This document shows positions 1-59,097 of a stretch of DNA of 59,097 bases, piece by piece. This DNA comes from Candidatus Zhuqueibacterota bacterium. GTDB lineage: Bacteria; Zhuqueibacterota; Zhuqueibacteria; Residuimicrobiales; Residuimicrobiaceae. The position numbers and the translations under genes are program-made. Each line of letters opens with the position of its first letter. Position 1 is the first letter of the stretch. The notes beneath the pieces were generated by a model. That model was not told the origin of the DNA, did no database searches, and saw only the letters and a program-made list of their open reading frames with translations. The DNA lies in NCBI GenBank assembly GCA_963169875.1, contig CAUJEL010000099.1, positions 1-59,097 on the forward strand, written 5' to 3'.

Positions 1-289
1 AGATCCGCGAGATATTGCGGTTCTGCCGATGATGCGGGCGCCGCTGTGGCAGAAACCGGCCTGCTTCATCTGGGAACGCTATCCCGGCGGTGTAGGACAT
101 GGCGGCAAATTATTCCAAATTTATGCGGAAATAGCGGCAGCGGGCATTGAACTGGTACGTCACTGCGGATGCGCTGCCGGTTGCCCTTCTTGTGTGGGCC
201 CGCCTCTTGAGGTTGGCGAGAAAGGCAAGCTGCACGCCGAGGCCGTTTTACGCGTCATGATGGAAGCCAAAACTACGGGAACATCCTGA
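1..289 (+). CDS. mrfA: MrfA/YprA-like DEAD/DEAH helicase, C-terminal end (partial)
   Basis: Only the last 95 or so residues are in the window; the frame is open from base 2 and stops with TGA at 287-289. The visible part is the cysteine-rich DUF1998-type tail that follows the helicase core in MrfA/YprA proteins: a C-G-C-A-A-G-C-P-S-C cluster (four Cys, likely zinc-binding) followed by V-G-P and a short helix. In the Bacillus pair MrfA unwinds DNA for an alternative excision repair route for mitomycin C damage. That role here is inferred. The next gene, eight bases downstream, is the matching exonuclease, which supports the call. Confidence 0.8.
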   Translation, partial: DPRDIAVLPMMRAPLWQKPACFIWERYPGGVGHGGKLFQIYAEIAAAGIELVRHCGCAAGCPSCVGPPLEVGEKGKLHAEAVLRVMMEAKTTGTS

Positions 290-297
290 TCGTCATC

Positions 298-1542
298 ATG
301 TTGTCCATCAAAGAAAAATTATCCCGGCTTCAGGGCGATAAATCCCCGGAGTGTGAACCTGCACCTGCCAAAAGCAGCGCGCCGGAAGGATTGTCAGAGC
401 TTGATTTGAGGCTTAATGACACGCCGCAAGGACCTGTGTGGCTGCGGCAGCGGCACATCACCGCGGCCCTGGCGCCCATGCTGCCGTGGAATGATTGCCG
501 AGAATTGACACCCGCTGACCTCGTTTTGCTGGCTAAAAGCTGGGCCTTTCAGGAAATCCGGCTGGAGGATATTCTTTTTTTTGATACCGAAACAACCGGA
601 TTGGCCGGCGGAACAGGGACTCGCGCTTTCCTGGTGGGGATGGCGCGCTGGGACGGTAACGGTCTCGATATCCGGCAATATTTTTTGCTCAATCAGGGAC
701 AAGAACGGGCGATGTTGCAGGCCATCGGCGAGGAATTCCAAAACGCCCGTGCCATTCTCAGTTTTAATGGCAAAAGTTATGATATCCCTTTGCTCAAAAA
801 CCGCTTCATTTTGAACCGCCTGACCTATGCCTGGGACCATTATCCGCATCTCGATCTGCTGCACGCCGCACGCCGATTGTGGAAAGGTCTGCCCGGATAT
901 GCGCTTGGCATTCTCGAGCCTGAACTGCTTGGTTTTCAGCGCAGTGGCGATATCCCCGGTTTTCAAATCCCGGAGATCTATTTTAGCGCCATGCGCAGTG
1001 GAAATTTTTTGCCGCTGAAAGGCGTTTTTCAACACAATGTGATGGATTTGCTCTCTCTCCTGGGGCTGCTGCTGCAAGGGAAGCATAGATTTGTGAATCC
1101 ATCCGCCATTGCAGAGTCTGATGCGACCGGAGTGATTCGTACTCTGATTGATCTGGGCATGCTCGACCAAGCGGAGCGGGTGTGTCAGGATCAACTGGAA
1201 AATGCCCGGAATGTCGCATGGCGTACGCTGCAGCAGCATACACGTCTATTGAAACGCCAGAAAAAGTATGAGCAAGCCGCGCTCGGCTGGGAGGCGTGGA
1301 TCGCTAAAAGCGCCGAGTTTGACCTGGAACCCTACGAAGAGCTGGCAAAATATCAGGAACACATCGCCCGCGATATCGACCAGGCGCTGCAGACAACGGA
1401 AAGAGCTTGTCAACGCCTGGAAATAGGGAGACAGCTTGGCACCAGTGCTGAAAAATCGGGCAAGATATACGAAACTCTGCTCAAACGTAAAATCCGCCTG
1501 CAGAACAAGTGCAAAAATCAGGCTCATAATCACGTGACTTAA
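298..1542 (+). CDS. mrfB: MrfB/YprB-like RNase H-fold exonuclease with C-terminal helical repeats
   Basis: 414 residues. The N-terminal 85 residues are poorly structured. An exonuclease domain of the DnaQ/RNase H fold then begins at about residue 92 with the metal-binding D96-x-E98-T-T-G-L motif. S-F-N-G-K-S-Y-D near 160 and H-x4-D near 249 supply later acidic and His positions. Residues 270-400 are helical and TPR-like. YprB-family proteins partner the YprA helicase, and here the two genes are adjacent and in the same direction. The start ATG at 298 gives the expected N-terminus but has only a weak ribosome-binding site, consistent with translational coupling to the helicase. A nuclease acting with the helicase in DNA repair is the likely role. 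Confidence 0.85.
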   Translation: MLSIKEKLSRLQGDKSPECEPAPAKSSAPEGLSELDLRLNDTPQGPVWLRQRHITAALAPMLPWNDCRELTPADLVLLAKSWAFQEIRLEDILFFDTETTGLAGGTGTRAFLVGMARWDGNGLDIRQYFLLNQGQERAMLQAIGEEFQNARAILSFNGKSYDIPLLKNRFILNRLTYAWDHYPHLDLLHAARRLWKGLPGYALGILEPELLGFQRSGDIPGFQIPEIYFSAMRSGNFLPLKGVFQHNVMDLLSLLGLLLQGKHRFVNPSAIAESDATGVIRTLIDLGMLDQAERVCQDQLENARNVAWRTLQQHTRLLKRQKKYEQAALGWEAWIAKSAEFDLEPYEELAKYQEHIARDIDQALQTTERACQRLEIGRQLGTSAEKSGKIYETLLKRKIRLQNKCKNQAHNHVT

Positions 1543-1715
1543 TCACCGCCGATCACGCAGAGGCGCGCGAAGAAAAGAAAAACGAAAGAAAGTATCGACA
1601 ACAATCTTTCCGCTTGAGCGCTCATTCAAATCATAAGATGCTTCCCAATCCAAATCAAGAACGCTCGGCGCGCGCGGTGGTTCATGGATAGAACAGATGC
1701 AAAGAGGATATACAT
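1543..1715 (+). other. Intergenic leader upstream of the alanyl-tRNA editing gene
   Basis: 173 bases without a gene. I see no strong hairpin, terminator or tRNA here. The only clear signal is the ribosome-binding site AAAGAGGA just before the ATG at 1716. Confidence 0.4.
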
Positions 1716-2909
1716 ATGACAGTTAAACTATATCAGCAGGACAGTTATGCACAGCATATGACCGCCACGGTCCTTGAACGCAGAGACATCAATGGCCGTC
1801 CGGCGGTTCGCCTGGACCAGACTATTTTCTATCCGACTTCGGGCGGGCAGATGCATGATGGCGGCCGCATGGACAAGGTCAATGTGCTCGATGTTATCAT
1901 CGAAAACGACGAAATATGGCACATCCTCGAACAGCCCGTTGCAGGAGATTCGGTCGAAGGCGAACTGGATTGGCGCCGGCGATTCGATTTCATGCAGCAG
2001 CACACCGGCTTTCATATCCTGGCAGGCGCGTTCAAAAAAATATTAAACATAGAAACACTCTCTTCGCACCTGGGGGAAAATCAGGATACAATCGATGTCG
2101 AGGCTGCAGAACTTGCGCCGGAGCAGGTTTTGCAGGTGGAAAATCTCGCCAACCAGATCATCTGGGAAGACCGGCCTGTCAATGCATCCGTCGTGGATGC
2201 GAAGACTGCTGCGCAGTTGCCGATACGCAAATCGCCTGTGGTGACGGGCGACATTCGGCTTATTGAAATCATGGATTTCGATCTCGATCCGTGCGGGGGC
2301 ACGCATGTGAACACGACCGGTCAGGTTGGCTTGGTGAAGATCATCGGCCGTGAACGCATCCGCAAAAATCTCCGCTTCACGTTTGTCGCTGGCGAGCGGG
2401 CTTTGCGCCTCTATCAGGTTTACCATGACACGGTGAGCGAATGGATGAATTTATTGACAACTGATTTGCCGGGCGCCCGCGAAGCACTCCTGAAACTCAT
2501 CCAGGAACAAAAACGCAGCAGAAAGGCGCTTGATAAATTATCCCAGAGGATTGCAGAACAACAACTCGAGGAAATCTGTGCCCTGGCACGCGAACAGACG
2601 GTTGTCGCAACTGTTTTTGAGGAGATCGAGTTAGAGGGCCTGCGCCTGTTGGCGCGCCGCGCCATGTCACTGCAACCCGGCACCTACCTCTTCGGCGGGC
2701 AAGGCGGACGCTCGCATGTGGTGATGGCGACCACATCGCCGGATCTGGATCTGACGCCGTTTTTCCGTGAAACCATGGAAATGCTGGCAGGCAAAGGCGG
2801 GGGGGACAGCAACTTTTTGCAGGGCAGTACCCCCAAAACAGAGCAGTTGCACAGCTGCCTGGAGGCAATATGCGCCAGGATTTTGCAGGGTGCGGTAAAA
2901 AACTATTGA
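1716..2909 (+). CDS. alaX: AlaX-type alanyl-tRNA editing protein with DHHA1 domain
   Basis: 397 residues, a free-standing relative of the AlaRS editing domain. The zinc-binding residues of the family are visible as H96-x3-H100 and C193-G-G-T-H197. An N-terminal beta-barrel-like segment (residues 1-90) precedes them. Residues 240-300 are a coiled region, and a C-terminal DHHA1-like domain contains G-G-Q-G-G and ends with G-x-G-G-G-D near 365. The length fits the long AlaX class (AlaX-L). It should hydrolyse Ser- or Gly-mischarged tRNA-Ala in the cytoplasm. A tRNA-Ala gene lies 40 bases downstream in the same orientation, so enzyme and substrate may be co-transcribed. AAAGAGGA precedes the start with good spacing. 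Confidence 0.88.
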   Translation: MTVKLYQQDSYAQHMTATVLERRDINGRPAVRLDQTIFYPTSGGQMHDGGRMDKVNVLDVIIENDEIWHILEQPVAGDSVEGELDWRRRFDFMQQHTGFHILAGAFKKILNIETLSSHLGENQDTIDVEAAELAPEQVLQVENLANQIIWEDRPVNASVVDAKTAAQLPIRKSPVVTGDIRLIEIMDFDLDPCGGTHVNTTGQVGLVKIIGRERIRKNLRFTFVAGERALRLYQVYHDTVSEWMNLLTTDLPGAREALLKLIQEQKRSRKALDKLSQRIAEQQLEEICALAREQTVVATVFEEIELEGLRLLARRAMSLQPGTYLFGGQGGRSHVVMATTSPDLDLTPFFRETMEMLAGKGGGDSNFLQGSTPKTEQLHSCLEAICARILQGAVKNY

Positions 2910-2949
2910 CTTTTTTCTGAAAAATGAGTAAAATAATGGGCTTGGATAA

Positions 2950-3022
2950 GGGGCTATAGCTCAGCTGGGAGAGCGCTTGAATGGCATTCAAGAGGCCACC
3001 GGTTCGATCCCGGTTAGCTCCA
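2950..3022 (+). tRNA. tRNA-Ala (anticodon GGC)
   Basis: 73-nt cloverleaf. The acceptor arms GGGGCTA and TAGCTCC pair with the G3:U70 wobble that identifies tRNA-Ala. The anticodon stem CTTGA/TCAAG holds the loop ATGGCAT, giving anticodon GGC. The T arm contains GGTTCGATCC. The discriminator is A; CCA is not encoded. Confidence 0.97.
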
Positions 3023-3023
3023 C

Positions 3024-3060
3024 AAAAAAAGGCCGATGCACATGCATACGGCCTTTTTTG
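3024..3060 (+). terminator. Intrinsic terminator after tRNA-Ala
   Basis: A run of A residues then GGCCG pairs with CGGCC followed by six T residues (stem 3031-3035 with 3049-3053, extended by A:T pairs). It lies directly behind the tRNA. The flanking A and T runs make it usable in both directions, so it can also end the minus-strand gene at 3090. Confidence 0.85.
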
Positions 3061-3089
3061 TTATTTGTCATTCGCCGGGTGGATCAGAA

Positions 3090-3368
3090 TCATGACGCGA
3101 TGGAATTGACTTTTTTGGGCACGACGACGGTATCGGAGATGACCTGATTGTCCGGGGAGCCCAGCACGATCTGCCCGACGGTGATGTAGCTGTAAAAGCT
3201 TCGATCACACCCTTTGCGGCAGCGAAAGGCGTTGAACTGACGGATGACGTCCTCCTCGTCGGCCGCATCGAGATAGCGAACTTCCTTGCACGATTCGCAG
3301 GTGATGATCAGCATTTGCGGAATGATCGATTCTGTAGTCGCTTGTTTCGTAAGCACCTCCACAGCCAA
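3090..3368 (-). CDS. Small zinc-ribbon-like hypothetical protein
   Basis: I do not recognise the family. The 92-residue frame contains C-E-S-C followed 25 residues later by C-R-K-G-C, a likely zinc knuckle. The tail is D-T-V-V-V-P-K-K-V. The longest start is a TTG at 3368. GGAGG sits just inside the frame, so the true start may be the ATG at 3314, giving 74 residues that begin M-L-I-I-T-C-E-S-C. Its 3' end faces the tRNA-Ala terminator. The composition and paired cysteines look like real protein, but no function can be assigned. Confidence 0.6.
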   Translation of the reverse strand: MAVEVLTKQATTESIIPQMLIITCESCKEVRYLDAADEEDVIRQFNAFRCRKGCDRSFYSYITVGQIVLGSPDNQVISDTVVVPKKVNSIAS

Positions 3369-3564
3369 AACATGACTTGCACCTTGTTGTATTCACAAAG
3401 ATATTAGCTGCGAACCTCTGAAAGTGCGTATGCAAATTTTCAAATTTTGGGGTCAAGCACACGAAACAGGGGGGGCAGCCCAAATGCAACCCGCCAATTT
3501 TTCGCCGAAATACAAAAAAAGTCCTTGCATAACTTTTGAAAATTAATTATATTATTCTACTTAA

Positions 3565-3636
3565 GCGGGAGTAGTTCAGTGGTAGAACACAACCTTGCCA
3601 AGGTTGGGGTCGCGGGTTCAAGTCCCGTCTCCCGCT
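3565..3636 (+). tRNA. tRNA-Gly (anticodon GCC)
   Basis: 72-nt cloverleaf with acceptor GCGGGAG/CTCCCGC, anticodon stem CAACC/GGTTG and loop TTGCCAA (anticodon GCC). The T loop is GTTCAAGTC and the discriminator is T. It is the first of four tightly packed tRNAs. Confidence 0.97.
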
Positions 3637-3644
3637 CAACACCT

Positions 3645-3718
<74 letters not shown>

Positions 3719-3738
3719 CAACGCCGATAGGCCTAACG

Positions 3739-3824
3739 GCCGGGGTGGCGGAAATGGTAGACGCAAGGGACTTAAAATCCCTCGGACTCTCAAGTCCGTG
3801 CCGGTTCGATTCCGGCCCTCGGCA
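3739..3824 (+). tRNA. tRNA-Leu (anticodon TAA)
   Basis: 86-nt class II tRNA with a long variable arm. Acceptor GCCGGGG/CCTCGGC; anticodon stem AGGGA/TCCCT with loop CTTAAAA (anticodon TAA, reading UUA/UUG). The discriminator A is followed by encoded CCA at 3825-3827. Confidence 0.96.
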
Positions 3825-3872
3825 CCAGACGCGGACAGGGAGTGCAAAACTTTCACTACCATCTCAGAATCT

Positions 3873-3900
3873 AGCGTTGCCTTCGGGAAACGCTTTTTTT
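3873..3900 (+). terminator. Intrinsic terminator with TTCG tetraloop, after tRNA-Leu
   Basis: AGCGTT pairs with AACGCT around an inner CC/GG closed by a TTCG tetraloop, followed by seven T residues. It separates the Gly-Cys-Leu tRNA group from tRNA-Val. Confidence 0.85.
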
Positions 3901-3932
3901 ATAAAAACACGTGGAAACCTGAACTCGAATCG

Positions 3933-4006
3933 GGGCGGTTAGCTCAGCTGGTTAGAGTACTTGCTTGACATGCAAGGGGTCACTGGTTCAAATCCAGTAC
4001 CGCCCA
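3933..4006 (+). tRNA. tRNA-Val (anticodon GAC)
   Basis: 74-nt cloverleaf with acceptor GGGCGGT/ACCGCCC, anticodon stem CTTGC/GCAAG and loop TTGACAT (anticodon GAC). The T loop is GTTCAAATC and the discriminator is A. It stands apart between two terminators. Confidence 0.97.
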
Positions 4007-4049
4007 CACAAATAATAGATGGTGAAATTATCTCCCCGTGTTCATGAGG

Positions 4050-4078
4050 CCGCCTGTCAATAGGCGGTTTCTTGTTTT
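4050..4078 (+). terminator. Intrinsic terminator after tRNA-Val
   Basis: CCGCCT (4050-4055) pairs with AGGCGG (4062-4067), followed by TTTCTTGTTTT. It ends just 23 bases before the thrS start, so thrS must be transcribed by readthrough or from a promoter very close to this hairpin. Confidence 0.75.
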
Positions 4079-4101
4079 AGGCCAGCACTTCGAAAGAAAG
4101 G

Positions 4102-6024
4102 ATGCCTGTTTTGTCAGAAATCACCATTGTCTTTCCGGATGGGAAGGAAAAGAGTTATCCGCAGGGGACAAAACCGCAGGATATTGCCGCTGAACTGGGC
4201 GGCCGCATCGCCCGCGAAGCCATTGCTGCCAAGCTGAACGATCAGGTGATTGATTTGATGCGGCCCATTGCGGAAAACGGCAGAATCGTTTTTCTGACCG
4301 CCGAGTCGGCGGAAGGTATGGACGTTTTCTGGCACAGCGCCGCCCACGTCATGGCCCATGCCGTCAAATCGCTCTATCCGGATGCAAAATTTGCGTTTGG
4401 CCCTCCCGTGGCTGAAGGCTTTTATTATGATATTCATGTCGAACAGGCCTTCACGCCGGAAGATCTGTTGCGCATTGAAGAAAAAATGGCTGAAATCGTG
4501 GCCGCTGATCATCCATTCGTGCGTCAGGAGTTGAGCAAGGAAGAGGCGCTGAAGATTTTCTCACAGCGCCAGGAAACCTTCAAGATCGAACAGATTGAAC
4601 GTCTGGGAGAACCACCCAGCATTTACAGTGATGGCGATTTTATCGATCTCTGCCGCGGACCGCATGTGCCGTCCACGGGCTTCATCCGCTACTTCAAATT
4701 ATTGAGCGTTGCTGGCGCCTACTGGCTCGGCAATGAAAAGAATCCCATGCTGCAACGCATTTACGGTATTGCCTTCCCTAAAAAGTCGCAGCTGGATGAC
4801 TATCTTTTGAAACTGGAAGAAGCCAAAAAGCGTGATCATCGCCGTCTTGGCAAGGAACTGGATCTATACAGCGTCAACGATGAAATCGGCCCCGGCCTCA
4901 TTCTGTGGCATCCAAAAGGCGGTTTCATTCGCTACAAGGTCGAGGAGTTCTGGCGCCAGGAACACATCAGCAACGGCTATGAATTCGTCTACTCGCCGCA
5001 TATTGCGCGTATCGCCTTGTGGAGGACCAGTGGACACCTCGATTTCTTTCGCCAGAACATGTATTCGCCCATGGAGGTGGATGAGCAGCAGTATCTCATC
5101 AAACCCATGAACTGCCCGTTTCATTTGCACATTTACAAGAGTCAAACGCGCAGTTATCGTGATCTGCCCATCCGCTGGGCTGAATTGGGCACGGTTTATC
5201 GCTATGAACGATCCGGGGTGCTGCACGGTTTGATGCGCGTGCGCGGATTCACCCAGGATGACGCCCATCTCTTCTGCAGGCCGGACCAGCTGGATGCCGA
5301 GATCGACCGTGTGCTGGCGTTTTCGCTGCACATGCTGCGTTCGTTCGGTTTCAGCGAATTCGACGTTTATCTGTCAACGCGTCCGGAAAATTATGTCGGC
5401 GAATTGGAGAATTGGGATCGCGCCACCGAAGCGCTGCGAACAGGGCTTGAAAAAGCAAAGGTTCCCTATCAGATCGATCCGGGTGAAGGTGTTTTCTACG
5501 GCCCCAAAATTGACATCAAGATAAAAGATTCTCTGGGACGCACCTGGCAGTGCAGCACCATCCAGGTTGATTTCAACGAACCGGAACGGTTTGATATCAA
5601 ATACATTGGTCAGGATGGCAAGGAACACCGTCCGATCATGTTGCATCGCGCCCTGTTGGGCTCTCTGGAGCGATTTTTCGGCGTGATGATTGAGCATTAT
5701 GCCGGGGCGTTTCCAGTCTGGCTGGCGCCGACCCAGGCGATGGTCTTGCCCATAACCGAAAAGCAGCATGAATACGCCGCCAAGGTGGTCGAACAGCTGC
5801 GCGCAGCCGGCATTCGCGCAGAGTTGGATGATCGCAGCGAAAAGGTGGGTTATAAAATACGTGAAGCTGAGACACTCAAAATACCTTACATGCTGGTCAT
5901 AGGTCAGAAAGAAGCGGATCAGAATCAGGTGTCCGTACGAAAGCGTCGTGAAGGCGACAGTGGTTTAGCAGAAATCCCGGCCGTGATTGCGGAAATTCTG
6001 GAGAAGGTTGCGGCCAAAAGCTGA
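4102..6024 (+). CDS. thrS: Threonyl-tRNA synthetase
   Basis: 640 residues, full length for bacterial ThrRS. Domains in order: N-terminal TGS domain (about 8-65); editing domain with H78-x3-H82 and C184-R-G-P-H188; and a class II catalytic core from about 245. The core includes zinc-binding C338 in M-N-C-P-F-H and motif 2 around Y-R-Y-E-R-S-G. The anticodon-binding domain begins near 545. It charges tRNA-Thr and clears Ser-tRNA-Thr. The ATG at 4102 is preceded by GAAAGAAAGG. It leads the run thrS-infC-rpmI-rplT-pheS-pheT, the same order as in many bacteria, with a 23-base gap to infC. Confidence 0.97.
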   Translation: MPVLSEITIVFPDGKEKSYPQGTKPQDIAAELGGRIAREAIAAKLNDQVIDLMRPIAENGRIVFLTAESAEGMDVFWHSAAHVMAHAVKSLYPDAKFAFGPPVAEGFYYDIHVEQAFTPEDLLRIEEKMAEIVAADHPFVRQELSKEEALKIFSQRQETFKIEQIERLGEPPSIYSDGDFIDLCRGPHVPSTGFIRYFKLLSVAGAYWLGNEKNPMLQRIYGIAFPKKSQLDDYLLKLEEAKKRDHRRLGKELDLYSVNDEIGPGLILWHPKGGFIRYKVEEFWRQEHISNGYEFVYSPHIARIALWRTSGHLDFFRQNMYSPMEVDEQQYLIKPMNCPFHLHIYKSQTRSYRDLPIRWAELGTVYRYERSGVLHGLMRVRGFTQDDAHLFCRPDQLDAEIDRVLAFSLHMLRSFGFSEFDVYLSTRPENYVGELENWDRATEALRTGLEKAKVPYQIDPGEGVFYGPKIDIKIKDSLGRTWQCSTIQVDFNEPERFDIKYIGQDGKEHRPIMLHRALLGSLERFFGVMIEHYAGAFPVWLAPTQAMVLPITEKQHEYAAKVVEQLRAAGIRAELDDRSEKVGYKIREAETLKIPYMLVIGQKEADQNQVSVRKRREGDSGLAEIPAVIAEILEKVAAKS

Positions 6025-6047
6025 GTTAATTGAGAGGAGGATTCGCT

Positions 6048-6557
6048 ATTAAGAAGAAAACCATTCGCGTCAATGAACAGATCGATGTTCCTTCCGTCCG
6101 TCTTATAGATGAAAACGGAGAACAAGTAGGCGTTGTTCGCCGTGATGATGCGATACGGAGGGCTGAGGTTGCGGGGTTGGACTTGGTCGAGGTTTCTCCC
6201 AATTCAGCTCCACCTGTATGTAAAATCATGGATTTTGGCAAGTTCAAATATGAGCTTTCCAAAAAAGAGAAGGAAACCCGTAAAAAACAGCATGTCGTCG
6301 TCACCAAGGAAATTCGTCTTCGTCCCAAAATTGAGGAACACGATTTCGAGTTCAAGATGAAGCATGCTCGTAATTTCCTCAGCGAAGGGGATCGGGTCCG
6401 GGTCTCCGTCATGTTCAGGGGACGCGAAATGATACACCAGGAATTCGGCAAACGGATTATGGCCCGTTTTATCGAAGGACTGCAGGATATTGCTAAAATG
6501 GAAAAAGAACCCACCATGGAAGGCGGCCAGTTGGTGGTATTTTTCAATAAAAAGTGA
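6048..6557 (+). CDS. infC: Translation initiation factor IF-3 (AUU start)
   Basis: 169 residues with the IF-3 N domain (I-R-V-N-E-Q-I, then V-R-L-I-D-E-N-G), a basic linker and the C domain ending in V-V-F-F-N-K-K. The factor binds the 30S subunit and checks start codons. The start is ATT at 6048: GAGGAGG at 6034-6040 lies seven bases before it and no ATG, GTG or TTG is correctly placed. The TTG at 6030 overlaps the ribosome-binding site. An AUU start is the known basis of IF-3 autoregulation in Escherichia coli, because IF-3 discriminates against it. Upstream is thrS, downstream rpmI. Confidence 0.95.
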   Translation: MKKKTIRVNEQIDVPSVRLIDENGEQVGVVRRDDAIRRAEVAGLDLVEVSPNSAPPVCKIMDFGKFKYELSKKEKETRKKQHVVVTKEIRLRPKIEEHDFEFKMKHARNFLSEGDRVRVSVMFRGREMIHQEFGKRIMARFIEGLQDIAKMEKEPTMEGGQLVVFFNKK

Positions 6558-6586
6558 ACAGTAACTAACCAAGAGGTGACTATCTC

Positions 6587-6781
6587 ATGCCTAAAATGAA
6601 AAGCAACCGTGCGGCGTCAAAGCGGTTTCGTCTCACGGGCACGGGCAAAATACGCCGCAACAAGGCGTATAAAAGACACATTTTAACCAAAAAAACGCAC
6701 AAACGTAAACGTGTTCTGCGTCAGACGGGCATTGCCGCTGCCGTGGATACACCGCGCATCAAACGCATGTTAAGCGCTTAA
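6587..6781 (+). CDS. rpmI: Ribosomal protein L35
   Basis: 64 residues and very basic, opening [14 protein letters not shown], the typical L35 N-terminus. It is a component of the 50S subunit. AAGAGGTGACT precedes the ATG. It lies between infC and rplT as in most bacteria; in several species these three are co-regulated by L20 binding to the mRNA. I see no obvious separate leader hairpin here. Confidence 0.97.
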
Positions 6782-6805
6782 TCTAAGAAGTTTTCGGAGG
6801 TTTTT

Positions 6806-7153
6806 ATGCCAAGATCACATTCGCCGGTCGTAACGCGTCACCGTCGAAATAAGTATCTCAAGGCCGCCAAAGGCAATTGGGGTGGCAAGAGCCGTCTCTA
6901 TCGCTCTGCTCGAGAGACGGTCGAAAAAGGCCTGACCTATAATTATCGTGACCGCAGAGCCAGAAGACGCGAGTTTCGTAGTTTGTGGATTGTCAGAATC
7001 AACGCGGCTGCACATATGTACGGGATGAACTACTCAACCCTGATCGCAGCCCTGAAGAATAAAGATATCGCCATAAACCGCAAGATACTCGCCGATTTGG
7101 CTGTTCACGATCTTCAGGCCTTTGAACAACTTGTCAACACGGCAAAGGCCTGA
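6806..7153 (+). CDS. rplT: Ribosomal protein L20
   Basis: 115 residues, the standard L20 length. The N-terminal extension is rich in Arg and Lys, with [13 protein letters not shown]. The C-terminal globular part contains [13 protein letters not shown]. It binds 23S rRNA early in 50S assembly and often represses its own operon. The start is preceded by CGGAGG. The stop is five bases before pheS, so the two are likely co-translated. Confidence 0.97.
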
Positions 7154-7158
7154 TCACC

Positions 7159-8190
7159 ATGAGTGAAAATCTGCAAAAAACTCTGGCCGAAATCGACCGG
7201 ATTGAACATCAGTGCAAAACCTCTCTGGCTGCTGCCGCGCATCTGCAGGAAGTGGAGAAAATTAAAACTGACTATCTCGGCCGCAAAGGCTCGGTCCAAA
7301 ATCTATTCGCCCTGATGGGGAGAGTGGATGCGGACGAAAAGCCACAGCTGGGTGCGGCGTTGAACCGCCTGAAAGAAACACTGCAAGCTGAAATCGACAA
7401 CCGCGCAGCTTCTTTCCAACACCAACCCATGGCCATTGCATCCTTTGACCCCTCATTGCCGGCTCGTCTGCCGGCAATGGGTAGTCTACATCCCATTCTT
7501 CAGGTGATGGATGAGGTGAAGCAGATTTTCACTGCAATGGGTTTTCGTATTGAAGAGGGCCCTGAAATTGAGAGCGATTATTACAATTTCGAGGCCCTCA
7601 ATATTCCTGCCTACCATCCTTCACGGGATATGCAGGATACCTTTTATCTCAACGGAAAATATGTATTACGCACCCACACCTCGCCCGTGCAAATCCGCAC
7701 CATGGAGAAGCAAAAACCACCGGTTCGCATGATTGCACCGGGCAAATGTTTTCGCAAAGACACGCCCGATGCCACACATTCACCCACATTTCACCAGTGC
7801 GAGGGATTATGTGTCGACCGCGGCGTCTCTTTCGCCGATCTCAAGGGTGTTGTTCAGTCTTTCGCTCAGAAAATTTTTGACGATAAAAATATCCGCGTTC
7901 GCTTCCGGCCAAGCTTTTTCCCTTTCACCGAACCGAGCGCCGAGTACGACTTTTCCTGCATCTTTTGCAAAGGCAAAGGATGCCGCATGTGCAAAAACAC
8001 CGGCTGGCTGGAAATCTCCGGCGCCGGTATGGTCGACCCGGCCGTGTTTGGCTTTGTCGATTATGATCCGGAAATCTACTCCGGCTATGCCTTCGGAATG
8101 GGGCTCGAACGCATCGCCATTCTCAAATATCGCGTCAATGACATTCGCATCTTTTTTGAAAATGATATTCGCTTCCTGGAACAGTTCTAA
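7159..8190 (+). CDS. pheS: Phenylalanyl-tRNA synthetase alpha subunit
   Basis: 343 residues. The N-terminal coiled coil (about 1-90) that contacts tRNA-Phe precedes a class II catalytic domain. Motif 2 includes R-M-I-A-P-G-K-C-F-R-K-D; motif 3 reads G-F-A-F-G-M-G-L-E-R-I in type, here seen as S-G-Y-A-F-G-M-G-L-E-R-I-A. A four-cysteine insert C-I-F-C-K-G-K-G-C-R-M-C near residue 270 may bind zinc. It forms the alpha2-beta2 enzyme with PheT. It starts five bases after rplT, and its stop is 14 bases before pheT. Confidence 0.97.
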   Translation: MSENLQKTLAEIDRIEHQCKTSLAAAAHLQEVEKIKTDYLGRKGSVQNLFALMGRVDADEKPQLGAALNRLKETLQAEIDNRAASFQHQPMAIASFDPSLPARLPAMGSLHPILQVMDEVKQIFTAMGFRIEEGPEIESDYYNFEALNIPAYHPSRDMQDTFYLNGKYVLRTHTSPVQIRTMEKQKPPVRMIAPGKCFRKDTPDATHSPTFHQCEGLCVDRGVSFADLKGVVQSFAQKIFDDKNIRVRFRPSFFPFTEPSAEYDFSCIFCKGKGCRMCKNTGWLEISGAGMVDPAVFGFVDYDPEIYSGYAFGMGLERIAILKYRVNDIRIFFENDIRFLEQF

Positions 8191-8204
8191 TTTGGGAATC
8201 TGCC

Positions 8205-10601
8205 GTGAAAGTTACTCTGAATTGGCTCAAAGAATTTGTTGACATCTCCTATTCTCCTGAAGAACTGGGCAACGCATTGACCATGGCGGGTCTGGAAGTG
8301 GAATCGGTCGAAAAGATCGCACGGCCTTTCAACGGCGTGGTCATCGGCCACATCCTTTCATGCAGTAAACATCCGCAAGCGGACAAATTACATATCTGCA
8401 GCGTGGACACCGGCGCCCCTGAGCCGGTTATGGTCGTTTGCGGGGCGCCCAATGCGGCCGCAGGCATCAAAGCGCCCCTGGCGCTGCCGGGCGCCGAGTT
8501 AGCGCAGGGCCTAAAAGTTGAATCGCGTGAAATACGTGGCATTTCCAGCAGCGGCATGCTGTGCTCAGAAGCAGAATTGGGTTTGACCGAACGTTCCGAA
8601 GGTTTGATGATTTTGGATTCTGACGCCCCGATCGGTGCGGATTTTGCAAGCTATCTCGGAGAGGACGATTATCTCTTTGATGTCAACATCACACCCAATC
8701 GTCCCGATTGCATGAGCGTCATCGGATTAGCGCGGGAGATTGCGGCCATTTCCGGGAAAACGCTCAAAAAAAGAGAGATCAAACTCCAGCCCACCCCGGA
8801 ATCGCTTCATGACATCATTGAAGTTGAAATCCAGGATGCAAAACGCTGCTATCGTTATTCAGGCAGGTATTTGCGCCATATACACATCCAGCCTTCACCA
8901 TTCTGGATGGCCTACAGACTGCAAAATGCCGGCATTCGCGCCATCAACAATGTGGTCGATATCACCAACTATGTCATGCTCGAGACCGGTCACCCTTTGC
9001 ACGCCTTTGATTATCGTCACATCGCCGGGAAGAAAATCATTGTGCGCACCGCAGCCTCCGGCGAATCATTCACGACACTCGACAGCAAATCGTACACACT
9101 GGATGACGAGACCCTGCTGATATGCGACGCCGAAAGGGCGGTGGCATTGGCCGGGATCATGGGCGGATTGAATTCAGAAGTCCTCGAGGACACCGAAAAT
9201 GTCTTTCTGGAGAGCGCCTGTTTTGAACCCACCAATATCCGCCGTTCCAGCAAAAAACTGGGCATCTCCACGGAATCTTCCAAACGCTTCGAACGCGGTG
9301 CCGACCCCAATGGTACGCTCCATGCCATGGATCGGGCTGCACAACTGATGTGCGATTATGCCCAGGCTGAAGTGGTGGGGGATGCCATCGATGTCAACGC
9401 GCAAGCGGTGTCGCCCCGGATCATTCAATTATCATTGGGGCGGGTCAATTCAATGCTTGGGACCGAACTTTCGGGAAAAGAGATTCTAGCTTTGCTCCCA
9501 GCCCTGGAAATCAAGTGCCGGCAAGAAGATGCGGATAAATTCACTTTAACCATCCCAACCTTCCGTCCCGATTTGGAGCGGCCGATCGATATCATCGAAG
9601 AAATAGCGCGGTTGTATGGCTACGACAAAATTCCCTTTGCCCGGCGGGCATGGCTCGATCAGTCGCAGACCATCAACGAACGCATCGTTTTTCAGGATCA
9701 TCTGCGCACTATATTGGCGGGCCTGGGTTTGCGGGAGACACTGTCGCTCAGTCTGGTTTCTCCGGCCGCAACCGAGCCGTTTTTACCCTCTGGTGCAAAA
9801 GCTGTCGAATTATTGAACCCGCTGAGCACGGAATGGTCGGTTTTTCGCAGCAGCCTGCTCATTTCATTGCTGCAAAACACCGCTTATAACCGTAACCGGC
9901 AAAATCCCGTGCAGCGTTTTTTTGAGATCGGCAACGCCGCCTGGATGCAGGACGATGCTCATATTGAAAAAAAGCAAGTGGTTGGAATGATCGCAGGCGA
10001 GATCCACCAGCCAGCCTGGCATGATAAAGGCCGCGCTTTTGATTTTTATGACATCAAGGGCATACTCGTGCAACTGTTTCAGGCTTGCGGCATCAAAGGG
10101 TTTCAGTTCAAGCCGGCCGCAGAGCATTACTGGGGGCAGGAGAACAGCAGCGTGTGGTTAAACGAAAGCGTCTGTTTAGGTGCATTCGGGCGCATCAGCG
10201 AACCCATTTTGGCTGCCTACAAGATAAAGACCAGGGATGTATTCGCCTTTCAACTCGATTTCGACACCTTATATGCGCATCGTTTGCAGCATCGTGTCTT
10301 TGATCCGATCCCGCGATTTCCATCTGTGCCGTTTGATATTGCACTTTTGATGGACGCCAATATCCCCGTAGGAGATGTGGAAGCGGCGATTTGGCAGGAG
10401 GGAGGCACTTATCTCATCTCTGTGCAGTTATTCGATTTTTACCAGGGAGAACAGATTCCCGCGGGTAAAAAAAGTGTCGCATTTTCATTGACTTTTTGCT
10501 CGAGAGAGCGTACCTTAGGTGACGATGATATCACACCGGTTGTCACGCGCATTCTAAGCCATCTTCATGAAAAATATGGTATTGAACTGAGACCACGTTA
10601 A
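8205..10601 (+). CDS. pheT: Phenylalanyl-tRNA synthetase beta subunit
   Basis: 798 residues, standard for bacterial PheT. Visible parts are: the N-terminal OB/tRNA-binding domain (about 40-150, with V-V-C-G-A-P-N); B1/B5 domains; the B3/B4 editing region; a catalytic-like core near 470-680; and a C-terminal ferredoxin-fold anticodon-binding domain. That last domain ends with F-S-L-T-F-C-S-R-E-R-T-L and R-P-R. The start codon is GTG at 8205, with GGGA upstream. It completes the translation run that began at thrS and is followed after 12 bases by a coiled-coil gene. Confidence 0.97.
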   Translation: MKVTLNWLKEFVDISYSPEELGNALTMAGLEVESVEKIARPFNGVVIGHILSCSKHPQADKLHICSVDTGAPEPVMVVCGAPNAAAGIKAPLALPGAELAQGLKVESREIRGISSSGMLCSEAELGLTERSEGLMILDSDAPIGADFASYLGEDDYLFDVNITPNRPDCMSVIGLAREIAAISGKTLKKREIKLQPTPESLHDIIEVEIQDAKRCYRYSGRYLRHIHIQPSPFWMAYRLQNAGIRAINNVVDITNYVMLETGHPLHAFDYRHIAGKKIIVRTAASGESFTTLDSKSYTLDDETLLICDAERAVALAGIMGGLNSEVLEDTENVFLESACFEPTNIRRSSKKLGISTESSKRFERGADPNGTLHAMDRAAQLMCDYAQAEVVGDAIDVNAQAVSPRIIQLSLGRVNSMLGTELSGKEILALLPALEIKCRQEDADKFTLTIPTFRPDLERPIDIIEEIARLYGYDKIPFARRAWLDQSQTINERIVFQDHLRTILAGLGLRETLSLSLVSPAATEPFLPSGAKAVELLNPLSTEWSVFRSSLLISLLQNTAYNRNRQNPVQRFFEIGNAAWMQDDAHIEKKQVVGMIAGEIHQPAWHDKGRAFDFYDIKGILVQLFQACGIKGFQFKPAAEHYWGQENSSVWLNESVCLGAFGRISEPILAAYKIKTRDVFAFQLDFDTLYAHRLQHRVFDPIPRFPSVPFDIALLMDANIPVGDVEAAIWQEGGTYLISVQLFDFYQGEQIPAGKKSVAFSLTFCSRERTLGDDDITPVVTRILSHLHEKYGIELRPR

Positions 10602-10613
10602 GGAGAGGGGCTT

Positions 10614-10907
10614 GTGGATAAAGGCATTCTGGATTTGCTGGAAGAGCGCATTCAATATGCGCTCAAGATGTTGGTGGAAATGAGAAATCAAAATAATTTG
10701 TTATTTGAAGAGAATAAAACGCTGAAATACAAGTTAGCCGAACAGAATCAGCAAGTAGACGCTCTGCGCCAGCAATTGGCTGAACAAAACCAGCGATCTG
10801 AACAGGTTTTGCAGGAAAGATATCGGGAAACCGAAGAAAAATTGCGGGTGCGTATTCAAAATATGTTGGCGAAACTCGACGAATTAAAAACACTTGAGAA
10901 TCGTTGA
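10614..10907 (+). CDS. Small coiled-coil protein, ZapB-like
   Basis: 97 residues that are almost entirely heptad coiled coil, rich in Glu, Gln, Leu and Asn (for example L-A-E-Q-N-Q-Q-V-D-A-L-R-Q-Q-L). There is no membrane segment. The start is GTG at 10614, right after the strong site AGGAGAGGGG. The family is not certain. Its position between pheT and zapA suggests a ZapB-like division factor, which is inference from length, coiled-coil character and neighbour only. Confidence 0.75.
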   Translation: MDKGILDLLEERIQYALKMLVEMRNQNNLLFEENKTLKYKLAEQNQQVDALRQQLAEQNQRSEQVLQERYRETEEKLRVRIQNMLAKLDELKTLENR

Positions 10908-10968
10908 CAGAATTCAGAATTTCCCGTTCGACTTTGCGGTCATTAAAGGCAAATTCTAGCAGACTTTC

Positions 10969-11289
10969 ATGATTGAAGACAAAAACATCCTAAAAGTGAA
11001 TATTTTTGGCACGGATTATCCGCTCAAGGTTAATGCCAATGTGGAGTATGTTCAACGCATCGCTGAATATGTGGATCATAAGATGAAAGAGGTTCAACAG
11101 GCGAAACCGAACCGTCCTTTGCATCAAATTGCCATTCTGGCGGCCTTGAATATTGCGGATGAACTCCTGCAGCAGCGGGAAACCACCAAGAAAAAACTAG
11201 TTCATTTTGAGGAACGTGTCAAATCGATTACAGACCAATTTGACAACGATATTCAGGTTCTCATGGAGGAAGGCGAGAAGAAAGTCTGA
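10969..11289 (+). CDS. zapA: Cell division protein ZapA
   Basis: 106 residues. The N-terminal beta-strand unit L-K-V-N-I-F-G-T-D-Y-P-L and the following Y-V-Q-R-I-A-E-Y-V-D segment match ZapA. The second half is a long dimerising helix containing I-A-I-L-A-A-L-N-I-A-D-E-L. ZapA cross-links FtsZ filaments at midcell. The gene follows the coiled-coil gene and is followed immediately by a structured RNA region. In many Proteobacteria zapA is also directly next to the 6S RNA gene. Confidence 0.92.
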   Translation: MIEDKNILKVNIFGTDYPLKVNANVEYVQRIAEYVDHKMKEVQQAKPNRPLHQIAILAALNIADELLQQRETTKKKLVHFEERVKSITDQFDNDIQVLMEEGEKKV

Positions 11290-11325
11290 TTCTTCGTCTG
11301 CAAGAATATTGTTTTTTTCTGTTTT

Positions 11326-11438
11326 GACCCAGAAGTCGGGAATCCAACTGGAAATTCTATCATCAAGCAGTTCCATGCACAGCTGCATGTAACAGCTTTA
11401 TCTTGATTTGGAAACTTGACTAACCCTGGGTTTTTTTT
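11326..11438 (+). ncRNA. ssrS: Candidate 6S-like RNA between zapA and rny
   Basis: The 163-base gap holds a nested, rod-shaped fold. The closing helix GACCCAG (11326-11332) pairs with CTGGGTT (11426-11432), then AGTC with GACT and TCCAA (11343-11347) with TTGGA (11408-11412). An asymmetric bubble leaves about 17 bases open on the 5' side and about eight on the 3' side. The terminal arm runs 11365-11399: AAGC/GCTT, GTT/AAC and CATGCA/TGCATG around the loop CAGC, with two mismatches. A run of eight T follows the closing helix. Closing stem, central bubble and terminal arm is the 6S architecture, and zapA linkage is known for 6S. A leader or terminator of rny is the alternative. The fold was made by eye. 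Confidence 0.5.
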
Positions 11439-11452
11439 GTTCCGGAGGGTAA

Positions 11453-13009
11453 ATGGAAACGATGATACTTATTGTCGCCGCTACGGCCCTCGTCTCTCTG
11501 ATCGTTGGATGGTTTGTTGCTAAATTCATCGGTAAGGGGAAGGTGGCTAACGCGGAAAAAGCAGCAGAAAAAATAATCAACGACGCCAAAAAAGAATCTG
11601 AAAATATTAAAAAGGAAAAAATTCTCGAAGCCAAGGATGAGGTTTTCAAGCTCAAACAAAATATCGAAAATGAGACCAAGGCGCGCCGCACAGAGTTGCA
11701 AAAACTGGAAAACAAATTTTCGGCGCGGGAACTGAACCTGGACCGGCGTCACGATTTGTTGACGAAGAAGGAAAAAGACCTGGATGACCTGGAAACGCGC
11801 ATGCGCACACGCGAAGAACAGGTAAAAAACCGCGATGAAGAACTAACTGGATTAATTGAGGAACAGAATCGTCGTCTGGAAAAAATCAGCGGCATTTCCA
11901 ACGAAGAGGCCAAACGCATCCTCATGCAAAATCTGGTGGAGAAAGCCAAGCAGGAAGCCGCCCAACTCGTCAAAGAGATCAAGGATCGGGCGCGCCAACA
12001 GGCCAATCGCGAGGCTAAAGAGATCATCATTCAGGCCATTCAGCGAACCGCGGCGGACCATTCCACCGAAACCACGGTCTCTGTGGTCAATCTGCCCAGC
12101 GATGAGATGAAGGGCCGCATCATCGGCAGGGAAGGCCGCAATATACGCTCTTTCGAATCGGCTACAGGCGTGGAAGTCATCGTCGACGATACGCCGGAAG
12201 CGGTGGTGCTGTCGGGTTTTGACCCTTTCCGTCGCGAGGTAGCCCGCATCTCTCTGGAACGGCTTGTGGCTGACGGACGTATCCATCCCACGCGTATTGA
12301 AGAAGTCGTGGAAAAAGCCAAGCAGGAGATGGAAGAAAAGCTCGTGGAAGAGGGCGAAAAAGCACTGATGGAGTGCGGCATCGCCAGCATGCATCCGGAA
12401 TTGGTCAAATTATTGGGAAAACTGAATTACCGTACCAGCTACGGCCAGAACGTGCTCCAGCACGCCGTAGAGGTCTCTTATCTGACAGGACTCATGGCGT
12501 CCAGTCTTGGTCTGGACGGCAATCTCGCTAAACGAGCCGGACTCTTGCACGACATCGGCAAATCCATCGACCGTTACACCGAGGGCACGCACACGCAAAT
12601 CGGTCTGGAAATTGCCAAAAAATACGGTGAAGGTCCGATTGTGCAAAACGCCATCGCGTCGCATCACGAAGATGTTGAAGTGATTTCCCCCATTTCCATT
12701 CTCGTGCAAGCGGCGGATGCGGTCAGCGGCTCCCGTCCCGGCGCCCGGCGCGAAACGCTTGAAACCTACATCAAACGGTTGGATGGTTTGGAAAATCTGG
12801 CGAAATCGTTCGCCGGTGTCGGCAAAGCCTACGCCATCCAGGCGGGTCGCGAGATTCGCGTCATGGTCGAACACGAGAAAATCGATGACGCAACCGCAGA
12901 GCAGCTGGCCACGGATATCGCCGAGAAAATCCAGTCCGAAATGGAATATCCTGGCCAGATCAAGGTCACGGTCATTCGCGAATACCGAGCCATTGACTTT
13001 GCTAAATAA
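11453..13009 (+). CDS. rny: Ribonuclease Y
   Basis: 518 residues with the full RNase Y order: N-terminal membrane anchor (about 4-25); a long charged coiled coil to about 195; a KH domain with [11 protein letters not shown] near 221-231; then an HD phosphohydrolase domain with H366-D367 in L-L-H-D-I-G-K; and a C-terminal domain ending in [10 protein letters not shown]. It is a membrane-bound endoribonuclease that initiates mRNA decay. GGAGGG lies a few bases before the ATG. The next gene is a YmdB-type phosphoesterase, the usual downstream partner in Firmicutes and others. Confidence 0.97.
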
Positions 13010-13060
13010 GCCGCTAAAAAGCTTGAATTGGGCGCAAAAATAACGTATATTGGAACCACG

Positions 13061-13852
13061 GTGGCGGTAAAAACGGTACATATTCTCTTCATCGCCGATA
13101 TTGTCGGTAAACCCGGTTTGGATATTGTCACAGCACTCCTGCCAGGTCTGAAAAAAACCTATGGTGTGGACCTGTGCGTGGCGAACGGAGAAAATGCCGA
13201 TGCTGGCAACGGTCTCACTGAACAGCTGGCCAAACAACTTTTCAGTATTGGTGTGGATGTCATCACCGGCGGCAATCACACGTGGGGAAATGCGGCCTTC
13301 CGGCAGTATCTGAATACCAGTCAACGGGTCCTGCGGCCGCTCAACTACCCCAATGAAGCGCCCGGAAGCGGCTTTGTCATAGTGCCTACGGCCAGGCAGA
13401 TACCTGTAGCAGTACTGAATCTGCAAGGGCGCACTTTTATGTATGCCATCGACTGTCCTTTCAAGACAGGCCACGAGGCGGTGATGCGTCTGCGCGAAAA
13501 AACGCCGCTTATTTTGGTTGATTTTCATGCAGAAGCCAGCGCTGAGAAAGCCGCTCTGGCATGGTATCTGGATGGCCAGGTGAGCGCTGTCATTGGCACT
13601 CATACACACGTGCAGACCGCCGATGAACGCCTGTTGCCAAAAGGCACAGCTTTTATAACCGATGCCGGCATGACCGGCCCCCATGACTCGGTGATCGGCA
13701 TGGATGTTCAGGTCGCCATTAAACGATTCACGACCGTGCTGCCGGAAAAATATCGCATGGCCAGCAGCAACATACGCCTCAATGGTTGTGTGGTTGAAAT
13801 CGATGCCCAAACAGGCAGAGCTGTGAATATACAGCGTTTAAATCTACCTTGA
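13061..13852 (+). CDS. ymdB: YmdB-family metallophosphoesterase
   Basis: 263 residues from the chosen GTG start. The family signature is clear: I-L-F-I-A-D-I-V-G-K-P-G at the N-terminus, A-N-G-E-N (Asn and Glu ligands) near 40, G-G-N-H-T-W near 68, D-F-H-A-E-A-S-A-E-K near 155 and G-T-H-T-H-V-Q-T-A-D near 180. YmdB proteins hydrolyse 2',3'-cyclic nucleotides. The frame also opens at a TTG at 13028, but the GTG at 13061 places the first beta strand correctly. The ribosome-binding site is weak. It follows rny by about 50 bases. Confidence 0.92.
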   Translation: MAVKTVHILFIADIVGKPGLDIVTALLPGLKKTYGVDLCVANGENADAGNGLTEQLAKQLFSIGVDVITGGNHTWGNAAFRQYLNTSQRVLRPLNYPNEAPGSGFVIVPTARQIPVAVLNLQGRTFMYAIDCPFKTGHEAVMRLREKTPLILVDFHAEASAEKAALAWYLDGQVSAVIGTHTHVQTADERLLPKGTAFITDAGMTGPHDSVIGMDVQVAIKRFTTVLPEKYRMASSNIRLNGCVVEIDAQTGRAVNIQRLNLP

Positions 13853-13867
13853 CAAGTGAGTGATCAG

Positions 13868-14752
13868 ATGAGTGCTATCATCCTGGATGGAAAAGCGATC
13901 GCAGCTGATATCATGGCCGATCTGAAAGAAGAAGCCGCTCGTCTGAAAAGTCAGGGCTGTTATCCGCAACTTGTTGTCATCCTGGTCGGAGAGGATCCGG
14001 CCTCGCACGTCTATGTCGGGCGTAAGGAAAAAGGCTGTGCGGAGATTGGCATCAAATCGCAGACCATCATGATGGATGCCGGCATACGCGAAGAGGATCT
14101 GCTCAAGCAATTGCAGGATCTCAATCAACGCCCCGATGTGCATGGAATTCTGGTGCAATTGCCTCTGCCGCGGCACATTTCAACCGACAAGATATTGACC
14201 GCCATAGATCCAAAAAAGGATGTTGATGGTTTTCATCCGGTCAATCGCGGTAAATTGATGGCGGGGGAGAGCTGTCTCTTGCCGTGCACGCCAGCCGGTG
14301 TTCAGGAGATACTGAAACGATCCGGGATTAATCCGGAGGGAAAACATGTTGTTGTAGTAGGACGCAGCATGATTGTTGGGATGCCCTTTGCTGTGATGAT
14401 GATGCAAAAAAAACCGTGGGCCAATGCCACGGTCACACTGTGTCATACCGGCACCAGGGATTTGGTGTCGTATACGAAAACAGCGGATATCCTTGTCGTG
14501 GCAGCGGGCAGACCCAAGACCATCACTGCGGAGATGGTGATGCCCGGCGCGGTGGTCATTGACGTCGGCACCAACCGGGTTGATGCGCCGGAGGCAACGC
14601 GCGGATATCGTTTGACAGGAGATGTTGACTTCGAGACCGTGCGTCATATTGCGGGCGCCATAACACCGGTGCCGGGCGGTGTAGGTCCAATGACCATTGT
14701 CATGTTATTAAAAAACACGCTTCAGGCTGCAGAAGCATCTATTTCACAATAA
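13868..14752 (+). CDS. folD: Methylenetetrahydrofolate dehydrogenase/cyclohydrolase FolD
   Basis: 294 residues with the two Rossmann-like domains of FolD. Signatures: Y-V-G-R-K-E-K near 47 with the catalytic Lys; G-I-L-V-Q-L-P-L-P near 94; K-D-V-D-G-F-H-P-V-N near 118; V-V-V-G-R-S-M-I-V-G near 162; and P-V-P-G-G-V-G-P-M-T near 268. It interconverts 5,10-methylene- and 10-formyl-THF for one-carbon supply. ATG at 13868 is preferred over the GTG at 13856 because AAGTGAG precedes it at good spacing. The preceding gene ends at 13852. Confidence 0.95.
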   Translation: MSAIILDGKAIAADIMADLKEEAARLKSQGCYPQLVVILVGEDPASHVYVGRKEKGCAEIGIKSQTIMMDAGIREEDLLKQLQDLNQRPDVHGILVQLPLPRHISTDKILTAIDPKKDVDGFHPVNRGKLMAGESCLLPCTPAGVQEILKRSGINPEGKHVVVVGRSMIVGMPFAVMMMQKKPWANATVTLCHTGTRDLVSYTKTADILVVAAGRPKTITAEMVMPGAVVIDVGTNRVDAPEATRGYRLTGDVDFETVRHIAGAITPVPGGVGPMTIVMLLKNTLQAAEASISQ

Positions 14753-14758
14753 TTTATT

Positions 14759-14832
14759 GCGCCAGTAGCTCAATAGGATAGAGCGTTAGCCTCCGGAGCT
14801 AAAGGTTGTGGGTTCGATTCCCGCCTGGCGCA
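14759..14832 (+). tRNA. tRNA-Arg (anticodon CCG)
   Basis: 74-nt cloverleaf with acceptor GCGCCAG/CTGGCGC, anticodon stem TTAGC/GCTAA and loop CTCCGGA (anticodon CCG, reading CGG). The discriminator is A. It lies six bases after folD and is followed by a terminator. Confidence 0.97.
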
Positions 14833-14840
14833 CTTGGTGA

Positions 14841-14868
14841 GGCGGCTCAAAAAGAGCCGCCTTTTTTA
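14841..14868 (+). terminator. Intrinsic terminator after tRNA-Arg
   Basis: GGCGGCTC pairs perfectly with GAGCCGCC around AAAAA, followed by six T residues. This is the strong end of the pheT-zapA-rny-folD-tRNA-Arg stretch. Confidence 0.92.
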
Positions 14869-14971
14869 TTGATTTAATGCAAAATAATCCTTATCATACA
14901 ACAGATGCGGTAAATGGCAATTAATGGCCTCTGCATGCGAACGTGCGTAAAACAATTGATGATGCAACCGT

Positions 14972-16357
14972 ATGAATAATCAAGCACCGTTAGACGCGCT
15001 GAAAACTTTCTCCGTGAGCATCACGGCTTCAGAGTTGAACCGGCTCTATCCGGATCTCGATTTTGAATCAGAAGCGGACCGCCGTATCGCTCTGTCGCGA
15101 TTGGAAGACCGCTATCGCGGAGGAGGCGATTATCTCGATGTTACCTGGCAAAACCGGGATAGCAAGATTACATGGGGTGTGACTCCGCCGGATCCTGCCT
15201 CAGAGAAGATGAATCGGGATGCCTTGAGCAAAGCCCGGCAGAAGGAATTTGAATCTGCCCTGGCCATATGGCGCAAGGCCATCGAATTGAGCCCGCGCGA
15301 TCCTGATTTCCACTATAATATGGCCCTGGTATTTTTCGAATCCCGCGATTATACGCGTGGATTAGATAAATGCATAGAAACAATAAGATTATGCCCGGTT
15401 TATTACCGCGCTTATTTTGTCCTCGGCAGTTTATACAGCAAAATGCGGCAATTCCAGCAATCCGAAAAGTATCTCAAGGAAGGATTGATTTTGCAGCCGG
15501 CCAATGTCATGGCCATGGTCAACCTGGGGGCTGTATATAGTGTTCAGAAAAACTATTCTGAGGCGATTCGTACTTTTGAGAGATCAATAGCGGTATCGCC
15601 AAAAGAAACAAGATCATATCTCGGGCTTGGTAAAGTATATATGGCCCAGGGTGATATGGACAATGCGTCTCGCTGCTTCAAGGCCGTCATCAAGCTGGAT
15701 GCGGATGGAAAATTTGCTGAAATTGCGCGCAAATCGCTGCGTCAGGTTACGCCGGAGACGGTCACCGATGGAACAACGACGATTCCGGTGAATGATGAAA
15801 ACGTCGAGTCCTTTTATGCAGAAGGAATCAAAGCTTTTATCAGTGGCGACTATGTGACGGCGGTGGCATTATATCAGCGTTATTTGGCGCAGCGGCCCGC
15901 GGAAGCGGATGTGTGGGCGTCGCTGGCGACCTGTCAGTTGCGTTTGGGGCAAACTGATGCCGCCATGGAGGCGATCCGTCAGGCGATAAAGCATGCGCCC
16001 AGCAAAGCGTCTTTTTACAAGCAGGCGAGCATCATATTTGATGCCTCAGAACGCGATACAGAAGCCGGTCAGTATGCTTTGAAAGCCATGGAGTTGGGCA
16101 AGCAGGACAGTGTCACATTGACTCTGGCGGGCAAGAATTATCTGATCTCCGGCAAGATTCAGGAAGGTTTGCGATTTTTAGGAGAAGCAGTCAAATCGAA
16201 CCCGAATAATTTGCAGGCGCGGTTTTATTATGCGCAGGCCTTGAAGCAGACCGGTGACAAGGAATCGGCGCGGCAGAATTTGGAAGAGATATTGTGGAGC
16301 AAATCGGAGACGCCGTTAAAAGACCGGGCGCGGCGCGAGATCCAGGCGATGGCCTGA
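14972..16357 (+). CDS. TPR-repeat protein
   Basis: 461 residues with no signal peptide or membrane segment. The first 65 residues have no recognisable domain and carry a R-L-E-D-R-Y-R-G-G-G-D-Y-L segment. From about residue 75 there are several tetratricopeptide repeats, visible as A-L-A-I-W-R-K-A-I-E-L-S-P-R-D-P-D-F-H-Y, Y-L-K-E-G-L-I-L-Q-P-A-N and A-I-R-T-F-E-R-S-I-A-V-S-P. A second block begins at about 285. TPR proteins scaffold protein contacts; the partner is unknown. It stands alone between a tRNA terminator and a bidirectional terminator. Confidence 0.85.
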   Translation: MNNQAPLDALKTFSVSITASELNRLYPDLDFESEADRRIALSRLEDRYRGGGDYLDVTWQNRDSKITWGVTPPDPASEKMNRDALSKARQKEFESALAIWRKAIELSPRDPDFHYNMALVFFESRDYTRGLDKCIETIRLCPVYYRAYFVLGSLYSKMRQFQQSEKYLKEGLILQPANVMAMVNLGAVYSVQKNYSEAIRTFERSIAVSPKETRSYLGLGKVYMAQGDMDNASRCFKAVIKLDADGKFAEIARKSLRQVTPETVTDGTTTIPVNDENVESFYAEGIKAFISGDYVTAVALYQRYLAQRPAEADVWASLATCQLRLGQTDAAMEAIRQAIKHAPSKASFYKQASIIFDASERDTEAGQYALKAMELGKQDSVTLTLAGKNYLISGKIQEGLRFLGEAVKSNPNNLQARFYYAQALKQTGDKESARQNLEEILWSKSETPLKDRARREIQAMA

Positions 16358-16497
16358 TCCGTGCTTGATTTGCACAAAGATATTTATGCATAATATTAGT
16401 TATGTTAACATATAGTTCAGGAACTATATCACGAGCGGTGGCTTTGCCCTCCCCGTTTTACTCGTACGAACCGTAATTACAAGCACTACTGCACATA
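16358..16497. other. Short intergenic region
   Basis: About 140 bases between the TPR gene and the convergent terminator shared with leuS. No gene, tRNA or repeat is visible. Confidence 0.4.
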
Positions 16498-16536
16498 AAA
16501 AAAAGCGCAGACATCACTGATTCTTCTGCGCTTTTT
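16497..16536. terminator. Bidirectional terminator between the TPR gene and leuS
   Basis: A run of A, then GCGCAG (16505-16510), pairs with CTGCGC (16526-16531), followed by TTTTT. A and T runs on both sides let it end the plus-strand TPR gene and the minus-strand leuS. Confidence 0.88.
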
Positions 16537-16558
16537 GCATTTTCTATGGTCGGCCGGC

Positions 16559-19015
16559 TCATTTCACAACCAGACTCACCAGTTTTTTCTTGATGACGAA
16601 TGATTTAATCAGCGTCTTGCCTTCAAGATACCCCTTGATCTTGTCATCCTGAACAGCCATTTCTATCCCAGCGGCATCTTCAGCATCAACCGGCGCATCG
16701 ATCTGTCCGCGGATCTTGCCGTTGATCTGCACGCCCAGACTCACCGTGTCCTGCACCAGCATGGATTCATCGTGCACGGGCCACGCCTGGTCAAAGATGC
16801 TGTACGGCCGTCCCAACTGCTGCCAGAGTTCTTCCGCAAAATGCGGCGCAAAGGGTGCCAGCATCAGTACCAAATTGGGAATAACCTGGGTCAGCAATCG
16901 CTTGTCCTGGTGCTCAGGCGCCTTGTCCTGCACATAAAGTGATACTTGATTGACCAGCTCCATGATACGGCTTATCGAGGTATTGAAATGAAACCGTTCC
17001 AGATCATGGGTGCCGTGCTTGATGGCATAATGCATCTGCTGCAGGACTTTGAGAAAATCTGCATCCTCAGCGCCCTGGGCCGGTGTTTCCAAGGCTTGCA
17101 GGACAATGCGCCAGACGCGTTTGATAAAGCGGTGAATACCGACGATGCCTTCGTCATTCCAGTCACCGCCTTCTTCATAGGCACCCATAAACATCATATA
17201 CATTCGAAAGGTATCAGCGCCATATTGCTCGACAAATCGATCCGGATTCACCACATTGCCGCGCGATTTGCTCATCTTGGCGCCTTTGCTGGTGATGATG
17301 CCCTGATGCACAAGACGCTGAAACGGTTCGTCAAAGTTGATCAAGCCGAAATCATACAAGGCTTTGGCGAAAAATCGCGCATACAGCAGGTGCATGACTG
17401 CATGCTCAGCGCCGCCGACATACTGGTCCACCGGAAGCCAGTGATTGCTTACGTTGCTGTCAAAAGGCTTGTCATTCAGTTCAGGGGTTAAAAAGCGCAA
17501 ATAATACCAGGATGAACAGACAAAAGTATCCATGGTGTCTATCTCGCGGCGTCCCATTTTGCCGCATTTGGGACAGGGCGCGTTCACAAACGTCGGTGAC
17601 GTGGCTAAAGGCGACTCCCCTTTTCCTGAAAAAACAACATCTTCAGGCAATTTTACCGGTAACTGATCTTCAGGAACAGCCATTTCACCGCAGTCATCGC
17701 AGTAGATGATCGGTATGGGAGCGCCCCAATAACGCTGTCTTGAGATGAGCCAATCCCGCAATTTGTAATTGATCTTGCGATCCCCCCAACCGTTATCTTT
17801 CAAATAGTCGATGACACGGTCGATGCCTGCTGCAGAATCAGTGCCATCGAAGGGCCCGGAATTGATCATGATTCCACGGTCGATATAGGCGTATGTGAGT
17901 GGCATCTCAGCCGCTTTCCCGGATGGTGAGATAACTTCGCGGATCTCAAGCCCGTATTTTTGCGCAAAGGCAAAATCGCGTTCGTCGTGGGCGGGGACGG
18001 CCATCACCGCGCCCGTTCCGTACGTCACCAGGACATAATCCGCGATCCAGATCTGCACTTTTTGGCCGTTTACCGGATTGATGCAATAACTGCCGGTGAA
18101 AACGCCCGTTTTCTCTTTCTCCGTGGACATGCGCTCGATTTCACGCTGTTTTCGCGCCTGGACAATATAGTCTTTTACCTCTTTGGCCTGTTGCGCAGTG
18201 GTCAATTGCTCCACCAGAGGATGCTCTGGTGCAAGAACCATGTAGGTCACCCCCCATAAGGTATCCGGACGGGTGGTAAAAACATGAATGGTTTCGTCTT
18301 TATCAGAAATTTTGAATTGAATGGTCGCGCCGGTACTTTTTCCGATCCAGTTCTTTTGCATCGCGATGGTTTTTTCCGGCCATTGAATGCGATTGTGGCC
18401 CTCGAGAAGCCTTTCGGCATAGGCTGTGGTCTTGAAAAACCACTGTTCCAGGTCTTTGGTGAGCACCTCCGCGTCGCAGCGTTCGCAGTGACCATCCACC
18501 ACCTGTTCATTGGCGAGCACGGTTTGGCAGGTCGGGCACCAGTTGGCGGCCGCTTTTTTACGATAGGCCAGACCGTTCTTGAACAATTGCAGGAAAAGCC
18601 ACTGCGTCCAGCGATAGTAATCCGGATGACTGGTATTGATCTCATGATCCCAGTCATACATGGCGCCCATGGCCTGCAACTGTTGACGGATATTTTTGAT
18701 ATTTTGCGCTGTGCTCACCGCTGGATGAATGCCCACTTTGATGGCGTAATTCTCAGCAGGCAGACCAAAGGCATCGTAGCCCATCGGTTCGAATAAGTTG
18801 AACCCCTGCATGCGTTTAAAGCGGGCCCAGGTGTCGGTAGGCGCATAATTATACCAGTGGCCAATGTGCAAGCGGTCTCCGGATGGATAGAGAAACATCA
18901 CCAGGCAATAGAGCTTTTTATCGGTTTTACTGAGATCGCACTTGTAGAGGCCCGTTTTTTTCCAGGTCTCCTGCCATTTTTTGTCAATTTCGCTGAATGC
19001 ATATTCGGGTATCAT
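16559..19015 (-). CDS. leuS: Leucyl-tRNA synthetase
   Basis: 818 residues of class Ia bacterial LeuRS. The HIGH motif is H50-I-G-H53. A zinc insert uses C160-x2-C163 and C177-x2-C180. The CP1 editing domain spans about 220-420 with T-T-R-P-D-T near 247. A second Cys pair C-P-K-C is near 482. The KMSKS loop is at 580-584, and the C-terminal half is the helical anticodon-binding region. It charges tRNA-Leu and edits Ile and Nva products. It is 94 bases downstream of tRNA-Pro on the same strand and ends at a strong terminator. Confidence 0.97.
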   Translation of the reverse strand: MIPEYAFSEIDKKWQETWKKTGLYKCDLSKTDKKLYCLVMFLYPSGDRLHIGHWYNYAPTDTWARFKRMQGFNLFEPMGYDAFGLPAENYAIKVGIHPAVSTAQNIKNIRQQLQAMGAMYDWDHEINTSHPDYYRWTQWLFLQLFKNGLAYRKKAAANWCPTCQTVLANEQVVDGHCERCDAEVLTKDLEQWFFKTTAYAERLLEGHNRIQWPEKTIAMQKNWIGKSTGATIQFKISDKDETIHVFTTRPDTLWGVTYMVLAPEHPLVEQLTTAQQAKEVKDYIVQARKQREIERMSTEKEKTGVFTGSYCINPVNGQKVQIWIADYVLVTYGTGAVMAVPAHDERDFAFAQKYGLEIREVISPSGKAAEMPLTYAYIDRGIMINSGPFDGTDSAAGIDRVIDYLKDNGWGDRKINYKLRDWLISRQRYWGAPIPIIYCDDCGEMAVPEDQLPVKLPEDVVFSGKGESPLATSPTFVNAPCPKCGKMGRREIDTMDTFVCSSWYYLRFLTPELNDKPFDSNVSNHWLPVDQYVGGAEHAVMHLLYARFFAKALYDFGLINFDEPFQRLVHQGIITSKGAKMSKSRGNVVNPDRFVEQYGADTFRMYMMFMGAYEEGGDWNDEGIVGIHRFIKRVWRIVLQALETPAQGAEDADFLKVLQQMHYAIKHGTHDLERFHFNTSISRIMELVNQVSLYVQDKAPEHQDKRLLTQVIPNLVLMLAPFAPHFAEELWQQLGRPYSIFDQAWPVHDESMLVQDTVSLGVQINGKIRGQIDAPVDAEDAAGIEMAVQDDKIKGYLEGKTLIKSFVIKKKLVSLVVK

Positions 19016-19108
19016 GGGTCTTGTCCTTCATAACCAATGATTGTACAGTGATTTGCAAATAAGTAGTAACAGAAAAGCCAATCCTTGATGGATTGGCTCA
19101 CAACGTGG

Positions 19109-19184
19109 TCGGGGCGAGTGGATTTGAACCACCGACCTCCTGCTCCCGAAGCAGGCGCGCTAAACCGGACTGCGCTACGCCCCG
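19109..19184 (-). tRNA. tRNA-Pro (anticodon CGG)
   Basis: 76-nt cloverleaf on the minus strand. Acceptor CGGGGCG/CGCCCCG, anticodon stem CCTGC/GCAGG with loop TTCGGGA (anticodon CGG). The discriminator A is followed by an encoded CCA (19108-19106). It lies upstream of leuS on the same strand. Confidence 0.96.
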
Positions 19185-19249
19185 TAATGGATTATATTAT
19201 ACAAATTAATAACGATAAATACAAGAAAAAATTGAGAGTCACACTAAAT

Positions 19250-19954
19250 TTACCAACCGATGCTGCGCAGCAGCAGACTGATAAATTTCAAGGTATCGGT
19301 CAACAGGTGCATGCGACTCGATTGCCCCGCATATATCGTGCGAATGGGTATTTCAGCGATTTTTCCGCCTGTTTTCCCGAGCCGCAGAATGACTTCTGAT
19401 TCAAATTGAAACCCGGTCTCGCGGCACAGGCGCCAGGCGCGGTCCCCCAGACAATAAGCACGATACCCGGACTGTGAATCGTGAACGCGCACACCACTGA
19501 AGAGCGATACCAGCACGGACGTAATACAGTTGCTGAGTTGACGATGCAGCGGCATGCCCTGGTCGCGGCGGTTCTGGCGGTTGCCGATGATCAGCTGCGC
19601 AGACGTCCGCTGGCAGACATCCATAAACGATTGCAGGTGATCCGCCGTATGCTGGCCATCGCCATCCATGGTGATGGCCCAGCGATAACCCCGTTGCCTG
19701 GCTGCACACAAACCAGTAAACAGCGCAGCGCCCTTGCCGCGATTTGTGGCATGACGGATATACTGCACGCCGACGCGCTGCAAAATAGTCTGCGTTTCAT
19801 CGCTGGAACCATCGTCTATCAACAACAGGTCCAATTTTTCTGGGCCTGATTGTATATCCCGCAGCAAAAGCGGCAGATGGCGTTGTTCATTGTAGACGGG
19901 TATGATCACTATAAACGCAGGTCTGTTGATATCGTCTCGGGAATCGCTGGACAA
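19250..19954 (-). CDS. Family 2 glycosyltransferase (dolichyl-phosphate sugar synthase-like)
   Basis: 234 residues with the GT-A fold of family 2. I-V-I-I-P-V-Y-N-E-Q near 17, L-L-L-I-D-D-G-S-S-D-E-T near 41, N-R-G-K-G-A-A-L near 70 and the metal-binding M-D-G-D-G-Q-H near 97 are all visible. The C-terminus is short with no multi-pass membrane domain, so it resembles soluble or peripheral polyprenyl-phosphate mannosyl/glucosyltransferases. The donor and acceptor cannot be told. It is the last gene of a six-gene minus-strand run and starts 14 bases after the PfkB-family gene. Confidence 0.9.
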   Translation of the reverse strand: MSSDSRDDINRPAFIVIIPVYNEQRHLPLLLRDIQSGPEKLDLLLIDDGSSDETQTILQRVGVQYIRHATNRGKGAALFTGLCAARQRGYRWAITMDGDGQHTADHLQSFMDVCQRTSAQLIIGNRQNRRDQGMPLHRQLSNCITSVLVSLFSGVRVHDSQSGYRAYCLGDRAWRLCRETGFQFESEVILRLGKTGGKIAEIPIRTIYAGQSSRMHLLTDTLKFISLLLRSIGW

Positions 19955-19968
19955 TGTATGTGCCCTCT

Positions 19969-20901
19969 TCAGAGGTAAGCATCGAGAAAAGAAATCTCTT
20001 CACCTCTTTCTGCGAGGAAAGAGCGAATCTGAGGAATCCCGGGGATACCGGTTTTGCCGCCCATGCTGCTGCATTTTATCGCGGCACAAGCACTGGCAAA
20101 ACGGGCCAGGTCTGGTGTCGAAAAGTGGTGCAAAAAACCGTAGAGTGCGGCACCGTGAAACACATCTCCTGCACCCGTCGAATCCATGGTCGTGACCGGA
20201 AAAGCTGGTTGATAGACATGTGCATCCTTACCAACCAGATAACAACCCATCTTACCGAAAGTTATTCCTGCTAACTTGAGATTATACTTTAGTAATATTT
20301 CGCAATAATCACCGGCTTGTTCGATCGAGGTTAATGCAGGAAAATAATCCTGGCTGACGATGAGCAAATCGGTGAGATGCAAGAGTTCTTCTGCTACCGG
20401 CCGGGCGCTGCCGATATCCAGCGAAACGAGTGCGCCCATCTCTTTGGCCCGGCGGGCGGCGAGCAGGGCTGCTGCGTTCTCATGTCCGTCGAGATGTAGA
20501 GCGGTGGCTAAAGGCCATGATGGGTATAGACCCTCGATATCCGCCTCCGTAAGATCATGATCCGGGGTTCGATGCAGAAAAACCGTGCGTCCGCCCTCTT
20601 TTTGATCGCAGAGGATAATGGCGAGAGGTGTCTCGACCGCGGCTCTGGTGAGCCAGGAGGTGGATATATGGTATAATTCCAGTTCACGAATCAGTGTTTC
20701 TGCCGTCTCATCCTGTCCAAGCTTGCTGATCAAGGCACAGGACATGCCGAGCCTGGTCATCGTCGCCAACGCGGTCGGAACCGGCCCTCCGCCCTGCCGT
20801 TGCAAAGTTGTAACGCGATTTTTGCTGTTTGCAGCGGGGTAATGGTCAATTTTGCAGAGCAAATCCAGCGAAATGATGCCCAATCCGATGCAATCGAACA
20901 T
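19969..20901 (-). CDS. PfkB-family carbohydrate kinase
   Basis: 310 residues of the ribokinase fold. Typical segments are the N-terminal G-L-G-I-I-S-L-D, the Q-R-Q-G-G-G-P-V-P-T-A-L substrate loop near 38 and the ATP/anion-hole motif D-S-T-G-A-G-D-V-F-H-G-A near 237. The Asp of G-A-G-D is the expected catalytic base. It phosphorylates a sugar or nucleoside in the cytoplasm; the substrate cannot be read from sequence. The start lies only three bases after the preceding gene, so the two are translationally linked. The glycosyltransferase next door hints at a sugar-activation role, which is inference. Confidence 0.9.
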   Translation of the reverse strand: MFDCIGLGIISLDLLCKIDHYPAANSKNRVTTLQRQGGGPVPTALATMTRLGMSCALISKLGQDETAETLIRELELYHISTSWLTRAAVETPLAIILCDQKEGGRTVFLHRTPDHDLTEADIEGLYPSWPLATALHLDGHENAAALLAARRAKEMGALVSLDIGSARPVAEELLHLTDLLIVSQDYFPALTSIEQAGDYCEILLKYNLKLAGITFGKMGCYLVGKDAHVYQPAFPVTTMDSTGAGDVFHGAALYGFLHHFSTPDLARFASACAAIKCSSMGGKTGIPGIPQIRSFLAERGEEISFLDAYL

Positions 20902-20904
20902 ACG

Positions 20905-22608
20905 TCATACCGCTTTTATGCGATAGCTATATGTATTCGGATCATTATTAAAGATCCAAGCCACAGCCTCGCCAATTTCGATGTCAGTGGAGAGATACGT
21001 TTCCCTGCCGAAGGCTGCGGAACCCTTATTCCGGAAAATCTGACTGGAATCCTGCATGGCTGCAAATCTTTTTTGCCACAAGGCCATGTTTTCGACGCGC
21101 AGGTCCACCCAGCCTTTTTTCGCCCAAAGATTGATGGTATCCGGCGTGGATGGTAATTCGACGGACCCGCGGTATTCTGGGATGTTTATTTTGGGCCCAC
21201 GCAGCAGGGTTTTTCCATCGGGCAGCAGGATTGGAACGCCGATGGAGACAATGGTATGGCGAATGGGATTGTGCAAAATAAGATATTCCAGATTTTCGCT
21301 GATTTCCTTGGCATCCTGTGACGTCACGTTCTCCAGAGAACGATATTTCACCTTCAGCAAATAGGCTTCATAAAGCAGTTTTGAAAATTCAGGAGGTCCG
21401 ATCTGTCCGAGCGCAACACTGGGCTTGTGGCTTTTGGCTTCCAAAAGTCGCATCTCCTCTATCACGGGGGCGCGCAGAATGCCGGCGCGGTAGCTGGGGT
21501 CCATGACGGAAGCATCGATGGCAGCGATGACGTCTTTTCCGGTGTTCATGCCCTTTATTTCCGAAACCACGATATGTGCAACTTCTTCGGGGGTCAAGAA
21601 CTCAATCTGATACATGGAAGTAATGGCTTCGAATTCGCCGAGCGTATAAAAGCCGGTTTCGCCCATATCAACACCCACCATATCGAGCTGTCCACGCCGG
21701 GCATATCCCACATCAGGATGCAGTGACAAGCTCGTGCCCAGCTGTACTTTTTTGGCATGGAAAAGATCGATGGTACTCCCGCCATAAAATACCGATCTTT
21801 TTTCGATTTTGCGATAGCCGATGACCGCGGCGGGTTTGATCTCTTTGACAATGGGTGCATTAGCGGTCCGAGCCAGGCGGAATAAGAGTCCGGTATGTGC
21901 GAATGCTATTGCTGTTTTGTTCATCAGATCGGGGCTGGGTTTATCCTCACTGTGGGTATATGGCATATTTAATCCCATGCCACCGGCGCCGGTGGTGCCA
22001 ATTTTTATATAAAGGCGTGTCCCTGCCAGGACCATGGCATCATGCAGCAGTTGAACGTGACGTATCAACTGGGGCATGGATTGACTCACAATGAGTGTTT
22101 CGATTTTTTCAACGAGCTCGACCGGAATAGACACAGTCCCTTTGACGGTTTTTTTCTTGCGTTGATTACGCAGCTCAGTGGCAATTTCGATGGAATTCAC
22201 AAAGAGGTCTTGATAGCTCAAGGCTCTCGTCGAGTTGGTGGCATCGACAATGATGTCCGGCTTGAGTTTCACGATCAACTCTGTCAGGAAATTTTGTGGT
22301 GCAGCCTTGGCGGGTTCATTAAAAATATCGCTGAAGAGCTGGTCATAGAGTTTGGGATTTTTCAAAATCTCTGTTTTGGTCTTATCCCGCCATTTAGTCC
22401 GCATGAAAATGTTACCCCAGGCCGCATCAAATGTGACTTTGGGGAATTCCTTGCGCAAATTCTGCAAGGATTCACGGATCCAGCTTTGCCTCAAAGCGAC
22501 AATCACAATCAATCGCGGCTGTAACTCGCGGGCAATGTGGCGGACGATCTGATATCCGGTCAACCCCCCGCCCCCCAGTACCATTACTTTATTGGCAATT
22601 TGCCTCAT
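20905..22608 (-). CDS. Uncharacterised Rossmann-fold NAD(P)-binding protein
   Basis: 567 residues. The N-terminus is a clear dinucleotide-binding unit, V-M-V-L-G-G-G-G-L-T-G-Y-Q-I, followed by a beta-alpha-beta unit ending I-V-D-A-T-N-S-T near 125. The rest (about 170-560) matches no family I know. It contains G-T-T-G-A-G-G-M-G-L-N-M-P-Y near 210, which could be a second glycine-rich loop, and P-D-V-G-Y-A-R-R-G-Q near 300. The bulk suggests an oxidoreductase or epimerase-like enzyme. It lies between ispG and the PfkB kinase with gaps of 60 and 3 bases. Function unknown. Confidence 0.8.
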   Translation of the reverse strand: MRQIANKVMVLGGGGLTGYQIVRHIARELQPRLIVIVALRQSWIRESLQNLRKEFPKVTFDAAWGNIFMRTKWRDKTKTEILKNPKLYDQLFSDIFNEPAKAAPQNFLTELIVKLKPDIIVDATNSTRALSYQDLFVNSIEIATELRNQRKKKTVKGTVSIPVELVEKIETLIVSQSMPQLIRHVQLLHDAMVLAGTRLYIKIGTTGAGGMGLNMPYTHSEDKPSPDLMNKTAIAFAHTGLLFRLARTANAPIVKEIKPAAVIGYRKIEKRSVFYGGSTIDLFHAKKVQLGTSLSLHPDVGYARRGQLDMVGVDMGETGFYTLGEFEAITSMYQIEFLTPEEVAHIVVSEIKGMNTGKDVIAAIDASVMDPSYRAGILRAPVIEEMRLLEAKSHKPSVALGQIGPPEFSKLLYEAYLLKVKYRSLENVTSQDAKEISENLEYLILHNPIRHTIVSIGVPILLPDGKTLLRGPKINIPEYRGSVELPSTPDTINLWAKKGWVDLRVENMALWQKRFAAMQDSSQIFRNKGSAAFGRETYLSTDIEIGEAVAWIFNNDPNTYSYRIKAV

Positions 22609-22668
22609 GGCGCCACCTCAGCCTTTAATGCAAACATAAAAATGGAGCGATCAACATGGTCTGTATGG

Positions 22669-23745
22669 TCATTTTTCCGGCCAATTGGCTACTTCTTCGA
22701 TGATGGTTTTGACAATCTCTTTCTCTGGCACCTTGCGAATGATTTTGCCTTTCTTGAAAAATACGGCACTCCCTTTTCCGCAGGCAACCCCCAGGTCCGC
22801 CTCACGCGCCTCGCCCGGCCCATTGACAACGCATCCCATAATAGCGACAGTGAGCGGTTTTTCAATGCCAGAGAGTTCCTCCTCCACCTGTTCAGCAATC
22901 GCGACAAGATCGACTTCTGTCCGGCCGCAGGTCGGGCAGGAGATCAGGGTTATGCCGCGTTGCATCAGGTTGAGACTTTTCAGAATGTAGCGCGCAGCGA
23001 TGATCTCTTCGACCGGATCGCTGGTGAGCGAGACGCGCAGCGTATCGCCGATGCCCGCTCGCAACAGGATGCCAAGCGCTACGGCTGATTTAATGGCGCC
23101 GGATTTTGCCGTCCCTGCCTCGGTGACGCCAACATGCAGCGGCAAGTCCGTTTGCCCGGCGATGGACTCGTAGGCTTCAATGGTTCGCAGCACATCGGAT
23201 GATTTCAGGGAAATGACGATATCTTCTGCGCCAAATTCCCGGCAGAGTTCGACGTTGCGAAGTGCACTGCGAACCAGGGCGCGAACGCTGGGGCCTCCCT
23301 CTTCTTCCAGAATCTCTTTTTCGACAGATCCGGAATTGACTCCCACACGGATGGGCACACGATGGGCGACGGCTTTCTTTACCACTTGCTCCACCTTGTC
23401 GCGCGTGCCGATATTGCCCGGATTGATGCGAATTTTATCCGCACCAGCATCCAGAGCCCCGAGAGCCAATCGGTAATCAAAATGGATATCAGCCACCAGA
23501 GGGACGGCTGACCGCTTTTTGATCTCTGCAAAAGCAGGCACCGCACTGGAGTTTGGAATGGCCAGCCGAACCAGATCACAGCCGGCTTTGACCAGCCGCT
23601 CGATTTGAGTGACCGAGGCTTCCACGTCCTGTGTGCGCGTATTGGTCATGGACTGAATAATAATGGGAGCATCTCCCCCCATGGCGAGAGCGCCGATTTT
23701 TATCTGTCTGGATTTTCTTCTGGGATGCATGTGCGTTTCTTCCAT
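22669..23745 (-). CDS. ispG: 4-hydroxy-3-methylbut-2-enyl diphosphate synthase (IspG/GcpE)
   Basis: 358 residues, the short bacterial form without the plant-type insert. It opens S-R-Q-I-K-I-G with I-I-I-Q-S-M-T-N-T. The TIM-barrel part includes V-A-D-I-H-F-D-Y-R near 86 and R-I-N-P-G-N-I-G near 105. The cluster-binding C-P-T-C-G-R is near 270 and G-C-V-V-N-G-P-G-E-A near 310. With its iron-sulfur cluster it performs the penultimate step of the MEP isoprenoid pathway. An inner ATG at 23730 with GGAAGAA in front is a possible start. kbl ends one base upstream, so the two are coupled. Confidence 0.95.
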   Translation of the reverse strand: MEETHMHPRRKSRQIKIGALAMGGDAPIIIQSMTNTRTQDVEASVTQIERLVKAGCDLVRLAIPNSSAVPAFAEIKKRSAVPLVADIHFDYRLALGALDAGADKIRINPGNIGTRDKVEQVVKKAVAHRVPIRVGVNSGSVEKEILEEEGGPSVRALVRSALRNVELCREFGAEDIVISLKSSDVLRTIEAYESIAGQTDLPLHVGVTEAGTAKSGAIKSAVALGILLRAGIGDTLRVSLTSDPVEEIIAARYILKSLNLMQRGITLISCPTCGRTEVDLVAIAEQVEEELSGIEKPLTVAIMGCVVNGPGEAREADLGVACGKGSAVFFKKGKIIRKVPEKEIVKTIIEEVANWPEK

Positions 23746-23746
23746 T

Positions 23747-24940
23747 CTAGGACTTGATTACGCCCAGGGAGCGCCCTGTCTTGGCAAAAGCCGCAATGGC
23801 CTGATCCAGATGTTCCTGCTCATGTGCAGCGGATATCTGAACCCGGATGCGCGCCATGCCTTTGGGCACCACCGGAAAACTGAAGCCAATGACATAGATG
23901 CCTTCCTGCAGCAAAGCCTCTGCCATGGAATGGGCGAGCCGTTCATCGTAGAGCATAATGGGAACAATGGGATGAACGCCGGGGCGGATGTCGAATCCGG
24001 CATTTGTCATCTCCCGGCGAAAATAGAGCGTATTTTTTTCCAGCTTGTCGCGCAGCTGTGTGGTTTCACTCAGCATTTCCAGCACAGCAAGCGTGGTGCC
24101 GGCCACGACCGGCGCCAGCGTATTTGAGAACAGATAAGGTCTGCTCTTCTGCCTTAAAAAGTCGATCATTTCCTGATGTCCGGAAACGCAACCGCCCATG
24201 GCGCCGCCAAGCGCCTTGCCGAAGGTCGTGGTGATCAGATCAATTTTTCCCATGACGCCGCAATGCTCAATGGTTCCACGCCCGCTTGCCCCCATAAACC
24301 CGGTGGCATGGCTGTCATCCACCAGCACAAGCGCATGGTATTTCTCAGCCAGCACGCATATGTCCTGCAGATTGGCGATGTCGCCGTCCATTGAAAAAAC
24401 ACCATCGCTGACAATGAGCCGGAAAGCTGCATTTTGAGATTCTTTTAATTTCACCTCGAGGTCGTTCATGTCAGCATGTTGATAGATCAATCGCTGCGCC
24501 TTGGCCAGACGGATGCCGTCTATCAGGGAGGCATGATTCAGCGCATCGGTGATGATGGTGCATTCCGCGTTCATGAATGGTTCGAACACGCCACCATTGG
24601 CATCAAAACAGGCTGCATAGAGAATGGTGTCATCTGTGCCCAGGAATTGGGATATTTTTTTCTCCAGTTCTTTGTGTATCTCTTGCGTTCCGCAGATAAA
24701 GCGCACCGAAGACATGCCGTATCCCCAGCGATCCAGGGCAGCATGGGCTGCAGCCAGTACGCGCGGATGATTGGCCAGGCCGAGATAATTGTTGGCGCAA
24801 AAATTGAGCACTTTTTCCTTGCCACGAACTTGAATTTGCGCGCCTTGTGGTGTGGAGATGATGCGCTCCGATTTGAAGAGACCTGCAGCTTCGATCTCCT
24901 GCAACTGCTTGATCAACTCTGATTTCATTTTTCCGTACAT
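23747..24940 (-). CDS. kbl: 2-amino-3-ketobutyrate CoA ligase (glycine C-acetyltransferase)
   Basis: 397 residues, matching the usual Kbl length when the ATG at 24940 is used; GGAG lies six bases before it. The frame is open further upstream into tdh, but that extension has no family match. It is a fold-type I PLP enzyme: F-C-A-N-N-Y-L-G near 45, D-D-S-H-A-T-G-F near 205 and T-T-F-G-K-A-L-G-G with the PLP lysine near 240. With Tdh it converts threonine to glycine and acetyl-CoA. It starts 13 bases after tdh. Confidence 0.95.
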
Positions 24941-24953
24941 GGACGCTCCAAGT

Positions 24954-25982
24954 TTATTCCATTTCAAGCACGACTTTACCGCAATTCCCCGAGGCCATAG
25001 CTTGGAAACCCTGCTCAAAATCTGCGAACTTTAGCCGATGGGTCAATACCGGAGCGATATCCAATCCGCTCTGCAGCATGGTTTGCATTTTGTACCAGGT
25101 CTCAAATATTTCGCGGCCGTAGATCCCTTTCAGATGCAATCCTTTGAAAATGACCTGATCCCAATTAATCTGGGTGGAATTGGGCAGGATGCCCAGCAAT
25201 GCAATTCGGCCACCATGATACATTTGTTCAAGCATCTCTTCAAAAGCCTGGGCATTGCCGGACATTTCCAATCCGATATCAAAGCCCACCATACCCAACT
25301 GCCGCGCGGCCTCTTTGATGGATATTTTAGAGACGTTGACCGCCAGCGTCGCGCCCATTTTGCGCGCCAGGTCGAGGCGGTATTCATTAACGTCGGTCAC
25401 CACGACGTGCCGTGCACCGACATGTTTGCAGATGGCCACAGCCATGCAACCAATGGGGCCAGCGCCGGTTATGAGCACATCTTCACCCACCAGATCAAAG
25501 GAGAGCGCGGAATGGGCGGCATTGCCATAGGGATCAAAAAAAGCGGCTATTTCCGAGGGAATGGAATCGGCAACATGCCAGGCATTGGACGCCGGAAGAG
25601 ACAGATATTCAGCAAAGCAGCCATTACGATGAACGCCCACGCCTATTGTATTGGTGCACAAATGACGCCGGCCGGCGCGGCAGCTGCGGCAGACACCGCA
25701 GACCAGATGTCCTTCGCCGGATACGCGTTCGCCTATTTCATAACCGCTCACATTCTGGCCTTTTGCCACGATGGTTCCAACAAATTCGTGTCCAATGACC
25801 AGGGGTGGTTTGATGGTACGCTGGGACCATTCATCCCATTTATAGATATGCAAGTCGGTTCCACAAATGGCGGTGTGCGTCACCTTGATCAACAGGTCAT
25901 TGTTTCCATATTCCGGCACAGGCACTTCTTCGAGCCACAAGCCTTTTTCAGGATTTTTTTTGACCAGCGCTTTCATTTTCAT
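24954..25982 (-). CDS. tdh: L-threonine 3-dehydrogenase
   Basis: 342 residues, a zinc-dependent medium-chain dehydrogenase of the Tdh family. Catalytic zinc residues are in I-C-G-T-D-L-H near 39 and G-H-E near 64. The structural zinc cluster is C-G-V-C-R-S-C with a later C in R-R-H-L-C near 95-109. The NAD loop G-A-G-P-I-G-C-M-A is near 170. It oxidises threonine to 2-amino-3-ketobutyrate, which the next gene (kbl) cleaves. It is the first gene of a six-gene minus-strand run continuing through ispG. Confidence 0.95.
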
Positions 25983-26022
25983 AACGTGTCCTCAACGAAA
26001 AAGTCAGTATGCTTATTTTTGC

Positions 26023-28410
26023 TTAGCGGATGAGTAACATTTTAATGGATGCAAGGCGCTTTTGCCCTGTCAGGCATGCATAATAAACGCCTGAGGGAAG
26101 CGGCTGGCCGCTTTCGTTGCGGCCAGTCCATGACAGGCTCGTCCACCCTGCTGCTGTGAATGGCAGCGCCCTGTGCGTCACCGCGCAGCCCTGTATATTG
26201 TAAATAATGAGATTAAGTTGCTGATTTTGATCGGATTCAGGGATGAATAGATCAATTTTTGTCGATCCGTTGAATGGATTTGGATAATTCTGCCGCAGCA
26301 CAAACTGGTTCGGCGTGCTTTTGAGAGCTGTCAAGTTAATCGCACTGATAATGTCTCCCTGTCCGCCGGACTCTTTATATCGAGCCGCAAATTCCTGCAG
26401 ATAGAAATTGCTCACTCTGCGGCTGTGAATGATCAGGGTGTTTTCATCGTTCACCGTATTGGCCGCGTTGCTCCAGTTGTGCGATCCCGTAACCACCAAC
26501 GGATCCGAATCCGCGCATGCGGCATCCACCAGCAGATATTTATGATGCAGCAGATCGCCAAGGACGTCGAGATGCACATCTGCAGCCGGTATCCATGCAG
26601 TCGAACCGCCGCCCGCCATGGATGTATACTCACTGGCGGAATTATTCATGGCATCTTCCTTATCGAATACGCCGCGAAGTGAGAGATTCGGTTCCTGCAG
26701 CCGCCTCGTGCGCAAGGCCCTGGCCAGATTATCCTGGGTGAATGTAAGGATACAAAAAGAGAGATCATGGTCAGCGCTCTTTATGGCATCGACGATGTGT
26801 TCTTCGGTATTATCGGACGGACTCATATATTGTTCGATCAATACACCGCCGATATTAAAACGATGGGGTGTATTGTCGGTTTTTCTGGATCCGAATTTGG
26901 CGTTCGCAGGGTTGGGGGTTTCCGTATCGCTTCCCCACATCTCGTTGAACTCGATGGTATAGGCCGCGCACAGGCTTTCATCCTGGATGAGCAGCATATT
27001 TTCACCATTTCCTGTGGCACCCGCGTAGGTGGCATTTGCGGATCCGGTCCATAAATAGTCGTCAGATCCTTCACGGCGATCGCGATGATCGATAATGACA
27101 AATTTATTATGGCTCGCAGCGCTTCCATCGTTGTCGCCGAATTTGTCACTGATAACAGGGATGCCTGCATTCCTGAGCCGGTCAATATCTTTATTGCCCC
27201 CGGATAGTGCCTGGTCGTCGCAGATGAAGCGAACCCAGACACCGCGATTGTGCGCATTGATCAGGGCGGTGGCAATATTATCGTGCGTGAAGGAATAATA
27301 CTGCACATCGAGCGAATATTTTGCTCTGTCGATGCGCTCGATGATTGTTTTGGAGAGGTCCACTTTTGCTTTTGAGGCTTCTCTCCAGGCGTAGGCAGGA
27401 TCGACTGTCTGGTTGAAATAGACCTGGATGGTGCCGGAGGATCGCTCGGAACTGGTCATGAAGATGAGTTCTTTAGAGACAGCCGTTCCCGCGTCGTCGC
27501 AGGAATAGGCGCGGCCGCGGTATAGCGTGACGGGTTCGAGGTTGCGCAGGGTGATAGCGTGATCAGACACCCGGCTTGAATCCCCCACGGCCGGTAGTTC
27601 GTGCGCGGATGTCAGGCCAAATTTGAAGATGGAAGTGGCAGGTTTGTCGGTTCGCCATTTAATCGTGATTTGCCGGGGTTCAATGATCGCTTCATAGGGC
27701 TGCTCCACCAGGAGCGGTCCGCTGTTGCTGATAAAATCCTCTGCAAATCGCGGACATATTTGATAACCACTTTTTACAGGAGGCCTTGTGGTCATATCCA
27801 CCTGCCGAACTACGCCCATGATATCAAATCTGCCGTTGGGTGGTGCCGGTAAGGACGCTTCAGGATTGCTGTAGAGAATCGCGGTTGCGGTGGAGTCCGA
27901 AATGGTATAATAGTCGCCATTCACCATTTGGACAGTCACATCGTTGATGCGTACGAGCCTGCTCTCATTGGGTTCAGAATTATCGGCGTAAAAACTGTTG
28001 GCCAGTTCATGACAGGTAATAGTTACAGGCGCAGGCATTGTATCATTGTCAGCAATCAGAAACCAATCGGTGGGATCTTTAATCTTGGTATGCCCGTAAA
28101 GCTGGGTGATGGTGCCAGTCACTCTGACGCGTTGGCCGAGTCGAACCGGTTGCGGAAAGGTGCTGTTGGTTATGATGTTGATGCCACCTGTGTGATCCTG
28201 GATGTAGACGTCCACAGCAGCGCTGTTAAAAATAAAGCGGGGGACTGTAACAGTGCCCTCAACTGTCACAGGTGTACCAATTCTGTAGGGTGCTGCCGGC
28301 CGTCCCGCGGCGTCATTCTGATGCAGATTGATAATGTCAGTTGCAAAAGTCTGGCAACATACTGTGATGATCGTGATGAAAATATCCGGCAAAAAAAGCT
28401 TAAAATTCAC
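26023..28410 (-). CDS. Secreted phospholipase D-like nuclease with type IX secretion style tail
   Basis: 795 residues. A signal peptide (1-24) is followed by OB-fold-like nucleic-acid-binding domains (about 25-215) and a fibronectin/purple-phosphatase-like domain (about 232-320). Two phospholipase D HKD motifs follow: H434-x-K436-x4-D441 with G-S-A-N after it, and H622-x-K624-x4-D629 with G-S-H-N after it. The tail begins near 700 with N-Y-P-N-P-F-N (708-714) and ends I-K-M-L-L-I-R, the pattern of Por-type sorting domains in FCB bacteria. A secreted or surface nuclease is more likely than a lipase, because of the OB folds. It follows a lipoprotein gene by 30 bases. Confidence 0.88.
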   Translation of the reverse strand: MNFKLFLPDIFITIITVCCQTFATDIINLHQNDAAGRPAAPYRIGTPVTVEGTVTVPRFIFNSAAVDVYIQDHTGGINIITNSTFPQPVRLGQRVRVTGTITQLYGHTKIKDPTDWFLIADNDTMPAPVTITCHELANSFYADNSEPNESRLVRINDVTVQMVNGDYYTISDSTATAILYSNPEASLPAPPNGRFDIMGVVRQVDMTTRPPVKSGYQICPRFAEDFISNSGPLLVEQPYEAIIEPRQITIKWRTDKPATSIFKFGLTSAHELPAVGDSSRVSDHAITLRNLEPVTLYRGRAYSCDDAGTAVSKELIFMTSSERSSGTIQVYFNQTVDPAYAWREASKAKVDLSKTIIERIDRAKYSLDVQYYSFTHDNIATALINAHNRGVWVRFICDDQALSGGNKDIDRLRNAGIPVISDKFGDNDGSAASHNKFVIIDHRDRREGSDDYLWTGSANATYAGATGNGENMLLIQDESLCAAYTIEFNEMWGSDTETPNPANAKFGSRKTDNTPHRFNIGGVLIEQYMSPSDNTEEHIVDAIKSADHDLSFCILTFTQDNLARALRTRRLQEPNLSLRGVFDKEDAMNNSASEYTSMAGGGSTAWIPAADVHLDVLGDLLHHKYLLVDAACADSDPLVVTGSHNWSNAANTVNDENTLIIHSRRVSNFYLQEFAARYKESGGQGDIISAINLTALKSTPNQFVLRQNYPNPFNGSTKIDLFIPESDQNQQLNLIIYNIQGCAVTHRALPFTAAGWTSLSWTGRNESGQPLPSGVYYACLTGQKRLASIKMLLIR

Positions 28411-28440
28411 AAAGCACCTGATTCTTGGTAGATGCGCTGA

Positions 28441-29031
28441 TCAGAGACGACGCGCATACGTTGCATGCGCGACAAAATTGACGCTGAGCAACAGCTCATC
28501 GTGCGGCAACTGCGGAAACCAGGATTCGTCCTGTAACTGACACCAATCCCGGGCGGACAACTGCTGGTTCGTTTGATCCAGCTGATGGTAACCTGGCCAA
28601 CGCTGCAGTGCATCGGGCCATGCGCCTGAATAGGATATCTCAATGAAATCAGGCTCCATATAGGGCGGCAAGTCGATGGCGTACCAGTGATCCTCTCTGA
28701 GTCTGCGGTAGAGAGCAGAATCTTCCGGTGCCTGCTGGTGCGATTGCGGTGGTTGCGATAATTTGCACGCCAATTTGAGATGGCCAGCCATGACGTCATG
28801 GAGGCTTAAATCACGATGGAGCGAGAAGTAGAGCTGCTGTGTTTTTTTATGATAGTGAATCTTGACGGTATCAACAGCCAGAAAACTGGCCGCATCAGGC
28901 CGGACTTGCAAACAGATACGGTGCGAAGTTGCCGAGAATGAAGCTGGTGCGGCATGCTTGCTGCAGGTCGTCAGCAATCCCAGCCAAAGCAGGACTGCCA
29001 ATCCTTGTGCCAGGCGATAAAGTAGCGACAT
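28441..29031 (-). CDS. Hypothetical lipoprotein
   Basis: 196 residues with a lipoprotein-like signal: M-S-L-L-Y-R then a hydrophobic stretch ending L-L-T-T-C at about residue 23, the presumed lipidated Cys. The mature part has beta-rich segments such as V-K-I-H-Y-H-K-K-T-Q-Q-L-Y-F-S-L-H and no recognised domain. It lies 30 bases upstream of the secreted PLD-like gene on the same strand, so the two are probably co-expressed at the cell envelope. Function unknown. Confidence 0.65.
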   Translation of the reverse strand: MSLLYRLAQGLAVLLWLGLLTTCSKHAAPASFSATSHRICLQVRPDAASFLAVDTVKIHYHKKTQQLYFSLHRDLSLHDVMAGHLKLACKLSQPPQSHQQAPEDSALYRRLREDHWYAIDLPPYMEPDFIEISYSGAWPDALQRWPGYHQLDQTNQQLSARDWCQLQDESWFPQLPHDELLLSVNFVAHATYARRL

Positions 29032-29140
29032 AAACTCCGCCCATAAAAAGTGCCACTGATTTCACAAATAAATATAGTGATAAGAGCCCTATTTGTCAAC
29101 CACAAATTACTGGCAAAAAAGACTTGCTTATCAGGATCGG

Positions 29141-29160
29141 GTATTGTAAATTAATACAAT
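29141..29160. promoter_or_regulatory. Candidate repressor operator/promoter of the iron-uptake operon
   Basis: An inverted repeat, ATTGTA (29143-29148) and TACAAT (29155-29160) around AATTAA, lies 42 bases before the chosen repressor start. A possible -10 box TAAATT (29147-29152) sits inside it, 17 bases after TTGCTT (29124-29129). The placement fits autoregulation by the DtxR-type protein. The sequence does not match a named consensus that I can recall. Confidence 0.4.
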
Positions 29161-29202
29161 TTAACAATGTTTAATTCATTTAACTTTTGGATGTCAATAA
29201 CC

Positions 29203-29715
29203 ATGCTTCATGAATATGATCTGCTCACACAGGAATATATTGAAGTGATCAGTGAGCTTGAAGCAAAGAATCGTGTTGCGCGCGTCAAAGATATTGCGGA
29301 AGCGCGCCAGGTTTCAAGTTCAAATGTTTCCATCGCCTTGAACAACCTTGCAAAAAAAGATCTGATCACCCATGAGCAATATGGGCATGTTCTGTTAACC
29401 GCTCAAGGGCGGAAATTAGCCCGCGATTTAGCCCGGCGGCATCAGGCCATAAAGTTATTCCTGATTCAAATACTTGGCATTGATCCACAGCTTGCAGAAA
29501 TAGACGCGTGCAAAATAGAGCATGTCATGAGTCCAGCCAGCTTGGACGCATTGCACGCCTTTTTGCAGTTTGTGGCTAGCTGTCCCAGAAAACCGCAGCG
29601 GCAAGATGTATTGTTCACTTCCTGCAGCCGTTTCAACGACAGAGGACATGGTTGTGACAGCTGTTTGACCGATCAGCCCCCCTCCTCACCACTAGCGGAA
29701 AGTAATTCAGAATGA
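29203..29715 (+). CDS. DtxR/MntR-family metal-dependent repressor
   Basis: 170 residues from the chosen start M-L-H-E-Y-D-L-L-T-Q-E-Y-I-E-V-I; the frame extends to an ATG at 29167 and has another at 29191, but those N-termini do not look like the family. A winged-helix DNA-binding domain spans about 5-65 with V-S-S-S-N-V-S-I-A-L-N-N-L as recognition helix. The dimerisation/metal domain has R-R-H-Q-A-I-K-L-F and E-x-D-A-C-K-I-E-H. The tail adds three Cys (C-x-S-R and C-D-S-C). It should repress the downstream feo genes when iron or manganese is plentiful. It overlaps feoA by ATGA. Confidence 0.85.
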   Translation: MLHEYDLLTQEYIEVISELEAKNRVARVKDIAEARQVSSSNVSIALNNLAKKDLITHEQYGHVLLTAQGRKLARDLARRHQAIKLFLIQILGIDPQLAEIDACKIEHVMSPASLDALHAFLQFVASCPRKPQRQDVLFTSCSRFNDRGHGCDSCLTDQPPSSPLAESNSE

Positions 29716-29996
29716 ATCCATCAACGCAAACGGATCTTCTCTCCGGAACAGCCCTTTTTAAACTTCACAGCGGACAGTGTGGAATCATATTGGATTTCAA
29801 TGGAGGCCGGCAGATGCGACAATCCTTGAACCAGGTTGGTATCCACATAGGAGATCCATTCACTGTCGTCCGCGGCGCACACCTCGGCGGTCCAATGATC
29901 ATACAGATCAATTCTGCCCAAATTGCATTGGGCCGTGGCATGGCTGAAAAAATCATCGTGAAACTATCCGCTGCAAATCTGCCTGTGCAACATTGA
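29712..29996 (+). CDS. feoA: Ferrous iron transport protein A
   Basis: 94 residues of SH3-like FeoA fold, with G-I-H-I-G-D-P-F-T-V-V in the middle and A-L-G-R-G-M-A-E-K-I near the end, the usual FeoA closing strand. FeoA is a small cytosolic partner of FeoB. Its start overlaps the repressor stop by four bases, and feoB begins nine bases after its stop. This is a coupled operon of repressor, feoA and feoB. Confidence 0.9.
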   Translation: MNPSTQTDLLSGTALFKLHSGQCGIILDFNGGRQMRQSLNQVGIHIGDPFTVVRGAHLGGPMIIQINSAQIALGRGMAEKIIVKLSAANLPVQH

Positions 29997-30005
29997 CCCG
30001 GTACT

Positions 30006-31952
30006 ATGGAACTCGATAAAAATAAAACTACTACACCAGAGATCGTCCTGGTCGGACAACCCAATTGCGGCAAGAGCACCATATTCAATCAAGTAGCCGG
30101 CTATCGCTCCATTGCCACCAATTTCTCAGGGGCCACGGTTGCGTTTACCAGCAGTCTGATCACAAATTCCGGGCGAACTTTTGAACTGGTTGATCTGCCC
30201 GGTATTTACTCTTTTCTTGGCATGGATGCTGCATCCAGAGAATGCAAAGAATTTTTAAACACTCATCCTTCTGCCTTGATCATTAATGTCGTGGACGCTT
30301 CCCTGCTCAGCCGCAGTCTTGAATTAACGCTGCAGCTCATAGAACTCGGCCGCCCCATGGTGATGTGTTTGAATATGATGGACGAGGCCGAGCGCAAGGG
30401 CGCAGTGATCGATGCGGGTAAGCTATCGACGCTTCTCAGCGTTCCTGTAATTCCGACGATTGCAGCTAAAGGCAGCGGCATCGACAAGCTATTTCAGAGC
30501 GCCCTGGAGATAATCACTCATCCTGCCAGGCCAATAGCACCGAAAATGAGCCGGCATGTGGAGGAAGCGGTTAAAGCTGTCAGCGCCAGATTGTCCGAGG
30601 ATAACCGGCACGAAATCAATGATCACAGACTTTGGGCCATCAGGCTGCTGGAGGATCAACCTGATTTCGCGGCGCCATTGAACCATCACAATCGTAATCT
30701 GTTGTCTGTCATTAAGCATTGGCAAAATAAACTGGAAAAAGATCATGGTCAGAGTGCGGATAGCGTCATAGCCGCGGAACGACATGCGCTTTCCATGCAT
30801 CTCGCGGAACAGGTCAGCACCGTCAGACACCCGATTCGAAGCTGGCGTTCGCAAGTGGATAAATTCATCATGCATCCGATAGCTGGTTATCTGATCCTGA
30901 TCACGGTGTTGTATTCATTTTTTGTTGTCATCTTCAAGCTGGGTGCTTTTCTGGAACAACCTGTTCTGGAATTGTTTTCCGCGGGAACGGTCTATATAGA
31001 AACTGTCATGGGAAACGATTCTCTTTTGGCGCACAGCATAATCGGGATTATTCAGGGGTTGGCTGGGGGGACTGCCATTGTTTTGCCCTACCTCCTGCCC
31101 TTTTTAATGGCCATGGCATTTCTGGAAGATATCGGTTATCTGCCAAGAATCGCTTTTCTGATGGACAATTTTATGCATCGCATTGGCTTGCACGGAACAG
31201 CCGTCATTCCCGGCATTTTGGGATATGGATGCACCGTGCCGGCTGTCATGGCCACGCGAATCCTCCCCAGCGCGCGCGACCGCTTTATCGCTGCTGTTGC
31301 CGCGCTTCTGGTACCCTGTTCAGCCAGAATGACGATCATACTGGGACTGGTTGGCTTTTATCTGGGCGGCAAAATGGCGTTTGCGATCTATCTATTCAAT
31401 ATCGTGGTCATCACACTGGTTGGAACGTTACTTGCCCGCCTCATGCCCTCTGATTCGCCCGGCATGATTCTGGAGATCCCCCCCTATCAACGTCCTAGAT
31501 TGAAGGCCTTAGTGGCAAAAACCTGGCTGCGCAGCAAGGATTTCCTGCTTTTTGCATGGCCTATTCTGATCGTTGGCAGCCTGGTACTCAGCCTGTCCGA
31601 AGCCTACCATTGGGATCATACCATTAATGAAATTTTATCGCCGCTGACAAAGTTACTTGATCTCCCGCTGGAGACTGGCACAACGCTGATCTTTGGAATC
31701 CTGCGCAAAGAACTTTCCATGATCATGTTGATGCAGGCATTGGGAACGACGGATGTTGCCTCTGTCATGAGTTCAGTGCAGCTCATCGTATTCACTCTAT
31801 TTGTGGTTTTTTATTTCCCCTGTCTGGCGACGTTTGGTGTATTGAGCCGGGAATTGGGGTGGGGCCGGGCTGCAATCGCCTCCATGATAACGCTGATATT
31901 AGCCATTATAATAGGGGTAGGGGCAAGATTCATGCTTCCCCTTTTCATCTAA
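30006..31952 (+). CDS. feoB: Ferrous iron transporter B
   Basis: 648 residues. The N-terminal G domain shows G1 (G-Q-P-N-C-G-K-S-T near 17-25), G3 (D-L-P-G near 64) and G4 (N-M-M-D near 122). A GDI-like helical segment extends to about 270. The C-terminal membrane domain has two Gate repeats, with the conserved P-C-S-A-R region near 437. The length is shorter than the 750-plus residues of Escherichia coli FeoB but within range for the family. It imports Fe(II) across the inner membrane with FeoA. The TonB-dependent receptor gene starts 27 bases later. Confidence 0.95.
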   Translation: MELDKNKTTTPEIVLVGQPNCGKSTIFNQVAGYRSIATNFSGATVAFTSSLITNSGRTFELVDLPGIYSFLGMDAASRECKEFLNTHPSALIINVVDASLLSRSLELTLQLIELGRPMVMCLNMMDEAERKGAVIDAGKLSTLLSVPVIPTIAAKGSGIDKLFQSALEIITHPARPIAPKMSRHVEEAVKAVSARLSEDNRHEINDHRLWAIRLLEDQPDFAAPLNHHNRNLLSVIKHWQNKLEKDHGQSADSVIAAERHALSMHLAEQVSTVRHPIRSWRSQVDKFIMHPIAGYLILITVLYSFFVVIFKLGAFLEQPVLELFSAGTVYIETVMGNDSLLAHSIIGIIQGLAGGTAIVLPYLLPFLMAMAFLEDIGYLPRIAFLMDNFMHRIGLHGTAVIPGILGYGCTVPAVMATRILPSARDRFIAAVAALLVPCSARMTIILGLVGFYLGGKMAFAIYLFNIVVITLVGTLLARLMPSDSPGMILEIPPYQRPRLKALVAKTWLRSKDFLLFAWPILIVGSLVLSLSEAYHWDHTINEILSPLTKLLDLPLETGTTLIFGILRKELSMIMLMQALGTTDVASVMSSVQLIVFTLFVVFYFPCLATFGVLSRELGWGRAAIASMITLILAIIIGVGARFMLPLFI

Positions 31953-31979
31953 GCAACAAATCAAAACAGGAGTCGTGTG

Positions 31980-34361
31980 ATGCTTCGCAGGGTTACAATC
32001 GTATTATTCGTTGCAGTTTCAATCATCTTTGCCCAGAATGGCGCACTGGTGGGTACGGTTCAGGATTCCGAATCCGGGAAAAAACTTGCTGCCGCCAATG
32101 TCTTTATTCAGGATCTGAATCTGGGTACCCATAGCACCAGCGAAGGCCGTTTCAAATTCGATAAAATCAGCCAGGGCAGTCATCGTCTCGTCGTCACTTT
32201 TATCGGCTATAAACCATACACCCGTTCTGTATCCATCGTACCCGACAGCACGATTAATATCACATGCCATTTGATGGCTTCTCCTTTGCCTCTGACGGAC
32301 GTGACCGTGAGTATGCCACGCTATGAGACCACCTTGCGGGAATCGGCCCTGCCCCTGGGGGTCGTGAGTGAAGAAGCCTTGAACGCCAAACCATCTTTGA
32401 CGGTGGCGAACGCACTTGCCAAGGAACCCGGACTGAGCCTGCAACGAGACGGCATTTGGGGCACCGGCATCACCATACGCGGGATGAATCGAAACAGCAT
32501 TGTCACGCTCATGGATGGAAATCGCATCGACACCGCAACAGATTTGATGGCCAGTTTTTCCATGCTCAATATCCAGGATATCGAACGAATCGAGGTCATA
32601 AAGGGAGCGGCATCCTCCTTGTATGGCTCAGGGGCGTTGGGAGGTGTTGTGAACATCATCAGCAAATCTGGCTGGTATCAGGAGCAAACCTATGTGCGCA
32701 CGCGACTGCAAGGCGGTTATCACAGCGCCAACGACAATGCACAGGGATATGCGTCAGTGCTTGCGGGGTCACGTTACTGGTACGGGCAGTTTTCCGTTTC
32801 CAGGCAAAAAGCAGGCGACATGCAGACGCCCTCGGGAGTCATGGAAAACAGTCAGTATCGCGACGATTATATGACGGCACGCGTGGGCATTCGGCCATTT
32901 GTAAATCATGAACTGAAATTCAACTATCAAAAGTATACCGCCCATGATATCGGTATTCCCGGCGGAGCGCCGCTTTTTCCAAATCAGGCGCAGGTGCGCC
33001 ATCCCATTGAGAAGCGCGAGCTTGTGAATGGCGAATATATCGGTCAACATCTGACTCGGCATCTTGCCAGAATTTCACTCAAAGTTTATTCTCAGTATAT
33101 ATTGCGAGATGTTGAAAATATACCTAATCAGGTGTCCAATATTCCGGCGTCAGGGGGGCAACCACCAAGAAGGGTATCAGTTCTTAAAATCAAGCCCGGG
33201 GCTGAGCATGATATCACAGGGGCCCAAATGCAGACAGACTGGCTGCTTTCCCCGCGCAACCTGGTCATTCTCGGTTTCGATGCCTGGGAAAAGAAATACG
33301 ATGGCTATCGCACCAAAGAGACCAGAATAGAGGTACTGGATCCGCTCACCAACGCGGTGAAAAAAACCACTTATAAAACGATCGGCGAACTACCCCTGCC
33401 GGATGCATCCTATCGCAGCATGGGTGTATATCTCCAGAATGAAAATCGCCTTCTCGCCAACAAGTTGCAGGTCAATCTTGGTGGCCGTATCGATCAAATA
33501 GACACACAGAATGATATCGCTTACAATCCCCTCTATGAAATCGTCGATGGCGTGCGCAATGATCAGCCGGCCGGACAGAAGGTATTATGGCAAGCGACGT
33601 CAACCAGGGAGCATTCGTGGAGTGCCAATCTGGGATTGCTTTATCATATCAGCAGTGTCGTTGATGTGACCATGAATTTGGCGCAGGCTTTCCGGGCGCC
33701 CTCACTGGAGGAACGTTATCAATTTATTGACCTGGGGAATCTGGTCAAGGTTGGTGATCCGAATTTGGCAGCAGAAAATGGCCGTTCACTCGATCTCGGA
33801 TTTCGTCTCTGGAACGAACAGGTGCGATTTTCCTGCAATGGCTACTATAACAGGCTCACGGACCTTGTGACAGAAACACCGGGGACCTATGAGGGCCGCA
33901 AGGCCCTATTAAAAGTCAACATCGGCGATGCGGAACTCTATGGCGGTGATATGCGCCTGGATCTGCAACCGTTCCATTACCATGCTTTCTGGCTGCATGC
34001 CTCCTACGTCCACGGGCAAGATCTAGATTTAAAAGTGCCCTTGCCGCAATTGACTCCCTTCAATGGAAGCATCGGCGTACACAGTGAAGGTATTCCCTGG
34101 TTTTCGGTGGATGTGGAAGCCAGCCTGTTCGCCAGACAGGATCGTGTGGCTGCTGGTGAATTGGAGACGCCCGGTTATACTGTCTTCAACGCCTATCTGA
34201 ACAGCAAAGCCGTGACCCTATGGGGCATCAAGATGAATTTGACAGCAGGGGTTGAAAATTTGTTGAATAAAGAATACCGCAACCATTTATCGACCAATCG
34301 CGGTGAAATCAGCGTGGAGCCAGGAAAAAACTTTTTGTTCAACTGGAAAATGGAGAGATAA
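31980..34361 (+). CDS. TonB-dependent outer-membrane receptor, probably for iron
   Basis: 793 residues. ATG at 31980 is preferred over the GTG at 31977 because AGGAG then has seven-base spacing. A signal peptide (1-18) leads to a carboxypeptidase-regulatory-like beta sandwich (about 20-105). The plug domain (about 120-230) includes I-T-I-R-G-M-N-R-N and D-I-E-R-I-E-V-I-K-G-A-A-S-S-L-Y-G. The 22-strand barrel ends E-P-G-K-N-F-L-F-N-W-K-M. It imports a chelated metal across the outer membrane using TonB energy. Its place behind feoAB and the repressor suggests iron; the ligand is inference. Confidence 0.9.
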   Translation: MLRRVTIVLFVAVSIIFAQNGALVGTVQDSESGKKLAAANVFIQDLNLGTHSTSEGRFKFDKISQGSHRLVVTFIGYKPYTRSVSIVPDSTINITCHLMASPLPLTDVTVSMPRYETTLRESALPLGVVSEEALNAKPSLTVANALAKEPGLSLQRDGIWGTGITIRGMNRNSIVTLMDGNRIDTATDLMASFSMLNIQDIERIEVIKGAASSLYGSGALGGVVNIISKSGWYQEQTYVRTRLQGGYHSANDNAQGYASVLAGSRYWYGQFSVSRQKAGDMQTPSGVMENSQYRDDYMTARVGIRPFVNHELKFNYQKYTAHDIGIPGGAPLFPNQAQVRHPIEKRELVNGEYIGQHLTRHLARISLKVYSQYILRDVENIPNQVSNIPASGGQPPRRVSVLKIKPGAEHDITGAQMQTDWLLSPRNLVILGFDAWEKKYDGYRTKETRIEVLDPLTNAVKKTTYKTIGELPLPDASYRSMGVYLQNENRLLANKLQVNLGGRIDQIDTQNDIAYNPLYEIVDGVRNDQPAGQKVLWQATSTREHSWSANLGLLYHISSVVDVTMNLAQAFRAPSLEERYQFIDLGNLVKVGDPNLAAENGRSLDLGFRLWNEQVRFSCNGYYNRLTDLVTETPGTYEGRKALLKVNIGDAELYGGDMRLDLQPFHYHAFWLHASYVHGQDLDLKVPLPQLTPFNGSIGVHSEGIPWFSVDVEASLFARQDRVAAGELETPGYTVFNAYLNSKAVTLWGIKMNLTAGVENLLNKEYRNHLSTNRGEISVEPGKNFLFNWKMER

Positions 34362-34402
34362 AAAAAAGCTGCCAGATCATCAGATCCGGCAGCTTTTTTT
34401 TA
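34361..34402. terminator. Bidirectional terminator between the receptor gene and the DUF6132-like gene
   Basis: A run of A plus GCTGCC (34368-34373) pairs with GGCAGC (34388-34393), with GATC/GATC inside the hairpin and eight T residues after it. It serves both convergent operons. Confidence 0.9.
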
Positions 34403-34591
34403 CGATTTCTTGTCCTGTTTGCTTCCAGGCATGGTGAATAACAATCCTATGATCATCCCATAGCCTGTAGATATATAGGGATTGCTGGTAAGGGGACAGG
34501 CACCGCTTTGACAGCCGATAAAATAGTAATAAGCAAAACCGGCTGCAGCACCCAGAGCGATACCGGCTGCAATACGAATTGGTTTCTTCAA
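34400..34591 (-). CDS. Small DUF6132-like membrane protein
   Basis: 63 residues. A glycine-zipper-like helix (I-A-A-G-I-A-L-G-A-A-A-G) leads into Y-Y-Y-F-I-G-C-Q-S-G-A-C-P-L-T-S-N-P-Y-I. A second hydrophobic segment G-M-I-I-G-L-L-F-T-M follows. The C-x3-A-C-P-x-T-S-N-P pattern is what I know from DUF6132-type proteins; the two Cys may be redox-active or bind metal. The start is TTG at 34591 with GGAG correctly spaced. It is the last gene of a minus-strand group with the FmdB-like protein and the candidate selenoprotein. Function unknown. Confidence 0.8.
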   Translation of the reverse strand: MKKPIRIAAGIALGAAAGFAYYYFIGCQSGACPLTSNPYISTGYGMIIGLLFTMPGSKQDKKS

Positions 34592-34639
34592 AAAAATCTC
34601 CTTTCAACTAAGCACAGGCCACCGGCCTGATCATGCGCC

Positions 34640-34852
34640 TCAAGTAAAACCGCCGTGGCTGCCGCATCCGCCGTTGCCCGCGATGCTCCCCGTGGAATGA
34701 TCAAAACCCGAAGCGGCAAAAGCGGAAAATAATTTTTCGGGCTTTTCAGCCCCGCAAACCGGGCATTGCAAATTCGAGCCGTCCGCTCCCACGCGTTGAA
34801 ATGCATCGAAAACATGACTGCACTTTACACAGCGATATTCATAAATCGGCAT
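34640..34852 (-). CDS. FmdB-family zinc-ribbon protein
   Basis: 70 residues opening M-P-I-Y-E-Y-R-C, the FmdB hallmark, with Cys pairs C-V-K-C (residues 8 and 11) and C-P-V-C near 30 forming a single zinc ribbon. The tail is glycine-rich (G-N-G-G-C-G-S-H-G-G-F-T). FmdB-type proteins are called putative regulators, but their role is largely unproven. Its ATG overlaps the TAA of the upstream gene in TAATG, so it is translationally coupled to the candidate selenoprotein. That overlap is one reason to believe the upstream frame is read through its TGA. Confidence 0.88.
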   Translation of the reverse strand: MPIYEYRCVKCSHVFDAFQRVGADGSNLQCPVCGAEKPEKLFSAFAASGFDHSTGSIAGNGGCGSHGGFT

Positions 34853-35025
34853 TACTCCTTCTCCTGACTGTTTTTGCTCACCTCTATTGACGAGACATCC
34901 TTTTTATCTTCCACCGGAAGATCACATGCCCCGGACATTCAAGTCGGGACGCCCAGTCTCGGCAATACAAATCTGGCCATGATGAACCATATGGCTAAAA
35001 AAATTAAAATACTCACATTATCCAT
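34852..35025 (-). CDS. Candidate selenoprotein: small membrane protein with in-frame TGA (U-x4-C)
   Basis: 57 codons from ATG 35025 to TAA 34852, interrupted only by TGA at 34941-34939 (codon 29). AAAGGA lies before the ATG at good spacing. Residues 5-21 are a membrane helix (S-I-L-I-F-L-A-I-W-F-I-M-A), followed by L-P-R-L-G-V-P-T, the TGA, then M-S-G-A-C and an acidic/lysine-rich soluble tail. If TGA is selenocysteine, the motif is U29-x4-C34 at the membrane edge. A perfect hairpin (34906-34922) starts 16 bases after the TGA. The TAA overlaps the fmdB ATG. The alternative is a 28-residue peptide followed by a second tiny frame at the TGAATG junction. I do not recognise the family. Confidence 0.7.
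34906..34922 (-). promoter_or_regulatory. Candidate bacterial SECIS hairpin (small membrane protein)
   Basis: On the minus strand ATCTTCC pairs perfectly with GGAAGAT (7 bp) around the loop GGT. There are 23 bases between the TGA (34939) and the loop. A short upper stem, a small loop starting with G, and a TGA-to-loop distance of 16-37 bases are the published general rules for bacterial SECIS elements. Confidence 0.65.
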
Positions 35026-35081
35026 AGTGCAATCCTTTTTATTACTATTGGATGTAGATGGCAGAAAAAGGATTCAACTTA

Positions 35082-35975
35082 TTAAAAGAGGGACAGGGTT
35101 TGGTGATCCGGAATGACAGCACCTAACTTATTGAGGATGGGATATGCAGCCGCTAATTGGGAAGGTATCTGCAGGGGGCCTTGCTGCAATAACGCTTGCA
35201 TTTGCAGGCTGTTTACAAGCGCCTGGCCACGGAAATGATTGTTAAAGATGACCACGGTTTTTTGCGCCATGGTGGAAAATTTTTGCAGGGTTTCGCGCCA
35301 CGTTTGCAGTTCTTGTTCGCTATAACAATAATCGTAGCGTTGATCCCTGCCGGCATTTTCATTGAACCAGGCGTTATAGTTTCTGCCATGAAGACGCACA
35401 TACGCAACGTTATTGGTCAGCGAGTCAGTGGGGCCGAGAGAGTCGCCGATCACCGGTTGATCGATGTTGACCCAACCGATGTTGTTTGCGGCAAGCCGTT
35501 CGAGGACATGCTCGCAGTGCCAGCTCGCATGACGAAACTCAAAGTGGAGAGGCAGCGGACTCAGGCGTAATGCCTGGGTGATGAGACGGTTTAGCAAATG
35601 ATCGCTGTATTTTATGCGCCAGGGATATTGCGCCAGAATCGTGATCAGGCGTCCCGCTTCGTGCAGTGGCATCAGGGCTGCCATAAAACGCTGCACATCC
35701 TCATCCGCCGGCGCTGAATCCATGTGCGTGAAACCCTGATACAGTTTTGCGATGAATTGAAAGGACTTGAACCTTTCGACCTGGGAATTCCAGCTTGCGA
35801 CGGTTTTGGGTTCGGGGATACGGTAAAAAGTGGTATTGATCTCCACAATAGTAAAAAATTGTGCCAGATAGGCGAGCTCTGACATGGATCTCGTTTTGCC
35901 GGGCGCGTAAAAAGGGCCTTTCCAGTCCGGGTAATGCCATCCAGCAGGCCCAACATAGATCAAGTTCTGCGGCAT
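35082..35975 (-). CDS. DUF72 domain protein (YecE-like)
   Basis: 297 residues. Y-V-G-P-A-G-W-H-Y-P-D-W-K-G near the N-terminus and F-F-T-I-V-E-I-N-T-T-F-Y-R near 40 are the DUF72 signatures, with L-H-F-E-F-R-H-A-S-W near 143 and Y-V-R-L-H-G-R-N near 194. The fold is a TIM barrel and the biochemical role is unknown in the family. It is the first gene of a minus-strand cluster and lies 56 bases upstream of the candidate small selenoprotein. A perfect 13-bp hairpin lies just upstream, at 36003-36035. Confidence 0.9.
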   Translation of the reverse strand: MPQNLIYVGPAGWHYPDWKGPFYAPGKTRSMSELAYLAQFFTIVEINTTFYRIPEPKTVASWNSQVERFKSFQFIAKLYQGFTHMDSAPADEDVQRFMAALMPLHEAGRLITILAQYPWRIKYSDHLLNRLITQALRLSPLPLHFEFRHASWHCEHVLERLAANNIGWVNIDQPVIGDSLGPTDSLTNNVAYVRLHGRNYNAWFNENAGRDQRYDYCYSEQELQTWRETLQKFSTMAQKTVVIFNNHFRGQALVNSLQMQALLQQGPLQIPSQLAAAYPILNKLGAVIPDHQTLSLF

Positions 35976-36002
35976 GTTTATCCGTCACCAAGCGATTGAT
36001 GA

Positions 36003-36035
36003 AGTGATAGAGGGGGCTTGGTCCCCTCTATCACT
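36003..36035. repeat. Perfect 13-bp inverted repeat without T tract
   Basis: AGTGATAGAGGGG (36003-36015) and CCCCTCTATCACT (36023-36035) flank a seven-base loop. It lies between the slipin stop (36054) and the DUF72 start (35975), both on the minus strand. No T run follows on either strand, so it is not a classic intrinsic terminator. Confidence 0.8.
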
Positions 36036-36053
36036 AACGGGAATTTTATCGGA

Positions 36054-36818
36054 TTACTTTTTAGATTTCTCGGCTGGATTCCCCAGCAAGGGTTTTATCA
36101 AATCCATCGGCAGCGGGAAAATAATCGTTGAATTATTCTCTGTGGCAATTTCAGAGAGTGTTTGCAGATAGCGCAGCTGCAGCGCCTGAGGGTGTTTCGC
36201 GATAATTTCAGCCGCGTTGGCCAGAGTTTGTGATGCCTGGAATTCTCCTTCGGCATGGATTATTTTGGCGCGGCGTTCACGTTCTGCCTCGGCCTGGCGC
36301 GCCATGGCCCGCTGCATCTCCTGGGGCAAGTCAACATGCTTAACCTCAACCAGACTCACCTTGATGCCCCATGGATCCGTGTGATTGTCGATGATGGTTT
36401 GCAGTTGCAAGTTCAATTTATCTCTTTCCGACAGGAGATCGTCCAATTCTGCCTGACCGAGAATGGAACGCAACGTCGTTTGCGCCAGTTGCGAAGTGGC
36501 ATAGAGAAAGTCTTCCACCATGACCACAGCTTTTGAGGGGTCGATGACGCGAAAATAGAGCACCGCGTTCACCTTGACGGAAACATTATCTTTTGTGATG
36601 ATATCCTGAGGCGGGATATCCATCGCGATGGTGCGCAGTCCGACTTTAACCATGCGATCCACCAGGGGGATGAGGATGAAGAGTCCGGGGCCGCGCGAGC
36701 CGACCAAACGGCCAAGGCGGAAAACGACGGCACGTTCATATTCGCGCAGAACTTTTATCGCACTGAAAATAAAAAACAATACGAGAATAATAAGAACTGG
36801 TAATGGTTGGATGTTCAT
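36054..36818 (-). CDS. Slipin (stomatin/SPFH-family membrane protein)
   Basis: 254 residues with one N-terminal membrane helix (about 5-22), followed by [13 protein letters not shown] and a full SPFH domain, including [14 protein letters not shown] near 134. The coiled coil contains [16 protein letters not shown] near 188. Stomatin-like proteins form membrane microdomain oligomers. It is paired with the NfeD-family gene 41 bases upstream, the standard slipin/NfeD arrangement in which the protease cleaves the slipin C-terminus in some archaea. Confidence 0.93.
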
Positions 36819-36859
36819 GCTGCCTCCTTACTCGTGATGATCAATATTAATGAGATTGA

Positions 36860-38167
36860 TTACTCATGACGTGGTTTTTTGACGCGCAGGACCAGGCCAT
36901 GGATGCCGACGATTTCAACTGCCGCACCTTTTTCAATGATTTGTTCACTCTCAGCGCGCCAGATTTCGCCCATTACATTGACGGTGCCCTGACCTTCTGC
37001 AAATGAATTCAGCGCCTCTCCCATGACGCCGATCAGGCCTTCCTCCCCGGTGGTTGGTCGGGAAAAACGCGCTTTGAGCGCCAGGCCGAGGGCAAAAATG
37101 AAAAATGCGGCGGTGGTGAGGGCGAATGTCAGTGCCACGCGCCAATCGACGCGAACCGGGAAACCGGGTACTTCATCAAAAAGCATGATGGAACCAAGAA
37201 ACATCGAACATATGCCTCCTATGGTTAAAACGCCGTAACTGGTCACTTTAATTTCAAGAATAAATAATATGATGGCAAACAATATCAATAACAGCCCTGC
37301 CGAGCGTAAGGGCAGCGTTTGCAAGGCGAAAAAAGCCAGAATAAGAAAGATGCCACCGGCAACGCCGGGGACAATCGAGCCTGGATTGGACAGTTCGAAA
37401 AAGAGACCATAAATTCCCAGCATGAGTAAAATATAGGCAATCGTCGGATTGGATATTTTATATAATATTCGCCGCTGCCAGGTCATGTCCATGGATTGAA
37501 TGGAGGTGTTTGCGGTGTTCAGCATTCGTTCTTCTTCTTCCAGTTTGACAATCCGGCCATGCAAAGCAAGCATGAGCGAGGCCTCGTCCCTGGCGATCAG
37601 ATCGATGATGTTTTTATCCAGGGCTTCCCGCTCATTGATGGAAGCGCTTTCCCGCACCGCTTTTTCAGCCCAATCACCATTCCGGCCTCTTTTTTCCGCG
37701 ATGCCGCGGATCCAGGCGGACGCCCAATTTGTGACCTTCTCCCCCATCACCTGGGAGGTATCCATGCCGCCACCAGCATTGACAGGATGAGCAGCGCCGA
37801 TATTGGTGCCCTCAGCCATGACGGCCACATGACAGGCCAGGCTGATGAAAACCCCGGCTGAAACGGCGCCGGAGCCACTGGGCGCCACATACATGATAAC
37901 CGGGACACGCGCTGAAAGTATTTTTTTTACAATGCTTTTGGTGGATTCGAGCAGACCGCCGGGTGTATCCATGACAATGAGCAAGCCTTGAAAATCCTCT
38001 CGTTCGGCGCGTTCGATAGCATGAATGATAAAATGGGCCGAAACCGGGTTGATGTCTCCATCAATGGTGATTTTCAGAAGAGGCCTGGCACTCTGTCCGG
38101 ATGATGGTGAATGCAGAATGAATATTATGGTGCAGATAATTGATAAACAGTAAGATAGACGCTTCAT
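36860..38167 (-). CDS. nfeD: NfeD-family membrane serine protease (ClpP class)
   Basis: 435 residues from ATG 38167, where GGAG is eight bases upstream and a signal peptide follows (R-L-S-Y-C-L-S-I-I, ending near S-G-Q-S). The open frame continues upstream to 38218, but that part is not needed. A ClpP-like protease domain (about 30-235) carries D-T-P-G-G near 70 and G-S-G-A-V-S-A-G near 97, where the Ser acts as nucleophile. Four to five membrane helices follow (about 240-365). A C-terminal OB-fold NfeD domain (about 375-435) contains G-V-M-G-E-A-L-N. It pairs with the slipin immediately downstream. Confidence 0.93.
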   Translation of the reverse strand: MKRLSYCLSIICTIIFILHSPSSGQSARPLLKITIDGDINPVSAHFIIHAIERAEREDFQGLLIVMDTPGGLLESTKSIVKKILSARVPVIMYVAPSGSGAVSAGVFISLACHVAVMAEGTNIGAAHPVNAGGGMDTSQVMGEKVTNWASAWIRGIAEKRGRNGDWAEKAVRESASINEREALDKNIIDLIARDEASLMLALHGRIVKLEEEERMLNTANTSIQSMDMTWQRRILYKISNPTIAYILLMLGIYGLFFELSNPGSIVPGVAGGIFLILAFFALQTLPLRSAGLLLILFAIILFILEIKVTSYGVLTIGGICSMFLGSIMLFDEVPGFPVRVDWRVALTFALTTAAFFIFALGLALKARFSRPTTGEEGLIGVMGEALNSFAEGQGTVNVMGEIWRAESEQIIEKGAAVEIVGIHGLVLRVKKPRHE

Positions 38168-38390
38168 TTCAAAGTCTCCATACTTGTGAAACAGCGATAT
38201 AATCCTGGAAATTCGCATGTCCTGTGCTGGTATTCCATGTGCATGATCTGACGAACGCTTTTTGGGTCACGTTTTTTGCATATTTCGCTTGACTTTTATC
38301 CTGAATTTTAGGACATTTTAGTAGACAGGAAAATACAAGCCCTGTGCGCTGGTGCCCGGTTTTATTTGAACCAACACTTATAAAATGGGA

Positions 38391-38526
38391 GCTATGCTCT
38401 TAGACATGTATTACAGGCCTCCACCCTCCTAGCGAGGGATTGCGTGGAAGTAAAAAATGTTTAGGCGGCGCCCACCGTAATGAACGCGGTTCATTACAGC
38501 CCGGTATCGCACGCAGGGCTTTTTTA
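38391..38526 (+). ncRNA. Possible orphan structured small RNA
   Basis: Downstream of a TATAAA box (38379-38384) come four hairpins in a row on the plus strand. GAGC/GCTC is at the start; CCCTC/GAGGG (38424-38438) has an outer TCCA/TGGA; a perfect 9-bp GTAATGAAC/GTTCATTAC with loop GCG (38477-38497) follows; and AGCCC/GGGCT with six T closes it. GGCGCCCACC precedes the 9-bp hairpin. No plus-strand gene lies nearby, so it is not a normal 3' end. The start is a guess and no RNA family was recognised. Confidence 0.35.
38498..38526 (+). terminator. Intrinsic terminator of the orphan transcript
   Basis: AGCCC (38498-38502) pairs with GGGCT (38516-38520) over a 13-base loop, followed by a T run. 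The loop is long, so strength is uncertain. Confidence 0.55.
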
Positions 38527-38581
38527 TTCTCCTCCTTTGTTGTACCATCCTGCACTTGCCGTTGTACCCTGTACACCAACC

Positions 38582-40114
38582 TCAATGATGCATCCGATCC
38601 AGACTCCGGTATTGAATGGCTTCGCTCAGATGAGCCGGCTTTATGGGTATGCTGCCTTCCAAATCCGCAATGGTCCTGGCCACTTTGAGAATGCGATCGT
38701 AGGCCCGCGCTGATAGTCCCAATTTGGTGATGGCTGTTTTCAGCAACGCGTGCCCTGCCTCATCGATGGAGCAGAATTTCTTGATCTCCCGACTCTCCAT
38801 GCGCGCATTGCAGTACAGATGTTTCACCTGGCTGAAACGCTGGAGTTGAATATTTCTTGCCTGTTCCACTCTCTGGCGGATGGCTGCGGACGGTTCGGCG
38901 CTGGCCGTGCTGCTCAAATCCTGATACTTGACTGGTGGAACCTCAATATGAATATCAATCCGGTCCAGCAAGGGACCGGAGACGCGCGAAAGATATTGTT
39001 TAATTTGTTGTCCTGTACAACTGCAGGCATGGACGGGATCGGTATTAAACCCGCATGGACATGGGTTCATGGCCGCGGCCAACATGAACTCAGCAGGATA
39101 GGTCAATGATAACAGTGCCCGGGATATGGTGACATGACCATCCTCCAACGGTTGCCGCATCACTTCCAGGACATTTTTCTTGAACTCGGGCAATTCATCG
39201 AGAAACAGCACACCATGATGTGCCAGACTCACTTCTCCGGGTTTGGGAATGGGACCGCCGCCTATCAGCCCGGCATCGCTGATGGTGTGGTGCGGCGAGC
39301 GGAAAGGCTGTGTGGTTATAAGGGCCTCCTGGTGCAGCAGCAAACCGGCCACGGAATGGATCTTGGTGGTTTCCAGCGCTTCAGCCAATGTCAATGACGG
39401 TAATATGGAGGGGAGGCGTTTGGCCATCATGGTTTTTCCCGAACCCGGAGGGCCGATCATGATGATGTTATGTCCCCCGGCAGCTGCCACCTCCAGAGCC
39501 CGTTTGACGTGCTCCTGGCCTTTGACATCCTGAAAGTCGTGCATATACTGCCGCTTCACCGCGAAAGCCTGATTGAGATCGACCCGGAACGGTGGAATCG
39601 TCCTGGTCTGGTTGAAAAAATCGATGGCATCGCTCAGCGATTTAACCGGAATCACCTCCAGGTCTCTGGCCATTGCAGCTTCCTTGGCGTTTTCTTCCGG
39701 TACGACCAATCCTTTCAACTTCTCCTTGACGATGGCGACGGCGATGGGCAGCGCACCGTGTACGGGGCGCAAACTGCCATCCAGACTCAATTCTCCGAGT
39801 ATGGCATAATCCTGCAGCTGGTCAGATTGAATGTATCCTGCTGCGGCGAGAATGCCCATGGCGATGGGCAAGTCAAATGCGGCCCCCTCCTTTTTGATGT
39901 CCGCAGGCGCCAGATTGATGATGATACGCATGTAAGGGAAATCAAGCCCGGAATTGATGATGGCGGATTGGACGCGCTCTCGCGATTCCCGAACAGCGCT
40001 GTCGGGCAGCCCCACGGTGGCAAAAAATGGTGAGCCGTTCTCCAGATGTGCTTCCACTTTGACCAGGTAAGCATCGATGCCCATAACCGCCGCACTTGTG
40101 ATTTGTGCCAGCAT
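38582..40114 (-). CDS. comM: YifB/ComM-family Mg-chelatase-like AAA+ ATPase
   Basis: 510 residues. An N-terminal Lon-substrate-like domain (about 1-170) contains [15 protein letters not shown]. The AAA+ core follows, with Walker A G-P-P-G-S-G-K-T near 218, Walker [11 protein letters not shown] near 300, and a zinc-like C-P-C-G with further Cys near 353-368. A C-terminal helical domain contains [19 protein letters not shown]. ComM is a branch-migration helicase used in natural transformation in several bacteria. It is a lone minus-strand gene here. Confidence 0.95.
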
Positions 40115-40418
40115 AATCCCAATCTTGTCCTGTCAAGGTTCTACAAGCAGTACGCTGCGAGTTGGTTGCTCTATTTGTAATATAGCCAATCGCAGCAATA
40201 AAGCAAGGATAATTTGAGCTCATTTCATGCGCGCCGGCGTGACAACCTGTCAATCTGGATTATTTGCGGCCGGGAACTCAGTGACGCACAAAAAATAGAA
40301 AAGCAGAAAACCAGTATCTGTGGTCATTTTTATCAACAAGAAGAAATTAAAACCACTTCGAGAATCTCTATAAAAACAGCCCGGCGCGCCCGGCGGTTCC
40401 TGAATGTAACAGGTCAAG
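40115..40418. other. Intergenic region between comM and the glycosidase-like gene
   Basis: 304 bases upstream of comM on the minus strand. It contains a GC-rich palindromic patch around GGCGCGCC (near 40382-40395), but no T-rich terminator, tRNA or credible small gene. Confidence 0.4.
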
Positions 40419-42992
40419 TCATTGATTTTTTATATGGAAAACCACCTGTTTTTTCACAAACTCTGTCTCTGCTTCGTCCGGGAAACGAACCGTCACGCGA
40501 CGATTGTCCCAAGTGGCATTTTCGACACACAGAATCCGATCTGGCGCGAACAGGTCGAGGATATAAGATTCGGCTGATTTTCCTTCCAGCTCAACCTCAA
40601 TGGCGGAATCTTGTTGCTTCATGGACAGTATTTTCAAGCCGTGATTGTCAGCTCCCGATTTTTGTGGCACCGGCCTGGGCATGAGTTCGAGTCCATGCTG
40701 GTAATGGATGGCAATTTTGAATGCTTTATCATGGAAAAGCGCTGTAATAACAGGCTGGATGTAATGCGAATCTTTCCTCAGAACAAAGGGTTGTCTGACG
40801 TTATCGATAAGGACAGAATCGATGCGACTCCCCGGTGCAAGAAAGGGCGCCAGAGTGAGCGCGTAGCCGCTCGCAGATTGGGGCTGAACATTGATATTAA
40901 TCAGGTTCTGTGAGCGTTGATAAGAGAAGGCCCATTTCGAAGACCCTATTTCATAGTTTTCGATCTTGAGGTGATCCCAATTTCCGGGCAGTTGCGGTGC
41001 AAAGCGGATTTCGCGTTTTGAAGCATTTCCCGAGAGTCCCAAAACACCCCTGACCAGCGGCAGAATGACGCCCGTCGAAGAAAAACCCTGTTGTGAAACC
41101 GCCTCTTGAGGCCAGGTGTTATGCGTTCCGGAATAGACCTCGGTGATCGCGCCGAGGTTATTATCGAAGGTATGCCGGCAATTTGCCAGCATATTTTGGA
41201 ATCCTGCATGGAACAATCCATATTTTAGCTGAGCGGTTGAGACAAATCCGGTCAGGAAGGGCCAAACAGCCCCGTAGTTATAATTCAACGCCCCGTAATA
41301 CTGGCTCTGGTTGGAGATGCTGCGCATTCCCCAGTCTGTGCTCAGGTCTGCTTGACTCAAGCGCTGCAAAGAACGGAGCGTATGCGTTGAATCTCCTGCT
41401 GCAAAGAGCGCAGCGGTGGCAATCCATGGTGACACCTCATTAATCTGTTCATTTTTATCGTTGAAAGCGTTGCTGTAGCAGCCTGTCTGCGGATTCCAAA
41501 ACCTGGCGTCGAATGTGTAACACGCCTTTGCCGATTGCCGATGCGCCAGTGAGGAGATTTGGGTTTTGCCCAAAATCCGGGCCATCTCAGCATAGCACCA
41601 GGCCATGTGAACCGATAGAGATCCCGTATAGATATCGGTCGCCAGATTGGTCAGAGCCCCATATTCGACACTGCCGAGACCTGCCCTGGCATTATCCATG
41701 AGTGCATCCTGGTTGGCATCGGTGGACAGGCACCAGGCATATGCCTTGTGCAAGGAATTCCATGAATCGCGCAAAAAGGCCGTGTCTGCGGTTGCCAGGA
41801 AATAATCATATACCGCAACGATATAAAAAGGCGAAGTATCTCCATGAATATAGGCGTAGGGGTATTTGCCAAACCAGTCGATGTAGCCGGCGGACTGGGA
41901 TATTTCATGGGCCATTTTGCCGTCCTGGCGCTGCCACTTTTTTGTAAATTCGAGGGCTTGTCGCGTGGTCTGATGAGCGCCGAACGCATTCAAGGCCAGG
42001 CTGTTGATGTAGGCATCTCCGCCAAAAAACCAGCCGAACCCGGGTCTGCCGCTTGACAGGGATGCGCCCAGGCCTGCGATGAGCCCCAGGCCCAAGTCCT
42101 GATTATTAACCAGCATATTGTCCAGCGACAATTTGGCCCAGGTGAAGGCTTGATTGATGACCGAGTCGGGGGTTTCGATGGACAAGGTTTCAGCCAGGAG
42201 TTTATCATAATGTGATGTGGCGGACGCGATAATCTGCAGGGGATTGGCAGTCACTGCCTGATAAACCGCTTTAATTGAATCCCGTACACCCTTTCCCCCT
42301 GCCATGCAGATGGGAATCCATTGTTTTCTGGCTTGCGCGGGATCACTGATCTCAATTTTAAATTCGTTGGGGACATCCGCCAGCATGTGGGCAGGTGTGT
42401 AGGAGATTCCCGAGGCCGCCGGAGATCCGACAAACGCATGGTTTTGTCGTGTCGGTTCCGATATCAGATATGCTTTCAGTTCTTCGTTCCAGTAGGCATA
42501 TTGTCCACCGATGCCTGCGGGCCACATGGGTTGAAGAACAGGCGTGAAGCTGCATATCACTTCCAGGGGTTCCGTGGTATCAATATGCAACAAAATAACG
42601 GCGCATGGCTTATCGATGGCGGTGACGTAAGTGGCACGAACGATAAAAGATTGAAAGATAAAAGTCAATGTGGTATAAGCGGGAGCCGCTTCAATATAAC
42701 GGACGATATCACGGGCGGGGATCAGGCGTGATGAAGTGCCAATTTTGAATGAAAGCTCGAAATTTCTGAAAAGTTTCAACGGATAAGCCCAGGCCTCAAA
42801 TTGGCCGCTCTCGAAGCCAAGAATGGCGAATCGCCTTGCGGATTTATTGAAAGGGTATCCTGGATTGGCAATGCGATGCAATGCGCGGGCGCTGGCATAT
42901 CGTTCGAACGGGGATGTTTGCGCGCGCTTTGGGGAAAGAAGAAGGCATAGCAGAAGCAAACACACGATCAGAGAACAGAGCCGTTTATTCAT
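40419..42992 (-). CDS. Secreted (alpha/alpha)6-barrel glycosidase-like protein
   Basis: 857 residues from ATG 42992, which has GAGG five bases upstream and is followed by a signal peptide (L-C-S-L-I-V-C-L-L-L-L-C-L-L-L). Residues up to about 300 are beta-rich. From about 300 to 680 there is a helical barrel resembling the C-terminal domain of glycogen-debranching and GH63-type enzymes, with F-G-W-F-F-G-G-D-A-Y near 332 and Y-I-H-G-D-T-S-P-F-Y near 390. The C-terminal third is beta-rich. Substrate unknown; a periplasmic or exported alpha-glucan or oligosaccharide hydrolase is the likely class. It follows the candidate selenoprotein gene across a terminator. Confidence 0.8.
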   Translation of the reverse strand: MNKRLCSLIVCLLLLCLLLSPKRAQTSPFERYASARALHRIANPGYPFNKSARRFAILGFESGQFEAWAYPLKLFRNFELSFKIGTSSRLIPARDIVRYIEAAPAYTTLTFIFQSFIVRATYVTAIDKPCAVILLHIDTTEPLEVICSFTPVLQPMWPAGIGGQYAYWNEELKAYLISEPTRQNHAFVGSPAASGISYTPAHMLADVPNEFKIEISDPAQARKQWIPICMAGGKGVRDSIKAVYQAVTANPLQIIASATSHYDKLLAETLSIETPDSVINQAFTWAKLSLDNMLVNNQDLGLGLIAGLGASLSSGRPGFGWFFGGDAYINSLALNAFGAHQTTRQALEFTKKWQRQDGKMAHEISQSAGYIDWFGKYPYAYIHGDTSPFYIVAVYDYFLATADTAFLRDSWNSLHKAYAWCLSTDANQDALMDNARAGLGSVEYGALTNLATDIYTGSLSVHMAWCYAEMARILGKTQISSLAHRQSAKACYTFDARFWNPQTGCYSNAFNDKNEQINEVSPWIATAALFAAGDSTHTLRSLQRLSQADLSTDWGMRSISNQSQYYGALNYNYGAVWPFLTGFVSTAQLKYGLFHAGFQNMLANCRHTFDNNLGAITEVYSGTHNTWPQEAVSQQGFSSTGVILPLVRGVLGLSGNASKREIRFAPQLPGNWDHLKIENYEIGSSKWAFSYQRSQNLININVQPQSASGYALTLAPFLAPGSRIDSVLIDNVRQPFVLRKDSHYIQPVITALFHDKAFKIAIHYQHGLELMPRPVPQKSGADNHGLKILSMKQQDSAIEVELEGKSAESYILDLFAPDRILCVENATWDNRRVTVRFPDEAETEFVKKQVVFHIKNQ

Positions 42993-43015
42993 AGCACCTC
43001 TTTCTTCACAATACA

Positions 43016-43045
43016 GAAAAGAGCGTGGTTCAATCACGCTCTTTT
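43016..43045. terminator. Terminator between the candidate selenoprotein and the glycosidase-like gene
   Basis: AAAAGAGCGTG and CACGCTCTTTT flank a seven-base loop. The symmetrical A/T flanks make it usable on the minus strand to end the gene at 43142. Confidence 0.88.
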
Positions 43046-43141
43046 AAGTTGATACCGTACTGTATGATGAAAACAGTCAACCATAAATGGCTACAGGTGC
43101 AGCGTGAAACTGAATCCACAATCACGGATGCTGCATCGTTT

Positions 43142-44116
43142 TCAACGGTTTGCGGGCGGCTTTTTGGACTGTTCCTCAAATTCAAGTACGAGCTGCTGGA
43201 ATTTGGGGTCATCCTTGATATTTTCGTCCAAAGGAACCTGTTTGATGGAAGAGGAGACGATCTTTTTCTTCTTGTCCAGTTTGAGGTGGAGCACCCCGGC
43301 ATATTTTCCCATGGATTGTGAACTAACCATGATGGTTTTGAGATCCGATTTGCTCTGCTGTTGCAGCAGATACGTTTCGCCTCCGAGTACAGCGACATCA
43401 AAACCCGGAACTTCTGCAAGAACGGACTGCATCTTTTGGAATTTGCCATAATAGAGCAGAATCACCAGATCAGCCTTTTCGCGGATTTGCGGCATGAGCG
43501 TTTTGGCAACTTCCACCGGATCCCGATAATCCAGGACGGGTTCACCGGGCTTATTCACAAAAAGTTGTGACATCAGATTGTCCGTGAGACCGACCATGGC
43601 GACTTTTAACTTTTTAAATGGCAGACTTCGGTCTTTGGTTTCTGATTTGATCTCTTTGATGACAAAGGGCGCAAAAACGCTTTTACCGGAATCTTTTAAA
43701 AGTACATTTGCACACAAGAACGTGGTTTGATGCATCAGTTCAATTTTTTTCAAAAAAGTGGCCTTGGTGCTCCATTCACGATAGCCAAGATTGATCGCGG
43801 AATAATTCAGCCAGGTCATGCCTTTGGTGAGATATTCGTTGAGGATCAGACTGTTTGGATCGCTTCCTCTGCTGAATCCACCCGCATCAACCAGAAAATA
43901 AAAGTCCGCTGTTTTAGTGTCTTCCTGTAAGAAACTGGCCCGCCGGGCCAGTCCGCCATAGCGCGCTGACTTTCAGCCACACGGGGTTAAATAGCCGTTG
44001 ATATCATTGGAATAGTAGATGGCCACATTGGCGACATCGGGTTTGACGGCATCTTGTGCAAGCACAGAGACTGCAAGAATCCAGAGCGCCGTTAAGCAAT
44101 AGTGCAAATACTTCAT
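43142..44116 (-). CDS. Candidate selenoprotein: exported 5'-nucleotidase-fold protein with in-frame TGA (C-G-U)
   Basis: 324 codons from ATG 44116 (GGAAGG eight bases upstream) to the stop at 43142, with one in-frame TGA at 43975-43973 (codon 48). The signal peptide is 1-21. Then S-N-D-I-N-G-Y-L-T-P-C-G, the TGA, and without a frame change K-S-A-R-Y-G-G-L-A-R-R-A-S-F-L. The rest follows the metallophosphatase N-domain of 5'-nucleotidases through V-D-A-G-G-F near 83, L-C-A-N-V near 130 and V-A-M-V-G-L-T. Usual metal ligands are changed (D-x-N for D-x-H; L-G-Y-R-E for G-N-H-E), so a redox or binding role is more likely than hydrolysis. A hairpin follows the TGA. Terminators flank the gene. A nonsense mutation is the alternative. 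Confidence 0.75.
43934..43952 (-). promoter_or_regulatory. Candidate bacterial SECIS hairpin (5'-nucleotidase-fold protein)
   Basis: On the minus strand ACTGGCCC pairs perfectly with GGGCCAGT (8 bp) around the loop GGC. The loop starts 28 bases after the TGA at 43973. Stem length, small loop with leading G, and distance all fall within the usual bacterial SECIS limits. The hairpin lies entirely inside coding sequence. Confidence 0.68.
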
Positions 44117-44147
44117 AGGTAAGACCTTCCCATTACCCTTTGCGGTT

Positions 44148-44183
44148 AAAAAATGAGCCAGCAGCGTGGTCTGGCTCATTTTC
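44148..44183 (-). terminator. Terminator after the PorV-OmpA-AMIN gene
   Basis: AAAATGAGCCAG (44150-44161) pairs with CTGGCTCATTTT (44171-44182) around a nine-base loop. It ends the gene at 44206, so the next gene starts from its own promoter near 44120-44150. Confidence 0.88.
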
Positions 44184-44205
44184 ACTCATTATCAGCAATA
44201 TACCA

Positions 44206-46107
44206 TTATTTGACAGAAATAACCACAAAATTATCCACAGATTTTATCTCAGCATCGATTTTTCTGGAGAGATCGAATACGACGCGGGAGAATTTTCCGC
44301 TGGGATGATATCCCAGTCTGGCGCGCAGAAAGGCGCCCCGATTCAACTCATAACTGGCGATATCGTTGAGCAGAAAGATATTGGAAAAATCGATCACCAG
44401 ACGGTTGGGATTATCCAGCATATCCTGCTTGAAACTGACTTTGCCATTACAGATAATGCGCACCGTATCGTCATCCAGAATTTCAACAGCTTTGATGGCG
44501 GAAGCCTCGGGCATCTCGGGCACAGAATCCATGGTATAGAGTAAAAATTCAACCCGGCGATTGCGGAAGCGGCCTTCTGCGGTTTCATTGGTTGCGATGG
44601 GCCGTGATTCGCCATAACCGACCGGCATATAGAATTTTTCGCGTGATAATTTTTCTTTATTGATCAAAAAGACCATGACGCTATCGATGCGCCTCTGCGA
44701 CAGTCTGATGTTATATTCTTCGGTGCCGATATAATCGGTGTGTCCTGACAGTTGCACCTTGGCTTCGGGATAGGTGTTGAGGATCTCGCCTGCTTTGTGC
44801 ATGGTTTCAAATTCTTCGCTGCGAATATTGGCCTTATCAAAGTCAAAATTAATGCGCATGCTGACGAGGATCTTTTCGCGTGTCTTGGGCTCAACCTCTA
44901 TTTTCCCCTGGCTTTCCGCGGCTATTTTCTGGATGCGCGCCAACCTGCTGGCAATTTCCTCTTCCAGTTTGCGGGCTCTTTCCTCCATGGCGCGGGTGCG
45001 TTCTTCCGCTTCCTGAGCCGCTTTCCTGGCTTTTTCGGCTGCTTCCAATTCCTGTTGCAGCCGGTCATCAAAGCCGCTGCGATCCATCATGCCCATGGAA
45101 TAGACGCGTTGTGCGACACCAAATTTCAGAACCACCGAAAAGCGGTGTGAAGCTTCATCAAATGCGTCCATGGGTGCATACGCGTAATCAAAGCGCAGCC
45201 TCGAATTCGCCAGCCAATCAGCAGGCATATTCAAGCCAACCCCAGCGGACCAGCGGTTGACCTCCACTTCGTGGAATTTGAATCCTGCCCGCAGCGCGAT
45301 GAGTTCACTGACGATGAATTCTCCACCCGCATAGTAACGCAATTTTTCATCTTTGGGGAGCAGCACATCAGCAGTTAAGTTGACATCGAATGCATTCGAG
45401 AGCGGCAGAAAGAGGCCAGCGCCCCCGCGATAGGCCAAAGGCAGTGCTGCGCTTTGGTTGGCAAATTTAATTTTGGTGAAACCAATATTTTGCGCGGATG
45501 CGGCCAGAGCGAAATATTTATAAAAATAATGCACGCCAAAGTCAGCGCCATAAGCGGTGCTCTGCTCGCCGATCAGATTTTGCCGCAAAAATTTTGCAGC
45601 CCCGCCAAAACTGATATAGCTGGAGCCCATCTTGAGCTTGTTCGCATAGGCTAGGGTGAACAGGATATCGTCGCTCGACGAACTGCCGCCAGTCTGAAAA
45701 AACGACTCGTCCAGTTCCTGGATTTCACCCTCATTAAAGTAGGTAAAATCGGCGGCTATAACGCCAAATTTTGTGGGCAAAGCCACACCTAAAGCGCCCT
45801 GTTCGGTATCATCAATCCAGTTGTGAAAACTGGCTGTCAGCTGCGGTTTTGTGATGAGACCGAGGTTTGCCGGATTAAACCGCAACCCGGTTATTTCGCC
45901 ACCGACGGCAGAATACGCTTCTCCCATGGCAACGGCACGAGCGGTCGGATTGATTCTGAGAAAGGGTGCACCATGTAGCCCAATCCCCTTGTTTACCTGG
46001 GCAAAAGCACCCTCCTGGAATACGAATAACAGCGTGAGGAGGAATAACCCGATGATCCATGCCAGGTGACGATCTCGCAAGATCGAAAAGGTCTTCATAC
46101 GTTTCAT
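44206..46107 (-). CDS. PorV-like barrel fused to OmpA and AMIN domains
   Basis: 633 residues. A signal peptide (to about 36) is followed by a PorV/PorQ-type outer-membrane barrel (about 40-335; start A-P-F-L-R-I-N-P-T-A-R-A-V-A-M-G). A charged coiled coil (350-400) links to an OmpA peptidoglycan-binding domain (about 410-525, with L-S-G-H-T-D-Y-I-G and N-I-R-L-S-Q-R-R). The C-terminal 95 residues look like an AMIN domain (V-R-I-I-C-N-G-K through R-V-V-F-D-L-S-R-K). PorV proteins act as shuttle or receptor in type IX secretion; OmpA and AMIN domains contact cell wall. The fusion would tie an outer-membrane barrel to peptidoglycan. Confidence 0.87.
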   Translation of the reverse strand: MKRMKTFSILRDRHLAWIIGLFLLTLLFVFQEGAFAQVNKGIGLHGAPFLRINPTARAVAMGEAYSAVGGEITGLRFNPANLGLITKPQLTASFHNWIDDTEQGALGVALPTKFGVIAADFTYFNEGEIQELDESFFQTGGSSSSDDILFTLAYANKLKMGSSYISFGGAAKFLRQNLIGEQSTAYGADFGVHYFYKYFALAASAQNIGFTKIKFANQSAALPLAYRGGAGLFLPLSNAFDVNLTADVLLPKDEKLRYYAGGEFIVSELIALRAGFKFHEVEVNRWSAGVGLNMPADWLANSRLRFDYAYAPMDAFDEASHRFSVVLKFGVAQRVYSMGMMDRSGFDDRLQQELEAAEKARKAAQEAEERTRAMEERARKLEEEIASRLARIQKIAAESQGKIEVEPKTREKILVSMRINFDFDKANIRSEEFETMHKAGEILNTYPEAKVQLSGHTDYIGTEEYNIRLSQRRIDSVMVFLINKEKLSREKFYMPVGYGESRPIATNETAEGRFRNRRVEFLLYTMDSVPEMPEASAIKAVEILDDDTVRIICNGKVSFKQDMLDNPNRLVIDFSNIFLLNDIASYELNRGAFLRARLGYHPSGKFSRVVFDLSRKIDAEIKSVDNFVVISVK

Positions 46108-46175
46108 TTTAACTCCATCAGCAAGTCATTTAACATGAATGACAAATACTTTAATTAAAAAAAATAATCATCCGT

Positions 46176-49088
46176 TTAACGGACAATTACAAATTTTCTG
46201 TAAAAGGCGACTTGTTCGACAGCTCCTGTTTCGGCGCTGATGAGATTTGCATGCACCTTGGCCCAATAGGTGCCGCTGCTGACGGGTTGACCGTTGCTGT
46301 TATTCATGTCCCACCAGTTTTCGACGATGCCATATTTTTCCTTTGGCACGGGCACTCCTGTGCTGAAGTTCAGGGAATTTCCATCGAGTTCGCGCACTTT
46401 TTCTCCTGCCAGATTAAAAATCTCGATAAATCTCACGATGAGCGATCCGGTGGAGGAGGCGACGCGCATGCGAAACCGGTCATGGCGGTCGCGATGGAAC
46501 GGATTGGGACCAATTTCGATCACATAGGGATCACGTCCAAAATAGATATAAACGTCTCCCCCGCCGTTACCGGTATCGCTTTCTGAGGGTACCAGTACCG
46601 AAGTGACCAGGGGAAGATTATCGAGATATTCTGCAGTGATGCTGTGGCCAGGCAAAGTTTCTATTTCTCCGTTGCCGCGGACTCCGTTATTACTGCGATT
46701 CACACGGATGGGGGTGCTGTTAATGAACTCTCCGGTGTTCCATTTGCCGTTTGCGGAGACTTCATAGAGCGTGACGGACTCCTCATCCTGGGTTTGGCGG
46801 TCGTATACGGTAACCTTGATGGATTCTCTGTTATCGGGGTCGAGGTTACGATCCATCTCACCTTTTATGCGAACAAACAGCGAATCTCCAAACCACGCTT
46901 TTGTGATCACTGTTTTTTTTGCGTTTTCAAAGGCGATGGAGCCCTGGGTATTTTTAACCACCAGGATGGAATCGCTTGATTGATCCAGGGTATTCAAGGG
47001 ATCCTGGTAGGTGACCACCAGAATATCGCGGTCCGCAGCCTCCATGATCAGGTTGGCGGGATCCGCATCCTGCGTAATGAGGATAGGGATCGATTTGCTG
47101 GAGAAGAATCCGCCGAGCGTCAATAGCTTGAGATCAACATTCACGGTGTCCCGGGTCTTGATGGAATGGACTTTGACGGTGTAGGTCGTATTGAAGGGTT
47201 CGAGATCGGAATCGCGCAGCAGGACGTGGAGGCTATCGGCGAGGCTTTCGCCAGCGGGAAGCGTTTGTGTGGCGCGATAGTGAGATTTGTTGTTGCCATA
47301 TTTGTCTGTGAAATGGATATTTGAATTGGCGGTGGGCACGGCCTCCCAGGTCACTTCCCAATAATCCATCTCCGGGGAGACGGAGGAATTCAGGGTTGTG
47401 AGATTGGCGTAGAGAATGATCGACTGCAATCCCTTGAGTGCGGAGTATGTTTCCAGATTGAAGGTATTTTCTTCACTCAGTTTGCTAGCGGTGAAGCGCT
47501 CCAGTATCTGGGATGTTTTTCCGTCAAGCACTCTGATCTCCAGATTTATTTTATCGCGTTTAACCGGGTCGCTGGGGAGTTTGCTGCGGAAGAAGAGCTT
47601 TTTCCACTTGGAGACGAGCGTGGTCGAACCTTCGGAGAGGATAGGCGAATAAAAATAGGCATCTTTCTGGTCGACTTTATAAAAGTGATGTTTGATGGTC
47701 ACATTACTCAGAGTTGGCGTGCGCAGTGGGTCCGTTGTTTTGAGAAAGGCGCGGAACTGATACAATCTGTGGCCATTGTGAATGGGATTGATGGCCATGG
47801 CGGGCCGGTCATAATAGCTTTCCGTGCCGGCGGGTCCATACCAGGTGGCGCCTTCCAGATCGCCGAGTGAGTTCGCTGAGCGCAGTTGCAGGGCGATGCT
47901 GGTGACGCCGGATGTTGTATCTGAAGTCCAGCGCAATGAATCAAAAACCGATTCGCGGTTCTCGCCAAAGTCGTAGACGCGCGAGACAGCGAAAGTGTCG
48001 GTGTAGGCCAGACGGGCCGGATAATTTTCAAAAACGGCCAGTGTTCTGCCGTTTTCGATGCGGTCGATATCCCGCAAGCCATTGAGACGGCGGTGGAACT
48101 GCCAGACGATCTGGCCGGCCTGATTCACCTGGATGATGCGGTTATTGCCGGCATCGGCGATGAGCACATCTCTCGAAGGCAGCAGGATATCTGCGTCGGT
48201 AGGAAGTTTCAGCCCGACGTTTCCGGAGTCTGCGATGCCCGTACGGCCGAACTGCCAAAGGATTTTTTTACTGGACCTTTCAACGAGAATCACGCGGTGA
48301 TTTGATTGGTCCGTTATGAGAATTTGGCCTTCTGCAGTGAGATATTGAATATCGACAGGTGATTTCAGGGTGTCTGTCCCGATCTGCCAGATGATATTAT
48401 TGTTCTTGGCGTCGACAATAATGACCCGGTTATTGCCCTTATCGGCGATGATGTACTCGTCCGTTCCAATTATTTTCTCGGCATCTTCGGGTGCCCGCAG
48501 CTGATTGAAGCCATTTCCTTCGCGATAAAGGGGATCTCCGTACATCCAATCGATTTTGCTGGTCTCTTTATCAACGGTCAGGATGCGATTGCGGTCTTGA
48601 TCGGTGATCACCACTTTGAAATAATTGGTCGCCTGATCGCGGAAGATGAACGCGTCCACGGGTTTATTGAGATAGCGGACATCGTTTGGATCGGTGGCGC
48701 TTTGGGCGGGTGGGAATGTCCAGGTTTCGACTTGGGTGCGGGCGTTGATTTCGAAAACGCGTCGTCCCAACGCATCCGTCACCAGATAGAGTTCCTGATC
48801 GCCCACGATGCGGCTGTCGATGTCTTCGGCCGCCACAATGGCGATATTGCCTGGCCACACCCATTCCAATCCAAAGAGCTTGTAATCCAGCGTTTCATTT
48901 CGGCCGGAATAGGCATAGTTGGGCTCCAGCGTAGCCACATCGCTGAGGTAGACGCCGTTGCCCTTGATGGTTTTGGTGAATAATGGATCACCGTCATCAA
49001 ACTGTCCTGAATAGGTCTGAGCCAGGATAATTTCAGGGAGCAGCAGGATGAAAGCAATTGCCGGTATTAAAAGACGCTGTTTTTTCAT
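46176..49088 (-). CDS. Secreted NHL/PQQ-type beta-propeller protein with FlgD-like tail
   Basis: 970 residues with signal peptide 1-23. Residues 60-350 hold repeated propeller blades such as I-I-A-D-K-G-N-N-R-V-I-I-V and I-T-D-Q-S-N-H-R-V-I-L-V, typical of NHL-repeat proteins. The middle (about 370-830) is a series of beta-sandwich segments. The last 110 residues begin I-G-P-N-P-F-H and end Y-R-K-F-V-I-V-R, a FlgD-Ig/type IX-like sorting tail. It is a large surface or exported protein, ligand unknown. Downstream lies the PorV-OmpA fusion gene (gap 68 bases), so the two may be expressed together at the envelope. Confidence 0.85.
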   Translation of the reverse strand: MKKQRLLIPAIAFILLLPEIILAQTYSGQFDDGDPLFTKTIKGNGVYLSDVATLEPNYAYSGRNETLDYKLFGLEWVWPGNIAIVAAEDIDSRIVGDQELYLVTDALGRRVFEINARTQVETWTFPPAQSATDPNDVRYLNKPVDAFIFRDQATNYFKVVITDQDRNRILTVDKETSKIDWMYGDPLYREGNGFNQLRAPEDAEKIIGTDEYIIADKGNNRVIIVDAKNNNIIWQIGTDTLKSPVDIQYLTAEGQILITDQSNHRVILVERSSKKILWQFGRTGIADSGNVGLKLPTDADILLPSRDVLIADAGNNRIIQVNQAGQIVWQFHRRLNGLRDIDRIENGRTLAVFENYPARLAYTDTFAVSRVYDFGENRESVFDSLRWTSDTTSGVTSIALQLRSANSLGDLEGATWYGPAGTESYYDRPAMAINPIHNGHRLYQFRAFLKTTDPLRTPTLSNVTIKHHFYKVDQKDAYFYSPILSEGSTTLVSKWKKLFFRSKLPSDPVKRDKINLEIRVLDGKTSQILERFTASKLSEENTFNLETYSALKGLQSIILYANLTTLNSSVSPEMDYWEVTWEAVPTANSNIHFTDKYGNNKSHYRATQTLPAGESLADSLHVLLRDSDLEPFNTTYTVKVHSIKTRDTVNVDLKLLTLGGFFSSKSIPILITQDADPANLIMEAADRDILVVTYQDPLNTLDQSSDSILVVKNTQGSIAFENAKKTVITKAWFGDSLFVRIKGEMDRNLDPDNRESIKVTVYDRQTQDEESVTLYEVSANGKWNTGEFINSTPIRVNRSNNGVRGNGEIETLPGHSITAEYLDNLPLVTSVLVPSESDTGNGGGDVYIYFGRDPYVIEIGPNPFHRDRHDRFRMRVASSTGSLIVRFIEIFNLAGEKVRELDGNSLNFSTGVPVPKEKYGIVENWWDMNNSNGQPVSSGTYWAKVHANLISAETGAVEQVAFYRKFVIVR

Positions 49089-49235
49089 GATTCCTTCCGT
49101 CCTTTTGACCGTATGGAATATTGAATAATTAATTATTTACTAAAGAAAATAAAAAAAAGTCTGGACTGTTAAGAGCGCTGTCGAGCGAAGAAGCCGGATC
49201 GCAACACAAGTATTTGCCTCCCTAACCCTTCACGG

Positions 49236-50147
49236 TCATTGATTTCGAACACTGGTGACCGTACCCAATGCGATGGATAAAAACTTTGCTTCCTCACTGT
49301 CTGCACGGCTGGTGAGGATGATCGGCACTTTGGCGCCGACGATGATGCCGGCGGTTTTAGAGTTTCCCAAATAGGTGAGTGTTTTATAAAATACATTCGC
49401 GGCTTCAATATCGGGCATGATGAGGATATCCGCATCACCACCCACCTCACTGATGATGCCTTTAACCTGACAGGATCTGCTGCTGACGGCATTGTCGACG
49501 GCCATCGGGCCATCGATGATGGCATGTTTAATTTGACCGCGCGCCGACATTTGCGACAATACAGCGGCATCCAGTGTGCAAGGCATACCTTCCCAATTAA
49601 CCTTTTCGATGGCAGTGATGATGGCCACCTTTGGCTTATCTATTCCCAGCATCCGCGCTGTTTGCACAGCGTTTTCGATGATGGAAACCTTGGCCTGCAG
49701 ATCCGGAGCGATGTTCATGGCGGCATCGGACAGCATGATCAGCTTGTGATAGGCTGGCACCTCGAAAGCGGCAAAGTGCGACAGCAATTTGCCGGCGCGC
49801 AGACCAGCTTCCTTATCCAGCACCCCTTTCAACAGGGTAGCCGTGGCGCACTTTCCTTTCATCAGCGTGTCAGCCATGCATTCGCGGATGAGTTGGATGG
49901 CGCGGGATACCGAGTGCCACTCGTTTTCCGCGTGGATGATGTCGAAAGCGCTGATATCGATATCATGCTGCTTGCTGGTTTCGATAATTTTATTTTTATC
50001 GCCGATCAACAACGCATCCGCGATGCCCTGCTGATGTGCCATTGACACAGCCTGTAATACATCCTCTTCCTCTGCCATGGCCACGGCGATTGTTTTTTTG
50101 GGGCTCCCTTTTACCTCTTTCAGCAACTCGGCAAACGAGGCGATCAT
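49236..50147 (-). CDS. ptb: Phosphate butyryltransferase
   Basis: 303 residues of the phosphate acetyl/butyryltransferase family: F-A-E-L-L-K-E-V near the start, L-I-G-D-K-N-K-I near 47, M-K-G-K-C-A-T near 96, and G-G-D-A-D-I-L-I-M-P-D-I-E-A-A-N near 235. It interconverts butyryl-CoA (or a related acyl-CoA) and acyl phosphate, which butyrate kinase then uses to make ATP. Its start overlaps the vapC stop by four bases, an unusual arrangement. buk lies beyond the toxin-antitoxin pair. True substrate chain length cannot be read. Confidence 0.9.
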   Translation of the reverse strand: MIASFAELLKEVKGSPKKTIAVAMAEEEDVLQAVSMAHQQGIADALLIGDKNKIIETSKQHDIDISAFDIIHAENEWHSVSRAIQLIRECMADTLMKGKCATATLLKGVLDKEAGLRAGKLLSHFAAFEVPAYHKLIMLSDAAMNIAPDLQAKVSIIENAVQTARMLGIDKPKVAIITAIEKVNWEGMPCTLDAAVLSQMSARGQIKHAIIDGPMAVDNAVSSRSCQVKGIISEVGGDADILIMPDIEAANVFYKTLTYLGNSKTAGIIVGAKVPIILTSRADSEEAKFLSIALGTVTSVRNQ

Positions 50148-50584
50148 AGTGTCTCCGTTAAAACCTGCTTTTGTGTCACATCGCTGCTGACAAATTCAGC
50201 GGCATTCACCGCTATTTGGGGAAACTTTCTCAATGAACTGCGATCCGTCGTCACCCAGGGCACGCCGAGTTCCTGGGCTAATGCGGCATATTCGACTTTA
50301 TAGGCCGGACAATCATATTTTTCTGCCAGAACAAAGATTTGCAGCGAAGGGACATCAAACTGTCCACCTTGCATCAAATTTTCGGCTTCCTGCATGACCA
50401 TGTTGGCCTGATGCAAGGATAAAATTTGTTTGCGAATATAGTAGGATAATATTTGACGAAATTCACTGCGCCAGATCAATGGTGCGATCCATGCCGTATC
50501 GTGAATCAATAATTGTCGCGCAATGGATGCTTTTTCGCTCTTGAGCAGTAAAGCGGCGATGATGTGCGCATCGACCACGATCAT
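50144..50584 (-). CDS. vapC: PIN-domain ribonuclease toxin (VapC-type)
   Basis: 146 residues opening M-I-V-V-D-A-H-I-I-A-A-L-L-L, with D5 as first acidic ligand. Later acidic positions include E in L-A-E-K-Y-D-C-P-A-Y near 107 and D in W-V-T-T-D-R near 124, the PIN-domain set. Such proteins cleave RNA and are held by their antitoxin. The start overlaps vapB by four bases, and its stop overlaps the ptb start by four bases, so all three are coupled. Confidence 0.88.
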   Translation of the reverse strand: MIVVDAHIIAALLLKSEKASIARQLLIHDTAWIAPLIWRSEFRQILSYYIRKQILSLHQANMVMQEAENLMQGGQFDVPSLQIFVLAEKYDCPAYKVEYAALAQELGVPWVTTDRSSLRKFPQIAVNAAEFVSSDVTQKQVLTETL

Positions 50585-50823
50585 GACCGGCCCTCATCAC
50601 GAGCTTTTTCCAAACTTGCCTCCGCGATGGAAGGAATGGACAAGCCCTTTTGAAGCTGCTCGATGCGCTTTAGGAAGGTGAGTGTATCGACGCGCTGGCT
50701 GCATATCGTTCGCTCGATGCACATGATGATTTCACTGTTGATGCTGCGACGGTTGTCTTTGGCGCTCTGCTTGAGCTTGCGATAAAGCTCGGGTGGAATA
50801 TTTTTTACCGTAATTGTGTGCAT
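50581..50823 (-). CDS. vapB: Ribbon-helix-helix antitoxin (FitA/VapB-type)
   Basis: 80 residues. The N-terminus M-H-T-I-T-V-K-N-I-P-P-E-L-Y-R-K-L-K and R-R-S-I-N-S-E-I-I form an Arc-type ribbon-helix-helix DNA-binding domain of the FitA class. The C-terminal part (about 45-80) would wrap the PIN toxin. It precedes vapC with a four-base overlap. The 155-base gap upstream of it, after buk, is where a self-regulated promoter would lie. Confidence 0.88.
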   Translation of the reverse strand: MHTITVKNIPPELYRKLKQSAKDNRRSINSEIIMCIERTICSQRVDTLTFLKRIEQLQKGLSIPSIAEASLEKARDEGRS

Positions 50824-50978
50824 ACAGCTTTCCCAAGGACAGGTTCTGATTTGGAACCATAATGGAATATACTGTTTTACACGCTAATTGTCAAGAAAAA
50901 TTGTAAGTTAGCTGTATATTTGCGTCAAATTGAGAGAAATGTCACAAAAAAAGTGCCTGCGCAGCTCCGTAACAAGCC

Positions 50979-52061
50979 TCAGGACGGAATGTTAGGGCGG
51001 TAACTTTTCACCTCTTCCTGGCGATTGAGCACGCGCAATGCGCCCAGAGCCAGTGCTTCCATCTCCTCTTCACCAGGTACGACGATAACCGGTGCGATAA
51101 ATTGTACCATTTTTTCGATCATTTTGATAAAGGTACTATCATAGGCAATGCCACCGGTTAGGATGATGGCCTGAACATCTCCATGTAAAACGGCAGCCAT
51201 GGCTGCGATGTTCTTGCCAATCTGGTAAGCCATGGCGCCATAGAGCAGTTTCGCGGGCCCATCGCCTGCGAGTGCTCTTTGCGAAACCTGGCGCATGTCA
51301 TTGGTGCCAAGGTGCGCCACCATGCCACCCTTGCCGGTGATCATTCTGGCCACTTCTTTTTCAGAGTACTTGCCGGAGAAGCATAGTTTCGCCAAATCTC
51401 CGGCCGGCAGGGTTCCTGAGCGTTCGGGGGATAATGGGCCCTCCCCGTTCAAGGCGTTGTTGACATCGATGACACGACCCTTTTGATGCGCGGCAATGGA
51501 CACCCCCCCGCCAAGATGGGCGATCACCAGATTAAGATTCTGGTAGGCTTGTCCGAGCTTGTCTGCAGCTTTGCGACCAACCGCTTTATGATTGAGGGCG
51601 TGAAAAATGCTCACTCTGGGCAGAAGCGGATGTCCCGATATGCGCGCCACGTCCTGCAGCTCATCCACCACCACCGGATCGACGATATAAGCGGGGCGGT
51701 TGTATGCACGGGACAGCTGCTTCGCCAGAATTCCGCCGAGATTGGAGGCATGTTCTCCCATGACGCCCAACTGCAAATCGTTCAGCAAAACCTCATCGAC
51801 AGCATAAGTGCCGCTGGGAATAGGACGAATCAGGCCACCGCGTCCCACAAAACAATCTATGGATTCGGGGCTGATGCCCCGTTCAGTCAATATCTCCTCA
51901 ATGGCTTCGAGGCGAAAATCGAGTTGACTGATGATGGTCGGAAAGTTCGCCAGCATCTCTGCGGGGTGATGCAAATTTTCGCTGAATTGCTCCACTTCGT
52001 CGTGGTAGAGTGCCACCTTGGTAGAAGTCGATCCGGGATTCAGGGCTAATATTTTGTACAC
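50979..52061 (-). CDS. buk: Butyrate kinase
   Basis: 360 residues of the acetokinase (ASKHA) family. Typical parts are L-A-L-N-P-G-S-T-S-T-K-V-A near 5, V-G-R-G-G-L near 73, N-L-V-I-A-H-L-G-G-G-V-S near 177, and I-L-T-G-G-I-A-Y near 300. It makes ATP and butyrate (or a branched acid) from the acyl phosphate produced by Ptb. It starts ten bases after apt and is separated from ptb by the VapBC pair. Confidence 0.93.
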   Translation of the reverse strand: MYKILALNPGSTSTKVALYHDEVEQFSENLHHPAEMLANFPTIISQLDFRLEAIEEILTERGISPESIDCFVGRGGLIRPIPSGTYAVDEVLLNDLQLGVMGEHASNLGGILAKQLSRAYNRPAYIVDPVVVDELQDVARISGHPLLPRVSIFHALNHKAVGRKAADKLGQAYQNLNLVIAHLGGGVSIAAHQKGRVIDVNNALNGEGPLSPERSGTLPAGDLAKLCFSGKYSEKEVARMITGKGGMVAHLGTNDMRQVSQRALAGDGPAKLLYGAMAYQIGKNIAAMAAVLHGDVQAIILTGGIAYDSTFIKMIEKMVQFIAPVIVVPGEEEMEALALGALRVLNRQEEVKSYRPNIPS

Positions 52062-52071
52062 TCCACCTCCG

Positions 52072-52596
52072 TCAGGTCTCAGATTCTACATGCACCAGTG
52101 ATTCGACGCGATAGTCACCCAAGCGCTCCCGGCCTTTGAGAAAATCAAGTTCGATGAGGAAACAACAACCTGCCACCGTGGCGCCCAATTTTTCCACGAG
52201 GCGGATGGTTGCCTCCACCGTCCCTCCTGTTGCCAGGAGATCATCGACAACCAGGACGCGCTGGCCTTGCTGCAAGGCATCGATGTGCATCTCCAGAGAA
52301 TCCTGGCCATATTCCAGATCATAGGTTTCACGAATGGTTGCAGCGGGCAGTTTTCCCGGCTTTCGCACCGGGGCCATGCCGATCCCCCATTCATGCGCCA
52401 GAATGGCGGCGAAAATGAATCCGCGAGATTCAATGCCCACGACCTTGTCGAACCTTTCTTCCTTGAAGCGATCTTTCATGAGGCGCACGGACTCACGCAA
52501 TGCCTCGCCGTCGCCGGTCAGCGTGGTGATATCTTTGAAGATGATCCCTTTTTTGGGAAAGTCGGGGATACTGCGGATCTTGTCTGCAAGGTTCAT
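52072..52596 (-). CDS. apt: Adenine phosphoribosyltransferase
   Basis: 174 residues, the usual Apt length. I-R-S-I-P-D-F-P-K-K-G-I-I-F-K-D-I-T-T near the start is the family signature. The PRPP loop V-L-V-V-D-D-L-L-A-T-G-G-T is near 114-126, and G-I-E-S-R-G-F-I-F near 54 is the purine-side segment. It salvages adenine to AMP in the cytoplasm. It lies 27 bases downstream of asnS and ten bases upstream of buk on the same strand. Confidence 0.95.
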   Translation of the reverse strand: MNLADKIRSIPDFPKKGIIFKDITTLTGDGEALRESVRLMKDRFKEERFDKVVGIESRGFIFAAILAHEWGIGMAPVRKPGKLPAATIRETYDLEYGQDSLEMHIDALQQGQRVLVVDDLLATGGTVEATIRLVEKLGATVAGCCFLIELDFLKGRERLGDYRVESLVHVESET

Positions 52597-52623
52597 CAGT
52601 TACCTTTCACGGTGGATGAGTGA

Positions 52624-53919
52624 TTACGGATAGATGCGCGATATGGTGCGCGGGAATGGAATGGTTTCACGGATATGCTGCAAGCCGCAAAGCCAGGTCA
52701 CCGTTCGTTCCAGTCCCAGGCCAAAACCGGCATGGGGTACGCTGCCATATTTGCGCAGATCGAGATACCAATCAAAGGCTTCTTGCGGAAGATTGTGGGC
52801 CTTGATGCGCGCTAACAGGGCCTGTAAATCATCTTCGCGTTGACCGCCGCCAATGATTTCACCATATCCTTCGGGCGCCAGAACATCGACGCACAGCGCT
52901 CTGTCATTGCGTTGCGGATCGCGTTTCATATAAAAAGCCTTGACATCTGCGGGGTAATGGGTCACCATGACCGGACTGGCATATTTTTGTGAGATGATGG
53001 TTTCATCCGGGGCACCAAGATCATCGCCATAAACGAAAGAGGAGCCGGCGTCCTTGAGAATTTTGGCGGCATCATCATAATCGAGGCGCGGGAAGGGCTT
53101 TTGGATGGCTTCGAGTTTGGAGATATCCCGTTCGAGACGCTTGAGTTCCTCCTGGCGATTATCCAGCACGCGCTCGACGATATAGGCGATCAAGCCCTCG
53201 GCATATTGCATATCCATGGCGAGATCACAATAAGCCACTTCAGGTTCGATCATCCAGAATTCTGTGAGATGGCGGCGGGTCTTGGATTTTTCAGCGCGAA
53301 AAGTGGGACCGAAGCAATAGACCTTGCCAAACGCCATGGCTGCGGCTTCCATATAGAGCTGGCCGCTCTGCGTGAGATACGCTTTTTCGTCAAAATAATT
53401 CGTCTCGAAAAGCGTGGTAGTGCCTTCACAGGCCGCTGGGGTGAAAATGGGGGCATCGATCAAGGTGAAGCCGAGATTATCAAAGTAATCGCGGCAAGCG
53501 CGAATCACTTCATGTCTTACACGAAGCACAGCATGCTGCAGCGCTGACCTGAGCCAGAGATGGCGATGTTCCATGAGAAAATCGATGCCATGTTCTTTCG
53601 GACTGATGGGGAATTCACCCGCTACTTGCAAAATTTCGACGCCGGATATCTGCAGTTCAAATCCGCCTTTGGCGCGTTTGTCCTCTGTCACCGTGCCGGA
53701 GATGCGCGCCGAACTTTCTTGCGTCAGTGCGAGACAGGCGTCAAATAGCTCATCTGAAACATTGCCTTTGAACAGGACGCATTGGATAATGCCTGTGCCG
53801 TCACGGAGCATGATAAATTGCAGCTTGCCTTTCTGCGTGCTGTTGTAAATCCATCCCTGCAGGGTCACTTCTTGTCCGAGATATTTGGCGATATCCGCAA
53901 TGTAGGTCGTTTGTGCCAT
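52624..53919 (-). CDS. asnS: Asparaginyl-tRNA synthetase
   Basis: 431 residues, class IIb. The N-terminal OB anticodon-binding domain spans about 1-110 (V-T-L-Q-G-W-I-Y-N). Motif 2 lies near [16 protein letters not shown], and motif 3 is [12 protein letters not shown] near 397. The [14 protein letters not shown] segment favours AsnRS over AspRS, and the length fits. It charges tRNA-Asn directly, so the organism need not rely only on the amidotransferase route. It heads asnS-apt-buk. Confidence 0.95.
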
Positions 53920-54147
53920 GGGAAAATACCCTTTCTTCTAACCTGTTCTATCCATAAACCGCCGGGCGCGCCGTGGCGCCAAGCTGTTTTTATTATGATT
54001 ATCTAAATTATTTTGATGATCATTTCATGCAAGTCATTAAAGTCGCTTGAGATGCAATATTCAATAGATTACCCGCATTGCGGCTCCTGTGCGCGCGGCT
54101 GTGAACAATTCAGCCCGGAGGAGCAGGAAACGATTCTCTCTTTTGTC
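53920..54147. other. Intergenic region between the Usp gene and asnS
   Basis: 228 bases. No tRNA or terminator with a clear T run. A plus-strand frame from 54013 begins here with several Cys, but it runs antisense through the Usp gene and has no ribosome-binding site, so I leave it out. Confidence 0.4.
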
Positions 54148-54984
54148 TCACTTTGCCAGAAGAACAGCACAGGGGGAAGCGCGCAAGATATGATCTGTCG
54201 TGCTGCCCAGCAGAGCCTCACGCACGCGAGATCGGCCGTACGCGCCGATCGCAATCAGATCATACGCTTCCGCGCCAGCAGCTTTAGTAAGCTGTTCATC
54301 CGGATGGCCTCCGCTTACACAGTACTGTGCATTAATTTTATACTGGTCGAGATAGATTTGAGCTTCCTTGCATAAATGCTGTGCCAATTCTGCATCATCA
54401 TTTACGCATATAACCAAAACTGCAGCAGACAAATTTTCTGCGAGCAGGGCAACGTGCTGCAAGGCGCGATTGGCGTGAATGGAGCCATCATAGCCCACCA
54501 GGATTTTCCGGATTGGTTTATAGACAGTCTTGACGATGAGCAAAGGCTTGTGAATCAAGCGGGAGACCGCTTCGACCGTAGCGCCGAGCGCTTTTTTCTC
54601 CCAACGCGCAAATTCGCCTCGTTGCCCGAGAATCATCAAATCAGCTATCTGGGCTCTCTCGGCGATGATGTCGACCGGTGCACCGGCAATTTTTTCACAA
54701 CTGAAAGAGACCCCTGCTGTGACGAGCCGTTCACTGCATTTATCGAGAATTTTCTGACTTTTCTCTTCAAGTAATTGTTTAGATGCATCCTGATAACTGC
54801 CCGATGGAACGATAGATATAAATCCATCAGAACCAACCGCTGATGCCCATTCAAAGATGCGGATGTCGGCAACGGTGAGAACCCATAAGTGGCTGCTGTA
54901 TCTCTTCGCCAGGTCTATTCCGTAAGCAAGTACAGCGTCCGTATAGGCGGACCCATCGACGGCGAGCATGATACTTTTGAACAT
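54148..54984 (-). CDS. Tandem universal stress protein (two UspA domains)
   Basis: 278 residues comprising two Usp domains. The first (1-145) opens F-K-S-I-M-L-A-V-D-G-S-A-Y-T-D and contains L-M-I-L-G-Q-R-G-E-F. The second (about 158-278) opens K-I-L-V-G-Y-D-G-S-I-H-A-N and ends with the ATP-loop-like A-I-G-A-Y-G-R-S-R-V-R-E-A-L-L-G-S-T. The G-x2-G-x9-G-S/T pattern is complete only in the second domain, suggesting that one carries the nucleotide. The role is a stress-linked cytosolic nucleotide-binding protein. It follows gpsA by 48 bases. Confidence 0.92.
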   Translation of the reverse strand: MFKSIMLAVDGSAYTDAVLAYGIDLAKRYSSHLWVLTVADIRIFEWASAVGSDGFISIVPSGSYQDASKQLLEEKSQKILDKCSERLVTAGVSFSCEKIAGAPVDIIAERAQIADLMILGQRGEFARWEKKALGATVEAVSRLIHKPLLIVKTVYKPIRKILVGYDGSIHANRALQHVALLAENLSAAVLVICVNDDAELAQHLCKEAQIYLDQYKINAQYCVSGGHPDEQLTKAAGAEAYDLIAIGAYGRSRVREALLGSTTDHILRASPCAVLLAK

Positions 54985-55032
54985 GATAGCCTCCTTGCCG
55001 TATGATGAAGAGAGTCCGGGATTGGCTGCCCC

Positions 55033-56040
55033 TTACCAAATCTCCGGCTTGACCTCACGGTTCATGAGTTCTTCCAGGGCTTGACGAGGTTCTTTATCTT
55101 CGAAAAGGATATAGTGAACCTGTTCGCAGATGGGCAATTCGACGTTGTGCGCCCTGGCGAGTGCTACAGCGGACTTGCACGTGCGCACGCCTTCAGCGAC
55201 CATGGTCATGCTTTGCAGAATGTCATCCAATTTTCGTCCCAGTCCAAGCTGTTCCCCCAGATAGCGGTTTCTGCTGTGGCGGCTCATGCAGGTGACGATG
55301 AGATCGCCCATGCCGGAGAGTCCGGCGAAGGTCTGCAATTCCGCCCCCAATTTTCTGCCCAGGCGCGCAATTTCAGCCAAACCCCGGGGCTGCAGCGCAG
55401 CCTTGGTATTGTCGCCAAAACCGGAGCCATCGCAGATACCGGCCGCGATGGCGATGACATTTTTCAGCGCCCCTCCCAATTCCACGCCCGCCACATCCCC
55501 GCTGCGATACAATCTAAATGTACGGCTGACCAGCAAACGCTGCAATGAACCCGCCACATGTTCCGATTCCGACGCCACGACGACGGCTGTCGGGATCTTT
55601 CGACTCACTTCCTCCGCATGGCTGGGACCTGACAGCACAGCATACTTGGCAGCCGGAAAATCCGGCAGCTCTTGCCGGACTACTTCGGACATCCGCATCT
55701 GGGTGCCGTTTTCGATGCCCTTGGCGCAATTGACAATAAAGGCGTTCGGTTCAGGATCGATTTCAGCCACCTGTTTCAGTAAAAGACGGACAATATGAGA
55801 AGGAACAACCACGAGGATCACGTCAGCTGCTTGAAGGCTTTGGCCTAAATCAGAGGTGATGGTTATGTCATCGTTGATGCGAATGCCTTTAAGTACCGAT
55901 TCACGCGTCCGTTCTTTTCGCAGCCGTTGTGCTTCATTGGCATCGAATTCCCAGAGAGCAACGCGGTGGCCGATATCCGCCGAGTAATTAGCCAGGGCGA
56001 TGCCCCAACCGCCTGCGCCAAGAACACAAATATTGCTCAA
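55033..56040 (-). CDS. gpsA: Glycerol-3-phosphate dehydrogenase (NAD(P)+)
   Basis: 335 residues. The Rossmann loop V-L-G-A-G-G-W-G-I-A-L-A is near 6-17. L-S-G-P-S-H-A-E-E-V near 136 and A-L-K-N-V-I-A-I-A-A-G near 186 carry the catalytic Lys. G-L-S-G-M-G-D-L-I-V-T-C near 243 is the family signature. It makes sn-glycerol-3-phosphate for phospholipid synthesis. It starts 17 bases after purM on the same strand. Confidence 0.96.
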   Translation of the reverse strand: MSNICVLGAGGWGIALANYSADIGHRVALWEFDANEAQRLRKERTRESVLKGIRINDDITITSDLGQSLQAADVILVVVPSHIVRLLLKQVAEIDPEPNAFIVNCAKGIENGTQMRMSEVVRQELPDFPAAKYAVLSGPSHAEEVSRKIPTAVVVASESEHVAGSLQRLLVSRTFRLYRSGDVAGVELGGALKNVIAIAAGICDGSGFGDNTKAALQPRGLAEIARLGRKLGAELQTFAGLSGMGDLIVTCMSRHSRNRYLGEQLGLGRKLDDILQSMTMVAEGVRTCKSAVALARAHNVELPICEQVHYILFEDKEPRQALEELMNREVKPEIW

Positions 56041-56057
56041 AACGATCTCCTCTTGGT

Positions 56058-57062
56058 TTATTGAGTGATCTCGCCGATGATGATTGGTGTCTCATCAATT
56101 TGCTTCAAGGCTCCCACAACTCTGTCCACTCCTTCCTGATGCACGATAAAAACGATGCCCACGCCCAGATTGAAGACGCGGCGCATCTCGGTGTCTGTGA
56201 TTTCGCCTGCATTCTGGATGAGCTGGAACAGAGGTGGAATCTGCCAGGCTGAATAATCGATATGCAATTTCAGGCCCTCGCGCAGCAGGCGGTTGGTATT
56301 GCCTTCGATGCCTCCACCGGTTATGTGGCTGATTCCACAGACAGCCTGATCCCCGCGAATGGTGCGGACCGGCAGGCGATAACTCTTGTGCATCCGGAGG
56401 AGGGCGTCTCCCCAGGTCTCGCTCAGTTCATCCACGTGTGCGTCCAGGGAGATCCTGGCCTTTTCCAGCAGCACCTTACGGGCGAGCGAATACCCGTTTG
56501 TGTGCAGCCCCGTTGATGGCAGTGCGATGAGCCGGTCGCCGGGCTGAATGCGCGAGCCGTCGATGATCTGATCGCGATTGACCGCACCAATGATGGTTCC
56601 TGCGAGATCGTAATCGCCGGGTGCATAAAAACCGGGCATTTCAGCCGTTTCTCCGCCAATGAGGGCGCACTCATTTTCCTGACAGGCTTTTGCCATGCCA
56701 CCCACGATTTCAGCCATGACCTGCGGGTCGAGTCGGCCAAGGCCGACATAATCCAGAAAAAAAAGCGGATCAGCGCCGCAGGTCATGATATCGTTAACGC
56801 AATGATTCACCAGATCCTGTCCGACGGTGTTGTGCCGGTTCAACAAAAAAGCAATTTTTAGTTTGGTGCCAACTCCATCGATGCTGGAGACAATGACGGG
56901 CCTGGAATATTTTTCCAGATCGAGTTCATAAAATCCCGCAAAGAGTCCGATATCCTTCAGGACGCGGGCGTTGAAAGTGCTTTTCGCCAATGCAGCAATT
57001 TTTTTTGTCGACTCTTCAGCCGCTTGCAAATTGACGCCTGAATGTTGATAGGTTAATCCCAC
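56058..57062 (-). CDS. purM: Phosphoribosylformylglycinamidine cyclo-ligase
   Basis: 334 residues. M-G-L-T-Y-Q-H-S-G-V-N at the start, V-S-S-I-D-G-V-G-T-K-L-K-I near 58, N-D-I-M-T-C-G-A-D-P-L-F-F-L-D-Y near 90 and A-L-I-G-G-E-T-A-E-M-P-G-F-Y near 133 are PurM signatures. It makes AIR in purine synthesis. It lies two bases downstream of the DUF4416 gene and is followed by gpsA, forming a compact minus-strand operon. Confidence 0.96.
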   Translation of the reverse strand: MGLTYQHSGVNLQAAEESTKKIAALAKSTFNARVLKDIGLFAGFYELDLEKYSRPVIVSSIDGVGTKLKIAFLLNRHNTVGQDLVNHCVNDIMTCGADPLFFLDYVGLGRLDPQVMAEIVGGMAKACQENECALIGGETAEMPGFYAPGDYDLAGTIIGAVNRDQIIDGSRIQPGDRLIALPSTGLHTNGYSLARKVLLEKARISLDAHVDELSETWGDALLRMHKSYRLPVRTIRGDQAVCGISHITGGGIEGNTNRLLREGLKLHIDYSAWQIPPLFQLIQNAGEITDTEMRRVFNLGVGIVFIVHQEGVDRVVGALKQIDETPIIIGEITQ

Positions 57063-57064
57063 GG

Positions 57065-57586
57065 TTATGATCCTCTTTCTACATATTTATGTCGCAACCG
57101 GGTTAGAAACGCCCGTGTACTTTCTTCGAGGTAATCCGGATAGGTCCAGGGGTTGGCCTGGAAGGCGCCGTCGCGCCAATACAGCTGGACATCGCCAAAG
57201 ATGCCGCGTCCAAGATAGATGCGATGGCTGAAATTTTTGGTCGTAGCGAGTATGAATTTGGCGGCTTCCAGGTAACCCGGGTCCAGATTGACGCGCCGGT
57301 TTCCATCCACGGCGGATTGGTTTTCGATCGCGTTAGTGGCTAATTTTATGGCCACGATATCCATGGGATCGATGAACCGGTCGAAGGCCAGGAGATACTT
57401 GTATAGCGGCGTTCCCATCTCTTTCTGATAATACCTGGTGTGATCGAACAACAGAATGGTACTTGTATGAGAACACGGTCCATAGAGTTGCAGCAACTGG
57501 TCGACGGCATCGTTGCGGACCGCTTCGTCTTGATAGCAGACCGCGCATATCAATTGCACCGCTGGAAAAGTTCGCACGGTTCCCAT
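57065..57586 (-). CDS. DUF4416 family protein
   Basis: 173 residues. A-V-C-Y-Q-D-E-A-V near 15, F-D-H-T-R-Y-Y-Q-K-E-M-G near 47, D-P-G-Y-L-E-A-A-K-F-I-L-A-T-T near 101 and W-T-Y-P-D-Y near 145 match the DUF4416 pattern I know. No biochemical role is known. The conserved His, Asp and Tyr set could form an active site, which is speculation. It overlaps no neighbour but ends two bases before purM, suggesting co-translation. Confidence 0.85.
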   Translation of the reverse strand: MGTVRTFPAVQLICAVCYQDEAVRNDAVDQLLQLYGPCSHTSTILLFDHTRYYQKEMGTPLYKYLLAFDRFIDPMDIVAIKLATNAIENQSAVDGNRRVNLDPGYLEAAKFILATTKNFSHRIYLGRGIFGDVQLYWRDGAFQANPWTYPDYLEESTRAFLTRLRHKYVERGS

Positions 57587-57625
57587 GGATGGCTCATAAA
57601 GTAAGTATAATGCCCCAACTGAGTG

Positions 57626-58276
57626 TCAGGGTTGTTTGACCTTGCTGATCTTTTTAAGAGAAGCGCCGCATAACGGGCAAAATCGCCACTGTGCGTTTGG
57701 GAAAAGATGGTTGATATCATTTGTGCACTGCATGATGAAGAGCGGTTCAAACTCCATGCGCACGGTTTTTCCATTTTCCTGATCCAGCTGCAGACGAAAA
57801 TCACCCCGATCTGTTTTGCCGATGAGATAGGCGTCCGAAACCTCAGGCCGCAGCATTCTGGCTCTGGTTTCATCGCCATCCCAATCTTTCAGAAGAACTT
57901 CAATTTCTATGTCGCTCCAGTGGCGATATCCCTCAGCATCTATGTCGTTGTATTGACTTCTGTGTACTGGTTCGATATATTTTTTCCAAAAAACGCGGCG
58001 CGGCCGGCATTGTATTTCAGCGATGTTTTCAAAAGAGACCCGCTCACCGGATTCCAGCGGTATGGAAGTAATCGTTGGATAATCTGAAGGCAGATAAACG
58101 CCATAGCCGGCAAAAATGAATTCAATTCTGACGTTTTTGACATAAATCGGTGGTTTGCTGGAATCCGGGAATACTCTGCTGTTGAAAATATTCAGAACCT
58201 GGTCTTGGGCCTGACTGCAGCAGGCCCAAAAAAGACAGGCCGCAAAAACCATGGGGCGTGCCGGGATGAATTTCAT
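57626..58276 (-). CDS. Exported hypothetical protein with C-terminal zinc ribbon
   Basis: 216 residues. A signal peptide (to about residue 23, ending C-C-S-Q-A-Q) is followed by a beta-rich domain with Y-G-V-Y-L-P-S-D-Y-P and V-S-F-E-N-I-A-E-I-Q-C-R-P-R-R-V-F-W-K-K-Y. The C-terminal segment M-Q-C-T-N-D-I-N-H-L-F-P-N-A-Q-W-R-F-C-P-L-C-G has three Cys and a His that could bind metal. No family is recognised. It lies 39 bases upstream of DUF4416 on the same strand. Confidence 0.7.
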   Translation of the reverse strand: MKFIPARPMVFAACLFWACCSQAQDQVLNIFNSRVFPDSSKPPIYVKNVRIEFIFAGYGVYLPSDYPTITSIPLESGERVSFENIAEIQCRPRRVFWKKYIEPVHRSQYNDIDAEGYRHWSDIEIEVLLKDWDGDETRARMLRPEVSDAYLIGKTDRGDFRLQLDQENGKTVRMEFEPLFIMQCTNDINHLFPNAQWRFCPLCGASLKKISKVKQP

Positions 58277-58372
58277 GGCGATTGCCTCCTGATTGGAATA
58301 CTACGATTTGCAATAGATCTTTTTTAGCCAGGATATCTTTATAAATCTATTAAATTTATTATAAAATATCAA

Positions 58373-58400
58373 GAAAAAAAGCCCTCCGGCCAGAGGGTTT
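58373..58400 (-). terminator. Terminator after the S4-domain gene
   Basis: On the minus strand CCCTC pairs with GAGGG around TGGCCG, followed by C and seven T residues. It ends the ftsH-S4 transcript and isolates the downstream hypothetical gene. Confidence 0.88.
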
Positions 58401-58440
58401 GGTAGCGATACACGCAAGATTACGTTCAGATGCCTGCATC

Positions 58441-58875
58441 TCATCTCCAGGGATTGGCATCTTTGCGCAGGTTTTCGATGCGGCGGCGTTCCTTTTTAGT
58501 AGGTCGTCCTTTATACTTCGGTTTGGCTTGTTTCACTGCCTGCGCATAAAGCTGCAATAATTCGCGTTCCTGCTGGCTCATCTCTCTCTCGTGCACCACA
58601 TACAGCTCTTTTGCCAGGGTAGCGGAGATGCTGCGCATGCATAATTTCACCACCTCCAGGTCCAGATAATGGCCGCCGGTCATGCGAATAGTGAGCCTGT
58701 CACCTGGCTTAATATCCTTTGCGGGTTTGGCCACGTGCCCATTGACCTTAACCCTGCGTTCTTCACAGGCCTCGGTGGCCAGGGTGCGCGTTTTAAAAAG
58801 GCGCGCAATTTTCAGCCATTTATCGAGGCGCTGGGTGGATTGTGAATCCGGATGCGATTTTTCCTCCGCTGTCAT
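58441..58875 (-). CDS. hslR: S4-domain RNA-binding protein (Hsp15-like)
   Basis: 144 residues. The S4 domain spans about 16-75: Q-R-L-D-K-W-L-K-I-A-R-L-F-K-T-R-T-L-A-T-E-A then V-K-V-N-G-H-V-A-K-P-A-K-D-I-K-P-G-D. The basic C-terminal tail (K-Y-K-G-R-P-T-K-K-E-R-R-R) resembles heat-shock protein 15, which binds stalled 50S subunits carrying peptidyl-tRNA. Its ATG overlaps the ftsH stop in ATGA, and both belong to heat-shock or quality-control functions, which supports the Hsp15-like reading. Confidence 0.88.
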   Translation of the reverse strand: MTAEEKSHPDSQSTQRLDKWLKIARLFKTRTLATEACEERRVKVNGHVAKPAKDIKPGDRLTIRMTGGHYLDLEVVKLCMRSISATLAKELYVVHEREMSQQERELLQLYAQAVKQAKPKYKGRPTKKERRRIENLRKDANPWR

Positions 58876-59097
58876 GCTTGCTCCGTCGCCAATATTTCCT
58901 GCAATTCCTCTTTTTCAACCAGCTCTTTTTCGAGCAGGCGTGTGGCCAGGGTTTCCAGTTTGTCCCGTTTTTCATTGAGCAATGCCCGCACAGCCGTTTG
59001 TGCCTCTTCGATAAATTTTTTCACTTCGGCATCGATTTGAGCGGCCAGGGTTTCGCTATAGGCTTTGGATTCAGGCATTTCTGTGCCGAGAAACATG
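58872..59097 (-). CDS. ftsH: ATP-dependent zinc metalloprotease FtsH, C-terminal end (partial)
   Basis: Only the last 75 codons are in the window; the gene continues beyond base 59097. M-F-L-G-T-E-M, then Y-S-E-T-L-A-A-Q-I-D-A-E-V near 18-30 and R-D-K-L-E-T-L-A-T-R-L-L-E-K-E near 44-58 are the conserved end of the FtsH M41 protease domain. The visible first Met is therefore internal, not the start. FtsH degrades membrane and regulatory proteins. It overlaps the S4-domain gene by four bases. Confidence 0.9.
   Translation of the reverse strand, partial: MFLGTEMPESKAYSETLAAQIDAEVKKFIEEAQTAVRALLNEKRDKLETLATRLLEKELVEKEELQEILATEQA

Follow-up and report, generated by a model that had tools for sequence, protein, structure and literature searches.

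Catalogued bacterial selenoproteins of the bSECIS type share an in-frame UGA, a downstream hairpin with a G in its small apical loop, homologs with Cys, and the factors SelA and SelB. An inventory from 2026 (PMC13188914) lists 119 families and subfamilies of prokaryotic selenoproteins and states a bSECIS model with four constraints. Another described system is the FmdB-family selenoprotein of the GOS metagenome (TIGR02605, PMC2398784), in which the Sec sits inside the FmdB zinc ribbon. The locus analysed here lies in a window of 59,097 nucleotides, the whole stretch of DNA examined, from a Candidatus Zhuqueibacterota bacterium. It resembles the catalogued bSECIS selenoproteins in all of the features named above. 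In contrast to them, the predicted product is a single-pass membrane protein of about 55 residues, characterised by a U-x4-C motif rather than by a thioredoxin-like fold. An FmdB gene adjoins the new gene in most loci; unlike in the GOS protein, this FmdB carries Cys, and the predicted Sec is located in a neighbouring membrane protein without a zinc-ribbon match.

None of the 119 families of PMC13188914 fits when compared by name and motif, no Pfam or NCBIfam (June 2026) model matches the selenoprotein above its curated cut-off, and no relevant paper was found in the literature on such a small membrane selenoprotein. The comparison covered names and motifs together with Pfam and NCBIfam models, and an unpublished or unnamed annotation may exist. 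We consider it very probable, from the sequence comparisons described below, that this gene belongs to a selenoprotein family not described before.

Gene structure and evidence from the single sequence

The gene is read on the minus strand from an ATG at 35025 (AAAAGGATTGCACTATG), with AGGA 9 nt 5' of the ATG. The first 28 codons, encoding MDNVSILIFLAIWFIMARFVLPRLGVPT, run up to the TGA at 34941-34939 (-). Past the TGA the frame continues for 28 further codons that encode MSGACDLPVEDKKDVSSIEVSKNSQEKE, starting with MSGAC, and ends at a TAA that shares its final A with the start of the fmdB ATG (Table 1). The original prediction had listed the ATG, the membrane helix, LPRLGVPT, the in-frame TGA, MSGAC and the TAATG overlap, and all are found at those positions. 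It had also claimed a perfect 7-bp hairpin with a GGT loop, and this too was confirmed: ATCTTCC-GGT-GGAAGAT has a 3-nt loop that starts about 23-24 nt past the TGA, at -9.8 kcal/mol. Its argument that the overlap with fmdB needs read-through was too strong, as overlapping starts also work after ordinary termination.

Table 1. Coordinates of the gene, its predicted elements and the adjoining genes in the window
Feature	Position	Strand	Basis
Predicted 57-residue single-pass membrane selenoprotein gene	34852..35025	-	ATG 35025 to TAA 34854-34852; translation; homologs in the phylum and two further phyla
In-frame TGA, codon 29, predicted to be read as selenocysteine	34939..34941	-	Codon comparison in relatives
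Predicted bacterial SECIS hairpin ATCTTCC-GGT-GGAAGAT	34906..34922	-	Perfect 7-bp stem; covariation in 45 relatives
Cys34 codon TGT, conserved, five codons past the TGA, outside the hairpin	34924..34926	-	Codon counts
Predicted transmembrane helix, residues 3-23	34957..35019	-	AlphaFold2 helix; family flank charges
fmdB-type zinc-ribbon gene, its ATG overlapping the selenoprotein TAA	34640..34852	-	Pfam Zn_ribbon_8 1.8e-15; TIGR02605 4.7e-17
DUF6132 membrane protein gene with GCQSGACP motif	34400..34591	-	Pfam PF19628 1.1e-11

For one sequence, the fold of the 45 nt after the TGA is not unusual (z = -0.69). A scan of the window picked out six TGA codons that have open flanks and a hairpin of equal or almost equal quality, and an open frame of this length past the TGA is not diagnostic by itself. 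Since the hairpin and open frame of the single sequence are not beyond chance, relatives were relied on to show that the gene is real.

A second Sec gene is present in the window at 43142-44185 (-), with its TGA at 43975-43973. It encodes an UshA-like selenoprotein with a PCGU motif, belongs to an already catalogued family, and has a 10-bp hairpin with a GGC loop; its match to NCBIfam NF041198 (131.6 bits) is below the cut-off of 275, and it is shorter than the model. This is probably the first TGA of the original prediction, which rightly called the two genes unrelated. At 38336-38523 (+) the window also contains an Rfam match to 6S RNA, with 47.5 bits against a gathering score of 46.4.

Conservation of codon 29, the tail and the hairpin

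Homologs were found in 20 of the 22 genomes of the order using the protein with Cys at the TGA as the query, and in 53 of the 82 genomes of the phylum using a profile search. The family consensus is MDxxxIxxxxAxWFxLxRxILPKLGVPT-U-MSGxC-DLP. Aligned codon 29 of the 53 phylum homologs is TGA in 51, TGC (Cys) in one (L137) and TAA in one, and the predicted selenoprotein reading of this codon is strongly supported. A true stop with nothing conserved past it, or conservation of the downstream part alone with an ATG of its own, had been proposed as a refutation; instead, both flanks of the TGA are conserved, as LP-[RK]-LG-[VI]-PT-U-M-S-x2-C. Among the 51 TGA members of the phylum, the Cys34 codon is present in 48, as TGT in 18 and TGC in 30, and TCN as well as AGY codons occur for the serine two codons past the TGA. 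This switching between codons for the same residue indicates that the tail is under coding constraint. The coding frame is open for at least 17 codons past the TGA in all 51 members, compared with 40 and 14 for the other two frames.

Relatives outside the phylum were found by a contig scan with a Cys-only pattern, by which only Cys homologs could be found. The scan returned Cys homologs in MAGs assigned by record title to Deltaproteobacteria, Planctomycetales, Kuenenia (two), Chloroflexi and Cyanobacteriota; L071-L074, from the same scan, look like chance matches. In the phylum of the Deltaproteobacteria MAG, 29 of 379 genomes gave matches, and codon 29 of 20 extracted members is TGA in 17, TGC in 2 and TGT in 1. 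The corresponding figures for the phylum of the Planctomycetales MAG are 39 of 392 genomes and, for 20 extracted members, 14 TGA, 4 TGC and 2 TGT, so that pooling both phyla gives 31 TGA and 9 Cys codons among 40. The phylum of the Chloroflexi MAG yielded one member among 386 genomes, the MAG itself, reflecting a rare occurrence, a transfer or a binning error. As judged from these homologs, the family spans at least three bacterial phyla.

Not every member has a strict Sec-Cys pair: Cys34 is missing or displaced in L172, in L162/L163 and in roughly half of the second phylum. Given its absence in L172 and part of the second phylum, the Sec may act alone or with another Cys.

Some individual members deviate further. 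A subgroup of the second phylum (L223-L235) lacks the Cys of U-x4-C and has a late Cys instead (KCP, DCP, GCS, or GC just before a TGA). The frame of L234 reads GC-TGA-GAA-TAG, for which a second Sec and an ordinary stop are both possible. L170 (G055:C54) has TAA at the Sec site in a genome with selA, and the downstream Cys is still readable, possibly marking a recent loss.

The hairpin is conserved along with the frame. In a gap-free alignment of 45 relatives the seven stem pairs hold in 88.6% of cells, and 60 doubly changed pair cells were observed versus 17.2 in shuffles. The covariation score is 0.557, compared with 0.232 for shuffled alignments (0/500), and slid registers all score far lower; RNAalifold recovers the same stem. 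The loop begins with G, mostly GG, and lies 23-24 nt past the TGA in most of the phylum, while several members from the two other phyla have GGTC or a similar loop 17-21 nt past the TGA. No comparable hairpin was found in the TAA and Cys members L170, L191, L192 and L197; in the Cys member L137 a hairpin is present, but its loop (ACACC) and its position differ. The window hairpin conforms to all four constraints of the bSECIS model of PMC13188914, and we interpret the hairpin after the TGA as a bacterial SECIS element.

These data also bear on whether the locus might hold two overlapping small genes, with a 28-residue product ending at the TGA and a short second peptide restarting at the adjacent ATG. 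Bacterial ribosomes commonly restart at an adjacent ATG, and the TGA-ATG arrangement occurs here and in 40 of the 51 TGA members. In the remaining 11, however, the codon after the TGA is CTN, GTN, GCA or ACG, mostly not starts, so that restart at an adjacent ATG cannot be general. Moreover, the Cys-codon homologs read straight through, the hairpin covaries and obeys the bSECIS rules, and it is TGA, rather than TAA or TAG, that is kept in 51 of 53 homologs. We reject restart, which we regard as highly improbable, because the codon is often not ATG and the Cys homologs are continuous.

Decoding machinery

The window genome carries SelA (570 bits) and SelB (334 bits), both above their cut-offs. 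Across the phylum, selA above cut-off is present in 48 of the 51 genomes with the TGA form versus 13 of the 29 without the family (Fisher p = 1.3e-6, a value that ignores the relatedness of the genomes). Although this assembly is 95.6% complete (215 contigs), a tRNA-Sec was not found in it using Rfam, a pattern or the tRNA-Sec sequence of the same genus, and the Rfam tRNA-Sec matches in the genome were ordinary tRNAs where checked. tRNA-SeC(tca) is present in 16 of the 22 genomes of the order, including one of the same genus; its absence here is likely due to an assembly gap. Elsewhere in the order, genome G001 has two different tRNA-Sec-like sequences, at C44:15488-15569 and C69:470-565, and G004 has a second partial tRNA-Sec match at C3:3228-3271.

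The missing tRNA-Sec would fit a reading in which general read-through or a reassigned code places a residue other than selenocysteine at the TGA. Several observations argue against this. These same genomes also use TGA as a normal stop codon, which terminates fmdB in the window and 12 of the 51 family genes; the genome encodes both SelA and SelB; Cys replaces the residue in relatives; and the same genus has tRNA-Sec. Code reassignment is rejected because TGA serves as a stop too, and we give insertion of another residue very little credence. On the selenoprotein reading that we prefer, the bSECIS hairpin just past the TGA would recruit SelB with Sec-tRNA, and selenocysteine would be inserted at codon 29. 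We infer both this insertion and the Sec-Cys chemistry discussed below.

Topology, gene neighbourhood and comparison with known systems

AlphaFold2 predicts one helix, residues 3-23, followed by an unstructured, low-confidence tail (mean pLDDT 67.6). The N-terminal flank contains on average 1.17 D/E and 0.08 K/R per protein across the family, and the 12 residues preceding the Sec contain 1.77 K/R and no D/E. By the positive-inside rule, these charges suggest an N-out/C-in topology with the tail, Sec29 and Cys34 in the cytoplasm. The motif is U-x4-C, and not the UxxC or CxxU of a thioredoxin-like fold. Searches of solved structures and of plasmids gave nothing.

Of 48 loci from the window's own phylum, 37 have fmdB close to the family gene, almost always immediately downstream of it, and 25 have DUF6132. 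Thioredoxin-type proteins (8 lipoprotein-like, 5 two-domain) and multiheme cytochrome c (Cytochrome_C554) each occur in 13 loci, and 4 loci have a CoA-disulfide-reductase-like flavoprotein. Within the order to which the window belongs, the gene is accompanied by fmdB, DUF6132 and multiheme cytochrome c; sulfur genes are most prominent around it in other phyla. In the phylum of the Planctomycetales MAG, Pfam-checked clusters have the order TauE, MBL-rhodanese, family gene and sulfide:quinone reductase (SQR) in L245, L246 and L250-L252, and the family gene within them occurs in Cys as well as in Sec form; MBL-rhodanese and TauE also accompany L242. DUF302, rhodanese and thioredoxin are nearby in the phylum of the Deltaproteobacteria MAG. 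The neighbourhood probes found nothing in 30 control loci, a contrast that is indicative only, as the probes were partly drawn from the same loci and the controls came from one phylum. On a Kuenenia-binned contig (L067, 4365-5000), a Cys homolog precedes a fusion protein of rhodanese and a YgaP-like membrane domain.

The best explanation of these data is that the product is a single-pass inner-membrane selenoprotein whose Sec29/Cys34 would handle thiol or sulfane-sulfur redox chemistry. The shared theme of the neighbourhoods is sulfide, persulfide and thiol redox chemistry, from which we infer a sulfur role for the family, with slightly less than even confidence. An N-out/C-in helix with a short cytoplasmic tail would hold Sec29 at the membrane surface with Cys34 as its partner. 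The pair would most likely form a selenenylsulfide or accept a persulfide, and electrons or sulfane sulfur could then be relayed between membrane and cytosolic partners of sulfide and thiol metabolism. Candidate partners are rhodanese, MBL-rhodanese, SQR, CoA-disulfide reductase and thioredoxin. It is a real possibility, though somewhat less likely than not, that one-helix selenoproteins of several phyla form a conserved part of bacterial sulfide and persulfide handling, in which a Sec at the cytoplasmic surface relays sulfane sulfur or electrons between SQR, rhodanese-type and thioredoxin-type partners.

A real selenoprotein could instead serve metal or iron handling or the assembly of a respiratory complex. 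Downstream, the window encodes a DtxR-type regulator, FeoA, FeoB and a TonB receptor (named from their translations); in the 13 loci noted above the family gene is followed by multiheme cytochrome c genes; and FmdB is itself a zinc ribbon. However, the Feo genes are several kilobases off, on the opposite strand and beyond the TonB receptor gene. Neighbours in the other phyla are rhodanese, MBL-rhodanese, SQR, TauE, DUF302 and thioredoxins, and a thioredoxin-type protein or CoA-disulfide reductase adjoins the gene in 17 of the 48 loci of the own phylum. We consider a metal or respiratory role a serious alternative, but less likely than sulfur chemistry, which we favour.

The locus adds a widespread selenoprotein family that is absent from the curated libraries and from the 119-family inventory. 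Its length of about 55 residues and the split by the TGA explain why standard gene callers and annotation would miss the gene, and current counts of small selenoproteins may be too low overall. A tractable route to function is provided by the Cys forms.

Two further known systems invite comparison. The YeeE/YedE thiosulfate transporter selenoprotein (PF04143) has a GUxSG motif, which the GC-x-SG-A-CP motif of the DUF6132 proteins (34400-34591 (-) and relatives) that co-occur with the new gene resembles by eye only; no relevant paper on DUF6132 was found in the literature. The new selenoprotein is a different, one-helix protein, and no homology to YeeE was found. Operons for sulfide detoxification can combine SQR, MBL-rhodanese of the persulfide dioxygenase type and TauE, for example the bigR operon (PMC5823870); in the phylum of the Planctomycetales MAG, MBL-rhodanese and SQR flank the new gene in its Cys and Sec forms. 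No description of a small one-helix selenoprotein as part of such operons was found in the papers searched, and the position between these two genes makes a role in sulfide handling directly testable. Measured against the known systems, the decoding is canonical and the protein family is the new part.
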